The position numbers and the translations under genes were made by a program. Under the pieces are notes generated by a model. That model worked only from the letters and a program-made list of their open reading frames with translations, had not been told where the DNA came from and ran no database searches. 32,112 nucleotides of DNA, from positions 1-32,112 of the forward strand of contig CALXRZ010000015.1 of the NCBI GenBank assembly GCA_944391015.1, given 5' to 3'. This document shows positions 1-32,112 of the stretch, one piece after another. Each line of letters begins with the position of its first letter. The stretch's first letter is position 1. Source of the stretch: an uncultured Clostridia bacterium. GTDB taxonomy: Bacteria > Bacillota > Clostridia > TANB77 > CAG-508.

Positions 1-115
1 CGCGTTTTTGTTTTTTGGTAGTTTTACTACCGCTTTATTGGTTTCTCAAAGTTTATTGTTTACTTTTCAATGTGCTTTTCTTTGTCTCAATTCTACTTGA
101 TGTAGAACGCAATTT

Positions 116-144
116 ATTGTACCATCTTTATTTTGTTCTGTCAA
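116..144 (-). promoter_or_regulatory. Sigma-A promoter P2, firing left out of the window
   Basis: On the minus strand TTGACA (139-144) and TACAAT (116-121) are separated by exactly 17 bases, a near-consensus housekeeping promoter. Transcription would run off the left edge. It lies about 170 bases downstream of a second good promoter, a tandem arrangement typical of rRNA operons. The transcribed leader contains CATTGAAAAG-like sequence (about 70-85), similar to Firmicute rRNA leader regions. The rRNA gene itself is outside the window, so that target is an inference. Confidence 0.65.
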
Positions 145-287
145 GACTTTTTTAAAACTTTTTTTAGTTTTTTTATGTCCTGAAAAAGTGCAAAATAATA
201 AACTAGTATTGATGTGATTTTTTATTTTTTTGAATGAACTTTACTAATTTATACTTTATTTTTTATATTTATCCTCGGTACATTTAT

Positions 288-316
288 AATATACCATAAT
301 CTAATTTCAAAGTCAA
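288..316 (-). promoter_or_regulatory. Sigma-A promoter P1, upstream tandem promoter
   Basis: Minus-strand TTGACT (311-316), 17-base spacer, TATATT (288-293). It fires in the same leftward direction as the promoter at 116-144. No open reading frame of significant length lies between here and the window edge, so the product is probably a stable RNA or a gene beyond position 1. Confidence 0.6.
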
Positions 317-420
317 TACTTTTTTGTAGAAATTTAATATTTTTTTTAGAAATTTGTTCAAGCTCATATTATTGAAAAAAATACTGTTTTTTTCATACTA
401 AATTCCACTCATTTTCGTAC

Positions 421-558
421 TTAGTTCCAAAGGCACATATAGCTCATTTTTCCATCATAAATTGCAAATGCTCTTGCTGATACAATAGGTATATATCCTA
501 TATCTGTACTATACCTGAAATTATATTTTACATTGCTTTTACTGGTTACATTAAGGTT
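421..558 (-). pseudogene. Possible decayed coding remnant
   Basis: One minus-strand frame is open for 45 codons between stop codons and has a protein-like composition, including the string YSTDIGYIPIVSARAFAIYD and then GKMSYMC. No ATG, GTG or TTG lies near its beginning, so it cannot be an intact gene. It looks like the C-terminal part of a lost gene. I do not recognise the family. The call rests only on composition and on the otherwise gene-free surroundings, so it is weak. Confidence 0.25.
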
Positions 559-591
559 TTATTTAATTTAGTATATATTTCGAATAGATAG

Positions 592-626
592 ATTATATAT
601 CTACTAATATTACGTCTCCGACTCTT
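592..626 (-). repeat. Degenerate duplicate of the ylmC 3' end
   Basis: The bases from 592 closely match those from 659, which form the end of ylmC: the first 16 bases are identical and later bases differ at only a few positions. Read on the minus strand, the copy encodes GDVILVDI followed by a stop, the same C-terminus as the intact gene 67 bases away. It looks like a vestige of a tandem duplication. Confidence 0.45.
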
Positions 627-659
627 AGTTCTTTTACGAACAATATCGAGTCTATCCAA

Positions 660-893
660 TTATATATCTACTAAGATTACATCTTCACCAATACATTTTA
701 TATTTTGCCATTGAATTACTACTTCATTTCCTCCAGAAAATATTCCCATAAATTTATTACTTCCTGGCACTATGATACTTGTTATTGTTCCTGTTTCTAA
801 ATTGGCGCATACATCTTGAACATATCCAAGTTTTTTACCATCATTTATATTTATTACTTCTTTGTGTTTAAAATCCATCCCTTTCTGTCCCAT
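660..893 (-). CDS. ylmC: YlmC/YmxH-family PRC-barrel sporulation protein
   Basis: A 77-residue protein of the YlmC/YmxH family, single PRC-barrel-like domains found in spore-forming Firmicutes. The conserved pattern is visible: NDGKKLGYVQDV, then TGTITSIIVPG, then VVIQWQNIKCIGEDVILVDI at the C-terminus. The exact biochemical role is unknown; members occur next to sporulation or division genes, and here it follows sigG. The start was chosen at 893 because GGAGG lies 4 bases upstream. An upstream in-frame ATG at 917 has no ribosome-binding site, and an internal ATG at 878 is an alternative. The spacer to sigG (276 bases) contains a 32-bp direct repeat, so it may have its own promoter. Confidence 0.8.
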   Translation of the reverse strand: MGQKGMDFKHKEVININDGKKLGYVQDVCANLETGTITSIIVPGSNKFMGIFSGGNEVVIQWQNIKCIGEDVILVDI

Positions 894-988
894 TTTTCCT
901 CCCAAATCTTTGTACATTACTTTTTCTATTTAATTATATGTTTGACTTTTCAAAAATTGCATTTATTTTTATTTATTAAAATTTTTAA

Positions 989-1084
989 TTTGTTTTATCT
1001 TCATTTATTTAATCATATACATAAAAGTAATGCGATTTACATTGAGAAATGTTTCGTTTTATTTTCACTTATTTTATCATATAC
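989..1084. repeat. Pair of 32-bp direct repeats upstream of ylmC
   Basis: The 32 bases at 989-1020 and at 1053-1084 match at 28 positions and lie 64 bases apart. On the minus strand both contain GTATATGAT followed by AAATAA, AT-rich enough to be promoter material. They sit in the leader between sigG and ylmC. Duplicated promoter or operator is possible; nothing proves it. Confidence 0.5.
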
Positions 1085-1169
1085 CATTGCAGATAGAAAC
1101 GGAGAAATTACTAGAAAATAGCTTTATCTTCATATTTTTAAGCTTTATATAATAGCTTGTTATTGGATA

Positions 1170-1958
1170 CTAAAATGCATCCATCACTTGTACAACCTTT
1201 TTATATGATTCACTGCATTTTTCTCTAATCTTGACACCTGTGCTTGTGATATTCCGAATTTCCTCTGCCACTTCTATTTGTGTTCTCCCCTCGAAAAATC
1301 TTTTTCTTATTATCATTTTTTCCTTTTCATTAAGTTTTTTCATTGCCTCTACTATTGTAATTGTTTCTGCCCAATAGGTATCACTATTCTTTTTGTCACT
1401 TATTTGATCTTCTATATTTATATTATCTACGTTGCTTCCGTTAACAGGTTCTTGCAAAGAAATTGGCATTTGTATAGCATCCAAACTCATTATTATTTCT
1501 TCTTTTGATACTTCTAAAATGTCTGACAGTTCTTGCACGGTTGGTTCTCTTTCTTTTTCCTTAAGGAATCTATCTTTTTCTGCTGAAATTTTATATGCTA
1601 GTTCTCTTATTGACCTGCTTACACGTATGGAGTTATTATCTCGTAAATATCTTTTTACTTCTCCTATTATCATTGGTACTGCATAGGTTGAAAATTGTAC
1701 ATTTTGCTCTATTTCGAAATTGTCTATTGCTTTTATTAGTCCTACACAACCAATTTGAAATAAATCATCTGCATTTTCTCCTTTGCTAAAAAATCTTCTT
1801 ATTACACTTAAAACTAATCTTAAGTTTCCATTTATAAATTTTATTCTAGCCTCTTTGTCTCCTTTTTTTATTTTATCTAATAATTCATTTTTTTCTTCAT
1901 TTGATAATATAGGTAGTTTTGATGTATCCACACCACATATTTCTACTTTATTAAACAA
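1170..1958 (-). CDS. sigG: RNA polymerase sigma factor SigG, late forespore
   Basis: Sigma-70 family factor of 262 residues, close to the 260 of Bacillus SigG. The SigG signature N-terminus is present (KVEICGVDTSKLPILSNEE), followed by region 2 (GNLRLVLSVIRRFF, DDLFQIGCVGLIKAIDNFE) and region 4 with a helix-turn-helix near residues 225-255. SigG directs late forespore genes after engulfment. The start codon is TTG (1956-1958), set by AAAAGGGAGG seven bases upstream. That Shine-Dalgarno is itself the 3' arm of a strong hairpin (1967-2014), which suggests deliberately low translation. It follows sigE with a 221-base spacer, as in Bacillus, where sigG has its own forespore promoter. I could not assign that promoter here with confidence. 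Confidence 0.97.
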   Translation of the reverse strand: MFNKVEICGVDTSKLPILSNEEKNELLDKIKKGDKEARIKFINGNLRLVLSVIRRFFSKGENADDLFQIGCVGLIKAIDNFEIEQNVQFSTYAVPMIIGEVKRYLRDNNSIRVSRSIRELAYKISAEKDRFLKEKEREPTVQELSDILEVSKEEIIMSLDAIQMPISLQEPVNGSNVDNINIEDQISDKKNSDTYWAETITIVEAMKKLNEKEKMIIRKRFFEGRTQIEVAEEIRNITSTGVKIREKCSESYKKVVQVMDAF

Positions 1959-1966
1959 GAAAAAAC

Positions 1967-2014
1967 CTCCCTTTTGAAAATAAGAATGTTACTGTAATTA
2001 TTTCCAAAAGGGAG
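1967..2014 (-). promoter_or_regulatory. Hairpin sequestering the sigG ribosome-binding site
   Basis: The leader contains CTCCCTTTTG (minus strand, 2014-2005) perfectly complementary to CAAAAGGGAG (1976-1967). The pairing continues inward for six more base pairs after one mismatch, leaving a loop of about 14 bases. The 3' arm is the sigG Shine-Dalgarno sequence. A comparable hairpin in the sigG leader that lowers translation has been described in Bacillus subtilis. Confidence 0.8.
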
Positions 2015-2179
2015 ACTTATATTCAAAATTTTATCGACATTTTTTTCAATTACAATCTAGGCTTATAATTTATCGTTGTGATATATTCAGTAATTTTAAT
2101 GCCTACTCGATAAGTTTATTCTTGTAAATCAGTATTCTATCCAGCAATTAGAGTACATAAGCAACGCTTTGCTCATAAT

Positions 2180-2911
2180 TTACCCTGTTTTACTAAGCAT
2201 TTCTTTTCTAATTTTTCCTATAATTTTCTTTTCTAATCTCGATATGTAACTTTGCGAAATTCCTAGCATATCTGCCACTTCTTTTTGTGTTTTTTCATTT
2301 CCACTAACAAAGCCAAATCGCAATTCCATTATATTTCTTTCTCTATTACTTAATTTTTTTATTGATGCTCTTAGTAGATTTTTATCCACTTCTTCCTCTA
2401 ATCTTCTTGAAGTTATATCTGCATCTGTTCCTAATATGTCTGAAAGTAGTAATTCATTTCCGTCACCATCTTGGTTAAGTGGTTCGTCAATAGATATTTC
2501 TCCTTTTAATCTATTGCTTCTTCTAAGATACATAAGTATTTCGTTTTCTATGCATCTTGACGCATATGTAGCAAGTTTAATATTTTTGTTAGTATTAAAT
2601 GTATTTATAGCTTTCATTAAACCAATGGTACCTATAGAAATTAAATCTTCTATCCCTACTCCTGTATTCTCAAATTTTTTTGCTATATATACAACTAGTC
2701 TTAGGTTTCTTTCTACCAATATTTTTCTTACAGATTCATCTCCGTTTGATAATTTTTCCAATATTTCCTCTTCTTCATTTGGTTCAAGTGGCGGAGGCAA
2801 TGTTTGGCTTCCTCCTATATAATATATTGGAAGATTTTCTATTTCATCATCTCCAATGTATTTTACATACAATGTACTGATGCTATTTTTTAATAATTGT
2901 AAAAAATTCAT
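2180..2911 (-). CDS. sigE: Pro-sigma factor SigE, early mother cell
   Basis: Sigma-70 factor of 243 residues (about 239 in Bacillus). The N-terminal pro-sequence is recognisable: an amphipathic start, then [20 protein letters not shown], the conserved area around the SpoIIGA cleavage site. Region 2 ([37 protein letters not shown]) and region 4 (MELRFGFV then a helix-turn-helix with [17 protein letters not shown]) are complete. SigE runs early mother-cell transcription once its pro-peptide is removed. It lies downstream of spoIIGA, its presumed protease. The ATG has no well-placed Shine-Dalgarno; an AAAGGA sits 15 bases upstream and a five-codon reading frame ends in an ATGA overlap with the start. 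Confidence 0.97.
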
Positions 2912-3023
2912 ATTTTAAATTTCATTCCTTTCTTGCTTTGCTTAAAGGTACGCATAGTTATAAAAGAAATTTCTTTCAAACTAACCTCGTTTAATATATT
3001 TACAATCATTTTATAAGTTAAAT

Positions 3024-3065
3024 TTACATTAAAGCAAATGACTGTATAAGAAAACTTTAATGTAA
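3024..3065. other. Hairpin between spoIIGA and sigE
   Basis: TTACATTAAAG (3024-3034) and CTTTAATGTAA (3055-3065) are perfect complements around a 20-base loop, in a 219-base spacer that is usually shorter in this gene pair. There is no U-run on the minus strand after it, so it is not a typical intrinsic terminator. It may stabilise or process the spoIIGA-sigE message. Confidence 0.5.
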
Positions 3066-3130
3066 TTTATAATTATTTTGTTTTATTATTATTAAAATTT
3101 TAAATATTTTTTATTTTCGCAAATTTTAAA

Positions 3131-4033
3131 TTATGCTTTAACTTTTTCGGTTCTTTCTAATATGTCTAAGCCTATAAGTCCAGAATATTTTCCAGATTTA
3201 CTAAATGTTTTTTCATAAACTCCTATAATTGTTTTTTCATTTACAATTTCATCAACATCTGTAATAATTTTCACTAAGTCAGGCTTTATTCCAAGGAGCA
3301 TACCATTTTGTTTGCCTACAGAGGTAAACGGAATAAATCTTATTCTTTTTCTATATTCTAGGCTTTCTGCATTTTCAAACTCACCTCCTAAAAATTTATT
3401 TGTATTATCTAGCATTTCATTAGGTAATATTTTATATAATTTATTTTTCTCTACCATTATTACTGCATCTCCACTAATTGGGTCTTTTAACATATTTCCG
3501 GTGTCTAATAGCACATTTATTTCTATTTCTTGTTCTTCTATTTTTATTATTGCTTTATATATAATTTCGTTTTTGGTAATTCTTGTTTTTACTATTTTTA
3601 TAGCCACATATGTTATTACAAAGCCCGTGATACCACCAAGTAAAGCAATTTTTAATGGATATGTGCCAATATACACTCCATTTTTCATAAAAATATCTTG
3701 TGGTCTTACTATATATAATAATGCAAATGCACAACCTCCTAAAGCAAAAGATACTAAGTAAAACAATATCAGTTCTTTTATTAACCCTTTTAGCTTTTTG
3801 GGATTAAATGCTATATATGTCATACAAATTGATAAAATTATTTTAGTTATTAAGTTAGCATAAATTGGAAAGACCCCTGCATAGGCAAGTACTGCATACA
3901 CAGCTCCTATTAGACTTGCAAGTAAAATTCGTATGTGTTTTACTTTTATTTTTATAATGTACGCCGTTCCAAAAAGTATAATGTAATTCATACATAAATT
4001 TTCTAAAAGCACAATATCCACGTAAATAGTCAC
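3131..4033 (-). CDS. spoIIGA: Sporulation sigma-E processing peptidase SpoIIGA
   Basis: A 300-residue membrane-embedded aspartic protease that removes the SigE pro-peptide after asymmetric division. The N-terminal half has about five membrane segments (residues roughly 5-150). The C-terminal half carries the aspartic protease motif LLDTGNMLKDP, with the likely catalytic Asp near residue 177. The usual family length is about 300. A GTG start at 4033 was chosen because GGAGG lies 5 bases upstream; the ATG at 4045 overlaps that Shine-Dalgarno. The resulting N-terminus TIYVDIVLLENLCMNY also matches the family. It is followed by its substrate gene sigE. A structured repeat begins 40 bases upstream of its start. 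Confidence 0.95.
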   Translation of the reverse strand: MTIYVDIVLLENLCMNYIILFGTAYIIKIKVKHIRILLASLIGAVYAVLAYAGVFPIYANLITKIILSICMTYIAFNPKKLKGLIKELILFYLVSFALGGCAFALLYIVRPQDIFMKNGVYIGTYPLKIALLGGITGFVITYVAIKIVKTRITKNEIIYKAIIKIEEQEIEINVLLDTGNMLKDPISGDAVIMVEKNKLYKILPNEMLDNTNKFLGGEFENAESLEYRKRIRFIPFTSVGKQNGMLLGIKPDLVKIITDVDEIVNEKTIIGVYEKTFSKSGKYSGLIGLDILERTEKVKA

Positions 4034-4072
4034 TGTTTCCTCCATTTTTATTAAATTATAGTACTATATTAG

Positions 4073-4217
4073 GAAGAGTATATATTTTTTCTTTTTATTG
4101 AAGTGCTTAAGGTGGGGACCAACAAGCTTACAAACTGTTAAATGAAGCTTTAGCTGAATTTATACAGTTTGTGCGATGTTGGGGGCCGGAAATAAAAAGA
4201 AAAAATATATACTCTTC
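4073..4217 (+). repeat. Structured repeat element, copy 1
   Basis: A 145-bp element bounded by a perfect 27-bp terminal inverted repeat (4073-4099 and 4191-4217). Inside, CTTAAGGTGGGGACCAACAA (4106-4125) starts a conserved core. CCAACA (4119-4124) pairs with TGTTGG (4177-4182), ACAAACTGT (4130-4138) pairs with ACAGTTTGT (4164-4172), and the loop holds AGCTTTAGCT, which can form a small apical hairpin. A second copy lies at 18377-18526 in reverse orientation. No reading frame is present. It could be a non-autonomous mobile element (MITE-like), a structured RNA, or both. It sits between ftsZ and spoIIGA. Confidence 0.8.
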
Positions 4218-4257
4218 TTATATTAAAATTATTATTCATTAGATTTCGTTTTATAAT

Positions 4258-4338
4258 TTCTCTTTTTATTGAAGCAATCCTATTGTACAACTTTTTAATC
4301 AAAAAATATGTCAGTTTGTAGGCACGAAAAAAAGAAAT
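4258..4338 (+). repeat. Possible degenerate copy of the structured repeat
   Basis: TCTTTTTATTGAAG (4261-4274) is identical to the left inner end of copy 1. About 40 bases later TCAGTTTGTAGGCACGAAAA (4311-4330) resembles its right half. The central core is not conserved, so this is at most a decayed copy in the same orientation, directly beside copy 1. Confidence 0.35.
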
Positions 4339-4366
4339 AATCTACTATTTTCGATTATTTCTTTTT
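4329..4366 (-). terminator. Intrinsic terminator downstream of ftsZ
   Basis: AAAAAGAAATAATC (4329-4342) and GATTATTTCTTTTT (4353-4366) form a perfect 14-bp stem with a 10-base loop. Read on the minus strand the 3' arm ends in a run of U. It lies 110 bases after the ftsZ stop and would separate ftsZ from spoIIGA. The stem is symmetric, so it could act in either direction. Confidence 0.6.
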
Positions 4367-4455
4367 CTCTGTTATTATTATATTTAAAAAACGACAAGGC
4401 TACCTTTATTATTTATCTTTAAGAATAAGTAACCATTTTTTATTTATATTGTAGT

Positions 4456-4475
4456 CTTAAGGTGGGGACCGACAA
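4456..4475 (+). repeat. Orphan core of the structured repeat at the ftsZ stop
   Basis: CTTAAGGTGGGGACCGACAA differs at a single base from the core of copy 1 (ACCAACAA there, ACCGACAA here) and is 2 bases from the ftsZ stop codon. ATATTGT and ACAATAT flank it as a 7-bp inverted repeat, so it could form the loop of a small hairpin. Confidence 0.7.
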
Positions 4476-4477
4476 TA

Positions 4478-5599
4478 TTATTTATTCATTCCTCTCTTAT
4501 TTCTTAAGAAAGATGGTATATCCAAATTGTCTGCTGAGCTTGAATTGTCTGCTGGGTTAGGTATAGAATTTATTTTCTTATCCCACGCTTTTTCTACAAT
4601 ATCTCCTACTGGAATACCTGAATTTAATCCTGGCTCTTTTTCAAATCCTGTTGCAATAACAGTAATAATTATATCTTCATCTAGGCTTTCGTCTATAACT
4701 GCACCAAATATAATATTAGCCTCTGGGTCTACACTGCGTTGAATGAATTCAGCAGCTGTATTTACTTCGTGTAATCCTAAGTTTGTTCCACCTGTAATAT
4801 TTATTATTACTCCTCTTGCACCTTCTATTGATGTTTCAAGTAATGGGCTTTGTACTGCTTGTTTTGCTGCATCTTCTGCTCTATTTTCTCCTGACGCTCT
4901 ACCAACACCCATATGAGCCATACCTGTATTTAACATTATTGTTTTTACATCTGCAAAGTCTAGGTTTACTAAACCTGGAATTGCTATTAAGTCTGATATA
5001 CCTTGTACACCTTGTCTTAATACATCATCTGCCATTTTGAAAGCTTCTACTATTGATGTTTTTCTATCTATAATTTGTAGTAACTTATCATTTGGTATTA
5101 CAACAAGTGTATCTACTTTTCCTTTTAGACTTTCTACACCACGTTCTGCTTGAGATAAACGTTTTTTTCCTTCAAAAGTGAATGGTTTTGTAACAACACC
5201 GATTGTTAAAATTCCCATTTCTTTAGCTGTAGCTGCTACTATAGGAGCTGCACCTGTTCCTGTTCCGCCTCCCATACCAGCTGTAACAAATACCATATCT
5301 GCTCCACGTAATGCTTCTGCTATTTCTGATTTACTTTCTTCTGCAGCTTGGGCTCCTATGTCTGGATTTGCACCTGCTCCTAAACCTCTAGTTATTTTTT
5401 CTCCTATTTGTATTTTTGATGGAGCTTTTGATAAAAGTAATGCTTGTCTATCTGTATTTACTGTTATAAATTCTACTCCTTTAATTCCAGAATCAACCAT
5501 TCTGTTTACTGCATTATTTCCAGCTCCTCCAATTCCTATTACTTTAATTGTTGCTGTTCCATCCATCATTGTACTTTCATCTGTGTTATCCACGAACAT
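4478..5599 (-). CDS. ftsZ: Cell division protein FtsZ
   Basis: Tubulin-like GTPase of 373 residues that polymerises into the Z-ring. The N-terminal nucleotide-binding domain has [14 protein letters not shown] (about 21-34) and the tubulin signature [10 protein letters not shown] (about 110-119). The T7 synergy loop is seen in [11 protein letters not shown]. The C-terminal conserved peptide [10 protein letters not shown], which binds FtsA and other partners, is intact at the very end. GAGGAGG lies 9 bases upstream of the ATG. It follows ftsA with an 81-base gap and probably shares the ftsA promoter. Confidence 0.99.
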
Positions 5600-5680
5600 A
5601 ACGCTTATCCTCCTCTATTATTTTATTTTATCATTTATTTCATTATACAACAAATCTATTTTACTAATAAGTTGTAATTT

Positions 5681-6907
5681 TTACGAGTAAAAAAACTCTT
5701 TAATTTTTCCTAGAATACTTTGAAAAACATTTTCCTTAGATTTTGAATCTATACTACTAGATAAGTTTTTAGCAAAAGGTCTTGAAGCAATATATCTTAC
5801 TAATGAGTATGCTGTTCTGTATTCTGGTCTTACTGTACTTACTAATCTTCCTGTAGATATTTTTACTGGTATATTTAATATTATTTTTCCAGCCACATCG
5901 CTTTTATTTATGCTTGTAATTCCTTGTCCAGTTAGTATTACATTGTTTATTCTTGGTTTAATTCCTTGAGCCGTTATATCTTTATTTACTAATGAAAATA
6001 TTTCTTCTATTCTGGCTTCAATTATTTCTACTAATTCAGAACTTTTTATTACTTTTCTGTTTTCATCTTTACAAGTGTTTAGTAATATTTCATTATCATT
6101 ATCTATAAATGATTTAAGTGCTAAACCATATTGATGTTTTAATCTGTCAGCCTCTTCTTCTGATATATTTAATACCAATGCAATATCGTTTGTAATGCTA
6201 TCTCCTCCAAGTGGTATTGTATTTGTATATGTAAAAGATAATCCTTCAAACACACCAATATCTGTGTTACCAGCCCCTATATCTAGTAACATTACATTAT
6301 CATTTAGCTCATTACCATCTAATACCAAACTTCTTTCTGCAAGTGTTACAGGTACTAGTCCGTCTATGTCTATATCTGCCTTTCTAAAAATATTAGACAA
6401 TTGCTTCATATATTCTCTGTTTGCTAAAACCACTTGTGCTTTTACTGTAAAGCTAGAACTTAGGCTTCCTACTGGATCTTGAACTACTTTTCCATTATCT
6501 AGTATGAATTCATCTGTTACAATATCTATAATTTGCATTCCTTCTGGCATATCTATGTCTTTTACTTGTGATATTGCACTACTAACATCTTTTCCTGAAA
6601 TTCCGGCATATTTATCTTTTGCTTCTTTGGTAATACTGTTTTGTACTATTGTAACATATTTTCCAGGTATTGTTAGATATGTTGAGTTTATTTCCATTTC
6701 AAGTTCTGATTCTGCTTCTTTAATTAGTTTTGATACTGCTGTTACAACTTCATTTTCATCTACTATTTTACTTTTCTTTATACCACTACACTTACAACTT
6801 GTTGTGCATAGGACCTCTATTTGGTTAAAGTTATTAACTTCGCCGATAACTAAGCTTACCTTTGAAGTTCCAATGTCCATTCCTACGATAATATCTCCTA
6901 TAGCCAA
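5681..6907 (-). CDS. ftsA: Cell division protein FtsA
   Basis: Actin-like protein of 408 residues that anchors the Z-ring to the membrane. The first phosphate loop is GMDIGTSKVSLVIGE near residue 9, the second nucleotide motif is LLDIGAGNTDIGV near residue 210, and the C-terminal amphipathic anchor is FQSILGKIKEFF. The start is taken as TTG at 6907, with GGAGG eight bases upstream. The ATG at 6922 lies on the Shine-Dalgarno itself and has none of its own. It begins a unit with ftsZ, driven by a consensus promoter at 6948-6976, and is separated from sbp by about 160 bases. Confidence 0.97.
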   Translation of the reverse strand: MAIGDIIVGMDIGTSKVSLVIGEVNNFNQIEVLCTTSCKCSGIKKSKIVDENEVVTAVSKLIKEAESELEMEINSTYLTIPGKYVTIVQNSITKEAKDKYAGISGKDVSSAISQVKDIDMPEGMQIIDIVTDEFILDNGKVVQDPVGSLSSSFTVKAQVVLANREYMKQLSNIFRKADIDIDGLVPVTLAERSLVLDGNELNDNVMLLDIGAGNTDIGVFEGLSFTYTNTIPLGGDSITNDIALVLNISEEEADRLKHQYGLALKSFIDNDNEILLNTCKDENRKVIKSSELVEIIEARIEEIFSLVNKDITAQGIKPRINNVILTGQGITSINKSDVAGKIILNIPVKISTGRLVSTVRPEYRTAYSLVRYIASRPFAKNLSSSIDSKSKENVFQSILGKIKEFFYS

Positions 6908-6947
6908 GGCACATTCCTCCATTTTTTTCTGCTCTTATTTGTTCATT

Positions 6948-6976
6948 AGAATATTACATTTTAAAAAAAATGTCAA
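6948..6976 (-). promoter_or_regulatory. Sigma-A promoter of ftsA-ftsZ
   Basis: Minus-strand TTGACA (6971-6976), 17-base spacer, TATTCT (6948-6953), about 40 bases upstream of the ftsA start. The upstream side carries 11-bp phased AT-rich repeats (6983-7026). Confidence 0.75.
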
Positions 6977-6982
6977 TAGAAT

Positions 6983-7026
6983 TTGTAATAATTTTGTAAT
7001 ATTCTTGTAATAATTTTGAAACATTG
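6983..7026 (-). repeat. Four 11-bp phased repeats upstream of the ftsA promoter
   Basis: Plus-strand units TTGTAATAATT, TTGTAATATTC, TTGTAATAATT and the more divergent TTGAAACATTG follow each other exactly every 11 bases. They begin seven bases upstream of the -35 box. One helical turn per unit suggests an UP-like element or a regulator binding on one face of the DNA. Confidence 0.65.
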
Positions 7027-7066
7027 TACTAAAAATAAGACTATTTGAATTTTTATAAAATTTTAT

Positions 7067-7456
7067 CTATTTTTTTGTCATTTCTTTTGCTTCTACTTTT
7101 TTGTTTTTTTGTCTCTTTTCAGTCCATTTATCTAAATAATATCTTCTAATTATAGCTAGGTTATTAAACATTCTGCCTACAAATACTACTATTGCTGCTA
7201 AGTATATATCAACATTTAATTTTTGTCCAAGATATGTTAATAGTATTGAAAGAATAGCATTTCCAAAAAAACCTGATACAAAGATTTTTAAGTCAAAATT
7301 TTTCTTTAATGTTGATGCGATTCCTCCAAATACAGAATCTAGGGCTGCAATAATAGCTATAGCCAAATATCCTGAATATGAATATGATATCATTGGCATA
7401 TTTACTCCAATTAGTGCACCTACTATACATCCTAATATTATTGCAATAAAAATCAT
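7067..7456 (-). CDS. sbp: Small basic protein Sbp, membrane protein
   Basis: A 129-residue integral membrane protein of the small basic family found between divIB/ylxX and ftsA in Firmicutes; Bacillus Sbp is about 121 residues. About three hydrophobic segments occupy residues 1-110, with a Lys-rich cytoplasmic tail (KWTEKRQKNKKVEAKEMTKK). Function is unknown, but the location is conserved with division genes. AGGAGG lies 5 bases before the ATG. It starts 14 bases after the preceding DUF881 gene, so it is co-transcribed. Confidence 0.88.
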   Translation of the reverse strand: MIFIAIILGCIVGALIGVNMPMISYSYSGYLAIAIIAALDSVFGGIASTLKKNFDLKIFVSGFFGNAILSILLTYLGQKLNVDIYLAAIVVFVGRMFNNLAIIRRYYLDKWTEKRQKNKKVEAKEMTKK

Positions 7457-7470
7457 AATAACCTCCTATT

Positions 7471-8181
7471 TTACTCACTAACAACTTCTTGCATATATTC
7501 TACTTCTAGCTCTCCATTATATTTTGGTATTTCCACTTTATTTTCTACTTTTAAGCTTACATTTATGTCTGTAACAGTATCTACAAAGCCACTACCTTTT
7601 AATTGTAATATGGTAGATATATAATCCTTATCTCCAATTGCTTTTACCACATAAGGACCTTGTATTCTTTGCAAATTAACTAATATGTATGTATCTACAT
7701 CCACTATGTCAGTCATTGCTAAAACCCTTACACCATTTATAGATATAGCCTCTGCTCCTGCATACCTTAGTTCGTTTACCAAATCGATTAAATGGCTTGC
7801 ATACACTCTACTATAAGTTCCATCACTTAATGTAACTACAACTCCCTCACCGTATACATCTGTTTTGCCAACTAAAATATTAGATTCTGTTAACTCTTCA
7901 TCTACTAGCTCTGCAGCAGCTTCGTTGTCCTCAATAGTTTTATTATACTCTTCTATTCTTTCGTTTGTATCTGCTAGTTGTGTAGATACTTCTTCATATC
8001 TTGTTTTCCAGTCAGATAATAAAGACCTTAATTCTGATTCTCTCATATTTTCGATTTCTGTTATATCTGTTTGTTCTACTGTTCTAAATTGCATAAGCAT
8101 AACACTTACTAATACGATACATACAATAAATACTACAACAGTAACTGCTGTTATATCTGCTCTAATTTTAAACTTTTTCAC
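7471..8181 (-). CDS. ylxX: DUF881 protein, YlxX-like
   Basis: A 236-residue DUF881 protein with one N-terminal membrane anchor (residues about 10-30), a coiled coil (about 35-90) and the conserved domain with DVYGEGVVVTLSDGTYSR and LRYAGAEAISINGVRVLAM. Two such genes next to sbp are the ylxW-ylxX pair of Bacillus; their role in division is unproven. The start is GTG with AGGAGT eight bases upstream. It is a paralogue of the gene immediately upstream, 12 bases away. Confidence 0.85.
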   Translation of the reverse strand: MKKFKIRADITAVTVVVFIVCIVLVSVMLMQFRTVEQTDITEIENMRESELRSLLSDWKTRYEEVSTQLADTNERIEEYNKTIEDNEAAAELVDEELTESNILVGKTDVYGEGVVVTLSDGTYSRVYASHLIDLVNELRYAGAEAISINGVRVLAMTDIVDVDTYILVNLQRIQGPYVVKAIGDKDYISTILQLKGSGFVDTVTDINVSLKVENKVEIPKYNGELEVEYMQEVVSE

Positions 8182-8193
8182 TTGCTCACACTC

Positions 8194-8913
8194 CTATTTG
8201 TCCTCTTTCATATATTTATATGTTATAGAACCTGCATATTTTTGTATTGTAATATCATCTACTCTTGTTACTTCAGCTGTGTTGCCATACTCTCTTATAA
8301 TGTCCAAACAAGAACCTGCTCTTGTTAAAGCACCATAAAGCAAGCTTTGTGAGCCGATTGCTCTTATATGAAATGGTGAGCCTACTCTTTCTCCATTTAT
8401 TTTAATTATATTTCCCTCACACGTAATTGCTGAAGTATTAACCAGTCTTTGCCCATTTATTTCTATTGCTTCTGCTCCTGCATTTTTTAGTTCGTTTACT
8501 ACATCTTGAATATCTCCAAAATGAATAATTTGATAAGATGGGTTTATACTATTTGCATTTTTTGCATCTTCTAGGTAAACTTCTACACCATCACCTTTTA
8601 CATCTGTATTTCCAAGCAAAATATTATTTTCTCTAAGTTCTTGCTCTTTTGCTTCTGAAGTACTGTCATTTTGTGTAGCTTCTTGTCTTATTTTCTCTAG
8701 CTCTTTTTGGGCATTTTCCAATTCTCTATATGCATTATCATATTTTTCTTTCATTTTTAGAACTTCATCTCTTAATCCATTATCAGATAAAGTTTGTGAT
8801 ACAGTTGAACTTGCCGAGCTCATTGTTCTTAGTTGAACACATATTGCAATTGTTAGTAAAAAACACATTACTCCTAAAGTAATAGCTATTTGTTTTTTGT
8901 TCAAATATATCAT
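8194..8913 (-). CDS. ylxW: DUF881 protein, YlxW-like
   Basis: A 239-residue DUF881 protein with one N-terminal membrane segment (about residues 8-28), a coiled coil (about 45-90) and domain motifs NTDVKGDGVEVYLEDA and LKNAGAEAIEINGQRLV. It is a tandem paralogue of the next gene. Order and spacing match Bacillus divIB-ylxW-ylxX-sbp. The start is uncertain: the ATG at 8913 is only 1 base after AAGGAGG, while a TTG at 8904 has a 10-base gap and may be the real start. Confidence 0.85.
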   Translation of the reverse strand: MIYLNKKQIAITLGVMCFLLTIAICVQLRTMSSASSTVSQTLSDNGLRDEVLKMKEKYDNAYRELENAQKELEKIRQEATQNDSTSEAKEQELRENNILLGNTDVKGDGVEVYLEDAKNANSINPSYQIIHFGDIQDVVNELKNAGAEAIEINGQRLVNTSAITCEGNIIKINGERVGSPFHIRAIGSQSLLYGALTRAGSCLDIIREYGNTAEVTRVDDITIQKYAGSITYKYMKEDK

Positions 8914-8919
8914 CCCTCC

Positions 8920-10104
8920 TTAAACCTTAACCTTTTCTCTAAAATAAGGCTCTTCCACATTCAAGTTTACATTCAAATATATAGTTCCTTCGTTTTTTTC
9001 TTCGTCTTTTAATATTTTATTTATCCATAATATTTTTGTACTTAAGTCTGATACATCTCCTAAATATATTTTCTTTTTTTCTGAAGATATATCTAGTATA
9101 TAATTGTTTTTGTCTGAAATATCAATTTGAGTAATCAATTCAGCTAGTTTATTATCTCCACTTGATGCAGCTTCCATTATTTTTAGCACATCATTTAATT
9201 TTTCTAAGTCTGTTTCATTTAACCTATTGCCTTCTACAATTTCCTCTGCTGGTGTATTATATCCTATTATTACAGGAACTGCAAGTTTTTTACTTGTAAT
9301 TTCTAAAATATATCCTTGGTTATTTATATATACATAAGCATTTCCAAGAGTTAGCATATATGTTGCAACTCTTTCTTGTACACTTATTTCTATTTTATCT
9401 GGTATTTTTCTACTTATTTGCACTTTATCTATGTAAGCATTTTGCTTTATTGCATCTTTTATATCGCTTGTCCAAAAACTGAATATGTTTTGATTTATGC
9501 TAAGACCAGATAAACTTATAATTGTATCTGAGGAAATTTTTGAATTGCCATAAACTTCTATATTTTTTATATTAAATATTGGCGATAGCAGTGTATATAC
9601 AATTCCTCCAATTATAATTGCAAGTAGTGTTAAGTATTTTATAACTCGCAAAACCCTTTTTCTTTTTCTTCTTGCCATTTCTTGCTTTTTTGTTAATTTT
9701 TTTGGCTCACGTTTAACATTTTTTGGACTAACTTTATTTTTTTTGTTACCTTTTTTATTGTTTTGCCTATTCTCTTCCTCTTCTTCCTCGTAGTTTCTCA
9801 TATATTTAGATTTTATTATAACACCAGAATCATCGTCATCTATATTTTTGGTTTTAGAATTACTTTTAATTTTTTCTTGTTTTTTAGTAGTTTTTACCTT
9901 TTTCTTAGATTTTTTTGTTTTTTTATTTACTACCTTTGGTTCATCTATTCTTTTTAATCCTATAACAATTTCTTCATCAAAACTAAATTTGTCATCTTTT
10001 GTATTTGTTTCTGTATTTTCTACTTTTGCTTTTTTTGATTTTAATTTACTTTTGGTTGGTCTTGGTTTTTCGTGTTTACTTTTTTCTTTAGCTACTCTTG
10101 GCAT
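8920..10104 (-). CDS. divIB: Cell division protein DivIB/FtsQ
   Basis: A 394-residue bitopic division protein. The first 140 or so residues are an unusually long Lys/Glu-rich cytoplasmic tail (for example KKTKKSKKKVKTTKKQEK). One membrane helix follows (VIKYLTLLAIIIGGIVYTLL), then a POTRA domain beginning FNIKNIEVYGNSKISSDTII. DivIB joins the FtsL-DivIC subcomplex and helps activate septal wall synthesis. The ATG at 10104 was chosen because GAAGGTGA precedes it; a TTG at 10143 has no such site. It sits between murA (57-base gap) and the DUF881 pair. Confidence 0.9.
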   Translation of the reverse strand: MPRVAKEKSKHEKPRPTKSKLKSKKAKVENTETNTKDDKFSFDEEIVIGLKRIDEPKVVNKKTKKSKKKVKTTKKQEKIKSNSKTKNIDDDDSGVIIKSKYMRNYEEEEEENRQNNKKGNKKNKVSPKNVKREPKKLTKKQEMARRKRKRVLRVIKYLTLLAIIIGGIVYTLLSPIFNIKNIEVYGNSKISSDTIISLSGLSINQNIFSFWTSDIKDAIKQNAYIDKVQISRKIPDKIEISVQERVATYMLTLGNAYVYINNQGYILEITSKKLAVPVIIGYNTPAEEIVEGNRLNETDLEKLNDVLKIMEAASSGDNKLAELITQIDISDKNNYILDISSEKKKIYLGDVSDLSTKILWINKILKDEEKNEGTIYLNVNLNVEEPYFREKVKV

Positions 10105-10161
10105 TTGCTCACCTTCTTTTTTGTATATTTCTCTATCTGTCAATTTTTAGGCATAACATTA

Positions 10162-11415
10162 CTAATCTTCTTTTAGTATAATATTTGCGCCTAAATTTCT
10201 TAGTTTTTTATCTAAATTTTCATATCCTCTTAATATATATTCAATATTTGTTATTTCAGTTTTACCTTTTGCTACCAGTCCAGCTGTTACTAAAGCTGCT
10301 CCACCTCTTAGGTCTGTACTCATAACTTTAGTTCCTGTTAATTTTCTAACACCTTTTATTACTGCTGTTTTTCCTTCAACTGTAATTTTTGCGCCCATTT
10401 TCTTTAACTCTGACATATATTTGTATCTATTTTCAAATATATTTTCAACTAAAATTGATGTGCCTCTTGATACAGTTAACATACTCGCAAATACAGATTG
10501 CATATCTGTTGGAAAACCTGGATAGGGCATTGTTTTTAGATCTACTGCTTTTAATCTTTTAGGTGCTTCTAAAAAAATAGTCCTTTTTTCTTTTTTTATT
10601 TTACAGCCACACTCTTCTAATTTGTTTAGAACTGGACTAATATGGTCTGGTATAACATTATTTAATTTTATTTTACCACCTGTAATTGCAGTCATACATA
10701 AAAGGCTTCCTGCTTCTATTCTATCTGGCATAACATTATAACTAATATCTTTTAATTTTTTTACTCCTGTTATTTTTATGTTGCTGGTTCCGGCGCCCTC
10801 TATTTTTGCTCCCATTTTATTTAAGCAGGTAGCCAAATCAGCTATTTCTGGCTCCATTGCTGCATTTGTAATATTGGTTATTCCCTCTGCATACACAGAT
10901 GCTAATATTATATTTTCAGTTGCTCCTACGCTTGGAAAATCCAAGTCAATATTAGCCCCTATTATTTTATCACATTTACATACAATAAATCCAGCATTTT
11001 CCAAAATATTTATGCCTAATTTTTGAAAACTTTTTAAGTGGAGGTCAATTGGTCTTGCTCCAATGTCACATCCACCCGGATATGAAAACGTTACTTCCTT
11101 GAATCTGCCTAGGATTGCGCCTGCTAAAATAACCGTTGAACGCATTTGATGCATTAAATGCTCTGGTATTTCTTTTTTTATAATATTTTTTGAATCTATT
11201 TCTATTTTGTCTTTAGTTTTTTTGACCACACATCCTAAAAATTTTAATATTTCTTGCGTTATTTTTGTATCTCTTATATTTGGAACATTATATAATTTGG
11301 TTGTTCCTTCATTTAAAATTGTTGCTGCTAATATTGGAAGTGATGCATTTTTGGACCCTGATACATATTCTTCTCCCTCTAACCTTTTTCCTCCCTCAAC
11401 TATGTAACTTAGCAT
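10162..11415 (-). CDS. murA: UDP-N-acetylglucosamine 1-carboxyvinyltransferase
   Basis: Enolpyruvyl transferase of 417 residues that adds PEP to UDP-GlcNAc, the first committed step of peptidoglycan synthesis in the cytoplasm. The active-site loop YPGGCDIGARPIDLHLKSF includes the catalytic, fosfomycin-sensitive Cys near residue 116. Other signatures are LEGEEYVSGSKNASLPILAA at the N-terminus and RGGAALVTAGLVAKG near the C-terminus. The ATG at 11415 was preferred (AGAAAGG nine bases upstream); a GTG at 11424 overlaps that site. Firmicutes often carry two murA genes, and which paralogue this is cannot be decided here. A perfect 9-bp inverted repeat (11453-11475) lies in its leader. Confidence 0.96.
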   Translation of the reverse strand: MLSYIVEGGKRLEGEEYVSGSKNASLPILAATILNEGTTKLYNVPNIRDTKITQEILKFLGCVVKKTKDKIEIDSKNIIKKEIPEHLMHQMRSTVILAGAILGRFKEVTFSYPGGCDIGARPIDLHLKSFQKLGINILENAGFIVCKCDKIIGANIDLDFPSVGATENIILASVYAEGITNITNAAMEPEIADLATCLNKMGAKIEGAGTSNIKITGVKKLKDISYNVMPDRIEAGSLLCMTAITGGKIKLNNVIPDHISPVLNKLEECGCKIKKEKRTIFLEAPKRLKAVDLKTMPYPGFPTDMQSVFASMLTVSRGTSILVENIFENRYKYMSELKKMGAKITVEGKTAVIKGVRKLTGTKVMSTDLRGGAALVTAGLVAKGKTEITNIEYILRGYENLDKKLRNLGANIILKED

Positions 11416-11452
11416 CTTTTTCACCCTTTCTTACTTATGTTTTTTTGATATA

Positions 11453-11475
11453 TTTTATGTTTTCTTAACATAAAA
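11453..11475. promoter_or_regulatory. Inverted repeat in the murA leader
   Basis: TTTTATGTT (11453-11461) and AACATAAAA (11467-11475) form a perfect 9-bp dyad about 40 bases upstream of murA. It could be an operator or a weak hairpin; no U-run follows on the minus strand. Confidence 0.4.
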
Positions 11476-11496
11476 GGTGAATAAGATAACTATAAA

Positions 11497-11535
11497 AGCA
11501 GGGGAAAACTAGAATTTTCTAAGTTCCCCCCTGCT
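11497..11535 (-). terminator. Intrinsic terminator of the orphan gene
   Basis: Read on the minus strand AGCAGGGG pairs with CCCCTGCT, with further AA/TT pairing and a small bulge, followed by TTTTA. It lies just after the stop of the gene at 11544-12146 and isolates it from murA. Confidence 0.7.
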
Positions 11536-11543
11536 ATATTACG

Positions 11544-12146
11544 TTATTTCTGCTTCACCAGAATAGGCACCGAATCGCAGATTTGAATGCGATTCAAGTA
11601 ACCACACTCGAATACCTCTGTCATTGGCACTCTTCCACCATCACTGGTGCAGTTACCGATGTAGGCTAGAGTGTTCTTCCACTCCACAACTTTGTACCAC
11701 TCGGCATCTTCTTCTACATCGCACATCCTGTGCCAGTCATTTTCAGTCTTGATTTGAGTTGCCCACCAAAGGGCAACCTCAATCCAGTTTGCAACTCTCG
11801 AGTTCTGCCTCTTGGCGAAGTCTTTCATTTCTCTGAAAGATTTCGCCTTCCATCTTTTTTCAGGAATCTGTATTTCAAAATTCCTATACTTTTCGTTTTT
11901 CTTGGCTATTGCAATAGCCTCGTTTATAGTCCGTCTTGTTTCCTCCTGTCTTTGATTTCCTCTAGCTTGCTTGAACAGCTCTTCGCTGATTTCAGTAAAA
12001 TTTACCGAAATCCATTTCCCTTCAATTCTGTTTTTTTCTTTCTCGTGCGTAGCTTCTTTCGTCGAAAGATACTCCGACACTATTTTTGTTAATGCGTCCT
12101 CCGAGAAGGACATTTCGTGGCCATTTACAAATAACGTAATCCTCAT
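11544..12146 (-). CDS. Orphan protein of unknown function, foreign composition
   Basis: A 200-residue soluble protein that I do not recognise. It is Glu/Lys/Trp rich, with no signal peptide or membrane segment. It contains a possible coiled segment (EETRRTINEAIAIAKKNEKY) and a Trp-rich C-terminal half (VANWIEVALWWATQI, ENDWHRMCDVEEDAEWYKVV). Its GC content and codon use are visibly higher and more balanced than those of its AT-rich neighbours, which suggests acquisition by transfer. The start at 12146 is supported by AGGAGG nine bases upstream. It has its own consensus promoter (12201-12229) and a strong terminator (11497-11535), so it is a self-contained cassette between topB and murA. Confidence 0.85.
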   Translation of the reverse strand: MRITLFVNGHEMSFSEDALTKIVSEYLSTKEATHEKEKNRIEGKWISVNFTEISEELFKQARGNQRQEETRRTINEAIAIAKKNEKYRNFEIQIPEKRWKAKSFREMKDFAKRQNSRVANWIEVALWWATQIKTENDWHRMCDVEEDAEWYKVVEWKNTLAYIGNCTSDGGRVPMTEVFECGYLNRIQICDSVPILVKQK

Positions 12147-12200
12147 ACTGTCTATCCTCCTGCTGTTTTTTATACTAAAGCAAGTCGCTTTATACAAATA

Positions 12201-12229
12201 ATTTTACCACAGTTTTACATAATTTGCAA
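12201..12229 (-). promoter_or_regulatory. Promoter of the orphan gene
   Basis: Minus-strand TTGCAA (12224-12229), 17-base spacer, TAAAAT (12201-12206), about 55 bases upstream of the start at 12146. The early transcript contains AAAGCGACTTGCTTT, a small hairpin. Confidence 0.6.
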
Positions 12230-12233
12230 ATTC

Positions 12234-14219
12234 TTACCACTTCACTACAAGTTTATTTACTTTTGAGTTTATATAGTTTTCTAGTTTTTCCATAAACACA
12301 TCAGGCTTTATTTCTTTTTTTGCTACCATATCAAGCCCTTTTTCCCAACTAGCTGTAAGTTTTGGGTTAAGCATATCTGGCATAGAGCTATTTACCACAT
12401 CATATATGACCTCGCCTTTTTTTGTCGGAGTAATTATTTGTGTTTTTGTATTTATTGCTATGTAGCCTATTCTTTCTAGTTTTTTCATTATTTCCGCCCT
12501 AGTTGCACTTGTACCAATTCCTGCACCTTTTATTTGTTCTCTTAATTCTTCGTCTTCTATGAGTTTTCCTGCGTTTTCCATTGCAAGTATTATAGAGCCA
12601 GAGTTATACCTTGATGGTGGAGTAGTTTCTGATGTTTTTATTTCAAAATTTACCACTTTTATTTCTTGTCCTTTTTTTAGTGTATTCAAAATTTCTAAAT
12701 CAGCTTCTTCATTACCATCTTTGAGGTTCTGGTTATCTGCACTATTTGGCTCTTTTTTTACTGCATTATTCACATTTTGTGCATTTTTCTCTGCCGAAGA
12801 TTTTCTATCTTTTAGTACCTCTAAATACCCTAGTTTTGCACATACTTTTCCACTAGCATTAAATTCTTCATTTTCTATATTTATTGTTACAGAAATTTTG
12901 TTAAACTCAGCTGGTGGGTAAAATATTGCTAAAAACCTTTTTGTTATAACTTTATATACTTGTTTTTGTAAATCTGGTAGTTTATCAAAATTTTCATATC
13001 CTTGCCCTGTTGGTATTATTGCATAGTGGTCTGTTATTTTGCTATCGTTCACATATTTTGTTTTGGTAAGGTCTGTTTTATATTTTTCTTCTGCCATTTG
13101 TTTTATATATCCTTGTACTTCATCATCCTTATACCCTTTTGCAATTCCATTTAAGTTTTTAGATATTACTTTTGCAATAGCTGTAGAAAGTACCCTGGCG
13201 TCGGTTCTAGGATAAGTCACCAATTTTTTTTCATATAATTCTTGTATTATTTCCAAAGTTTGGTCCGGTTTAATTTTAAATCGTTTTGTACATTCATTTT
13301 GTATTTCTGCCAAATTAAATAAAAGTGGTGCATTTTCTTTTGTTTTGCTTTTTTTAACTTCGGTAATTATAGCTTTTTTGTTTTGAAGTGATACTATAAA
13401 AGCTTTAGCATCACTTTCTTTTTTAAAACCAGATTCATTGTATAATTTAGGTGATTCATACATTACTGACTTTTCATTTACTTTCCATTCTGCTTTTAAA
13501 GGTTTTTCTGCATCTCCAAATAATCCAACAATTTTATAATATGGTGTTTTAACAAAATTTCTTATTTCGCGTTCTCTTGAAACAATCATACCGAGTACAC
13601 AAGTCATAACTCTTCCTACAGAAATGCAAATTTTATCCTCGTCTAGCTCCTTTGCTACTCTTCTGCCATAAATTATAGACAATAATCTTGAAAAATTTAT
13701 ACCTATAAGATAATCCTCTTTAGCCCTTAAATATGCAGAATCTGATAAGCTATCATACTCGGATAAATCTTTTGCCTCTTCTATTCCTCTTTTTATTTCC
13801 TCTTCTGTTTGCGAATCTATCCATACTCTTTTTCTATGTTCTTTTTTTATTCCAATTTGATTTTCTACTAACCTAAAAATATATTCTCCTTCACGTCCAG
13901 AGTCAGTTGCAACATAAACAGAATCCACATCTTCTCTTGATAGCAGATTCTTTATTATATTGTATTGTTTTTGTACATTTGAAATAACTTCGTATTTATA
14001 TTCTTTAGGCATAAAAGGAATAGTATCTAGTCTCCAAAATTTAAGCTTTTCATCATAAACTTCTGGATAAGACATTGTAACTAAGTGACCTACACACCAA
14101 GTTACTATCCAATTTTCAGATTCTAAATACCCATCTTTTCTTTGTCCATTTATTTTTAATACTTTTGCGAACTCCATTGCAACTGAAGGTTTTTCTGTTA
14201 TAAGTAATTTTTTTGGCAT
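12234..14219 (-). CDS. topB: DNA topoisomerase III, type IA
   Basis: A 661-residue type IA topoisomerase that relaxes or decatenates DNA by cutting one strand. The TOPRIM domain is N-terminal (LLITEKPSVA at about 6-14; ATDSGREGE near 104-112). SVGRVMTCVLGMIV is near 200. The active-site Tyr sits in LVTYPRTDARVLSTA at about residue 336. SGSIILAMENAGKLI and GIGTSATRAEIMKKLERIGY follow in the C-terminal half. No zinc-finger tail is seen, as expected for TopB rather than TopA. It is somewhat shorter than the about 727-residue Bacillus enzyme. AGAGGG precedes the ATG. The next gene downstream is the orphan cassette. Confidence 0.95.
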   Translation of the reverse strand: MPKKLLITEKPSVAMEFAKVLKINGQRKDGYLESENWIVTWCVGHLVTMSYPEVYDEKLKFWRLDTIPFMPKEYKYEVISNVQKQYNIIKNLLSREDVDSVYVATDSGREGEYIFRLVENQIGIKKEHRKRVWIDSQTEEEIKRGIEEAKDLSEYDSLSDSAYLRAKEDYLIGINFSRLLSIIYGRRVAKELDEDKICISVGRVMTCVLGMIVSREREIRNFVKTPYYKIVGLFGDAEKPLKAEWKVNEKSVMYESPKLYNESGFKKESDAKAFIVSLQNKKAIITEVKKSKTKENAPLLFNLAEIQNECTKRFKIKPDQTLEIIQELYEKKLVTYPRTDARVLSTAIAKVISKNLNGIAKGYKDDEVQGYIKQMAEEKYKTDLTKTKYVNDSKITDHYAIIPTGQGYENFDKLPDLQKQVYKVITKRFLAIFYPPAEFNKISVTINIENEEFNASGKVCAKLGYLEVLKDRKSSAEKNAQNVNNAVKKEPNSADNQNLKDGNEEADLEILNTLKKGQEIKVVNFEIKTSETTPPSRYNSGSIILAMENAGKLIEDEELREQIKGAGIGTSATRAEIMKKLERIGYIAINTKTQIITPTKKGEVIYDVVNSSMPDMLNPKLTASWEKGLDMVAKKEIKPDVFMEKLENYINSKVNKLVVKW

Positions 14220-14278
14220 TTTTCCCTCTACTCTTTTAATTATTTTATATTGCAGTTACACAATTTTTTATTATTAAC

Positions 14279-14301
14279 GGAGCTCAATTTTCTTGAGCTC
14301 C
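14279..14301 (-). terminator. Hairpin after the DUF3298-like gene
   Basis: GGAGCTCAA (14279-14287) and TTGAGCTCC (14293-14301) form a perfect 9-bp GC-containing stem with a 5-base loop, 16 bases after the stop of the minus-strand gene. The following tract is A/T rich but not a clean U-run. Confidence 0.6.
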
Positions 14302-14316
14302 AATAATTTTCTTGCA

Positions 14317-15159
14317 TTATTCAAATAATATTATATCCATTTTAGAAGTATACTCTCCATTTCCATAAGCATATACTATATATAATCTTCCCTCTGGTCC
14401 TAAGAAATATCCATTTGCATTATCTACTGTATATATATCACTAGTTAAATCTCTTATATATACTTGATTATACCCCATATTTTGTAATGCTTGGTCCTCT
14501 GCATCTGCTTCTGTTACTACTTCTTTTATTTTTTGGTTTACTTCGTCTTTATTTAGTTGTTTTTGTGTAATTAAGTCAATAAGCGATGCTTCTGCGTTTG
14601 TAGCTAAGTTATAATTATATGTTTGAATTATTATTCTTTGAGCTGATTTACTTTCTTTAAGTGTAGACCTAATTACTACAGATAGTATATTTCCATTTAC
14701 ATAAGCTGAATAATCAATACTATATATTGACTTATTGCTTGGGTCCGTATTTTGCAATACATTATTTGCTTTATCTACAAAGATAGTTTGAGTAGTATTA
14801 TTTAACTTTGTTGCTAAGTCACTTTTTATGTTTATAATAGGAATATGAATATTTACCTCATAATTATCTGTCATTTCTAATTTTTCATATATTGTATAAA
14901 CTATATCATTATCTCCATTTATTTTAGAAATTCCTGTAGTATCAAAATTTCCTAAATTTAAAGTGTTAGTAAAAATTTTATCAAACTCATCTTTTATTTC
15001 TACTTGCGATTTGTCTTGCTCTGTAACTGTATTTTGGTTCTCTGCAGATAAATCTAGCCCTCCATAATCTTTGTCAATAAACTGAGCATAAATTCCTGCT
15101 AAAATTGCAAGTACACAAAAAACTCCGATTAAAATATACATTATATTAGGATTCTTCAT
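14317..15159 (-). CDS. Membrane-anchored DUF3298/RsiV-like protein
   Basis: A 280-residue protein with an N-terminal membrane anchor or signal (residues about 5-25: IMYILIGVFCVLAILAGIY), so most of it is extracytoplasmic. The body resembles the DUF4163/DUF3298 arrangement of RsiV and PdaC: IHIPIINIKSDLATKLN, then a strand-rich part (VNGNILSVVIRSTLK, YNYNLATNAEASLIDLI), then GYFLGPEGRLYIVYAYG near the end. Known relatives bind lysozyme or peptidoglycan, but there is no sigma gene beside it and no visible deacetylase domain, so no function is assigned. The start at 15159 follows AGGAGAAGGGG; the open frame extends to 15201 without a better site. It has its own promoter. Confidence 0.7.
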   Translation of the reverse strand: MKNPNIMYILIGVFCVLAILAGIYAQFIDKDYGGLDLSAENQNTVTEQDKSQVEIKDEFDKIFTNTLNLGNFDTTGISKINGDNDIVYTIYEKLEMTDNYEVNIHIPIINIKSDLATKLNNTTQTIFVDKANNVLQNTDPSNKSIYSIDYSAYVNGNILSVVIRSTLKESKSAQRIIIQTYNYNLATNAEASLIDLITQKQLNKDEVNQKIKEVVTEADAEDQALQNMGYNQVYIRDLTSDIYTVDNANGYFLGPEGRLYIVYAYGNGEYTSKMDIILFE

Positions 15160-15189
15160 TTTTCCCCTTCTCCTACTTTTTTTATTTAT

Positions 15190-15218
15190 AGTATACAACA
15201 TTGATATAAAAATTTCAA
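15190..15218 (-). promoter_or_regulatory. Promoter of the DUF3298-like gene
   Basis: Minus-strand TTGAAA (15213-15218), 17-base spacer, TATACT (15190-15195), about 30 bases upstream of the start at 15159. It is divergent from the clpE promoter 100 bases away. Confidence 0.7.
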
Positions 15219-15292
15219 TTATTATTAAAATACTTTTCTATATAATGTTTTCTTTATCTAGGAACTATGTATGTTTTAAATATATATTACCT

Positions 15293-15325
15293 AAAGTCAA
15301 ATTTTGTGCTTATTCAATTGACTTT
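15293..15325 (+). promoter_or_regulatory. Inverted repeat overlapping the clpE -35 box
   Basis: AAAGTCAA (15293-15300) and TTGACTTT (15318-15325) are exact complements separated by 17 bases. The right half contains the -35 box. The half-site resembles one CtsR heptad (GGTCAAA), but the arrangement is inverted rather than the usual direct repeat. It is a candidate operator for a heat-shock regulator. Confidence 0.4.
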
Positions 15326-15346
15326 CGCACCATTTTAATGTATTAT
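15318..15346 (+). promoter_or_regulatory. Sigma-A promoter of clpE-pgsA
   Basis: TTGACT (15318-15323), 17-base spacer, TATTAT (15341-15346), about 60 bases before the clpE start. Confidence 0.7.
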
Positions 15347-15406
15347 ATAATATGTACAAATAGCAAAATTTTAATGAGTATAAACTCGATTGGAGGTTTT
15401 TATATA

Positions 15407-17740
15407 ATGTTATGTTCAGACTGTAAGAAGAATAATGCAGTTGTTTTCGTTAACAAAAAAGGTGAAGACGGAAAGAACACTTTAGAGGGCTATTGTTATG
15501 ATTGTGCCAAAAAAAGAGGCATAAATCCAATAGATAGCTTAATGAAGCAAGCTAACCTCTCTGAAGATGATTTAAATAATATGACTGAGCAATTTGAATC
15601 TATGTTTAAAGATATGTCTGAAAATATGAACTTTGGAGATATTCAAGAAGAAAGTGATGATTCATACAATCCTGAAGAATCAAATAATGAAATGCAATTT
15701 GGTGCTATTCCTTTAGGTTCTATATTTTCAAATATGTTTGGTGCAGGTAATTCAAACGAAGATTCAAGTTCTACAGATTCAAATTCTTCTAGTAAGAAAA
15801 AGGTTAAAGTAGATAAAAAAGCTAGTAAAAAGAAAAAAGCACTAGATACATTTGGTACTAACTTAACACTAAAGGCCAAGAAGAATGAACTTGATGCAGT
15901 TATTGGTAGAGATAAGGAAATTCAAAGGATTATCCAAATTTTAAATAGACGTTCTAAAAATAATCCTTGCTTAATAGGTGAACCAGGAGTTGGTAAAACT
16001 GCTATTGCACAAGGGTTAGCAATAAGGATTGCGAATGGTAAAGTACCAGCTAAGCTTTTAAATAAGGAAGTATATTTACTAGATATGACTGCAATTATTG
16101 CAGGTACACAATTTAGAGGGCAATTTGAATCAAGAATGAAGTCTATTATAGATGAATGTAAATCTTTAGGCAATATTATATTAGTAATTGATGAAATTCA
16201 TAATATTATAGGAGCTGGTGATGCAGAACACTCTATGAATGCAGCAAATATTTTAAAGCCATCACTTGCAAATGGTGAAATTCAATTAGTTGGTACTACT
16301 ACTTTAAAAGAGTATAGAAAGTACATAGAAAAAGATACTGCCCTAGAAAGAAGATTTCAACCAGTTATAGTTGCTGAACCATCTATAGATGACTCAATAA
16401 ATATTCTTGATGGAATAAAAAAATATTACGAAGATTATCATAAAGTAAAAATTTCTACAGATGTTATAAGGCAAGCAGTAATAATGTCTGAAAAATACAT
16501 ACACGACAGATTTTTACCAGATAAAGCTATTGACATACTAGATGAAGCTTGTTCAAGAATAAACTTAGATAATAAAGAATTATATGAATTAGAAGTTTTA
16601 AAAAATGATTTAGCTAAAGTTCAAGAAGAAAAAGAAGAAGCTGCTCAGGCCGATTCTACAGAAGATTATCAAAAGGCTGCAGAGCTAAAAACTAAAGAAT
16701 GTGCTATTACAGAAAAAATAGATAAAATTTCTAAGGAAATGAAACCTAGAGAATTAACAGTTCAAGATATTGCTGAAGTTATTGAGAACTGGACAAAAAT
16801 ACCTGTTAAAAAAATAACAGAAGCAGAGACTCAAAAATTGTTAAATCTAGAAGCTAATCTTCATAAAAGAATAATTGGTCAAAACGAAGCTGTAGAGGCG
16901 GTATCAAGAGCAATTAGAAGAAATAGAGCCGGTTTAAAAAGTACCAAAAGACCACCATCTTTTATATTTGTTGGACCTACTGGTGTTGGTAAAACAGAAC
17001 TTGCAAAAGCATTATCTTACGAAATGTTTGGAAGCGAAGATTCTATTATAAGAATAGATATGTCTGAATATATGGAAAGTCACTCTACATCTAAACTTAT
17101 TGGCTCTCCTCCAGGATATGTTGGATATGATGATGCAGGTCAACTTACTGAAAAAGTTAAAAGGAACCCTTATTCAATAATTCTTTTGGATGAAATTGAA
17201 AAAGCCCATCCTGACGTATTTAATATTTTACTTCAAGTATTAGATGACGGTAGACTTACAGATTCGCAAGGCAATACAGTAAGTTTTGAGAATACTATAA
17301 TAATTATGACATCAAATGCAGGTTCTAACTTAAATACAAATTCAATAGGTTTTGGTGGTGGACAGGTAAATAATAATGCTATTCAAAATGCTTTAAAAGA
17401 AACTTTTAGACCTGAATTTTTAAACAGAGTAGATGAAATTGTAATATTTAACAGTCTATCAATAGACGAACTAATGCAAATTGTAGACCTAATGCTAAAT
17501 GATACTAGAAAAGCATTACAAGATAAAAATATTACGCTAGAAGTAACAGGATCAGCAAAAAAATATTTACTAGATAAAGGCACTGATACCAAGTATGGCG
17601 CTCGTCCACTAAGAAGAGCAATACAAAGATATGTTGAAGATGAGCTTTCAGATAGAATTTTACGCTCAGAGTTAACAAACGGAAACACTGTAAAAATAGA
17701 TTTAGAAAATAATGAATTAAGTTTTGAAATTTTAAAATAA
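15407..17740 (+). CDS. clpE: ClpE-type AAA+ ATPase, Clp protease subunit
   Basis: A 777-residue HSP100 unfoldase that feeds damaged proteins to ClpP. The N-terminus has a four-Cys zinc finger (CSDC at 3-6 and CYDC at 30-33), the mark of ClpE rather than ClpC. An acidic then Lys-rich linker (about 50-145) follows. AAA domain 1 has GEPGVGKT near 191 and VIDEIHNIIGAG. A short coiled coil carries a UVR-like stretch (EDYQKAAELKTKECAI). AAA domain 2 has GPTGVGKTELAKAL and LLDEIEKAHPDVF. The linker is longer than in Bacillus ClpE (about 699 residues in total). The start at 15407 follows GGAGG; the frame is open back to 15245 without a suitable site. pgsA follows 12 bases later. Confidence 0.93.
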   Translation: MLCSDCKKNNAVVFVNKKGEDGKNTLEGYCYDCAKKRGINPIDSLMKQANLSEDDLNNMTEQFESMFKDMSENMNFGDIQEESDDSYNPEESNNEMQFGAIPLGSIFSNMFGAGNSNEDSSSTDSNSSSKKKVKVDKKASKKKKALDTFGTNLTLKAKKNELDAVIGRDKEIQRIIQILNRRSKNNPCLIGEPGVGKTAIAQGLAIRIANGKVPAKLLNKEVYLLDMTAIIAGTQFRGQFESRMKSIIDECKSLGNIILVIDEIHNIIGAGDAEHSMNAANILKPSLANGEIQLVGTTTLKEYRKYIEKDTALERRFQPVIVAEPSIDDSINILDGIKKYYEDYHKVKISTDVIRQAVIMSEKYIHDRFLPDKAIDILDEACSRINLDNKELYELEVLKNDLAKVQEEKEEAAQADSTEDYQKAAELKTKECAITEKIDKISKEMKPRELTVQDIAEVIENWTKIPVKKITEAETQKLLNLEANLHKRIIGQNEAVEAVSRAIRRNRAGLKSTKRPPSFIFVGPTGVGKTELAKALSYEMFGSEDSIIRIDMSEYMESHSTSKLIGSPPGYVGYDDAGQLTEKVKRNPYSIILLDEIEKAHPDVFNILLQVLDDGRLTDSQGNTVSFENTIIIMTSNAGSNLNTNSIGFGGGQVNNNAIQNALKETFRPEFLNRVDEIVIFNSLSIDELMQIVDLMLNDTRKALQDKNITLEVTGSAKKYLLDKGTDTKYGARPLRRAIQRYVEDELSDRILRSELTNGNTVKIDLENNELSFEILK

Positions 17741-17752
17741 GGAGCAAAATAT

Positions 17753-18322
17753 ATGTTAAAAAATATACCTAACGCACTTACAATATTAAGATTTATTTTA
17801 ATTCCACCCATAGTATACTATATACTTACTGGCCAATATATAGCAGGTTTTATAGTATTAACAATTTCTGGCTTAACCGATATTTTAGATGGATGCATAG
17901 CAAGAAAATTTAACTTTATAACAAACTTTGGAAAACTAATTGACCCACTAGCAGACAAAGCTACGCAAATTGCCGTACTTGCCTCACTTACATTTAAAGG
18001 AATAGTCCCACTTTGGATACTTATGATTGTTTTTATAAAAGAAATAGTTATGGTAGCTGGAGCTTCATTCCTTTATGGTAAAAAGCTAGTTGTATCAAGT
18101 AGATGGTATGGAAAATTAGCAACGGTATTATTTTATTTAGCAATAGTATGTTCATTATTTATTGAATATTGGAATACTACAATAAAACCAGAAGCTCCTT
18201 TATTTGGATTTGATGATTACATTTATTACTTAGCAATAGCTACAACAATATTCTCATTGATAATGTACTTTAAACAATTTTATCAAGATGGATATTTGAA
18301 GAAAGAAAATTTAAAAATTTAA
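17753..18322 (+). CDS. pgsA: CDP-diacylglycerol-glycerol-3-P phosphatidyltransferase
   Basis: A 189-residue membrane enzyme that makes phosphatidylglycerol phosphate from CDP-diacylglycerol and glycerol-3-phosphate. The CDP-alcohol phosphatidyltransferase motif D-x2-DG-x2-AR-x8-G-x3-D-x3-D is complete in DILDGCIARKFNFITNFGKL followed by IDPLADK (about 43-69). Several hydrophobic helices span the protein. AAGGAGC lies before the ATG. It is 12 bases after clpE, so co-transcribed. A strong hairpin begins within its stop codon. Confidence 0.94.
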   Translation: MLKNIPNALTILRFILIPPIVYYILTGQYIAGFIVLTISGLTDILDGCIARKFNFITNFGKLIDPLADKATQIAVLASLTFKGIVPLWILMIVFIKEIVMVAGASFLYGKKLVVSSRWYGKLATVLFYLAIVCSLFIEYWNTTIKPEAPLFGFDDYIYYLAIATTIFSLIMYFKQFYQDGYLKKENLKI

Positions 18323-18365
18323 TCTTTTTCAGCAAAACAGGTCGGGCCTGTTTTGTAAAAAGATT
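18321..18365 (+). terminator. Terminator hairpin after pgsA
   Basis: AATCTTTTT (18321-18329) pairs with AAAAAGATT (18357-18365). Inside, CAAAACAGG (18333-18341) pairs with CCTGTTTTG (18347-18355) around a TCGGG loop. The long stem starts at the pgsA stop codon. It is also the left outer arm of a larger palindrome with 18548-18587. Confidence 0.7.
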
Positions 18366-18376
18366 AACATAATTTT

Positions 18377-18526
18377 AAAAACTAGTATATATTTTTTATT
18401 TGTGGCTTCGGCCCCCAACTGCGTACAAACTGTACTAATTCCACTAACGTGTAATTAACAGTTTGTAAACTTGTCGGTCCCTACCTTAAGCACTTCGCTA
18501 CAAAGAAAAAATATATACTAGTTTTT
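18377..18526 (-). repeat. Structured repeat element, copy 2
   Basis: Copy 2 of the element at 4073-4217, in reverse orientation. Terminal inverted repeats 18377-18403 and 18500-18526 match at 26 of 27 positions. Read on the minus strand the core is CTTAAGGTAGGGACCGACAA, then ACAAACTGT and ACAGTTTGT. CCGAC pairs with GTTGG where copy 1 has CCAAC with GTTGG (G-U for A-U). The apical hairpin is CAC-GTTA-GTG where copy 1 has AGCT-TT-AGCT. Different bases with preserved pairing point to selection on structure. Confidence 0.8.
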
Positions 18527-18547
18527 TTAAGCTTCTAAGTTATGTCG

Positions 18548-18587
18548 ACTTTTTTACAAGATTGGCCCGGCCCCTTTTGCTGAAAAT
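18548..18587 (-). repeat. Outer arm of the palindrome around copy 2
   Basis: The reverse complement of this segment closely resembles 18325-18365 (shared CAGCAAAA, then CGGGCC, then TTGTAAAAAAG), so copy 2 sits at the centre of an imperfect palindrome of about 265 bp from 18324 to 18588. Confidence 0.55.
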
Positions 18588-18616
18588 TTGCCGAAAGTTG
18601 CCAAAAGTTAGCAATC

Positions 18617-19219
18617 CTACTCATAATCTTCTAAAAATTCCACCAATTTTGTGTGGCCTATTATTTCTACACCTGCTTTTAGTTTTTGCAAATCAGCCTC
18701 TGGTAAATACTGTGTTACTATTTCAGTGTCTTCTTTTAATGTTTTTACTCCATATTGGTCTGTTGTATATATTCCTATAACACCATTATGTTCTTGCACA
18801 AAATAATGCTCGCCACAATTTCCACTTACCGTTTTATATAAAGTAATTTGAGTTGGTGTATATTCCTCTACTTTCCAGTCTGAATATTGCTTTTCTACCT
18901 CTTCTTCTGTTTTGTTTACTAATGTTTCTGGTACATCAACTGTTTTTCGTATGAGGTGGTCGCACCCCTCATAATACACCTTTTCTATTATTATAGCATT
19001 GGGAGATACTGTATTTTCTTTTGCTATAGTTTCTATGCTATTGGCTTTACTATTTTCTATGTTAGAAGCTATATTTTCGTCTGCCAATTCCTTATCGCTT
19101 ATTATATCTATTCCCTCTGTATCCCCTTTACTATTTGACGAATAAATAGCAAGCCCTATTCCTGTTGCTAACCCCAATATTATTGCAATAATAATACATA
19201 CAATCCACTTTTTATCCAT
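18617..19219 (-). CDS. BofC C-terminal-domain-like membrane-anchored protein
   Basis: A 200-residue protein with an N-terminal membrane segment (residues about 5-27) and a Ser/Glu-rich linker. Its C-terminal domain resembles the BofC C-terminal fold: YYEGCDHLIRKTVDVPETLV, then EVEKQYSDWKVEEYTPTQIT, then CGEHYFVQEHNGVIGIYTTD. Bacillus BofC restrains the SpoIVB protease in the sigma-K checkpoint; Clostridia have free-standing C-domain proteins of unclear role. The two Cys residues flanking the domain are kept. The start at 19219 has AGGTG six bases upstream. No operon partner is evident; comEC upstream ends about 160 bases away. Confidence 0.65.
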   Translation of the reverse strand: MDKKWIVCIIIAIILGLATGIGLAIYSSNSKGDTEGIDIISDKELADENIASNIENSKANSIETIAKENTVSPNAIIIEKVYYEGCDHLIRKTVDVPETLVNKTEEEVEKQYSDWKVEEYTPTQITLYKTVSGNCGEHYFVQEHNGVIGIYTTDQYGVKTLKEDTEIVTQYLPEADLQKLKAGVEIIGHTKLVEFLEDYE

Positions 19220-19380
19220 ACAATCACCTATTTCTTTTTTGGTATTATTATGGGTAATTTTAGGAATTTTATACAATTTTTGCTTTTATTTTATAAGTAT
19301 GTAAGTTTTATTATATATACGTTTTATACTTTTTCAGCACAAGCTTTGAATAATCAGATTTACAAACACTAAATCAAGTT

Positions 19381-21867
19381 TTAGCTAATTTTATTTTTTA
19401 TAAAACTATTTATTTTAACATTCCCTCTATTTCCAATTACTATGCTTATTTCTCCCATTTGGTCTGTTCTATATATGTGCGCCCCAAGGTCTTTTATGCG
19501 CTTTAAAACTGCATCATTTGGATGCCCAAAATTATTATTTTCGCCTACTCCTATAAGTGCTATTTTAGGCTTTACTAGTTCTAAAATATTTAGTGTACTA
19601 GAAGTTTTAGAGCCGTGATGTGCCACTTTTATTATATCTGCTTGTAATTTGTTTGTACTTTTATATAATTCACACAATCTATTTTCTGCAATTTCCTCTA
19701 TGTCTCCTGTAAATAACATTTTGAAATTGTTTGAAACAAATTTTGCAACTATTGAATTGTTGTTTAAAATATTGTCATTTATTAGTTCCTCTTCCGGAAA
19801 TAATATTTCAAAATATGATGAATTATCTATTTTTATATTATCTCCTTTCTTTACAAGGATTATATTAGTTTTATTTTTACTACCTCTGATATTACTTTGC
19901 AATATTTCGATAAATTTTTTTAAATTTTCTGAGCTTTCTCCTTGCTTTGAAATAATTATATTATCTACTCTCAAATTTTCCATTATATAAAATAGCCCTC
20001 CTATGTGGTCACTATCAAAATGAGAAATCATCATATAATCAATTTTGGTTATACCTCTATCAAGCAAATAAGGAAGTAAAGTACTCTTTCCTACATCAAA
20101 GCTACCAAATTCGCTTCCTCCACCATCTATCAAAACGTTTTTTCTGCCCGATGTTTGAATAAGAGTACAATCGCCTTGCCCTACATCGACAAAATATATT
20201 TTTATGTTTTTATCTGTAACATATATTATGCTATTTACTAAAATAGTGAATAATATGGCTATTACTAGTATATTTTTTCTTTGCTTTTTTGCTTTTATTG
20301 CATATAATCTAAAAATTGCTTTTTTTCTAATAATTTGTTTTATTGCTTGCATATTAAATAAAATGTAAATTATTAAATAATATATTACACACATATAAAT
20401 GCTAGGCGTTTTTATATAAATTGACGCACCTGGAATTTTTGATGAAATTTCTGCTATTTTTAGCAAAACTGTTAGGAGTAAATTTAGTGCTATTCCTAAA
20501 AATTGGGCTAGTATTGGAAAAATTATTGATATAAAATATACTATGAAACCAAATATTGTAACTACTTCCATAACAGGACCTGCCAATATGTTTGATATCC
20601 AAAATGTAAATGAAATAGTACTAAACATATATGCCATTATTGGAATAATTACTATGTTTGCAGAAAGAGTTAAACTTAGAGAAGAAATTACATATAAAAT
20701 AATTTTTTCTATGATTGATTTTACAAAGAAAATTTTACTATTATTATTTTGTTCTATATTAAGTAAATTAGGATTTATTTTATTTACGATTATACTGATT
20801 CCGTTTGAAATTTTTTTAGAGAAGAGTATTATTCCTATTGTTCCGGCATATGAGAGCAAAAAGCCTGCATCTACCAAAAGATACGGATTGTAAATTAAAA
20901 TTATAATAGAAGATATTCCAAGGTTATTTATTGTGTCTGATTTTCTATGTAAAATGCTTGCCAGCAGTGTTATAATTCCCATAATACTTGCTCGCAATAC
21001 TGATGCAGTAAAACCTGTTAGCACTGTGAAGAATAGCAAAAAGAAAATTGTTATAATTAAAGAAAACTTACGATTTGTTTTACTAAGAATAGTGGTTAAT
21101 GCTACTATTATGTACGTAATGTGAGAGCCTGATACTGCAAGCATATGTGTTAAATTGCTTTTTTTAAAGTTATCCTCTGTTATGTCAGATATTTTTTCTC
21201 TATCACCAATTAAAATTCCAACACATAATGCACTTTGCTCTTCATCAAGTATATTAAACATATTTTCTTTTATATTATTCTGTACATAATTTACAATATT
21301 ACTAGCGACATTTATTTTATTTGTTGCTATAATTTCATATTTTTCACAATCTATAGTTCCATAAATATTTCTGCTTTTTAGATATTGCCTATAGTCAAAC
21401 CCTTTATAATTACGAGCTGTATTAGGCTCTTCATATGTTCCGGTAATTTCTACAATATTACCAAACTTTGGTGCATCTTTTTTTATTTTATTTTTCTTTA
21501 TGTTTAGCATTAGTTGTATACTTTTTTCCAGCTTTTTTCCGTTTATTTCACTAACCGTAACTGTATACGTATATTTATATTCTTTTTCGTTAGCATTTGA
21601 AGTTATAAGTGCCTTTATAGTAACTTCTTCCGGTATTTTAGAAGATATGCCGTTATAATTATTTTCTAAAATGTGTATTTGCATAATTCCTACGACACTT
21701 ATGCACACATATATAACACATTTTCTTACGTCCGAGGTTATTGCATACATTATTATGCACACTATTACTAACACTATACTTAATAAAGCTATACTTATTT
21801 GTAAGTATAGCCCCACCAATATTCCTATCATATAAAAAATAGAGGCAATACAGATTGGTCTATTCAT
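19381..21867 (-). CDS. comEC: ComEC/Rec2-type DNA uptake channel
   Basis: An 828-residue polytopic membrane protein. It has an N-terminal pair of helices, an OB-like periplasmic domain (residues about 70-190), the competence domain with HMLAVSGSHITYII and about eight helices (about 230-520), and a C-terminal metallo-beta-lactamase domain. That domain contains FVDVGQGDCTLIQ, ISHFDSDHIGG and VAHHGSKTSS, the predicted metal ligands. It forms the inner-membrane channel that imports single-stranded DNA; the nuclease-like domain may degrade the other strand. AAAGG precedes the ATG. No comEA or comGA is present in the window, so transformability is not shown. Confidence 0.93.
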   Translation of the reverse strand: MNRPICIASIFYMIGILVGLYLQISIALLSIVLVIVCIIMYAITSDVRKCVIYVCISVVGIMQIHILENNYNGISSKIPEEVTIKALITSNANEKEYKYTYTVTVSEINGKKLEKSIQLMLNIKKNKIKKDAPKFGNIVEITGTYEEPNTARNYKGFDYRQYLKSRNIYGTIDCEKYEIIATNKINVASNIVNYVQNNIKENMFNILDEEQSALCVGILIGDREKISDITEDNFKKSNLTHMLAVSGSHITYIIVALTTILSKTNRKFSLIITIFFLLFFTVLTGFTASVLRASIMGIITLLASILHRKSDTINNLGISSIIILIYNPYLLVDAGFLLSYAGTIGIILFSKKISNGISIIVNKINPNLLNIEQNNNSKIFFVKSIIEKIILYVISSLSLTLSANIVIIPIMAYMFSTISFTFWISNILAGPVMEVVTIFGFIVYFISIIFPILAQFLGIALNLLLTVLLKIAEISSKIPGASIYIKTPSIYMCVIYYLIIYILFNMQAIKQIIRKKAIFRLYAIKAKKQRKNILVIAILFTILVNSIIYVTDKNIKIYFVDVGQGDCTLIQTSGRKNVLIDGGGSEFGSFDVGKSTLLPYLLDRGITKIDYMMISHFDSDHIGGLFYIMENLRVDNIIISKQGESSENLKKFIEILQSNIRGSKNKTNIILVKKGDNIKIDNSSYFEILFPEEELINDNILNNNSIVAKFVSNNFKMLFTGDIEEIAENRLCELYKSTNKLQADIIKVAHHGSKTSSTLNILELVKPKIALIGVGENNNFGHPNDAVLKRIKDLGAHIYRTDQMGEISIVIGNRGNVKINSFIKNKIS

Positions 21868-21910
21868 TTTAACCCTTTCTAAGCCCCCTATTTTTATTCT
21901 GTTATATTAT

Positions 21911-23413
21911 TTAAATCACTCTTCTTGCAGAACAATACCTAGTATTATAATACTCTCCTGGAAGCAAGCTATTTATTTTTACACAATAGCCTGACCCAGA
22001 TGACGCGTGAATAAAATCTCCATCTCCTATATATATTCCACAATGTCCTATTTCGTCCATTGTTTCATAATCTAGGAAAAATACTAAATCTCCAACTTCT
22101 AAATTTTCTAGTAAACTTGTTTTTGAATTTTTATTTGCTTCTACTGCTTTGCCTAATTTAGATTGCATTTGAGCACCGTGGCCCATAGAAATTCCGAAGT
22201 GGTCAAATACATACATTGTAAAGCCTGAGCAATCAAAACCACTAGAACTTGCTCCTCCATATACATATGGAACACCTAGAAATTTTTTAGCATAGCTTAC
22301 TATTTCACTTCCTAATTTACTAGTATTGCTTGCTACTTTGTTAGAGTCACTACTATTTTCAGTTGTTTTGTCACTGTTTGCTTTTCTATCTAAGCTTCCT
22401 CTACTAGTTGTTTGCGTTCTTTCTCTTGATAAAGCACTTTTTATTACATAAGCCTCGCCCTCGCTAGTATCCACTTTATACCAATCGCCCTCTTCGCCAA
22501 CTACCTTTAGTGCTGTATTCTCTTCTACAGTCATTATTATATCAGCAGTTGTGCTAGGTTCTTTTCTTATATTTACATAGTCTTCTGTATACATTGTTTT
22601 TTCTTCAAAGCTTGTTTCACTATCTTTACTATCATCATTAGTTTTATCACTGCTATTCTCATCATCTTTACCATCATCTTGGTTGTCGTCTGTTCCCTTG
22701 TCACTATTTTTGTCATTATCTTTGCTATTATTTTCTTTAACTTCTGTTACTGTAATAGCATCACTTCTAACCCATCCAGACACCTCATCTGCTTGGATAT
22801 ATACCCAGTTTTTCATTACAGTTATAACCATTACTTCCTCATTTGCTTTTATGCTAGCAATATTGCTAGAACTTATAAGTGGCACTATTTTTACATTAGT
22901 ATTTTTATTTATTTTACCCTCTAATTTTACCACATCACTACTATTTGGAGCATCACCTGAAGAATTATCTGAAGTAGCATTGTCTGAGGTAGTGTTATCT
23001 GAAGTAGTATCTTTTGAAGTAGAATTATCTGAAACTGTATTTTCGGAATCTACTGAGTTTTGATTATTAGCATCAGTGTTTGTATCCTTACCATCACTTT
23101 GGCTATTACTTTCCCCTTCATCATCAGAATTATCGCTATTTGTTTTATCAACCAATTCTGCATATTCTTTGCTTATATAACCTGTATAATCTCCATATTT
23201 AACTTCGTACCAGTCTCCCTCTTCAGAAATAACTTCACATTCTTCTCCTATAGAAATTAGTGCTACTATATTAGAATCTGTTGAAGGCTTTTCTCTTAAG
23301 TTTAATGTTTCTGTTGTAACTCTAACAGTATCTGCTTTTGCAATATTAGTAAATAGAATTACAAATGCTAAAATGCTTACAATTATATAAAATATTTTCC
23401 TTATTATAGCCAT
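21911..23413 (-). CDS. Secreted SH3b-NlpC/P60 peptidoglycan endopeptidase
   Basis: A 500-residue secreted wall hydrolase. A signal peptide (residues about 1-28) is followed by three SH3b domains (about 30-90, 165-220 and 275-330; each has a LNLREKPS-like or GDWYEVK-like motif). These are separated by long Asp/Ser/Asn/Thr-rich linkers with repeats such as DNTTSDNATSDN. The C-terminal NlpC/P60 domain (about 375-500) keeps the catalytic Cys in GFDCSGFTMYVFDHFG and the His in EIGHCGIYIGDGDFIHA. It probably cuts peptide stems of peptidoglycan in growth, separation or germination. AGGAGG and a consensus promoter precede the start at 23413. Confidence 0.92.
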   Translation of the reverse strand: MAIIRKIFYIIVSILAFVILFTNIAKADTVRVTTETLNLREKPSTDSNIVALISIGEECEVISEEGDWYEVKYGDYTGYISKEYAELVDKTNSDNSDDEGESNSQSDGKDTNTDANNQNSVDSENTVSDNSTSKDTTSDNTTSDNATSDNSSGDAPNSSDVVKLEGKINKNTNVKIVPLISSSNIASIKANEEVMVITVMKNWVYIQADEVSGWVRSDAITVTEVKENNSKDNDKNSDKGTDDNQDDGKDDENSSDKTNDDSKDSETSFEEKTMYTEDYVNIRKEPSTTADIIMTVEENTALKVVGEEGDWYKVDTSEGEAYVIKSALSRERTQTTSRGSLDRKANSDKTTENSSDSNKVASNTSKLGSEIVSYAKKFLGVPYVYGGASSSGFDCSGFTMYVFDHFGISMGHGAQMQSKLGKAVEANKNSKTSLLENLEVGDLVFFLDYETMDEIGHCGIYIGDGDFIHASSGSGYCVKINSLLPGEYYNTRYCSARRVI

Positions 23414-23439
23414 ATTTTTTCCTCCTAAAATACGAGTAT

Positions 23440-23468
23440 AGTATATAATCAATTAGGCAAAAAGTCAA
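23440..23468 (-). promoter_or_regulatory. Promoter of the NlpC/P60 gene
   Basis: Minus-strand TTGACT (23463-23468), 17-base spacer, TATACT (23440-23445), about 25 bases upstream of the start at 23413, giving a very short leader. Confidence 0.75.
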
Positions 23469-23686
23469 GACTTCAAACATCTATTGTAACTCGAATTTCA
23501 TACAAAATCTTATTCTTATTTAACTCATGCTGAATAATCTATTTAATGTTACTTTTTCTTGTTGAGTTTCAGATTGCATCATATAATTTAATGACTTAGG
23601 TATTCTGATAACAAATTTTCTACTATAGTTTTGAAATATTTTAGATTTTTAGTTAAATGTAATGACAAAAGTGATAAAAGAAAAAA

Positions 23687-23711
23687 GGGATTATAATTTT
23701 CTTATAACCCC
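23687..23711 (-). terminator. Terminator of the str operon after tuf
   Basis: Minus-strand GGGGTTATAA pairs with TTATAATCCC (one mismatch) around a short loop and is followed by a run of six T. It lies 20 bases after the tuf stop. Confidence 0.8.
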
Positions 23712-23730
23712 TTAAAATAATTATATATTA

Positions 23731-24933
23731 TTATTCAATAACTTCTGAAACAACTCCTGAACCTACTGTCCTTCCACCCTCACGGATAGCGAATCTTAGT
23801 CCTTTTTCAATAGCGATTGGTGTAATAAGTTCAACTGTCATATCTACGTTATCTCCTGGCATAACCATTTCTGTTCCAGCTGGTAAATCAATAACACCTG
23901 TAACGTCTGTTGTTCTGAAATAGAATTGTGGTCTATATCCATTGAAGAATGGTGTATGACGTCCACCTTCTTCTTTTGTTAGAACGTAAACTTGTGCTTT
24001 GAATTTTGTATGTGGATGTATTGTTCCTGGTTTTGCTAAAACTTGACCTCTTTCGATGTCTTTTCTATCAATACCTCTTAATAATACACCTATGTTATCT
24101 CCAGCTTCTGCTTGGTCTAGTAATTTTCTGAACATTTCTACACCAGTAACAACTGTTTTTCTAGCTTCTTTAGAAAGACCAACTATTTCAACTTCGTCTT
24201 GAAGTTTAACTGTTCCTCTTTCTACTCTACCTGTAGCAACTGTTCCTCTACCTGTAATTGTGAATACGTCTTCAACAGGCATTAAGAATGGTTGGTCTAC
24301 TGGTCTTTCTGGAGTTGGGATATAGCTATCAACTGCATCCATTAACTCTTTGATTGGAGCGTATACAGGATCGTTAGGATCTTTTGAATCGCTCTCTAAT
24401 ACTTTTAATGAAGATCCTTTTATTACTGGAATTTCATCTCCTGGGAAACCATATTCTGTTAATAGGTCTCTAACTTCCATTTCAACTAATTCTAATAGTT
24501 CTGGATCATCAACCATATCGCATTTATTTAAGTAAACTACGATATATTTAACACCAACTTGTCTAGCAAGTAGGATGTGCTCTCTTGTTTGTGGCATTGG
24601 TCCATCAGCTGCAGAAACAACTAATATAGCACCATCCATTTGAGCAGCACCTGTAATCATATTTTTTACATAGTCTGCGTGTCCTGGGCAGTCAACGTGA
24701 GCATAATGTCTCTTTTCTGTTTCATACTCTACGTGAGCTGTGTTAATTGTAATTCCTCTTTCTTTTTCTTCTGGAGCACTATCGATTTGATCGTATGCTT
24801 CGAATTGAGCTTTACCTAATAATGATAAATATTTTGTAATAGCTGCTGTTGTTGTTGTTTTACCGTGGTCAACGTGTCCGATTGTACCGATGTTAACGTG
24901 TGGTTTTGTTCTTTCAAATTTAGCTTTAGCCAT
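23731..24933 (-). CDS. tuf: Elongation factor Tu
   Basis: A 400-residue translational GTPase that delivers aminoacyl-tRNA to the ribosome. The G1 motif [10 protein letters not shown] is at about 19-28, with DCPGHADYV (G3) and NKCDMVDD (G4); domains 2 and 3 are complete ([20 protein letters not shown] near 220). AAAGGAGG precedes the ATG. Its codon use is less AT-biased than neighbouring genes, as usual for highly expressed genes. It is the last gene of the str operon, 222 bases after fusA. That spacer holds a long hairpin, so tuf may also be transcribed or processed separately. Confidence 0.99.
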
Positions 24934-24968
24934 TTTAAATCCTCCTTTAATATTTGTACTAGTAAAAT

Positions 24969-25039
24969 GTTTTTATTAAAAAGAGTGAAAATTTATAAAG
25001 TATATATAACTATTTTATTAGATGAATTTTAATAAAAAC
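24969..25039 (-). promoter_or_regulatory. Long hairpin in the tuf leader
   Basis: GTTTTTATTAAAA (24969-24981) and TTTTAATAAAAAC (25027-25039) are perfect 13-bp complements around a loop of 45 bases, ending 35 bases upstream of the tuf start. It is AT-only apart from the end pair. Confidence 0.5.
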
Positions 25040-25155
25040 TTATTTTTCTAGCTATTATAATTTTTTAAAATTAAAATCTAATTTTTACACTTGCATTTTA
25101 CATCATTTCTTGCAAAAAAGCAAGCTTTTAATAATTTTTTATTATTTTTTCAATT

Positions 25156-27237
25156 CTAGTCTTTTTTAGCACGACTAGCAACAATAGTATCAAGTATAGA
25201 TTTTGGAACTTCTTCGTAATGAGATGGTTCCATTGAATATGTTCCTCTACCTTGTGTTTTTGAACGTAAGTCTGTAGCATATCCAAACATTTCTGATAAT
25301 GGAATGAATGCTCTTATTACTTGGTTTCCACCTTCTGGTTCCATTCCTTCTAGTCTACCACGTCTTGAGTTTACATCACCTATAACATCTCCCATATATT
25401 CTTCTGGAACTGTTATTTCAACTTTCATTATTGGCTCTAGGATAACTGATTTAGCTTGTCTACATCCTTCTTTGAATGCCATTGAAGCTGCAATCTTGAA
25501 TGCCATTTCTGAAGAGTCAACTTCGTGATATGAACCATCAACTAATGTAGCTTTGAAGTCTATAACTGGGTATCCTGCAAGGACACCAGTTTCAGCTGCT
25601 TCTCTAACTCCTTCTTCAATAGGTTTGATGTATTCTTTTGGAACAACACCACCAACGATTTTGCTCTCAAATTCAACACCTTTTCCTGGTTCTAATGGTT
25701 CCATTTCTAGCCATACGTGACCATATTGTCCACGTCCACCTGATTGACGAATGAATTTTCCTTCAACTTTTACTTTGTTTCTTATTGTTTCTTTGTAAGA
25801 AACTTGTGGTTTACCTACTGTACACTCAACTTTGAATTCTCTTTTTAATCTATCTACGATTATGTCTAAGTGTAACTCACCCATACCAGCTATAACAGTT
25901 TGACCTGTTTCTTGGTTTGTATATGTTTTGAATGTTGGGTCTTCTTCAGCAAGTTTTGCTAAAGCAATTCCCATTTTTTCGCTATTTGCTTTATCTTTTG
26001 GCTCAATAGCTATATCTATAACTGGCTCTGGGAATTCCATAGATTCTAGTATAACTGGGTGGTCTGGATCGCAAAGTGTATCACCTGTTGATACTTCTTT
26101 TAATCCAACTGCTGCTGCTATATCTCCAGCATATACTTTATCTATATCTTGTCTATGGTTTGAATGCATTAAAAGTATTCTTCCCATTCTATCTTTTTTG
26201 CCTTTATTTGCATTTAAAATTGTTGAACCAGCTTCTAATGTTCCTGAATAAACTCTAAAGAAGCAAAGTTTTCCAACAAATGGGTCTGTTGCAATTTTGA
26301 ATGCTAATGCTGCAAATGGTTCTGTGTCAGATGTTTTTCTTTCTGTCTCTTCTCCATCTAATGTTACACCTTTTATATGAGGTATATCTAATGGAGATGG
26401 CATATAATCAACAACTGCGTTTAATAATTCTTGAACACCTTTGTTTTTATATGATGAACCACATACAACTGGAACTATTTTGTTATTTATTGTTCCAATT
26501 CTTAGACCTTTTTTGATTTCTTCTTCAGTTAATGTACCTTCTTCTAGGTATTTCATCATTAACTCATCATCTTGTTCAGCAGCTGCTTCTATCATTTTGT
26601 TTCTATATTCTTCAGCTTGCTCTTTTAAGTCTTCTGGGATTTCTCCCTCTTCTATAACTTTTCCTAAATCGTCTTTATGAATAAATGCTCTCATTTTTAT
26701 TAGGTCTACTATTCCTTGGAAGTTGTCTTCTGCACCAATTGGTAATTGAATTGGAACAGCATTTGCATTTAATCTTTCTTTCAATTGACGAACACATAGC
26801 ATAAAGTCTGCACCTGTGATGTCCATTTTATTTACATATACCATTCTTGGAACTTGATATTTATCAGCTTGTCTCCAAACTGTTTCTGTTTGTGGTTGAA
26901 CTCCACCTTTTGCTGCTAATACTGTAACAGCACCATCAAGTACTCTTAATGACCTTTGAACTTCAACTGTAAAGTCAACGTGTCCTGGAGTATCAATGAT
27001 ATTGATTCTATGACCTAACCATTGACAAGTTGTAGCAGCAGAAGTAATTGTTATACCTCTTTCTTGCTCTTGAACCATCCAGTCCATTGTAGCTTCACCT
27101 TCGTGAACCTCACCTATCTTATGAGTTTTTCCTGTATAGAATAGTATTCTCTCTGTAGTTGTAGTTTTACCTGCATCTATGTGAGCCATTATTCCTATAT
27201 TTCTTGTTTTCTCTAAAGGAAACTCTCTTCCAGCCAT
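25156..27237 (-). CDS. fusA: Elongation factor G
   Basis: A 693-residue GTPase that moves tRNA and mRNA through the ribosome. G1 is [20 protein letters not shown] near 15-35, with DTPGHVDF (G3) and NKMD (G4). Domains III-V are complete to [20 protein letters not shown]. The start at 27237 follows AAGGAGG by 6 bases; the frame is open upstream to 27273, but that segment lacks a site and lies in a spacer hairpin. Third gene of the str operon, 127 bases after rpsG. Confidence 0.99.
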
Positions 27238-27262
27238 TTTTATCCTCCTTTTAAATAATGTC

Positions 27263-27319
27263 AGGGGACACACCTTTTTGCCTTAGGTCACTCCTCATTC
27301 GGCTCAAGGTATGTCCCCT
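27263..27319. repeat. Inverted repeat between rpsG and fusA
   Basis: AGGGGACACACCTTT (27263-27277) and the reverse complement of CAAGGTATGTCCCCT (27305-27319) match at 13 of 15 positions, enclosing a loop of 27 bases. It is far more GC-rich than the surrounding spacer and sits within the str operon message, just before the fusA Shine-Dalgarno. The GGGGACA ends resemble palindromic repeats seen near REP-type elements in Clostridia; this is an impression, not a search result. Confidence 0.6.
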
Positions 27320-27364
27320 CCCCTTATGAATTAGTGATTACCTAATCGCAAGTATATCTCCTAA

Positions 27365-27835
27365 TTAAAACTTATAATGTGCAAAAGCCTTATTAGCTTC
27401 AGCCATTCTATGCATATCTTCTTTCTTTTTGAATGCTCCACCGTTTCCAGCTACAGCATCCATTATTTCAGCTGCTAATTTTCTTGCCATAGTTTTTTCG
27501 TGTCTATTTCTTGCATAGATAACTAACCATCTTAAGCCTAAAGTTTGTCTTCTTTCAGGTCTTATTTCGATTGGTACTTGGTATGTAGCTCCACCAATTC
27601 TTCTAGCTTTAACTTCTAGAACTGGCATTACGTTTTCAAGAGCTGCTTCAAATACTTCTAGTGGGTCTTTTTGTTCTTTTTCTTTTATGATTTCGAATGC
27701 ATCATAAACTATGTTTTGAGCAACTGTTTTTTTACCATCAAGCATTACGTTGTTTATTAGTTTTGTAACAACTTTACTATTATATATTGGATCTGGTAAA
27801 ACATCTCTTTTTGCTATAATTCCTCTTCTTGGCAC
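27365..27835 (-). CDS. rpsG: 30S ribosomal protein S7
   Basis: A 156-residue primary 16S rRNA-binding protein that organises the 30S head. The full family length is present, including the N-terminal [20 protein letters not shown] and the conserved [20 protein letters not shown]. The start is GTG, with AAGGAGT eight bases upstream. Two small hairpins (27856-27870 and 27875-27892) lie immediately upstream. S7 autoregulates the str operon in E. coli, so they could be involved. Confidence 0.98.
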
Positions 27836-27855
27836 TATTCTTCACTCCTTTTCTT

Positions 27856-27892
27856 GATATTTTTAATATCTTTTGGTATTTAAACAAATACC
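27856..27892 (-). promoter_or_regulatory. Tandem hairpins in the rpsG leader
   Basis: GATATT-TTT-AATATC (27856-27870) and GGTATTT-4-AAATACC (27875-27892) are two perfect small hairpins directly upstream of the rpsG Shine-Dalgarno. They are a candidate site for S7 autoregulation. Confidence 0.4.
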
Positions 27893-28062
27893 TAAGTTAC
27901 TCTGAAAAGATTTTCTCTTTTCCGTATAGTGCTATATATTCTATTATAAATTTAAGTACCTTAAATTAGTAATTTCATATATGCACCATTTACCTAAAAA
28001 ATTTGTATTTCGTTTACACCTCTGTGAAATAAAGCAAAAGTGGTATATTGCTAGGAAAGCAA

Positions 28063-28111
28063 ATAAATTTTTTTGAGATAATACGTGTGTGTATATCGAA
28101 AAAAAATTTAT
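28063..28111 (-). other. Long AT hairpin in the rpsL-rpsG spacer
   Basis: ATAAATTTTTTT (28063-28074) pairs with AAAAAAATTTAT (28100-28111). GATA/TATC and TAC/GTA pairs continue inward around a GTGTGT loop. It lies in the 316-base spacer that replaces the usual short rpsL-rpsG gap; no gene is visible in that spacer. Confidence 0.55.
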
Positions 28112-28135
28112 GCAGCTTGACAACGCAAGATGCCG
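28111..28135 (-). terminator. Possible terminator or attenuator after rpsL
   Basis: Minus strand: GCA-t-CTTG pairs with CAAG-c-TGC around a 6-base loop, followed by ATAAATTTTTTTT. It begins 17 bases after the rpsL stop. The stem is short, so partial termination is more likely than complete. Confidence 0.4.
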
Positions 28136-28151
28136 CTTTTCATTTATTTTA

Positions 28152-28565
28152 CTATTTTTTAGGTTTCTTTGCTCCGTACTTAGATCTACCTTGCATTCTG
28201 TCTTTAACTCCTGCTGTGTCTAATGTACCTCTTATTATATGGTATCTAACACCTGGAAGGTCTTTTACTCTTCCTCCTCTTATTAGAACAACACTGTGCT
28301 CTTGTAAGTTGTGTCCTATACCTGGGATATATGAAGTTACTTCATATCCGTTTGAAAGTCTAACTCTGGCAACTTTTCTTAATGCTGAGTTTGGCTTCTT
28401 TGGTGTTACTGTTTTTACAACTGTACATACACCTCTTTTTTGTGGTGATCTTTTATTTGTTACTCTTTTATTTCTTGAGTTGTATCCGTGTTGTAAAGCT
28501 GGTGCTGTAGATTTAGTTGTAGAACTTTTTCTTCCTTTTCTTACTAATTGATTGATTGTTGGCAC
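28152..28565 (-). CDS. rpsL: 30S ribosomal protein S12
   Basis: A 137-residue decoding-centre protein. The universal motif [20 protein letters not shown] includes the Lys whose substitution gives streptomycin resistance; here it is the wild-type Lys. [16 protein letters not shown] is also intact. The start is GTG, with AGAGGTG eight bases upstream. First gene of the str operon. rpoB/rpoC, usual upstream neighbours in Firmicutes, are not present within the window. Confidence 0.98.
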
Positions 28566-28608
28566 TTAAATTTCACCTCTTTTCAAATTATTTTTTATAC
28601 ATTAAAAT

Positions 28609-28639
28609 ACCGTCAGTATAAGCATTTTATACTAACGGT
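28609..28639 (-). promoter_or_regulatory. 5'-end hairpin of the str operon transcript
   Basis: ACCGTCAGTATAA (28609-28621) and TTATACTAACGGT (28627-28639) form a 13-bp stem with one mismatch and a 5-base loop. It starts just after the -10 box, so it would lie at the very 5' end of the rpsL message, where it could protect the RNA or act in regulation. Confidence 0.6.
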
Positions 28640-28642
28640 ATT

Positions 28643-28671
28643 ATTTTACCACTTTTTGCCTTACAAGTCAA
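28643..28671 (-). promoter_or_regulatory. Sigma-A promoter of the str operon
   Basis: Minus-strand TTGACT (28666-28671), 17-base spacer, TAAAAT (28643-28648), about 80 bases upstream of rpsL. Confidence 0.75.
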
Positions 28672-28751
28672 TACAAAATGTGCTTTTTTCCATTGACTTT
28701 TGTTTTGCTAATTGTACATTTAACTTTTTTATTTAACAACTGACTTTTTTA

Positions 28752-30542
28752 TTATAATTCTTTATCTTCTTCTTTTCTTGGCTCGTTTGTTTTTTGTTCT
28801 GGTTCTTTACTTGGTTCAGCACTAGCTTCTTTATATGTAACAGGTTTTTTTATTCCTTGATGGAATGCTTTTGAACCTGCATTTACTTTTTCATATACTT
28901 CTAATTCGCTTCTTTCTTCTGGTGTAAGTTCCATATCTTCACAGAATCTGTCAAAGTCGAACCCTTCTTCTTTGCTTAAGTCTTTGTATATAGAATATAT
29001 TCTGTCTTCTCTTGGCATTTCTTCTGCTTCTTTTGTTATAATGTCATCTTTTACGTCTTCTACTTGTTTTTCTTTATTGCCTGCTGGAAGAGCTTTTTGC
29101 TTCATTTTTTCAATAAACATTTTAAATCTTGACTTTGGTTTTATATATTCTGCAATTCCATCTACAAAATTACGTCTAGCTATACTTTTTATCTGTCCTT
29201 TTTGTAAGAAGCCTAGCTTAGCTGAGTTAAGGTCTTGCAAGTCATATGTTATTAGCATATCATCGTCTTTTTCGTTTCCGTCTACTGATGACAATCTTTC
29301 TATTTGCTCCATATAGTCATAAACTAAATTAGTATTTCTAAATAGCCTGTCATCTTTTAGTATTCTAAATATTTGCGCATCTATATTACCCCTACTATAT
29401 CTATTTATTTTTTTGCTAAGGAAACTTTTTTCTTCTCGTGATAATCTTTTTGGGTTTGCATCTACATCAACTGAAAAGTCTTTTTCGTCTTCGTTTATGC
29501 CACTTATTGTGTATACTAATTTTCCATTTTTAACTGAACAAGTTATGTTTTGGATTTTTTTAGGTAAGTATAAGCCTTCTAAATTTTTACTATCTAATGG
29601 TACTTTTTTAAAGAATTCATCTGGTTGTACTTCTTTCGCTCCATTTTCTGTTTGTGATTTTCCACTAGGTGTAGTTGATTCTGCTTGTTTTGGCTCAGCT
29701 TGTTTTGGCTCAGCTTGTTGTGATTGTGCTTGTTTGCTATCTGCTTGTTTGCTATCTGCTTGTTTTGGTACAACTATTCTACTCTGAGTATCTTGATTTT
29801 TCACATCTTCTAAAGATTTGTCTATACTAGCAAGTACATCACTTGCATCAGTTTCTTTATGTGGTCCTTCTTTTTCAGCTGGTCCCTCTATTCCTATGGT
29901 TTCTTCTTGGCTATCATCTATAGCTGGTGCAGTGTCCTTGTTTTCTTCTGCAGGAGCTACAGTAGATTTTGCTTCTTCTGTGTTTTTAGCTTCTGAAGCA
30001 GGTTTACCTTGCTCTGATTGTATTTCGTTTTTGTACTTTTCTCTAATATTGTACTTTTTTAGTAGTTCTTCAATTACTGCTGAATGCTCATTTAAGTCTT
30101 TAGTATGCTGTACTTTTAATTTTTCAAATTTTGCTATAGATTCATTTATTTTTTCAAGGTCTTGCTCATATTCTTGTTGTTCTCTTGTAGGAACTAATAC
30201 TCCATTAACAAATTCTTTTTTACCCTCTAAGCCGTTTATTTCTGCTTTGCAGTCTTCTCTTTCTTTAAGTAGTTTTTGATATTCTTTATCTGCTCGTGCT
30301 TGTTCCTCTTTTATTTGAGCTACTATTTCTCTTCTTGTTTCTATTTTTGCTTTATCTAGTCTTTTTTGTTCTAATTCACTATCAATTTTACTTAAATCTT
30401 GTTCAAGTTCTGCTTTTTCTAATGCTCCATATCGTCCTTCATATTTTTTTAGTTCCTCTATTAACTGCTCTTTATTGCCATTTAACCTCTCTATTGATTT
30501 GTTAATTTCTTGTATTAGCAAATCATTTAACTTTTCATCCAT
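28752..30542 (-). CDS. Large coiled-coil protein of unknown function
   Basis: A 596-residue, highly charged cytoplasmic protein with no signal peptide or membrane segment; I do not recognise the family. Residues 1-170 are a long coiled coil (SIERLNGNKEQLIEELKKYE onwards). Residues 175-310 are a disordered Ala/Glu/Lys-rich linker with a five-residue repeat (KQADS KQADS KQAQS QQAEP KQAEP KQAES). Residues 315-520 look like a folded domain (DEFFKKVPLDSKNLEGLYLP, FSVDVDANPKRLSREEKSFL). The C-terminus is a charged tail. AAAGGA lies 12 bases before the ATG. It directly precedes the str operon but is separated by that operon's own promoter. A scaffold or structural role is only a guess. Confidence 0.85.
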   Translation of the reverse strand: MDEKLNDLLIQEINKSIERLNGNKEQLIEELKKYEGRYGALEKAELEQDLSKIDSELEQKRLDKAKIETRREIVAQIKEEQARADKEYQKLLKEREDCKAEINGLEGKKEFVNGVLVPTREQQEYEQDLEKINESIAKFEKLKVQHTKDLNEHSAVIEELLKKYNIREKYKNEIQSEQGKPASEAKNTEEAKSTVAPAEENKDTAPAIDDSQEETIGIEGPAEKEGPHKETDASDVLASIDKSLEDVKNQDTQSRIVVPKQADSKQADSKQAQSQQAEPKQAEPKQAESTTPSGKSQTENGAKEVQPDEFFKKVPLDSKNLEGLYLPKKIQNITCSVKNGKLVYTISGINEDEKDFSVDVDANPKRLSREEKSFLSKKINRYSRGNIDAQIFRILKDDRLFRNTNLVYDYMEQIERLSSVDGNEKDDDMLITYDLQDLNSAKLGFLQKGQIKSIARRNFVDGIAEYIKPKSRFKMFIEKMKQKALPAGNKEKQVEDVKDDIITKEAEEMPREDRIYSIYKDLSKEEGFDFDRFCEDMELTPEERSELEVYEKVNAGSKAFHQGIKKPVTYKEASAEPSKEPEQKTNEPRKEEDKEL

Positions 30543-30745
30543 TTTTTATCACATTCCTTTCTAAATGCGCAAGGTCTGGTTTGAAATGAATTCAACAACC
30601 TGTCTCTATTATATAACATTTTTAATTGTTTTTCAAGTTATGTTAACTTCGTTCTACACATTCCGTCAAAATTATTGTAACAATATATACTGGTAAAATC
30701 AATATTTTAAAATATTTGTAATACAAATGTCATAATGTCGTAATA

Positions 30746-32112
30746 CTATTGTAACATCATTTTTAATTTTTCTAATGCTCTATCTGATAGTTTTGTGTAT
30801 TTTAACTTTTTATCTTTTATTTTTTCATCTAGGCTAGGCAATATTCCGAAGTTTGCATTCATTGGCTGAAAATTTTCGTTAGGAGTAGCAATATATTTTG
30901 ATAAAGCCCCTATCATTGTTTCTTCTGGGAAGATTATTTTGTTATTTTGCGTTTTATTCTGGTTTATGGAATTTTTGTTTGATTGTTCTTTGCTATTTTT
31001 CTCCTCATACATTTTTATGGCATTTAGAGCTGCTACTAAACCAGATGCAATAGATTCCACATATCCTTCAACTCCTGTAATTTGTCCTGCAAAAAATATG
31101 TTTCTATTTTTCTTTAAATTAAAGGTTTCGTCCAATAATTCCGGAGAATTTATGAATGTATTTCTATGCATTACTCCGTATTTTGCAAATTCTGCATTTT
31201 CTAGCCCTGGTATTAGCCTGAATACTCTTTTTTGTTCTCCATATTTTAAGTTTGTTTGGAAGCCTACCATATTAAATAAATTTCCCTCACTGTTATCTTG
31301 TCTTAATTGAATAACAGCATATGGTCTTTTTCCTGTTCGTAAATCTGTAAAGCCAACCGGTTTTAGTGGTCCGAATCTTAATGTGTCTATTCCTCTTTTT
31401 GCCATAACTTCAATAGGCATACAGCCTTCAAATATTTCGCGTTTTTCAAATTCGTGTAATTCCACTACTTCTGCATTAACCAATTCTTCCCAAAACTTTT
31501 CATATTCTTCTTTATTCATAGGAAGATTTATATAGCTATTATTCTCTTCTTTTATTCTTTCTTTCCAATTATTTATATCCTCATTTTTTCCTCTTTCTTG
31601 GCTATACCTATTTCCCCAAAATGCAATATTCATATCTATTGATTCTTTTTCGATTATTGGTGCAGCAGCATCATAAAAGTGTAAGCCATTGTCTCCAGTA
31701 AGTTCTTTTATTTCATTAGAAAGTTTGTCAGAGGTAAGAGGTCCTGTTGCTATAATTACTATTCCTTTTTTAGCAAGTTCTGCTAAACTTAGTTCTGCAG
31801 TTTCGTTTGTTCTTTCTGATGACTTTATACTCTTTTCTTCACTATTTTGCTTTGATTTTAGTATGTCCTCTTCTACAGTTTTGCCAACTTCTTGCCTTAC
31901 AATTTCTACATTTTCTAAACTTGCTATTTTTTCTGTTATTTTTTCTGCAAATTTTTCTCTATCTACTGCCAAGGCCTGTCCTGCTGGAACAGCTACCTCA
32001 TCTGCTGTTTTTATTAAAAGTGAGTCCAACATACGTAGTTCTTCTTTTAACAAACCACAAGCATTTGTATGTAAGTTTGATTTAAAAGAATTGCTACATA
32101 CAATTTCTGCTA
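30746..32112 (-). CDS. trmFO: tRNA U54 C5-methyltransferase TrmFO, partial
   Basis: FAD- and folate-dependent enzyme that makes ribothymidine at position 54 of tRNA. The start is beyond the window's right edge; about 454 codons are visible. The frame continues from 32053 to the edge and encodes EIVCSNS, carrying the first active-site Cys. The second Cys is in FEGCMPIEVMAKRG. Other family signatures are IIATGPLTSDKL, FYDAAAPIIEKESIDM, VGFQTNLKYGEQKRVFRLIP and NFQPMNANFGILP. Three low-complexity insertions relative to the usual 435-residue enzyme are seen: near 31763-31864 (SKQNSEEKSIKSSERTNETA), near the WGNRYSQERGKNEDINNWKE stretch, and near 30930-31020 (KNSKEQSNKNSINQNKTQNN). Confidence 0.93.
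   Translation of the reverse strand, partial: AEIVCSNSFKSNLHTNACGLLKEELRMLDSLLIKTADEVAVPAGQALAVDREKFAEKITEKIASLENVEIVRQEVGKTVEEDILKSKQNSEEKSIKSSERTNETAELSLAELAKKGIVIIATGPLTSDKLSNEIKELTGDNGLHFYDAAAPIIEKESIDMNIAFWGNRYSQERGKNEDINNWKERIKEENNSYINLPMNKEEYEKFWEELVNAEVVELHEFEKREIFEGCMPIEVMAKRGIDTLRFGPLKPVGFTDLRTGKRPYAVIQLRQDNSEGNLFNMVGFQTNLKYGEQKRVFRLIPGLENAEFAKYGVMHRNTFINSPELLDETFNLKKNRNIFFAGQITGVEGYVESIASGLVAALNAIKMYEEKNSKEQSNKNSINQNKTQNNKIIFPEETMIGALSKYIATPNENFQPMNANFGILPSLDEKIKDKKLKYTKLSDRALEKLKMMLQ

Follow-up and report, generated by a model that had tools for sequence, protein, structure and literature searches.

A large mobile-DNA-like hairpin family of gut Clostridia with a conserved core and variable, matched arms

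The window, by which we mean the whole stretch of 32,112 nucleotides analysed here, is carried on contig 15 of a 1.51-Mb genome in 83 contigs, and its genes include spoIIGA, ftsZ, ftsA, comEC and a Clp-ATPase gene. The original prediction placed two structured elements in opposite orientation within it, and both are found where it had set them (Table 1). The repeat is, however, far from a two-copy one: about 40–50 copies are present in the genome, and a third, truncated copy stands in the window itself, at a site where the relatives G019 and G020 retain just a shorter piece of the left arm. Copy 2 is enclosed by outer REP-like arms, and arms resembling these also flank other copies. When folded, the window copies outperform 200 of 200 shuffled sequences, both as single-stranded DNA (z −9.2 and −7.6) and as RNA (z −8.4 and −5.6).

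Closer comparison of the two complete copies alters part of what had been read from them. Three covarying changes had been cited; that in the apical hairpin is two-sided, whereas the changes from CCAAC/GTTGG to CCGAC/GTTGG and from T-G to T-A each affect one side of the pair. The 26–27-bp stretches taken for terminal inverted repeats (TIRs) are a variable stem with no conserved terminus, and transposon-like ends lie further out, in part of the copies.

Table 1. Positions of the hairpin copies and their parts in the window
Feature	Position	Strand	Remarks
Complete copy 1	4071..4219	+	between ftsZ and spoIIGA; covariance model match
Left arm of copy 1	4073..4099	+	27 bp; pairs with 4191-4217
Conserved core of copy 1, CTTAAGGTGGGGACC...GTTGGGGG, including inner stems	4106..4185	+	
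Right arm of copy 1	4191..4217	+	
Third copy, truncated	4435..4475	+	left arm and left core only; directly 3' of ftsZ stop
Outer REP-like arm, type A, GGGGACNGGCC family	18326..18375	.	flanks copy 2
Complete copy 2	18377..18526	-	between pgsA-like gene and convergent gene (function not known)
Arms of copy 2	18377-18406 and 18497-18526	-	
Conserved core of copy 2	18412..18490	-	
Outer REP-like arm	18537..18586	.	other side of copy 2

Conserved core and variable arms

Each copy is a hairpin whose stem, about 30 bp or longer, is capped by a nearly invariant core. The core reads CTTAAGGTGGGGACCRACAAG...GTTGGGGG in the home genus and GTGGGGACCRRC...GYTGGG in other genera; the stem, 96–97% Watson–Crick paired, varies in sequence between copies. 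The apex varies in length on the same core: core start and right arm are 70–89 nt apart in most copies, 130–139 nt in a second group and up to 164 nt in a few. Across 165 genus copies, arm positions 6–33 outward from the core are paired in 84–99% of copies, all four bases are used at outer arm positions, and pairing fades from about position 35. The pairing is specific to the copy: the score of an arm against its own partner has a median of 26.6, compared with 7.8 across copies, and falls under the cross-copy 95th percentile in only 6 of the 165. The corresponding medians in other genera are 25.75 and 2.5, with 0 of 56 copies under that percentile. Within one alignment (A1), 96.6% of cells are paired, against 80.3% in shuffled versions and 38–48% with partners slid, a slide control that favours the structure because the structure was predicted from the same alignment; two-sided changes occur at 34 of its 49 pairs. 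Broad covariation sits in the outer arms and apical stems, to which other genera add the CCRRC/GYTGG stem. A right-core variant, GCCAAAGG, recurs in place of GTTGGGGG at loci L035, L039, L096, L108 and L114; its five changes are all transitions, and the CCRAC/GTTGG stem is lost.

The family extends well beyond the window. A BLAST search of the home genome with copy 1 gave 58 alignments, secondary ones included, from which 40 places were chosen for study; the core pattern, allowing at most one mismatch, has 47 matches there and the reversed pattern 0. Among 56 genomes searched with the DNA query, similar copies were found in 19 of the 30 belonging to the genus and in 0 of the 26 others. Core matches per genome within the genus, all drafts, run from 0 (11 of 30) up to 59, and this range separates sister species. 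The covariance-model search of related genomes suggested with the original prediction was run with a model trained on 45 copies, and it recovered divergent homologues from 13 of the 45 genera of the order, with matches in 60 of its 287 genomes; all 60 fall in one family, and the 227 non-matching genomes may include further members of that family. We regard these matches as homologues, and not as mere AT-rich hairpins, because the pattern GTGGGGACC[AG][AG]C...CG[AC][AT]G[CT]TGGG, with at most two mismatches per side, can be made out in 57 of the 74 loci examined, whose arms are entirely different in sequence, yet complementary. Named records with the same core are ‘uncultured Clostridia/Clostridium’ MAGs, among the matches listed (80 of at least 107), and viral contigs have 0 exact core matches. 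The window hairpins are members of a large mobile-DNA-like hairpin family of gut Clostridia, for which the open-licence literature yielded no earlier description.

The earlier impression that no described family is involved is borne out: Rfam 15 has no gathering-level match in the window, and at E ≤5 the four copy-bearing loci searched give a sole sub-threshold match, Corona_pk3 (0.39), outside the element. The additional copies retain the conserved core and an excess of covariation, and no known Rfam or MITE family was matched. The core resembles the T-box motif AGGGTGGNACCGCG; Rfam gives no support to a T-box relationship. A simple intrinsic terminator was likewise rejected, since the element's own stem has its T-rich side 5' and its A-rich side 3', leaving no T-tract after it.

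Other hairpin repeats occupy the same kind of site. A second family, with core GTGACGCGTAAGCGACCAAACGAGCTTCTTTGAAGCGAGTGCGATTTGGAG and long matched arms, lies in the same intergenic spots of sister genomes: L297 and L298 at the site of L008, L308 at that of L014, L312 at that of L003 and L295 at that of L007. Neither L297 nor L308 has an Rfam match at E ≤1. A third family, GGAATGG...GTGATTT.AGTATAGAAA...CCGACA, also with matched arms, is represented by L303 and L304 (site of L013) and by L207 (site of window copy 2), with no Rfam match in L304 or L207; over the other-family hairpin loci together with L219, Rfam returned one sub-threshold match, Plastid-psbA-2. L410 and L415 are intergenic hairpins whose stems differ and whose common tip, GGTCYGTCCCC, resembles the core GGGGAC and the REP-like repeats around copy 2.

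Mobility and genomic context

The MITE-like character originally proposed holds for part of the copies, which are multi-copy, mostly intergenic and in some cases bounded by target-site duplications (TSDs) or matched by empty sites; conserved ends were recognised in a minority. Outer GTTAC...GTAAC ends are visible in 21 of 182 copies, and TSDs are testable just there: 12 of the 21 have an 8-bp TSD with 7–8 of 8 bases matching (2.9% among shuffled pairings), while the remaining nine match at no more than 6 of 8 flanking bases. One unit with such ends is 202 bp long, and ends of this type also occur outside the genus, for example at L354 and L360. Five empty sites, at L012, L007, L017, L008 and L006/L063, are seen in relatives or outgroups from which the core and the two arms are absent. 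TSDs and empty sites, the two traces of insertion that had been proposed for checking, are thus both present. Sister genomes at L012, L007 and L002 retain the left arm alone, to about the arm/core junction, and G002 retains a left-arm piece at the ftsZ site; these remnants are deletion derivatives. L302 (G020, site of L010) is a coreless palindrome with arms and degenerate GTTAC-type outer ends, and represents either a deletion derivative or a coreless relative. For the copies in G225, empty sites were sought in relatives that proved too distant, with flanks 65–91% alike.

A pattern search of two draft genomes (88% and 97% complete), allowing one mismatch, found no separate kilobase-sized unit with these ends that could serve as an autonomous element, and the individual loci studied yielded none either. 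A long, ORF-bearing version was rejected, the second arm lying at most 164 nt away in 177 of 192 distinct cores in a 6-kb search that left 15 without an arm. TIR-like pairs 1.4–3.9 kb apart occur at four loci: those at L120, L160 and L146 enclose ORFs that by eye resemble ordinary genes, and the 2.3 kb between two copies at L104 holds an ORF with an Ig-like domain (PF20251) and no transposase. Genes for Y1_Tnp occur in 24 of 30 genus genomes; a Y1 transposase seems unlikely as mobiliser, its presence not tracking copy number. Thirteen core matches are found in genome G012, which lacks Y1, and the reverse holds for G017, G018 and G026, where Y1 occurs without any core match.

Copies rarely overlap a predicted ORF (10 of 126 in the genus, 2 of 56 in other genera), and they lie close to gene 3' ends, at median distances of 49 and 53 nt respectively. 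Relative to their neighbours, the genus copies having 1 kb on each side (n = 126) are antisense in 65 cases and sense in 18, a difference whose p of 2e-7 is overstated because the copies, orthologues included, are not independent; a further 20 are divergent and 13 convergent. Other genera show 24 antisense against 14 sense (p 0.14), with 14 convergent and 2 divergent. Such a bias in orientation is consistent with insertion that is single-strand or linked to replication, or with one of the read-through orientations being selected against.

Origin of the matched arms

Selection acting on RNA would be expected to admit G.U into a stem, as read on the transcribed strand, more readily than A.C, and the two mismatches can be counted separately in the DNA. 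The arms of 170 genus copies, 4537 pairs in all, contain 28 G.T and 26 A.C, with 81 other mismatches and 4402 Watson–Crick pairs; those of 56 copies from other genera contain 16, 12, 34 and 1517, respectively. Given this lack of a G.T excess, the pairing looks to be kept at the DNA level and not by RNA selection, and the arms look matched by a process acting on DNA. Stem P3 gives 5 G.T to 3 A.C, a recognisable P3 being missing in 4 of the 170. P2 is the sole part of the element that hints at a single-strand fold. Its third pair in the genus is G.T in 123 copies, A-T in 43 and T.T in 4 of 170, weak evidence where an invariant T stands opposite A or G; its fourth pair is A-T in 164 of 170, with one each of G.T, A.C and G-C, and carries no signal. 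Outside the genus the fourth pair is A-T in 36 copies, G-C in 12, G.T in 8 and A.C in 0 of 56, changes that amount to few events because the 12 and the 8 derive, in each case, from five genomes. The constraint on the core may be that of folding as a single + strand, whether RNA or single-stranded DNA. The earlier claim that a structure of RNA or single-stranded DNA is under selection is therefore divided by these counts: the pairing is real, the strand test argues against RNA-level selection of the long arms, and core stem P2 points to a + strand fold on few independent changes.

Selection on RNA nonetheless has to be weighed as a general explanation, in which the element is a functional structured RNA, cis-regulatory or small, that was multiplied by duplication, with arms and core both RNA-selected. 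RNAalifold support for the structure is strong, P2 accepts G.T and hardly A.C, the profiles imply a purine-rich 3x3 internal loop beside the core, and conservation is higher in the core than in the arms. Divergence also points this way: in 27 of 41 orthologue pairs, a set biased to recognisable copies in that it admits only those with a recognisable core and similar arms, it is 10.2% in the flanks, 4.1% in the arms, 2.8% in the left core, 7.1% in the apex and 5.9% in the right core, although lower divergence suggests either constraint or homogenisation and is not proof. We consider such an RNA unlikely, as the arms and P3 show no G.T excess, the genus copies lie predominantly antisense to co-directional neighbours, copy number differs so widely among sister species, and Rfam offers no credible match.

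Orthologous copies give a view of how the arms change. Core orientation is the same in 41 flank-matched pairs and inverted in 10. At L103/L149, one inverted pair has unchanged arms and flanks 98–99% alike, a clean spacer inversion; in a second, the arms have been swapped for different, still matched ones. Several of the 10 inverted pairs have arms that also differ and may be separate insertions. Among close orthologue pairs (n = 26, after three pairs were set aside as separate insertions), 23 arm changes are one-sided and 5 two-sided, counts that speak against fast switching; over all 41 pairs there are 61 one-sided and 69 two-sided changes, the distant pairs including separate insertions at one spot.

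A different aspect appears in G225, where four copies have cores 92–98% alike and outer arms only 28–40% alike. Their palindromes reach 73–95 nt from the core with 0–2 mismatches over 52–69 pairs, and each outer arm finds a strong match in its own inverted partner alone, other matches having E of at least 0.009 (40 of 73 candidates scored). The L397 arm in G240 is, by contrast, common to several places, so that unique and amplified arms both exist. Drift from a single master would hardly yield unique, perfect arms on near-identical cores; they call for either fast template switching at some stage or insertion that copies flanking DNA backwards. Directly outside unique arms, a GAGTA motif stands on the left in two genera (L345, L359, L385 and L397 in g23; L338 and L357 in g18), while the right side carries GG...CTGCAAA in three of these loci (L345, L359 and L385). 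These flanking motifs suggest a larger unit.

The second of these routes can be framed as an inverted target duplication, in which insertion makes an inverted copy of adjoining DNA, so that the arms of every copy are unique and perfect from the outset. The G225 copies are what such a process should leave, and the empty relatives of L017, L007 and L006 show, by eye, part of the outer arm on one side only. We nevertheless think it improbable: neither arm is present in the L012 outgroups or the L008 relatives, some arms are shared between copies as in G240, copies with an 8-bp TSD behave like ordinary units, and several copies have conserved motifs beyond their unique arms. Similarly doubtful is a new mode of mobility in which an enzyme reads the tip as a folded single strand and each insertion rebuilds the arms by copying neighbouring DNA backwards; were it true, no two copies would have the same palindrome, and each palindrome would be perfect.

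An ordinary MITE family, with apparent covariation arising from shared ancestry of the copies alone, would explain the TIRs, TSDs and uneven copy numbers, yet it is very unlikely in the face of the cross-pairing control in both sets of genera and of a core that is kept across genera while arm sequence is not. Slightly less probable again is insertion of the core into loops of existing hairpins such as transcription terminators, the stems of which would then serve as outer arms, for while the proximity to gene 3' ends, the convergent excess in other genera and, by eye, terminator-like hairpins at the L350 spot in seven G225 relatives suit it, empty relatives at five sites have no hairpin of those stems, the home genus has fewer convergent than divergent copies, and the outer arms of L350 and L351 have no terminator T-tract.

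The reading we prefer, and to which we would give about an even chance, is that of a MITE-like, non-autonomous mobile hairpin in which the folded tip is conserved and template switching during replication homogenises the arms. It builds on what is observed: the copies, the conserved tip, the matched arms, the strand test, TSDs in a subset, empty sites and core inversion. A putative transposase acting in trans would move the copies, cutting at the outer repeats. The folded core would be retained because it has to be read as a single-stranded fold, either by a protein or by the machinery of transposition or replication, which is the role we propose for the tip. Template switching, as the presumed cause of the matching, would keep the arms complementary, with one arm acting as the snap-back template for the other, and the same copying could lengthen the arms into flanking DNA; it would account for compensatory change without RNA selection. 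Slow arm correction fits poorly with arms so different among copies.

Relation to known elements and significance

Several known systems share features with the element. Like MITEs, it is short, ORF-less and multi-copy, with TIRs and an 8-bp TSD in a subset and empty sites in relatives; unlike them, it has a conserved folded core instead of conserved termini, its arms are copy-specific, and no autonomous parent was found in the draft genomes searched. Rickettsia palindromic elements (RPE) are mobile palindromes of about 100–150 bp located inside reading frames, and are therefore similar in kind and size but differ in setting from an element that so seldom overlaps an ORF. Fold-back transposons (FB, Galileo) are eukaryotic and far longer, and have variable long inverted arms around a short middle, with inversions; arms, middle and inversions are all features in common with the element, although we know of no conserved folded middle among them.

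REP, REPIN, BIME and RAYT-associated palindromes are likewise intergenic, and the GGGGAC motif is common to the element and the REP-like hairpins flanking copy 2. REP/REPIN sequences are defined as palindromes of 20–40 nt with a GTAG or CGTC tag (PMC3733652), in contrast to an element of about 150–200 bp with neither tag in its core profile. For a linked RAYT transposase, the Y1_Tnp distribution described above applies. Template switching is reported to make hairpin arms uniform and to flip the spacer between them (PMC8604942), and compensatory changes of several bases have likewise been attributed to it (PMC8794818). All three features are seen here too. The published cases are RNA genes and yeast coding genes, whereas the present one is a mobile family that combines many copies with a conserved core.

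The family adds a mobile hairpin from 13 genera, all in one family of small-genome Clostridia, for which the searches of Rfam 15 gave no entry. Since there are orthologues in which arms have been swapped and cores inverted, the template-switching model can be put to a direct test. The many copies also amount to a natural experiment: covariation usually serves to prove RNA structure, and here its origin seems to lie at the level of DNA. Covariation scans of palindromic repeats need a strand test that compares G.T with A.C.
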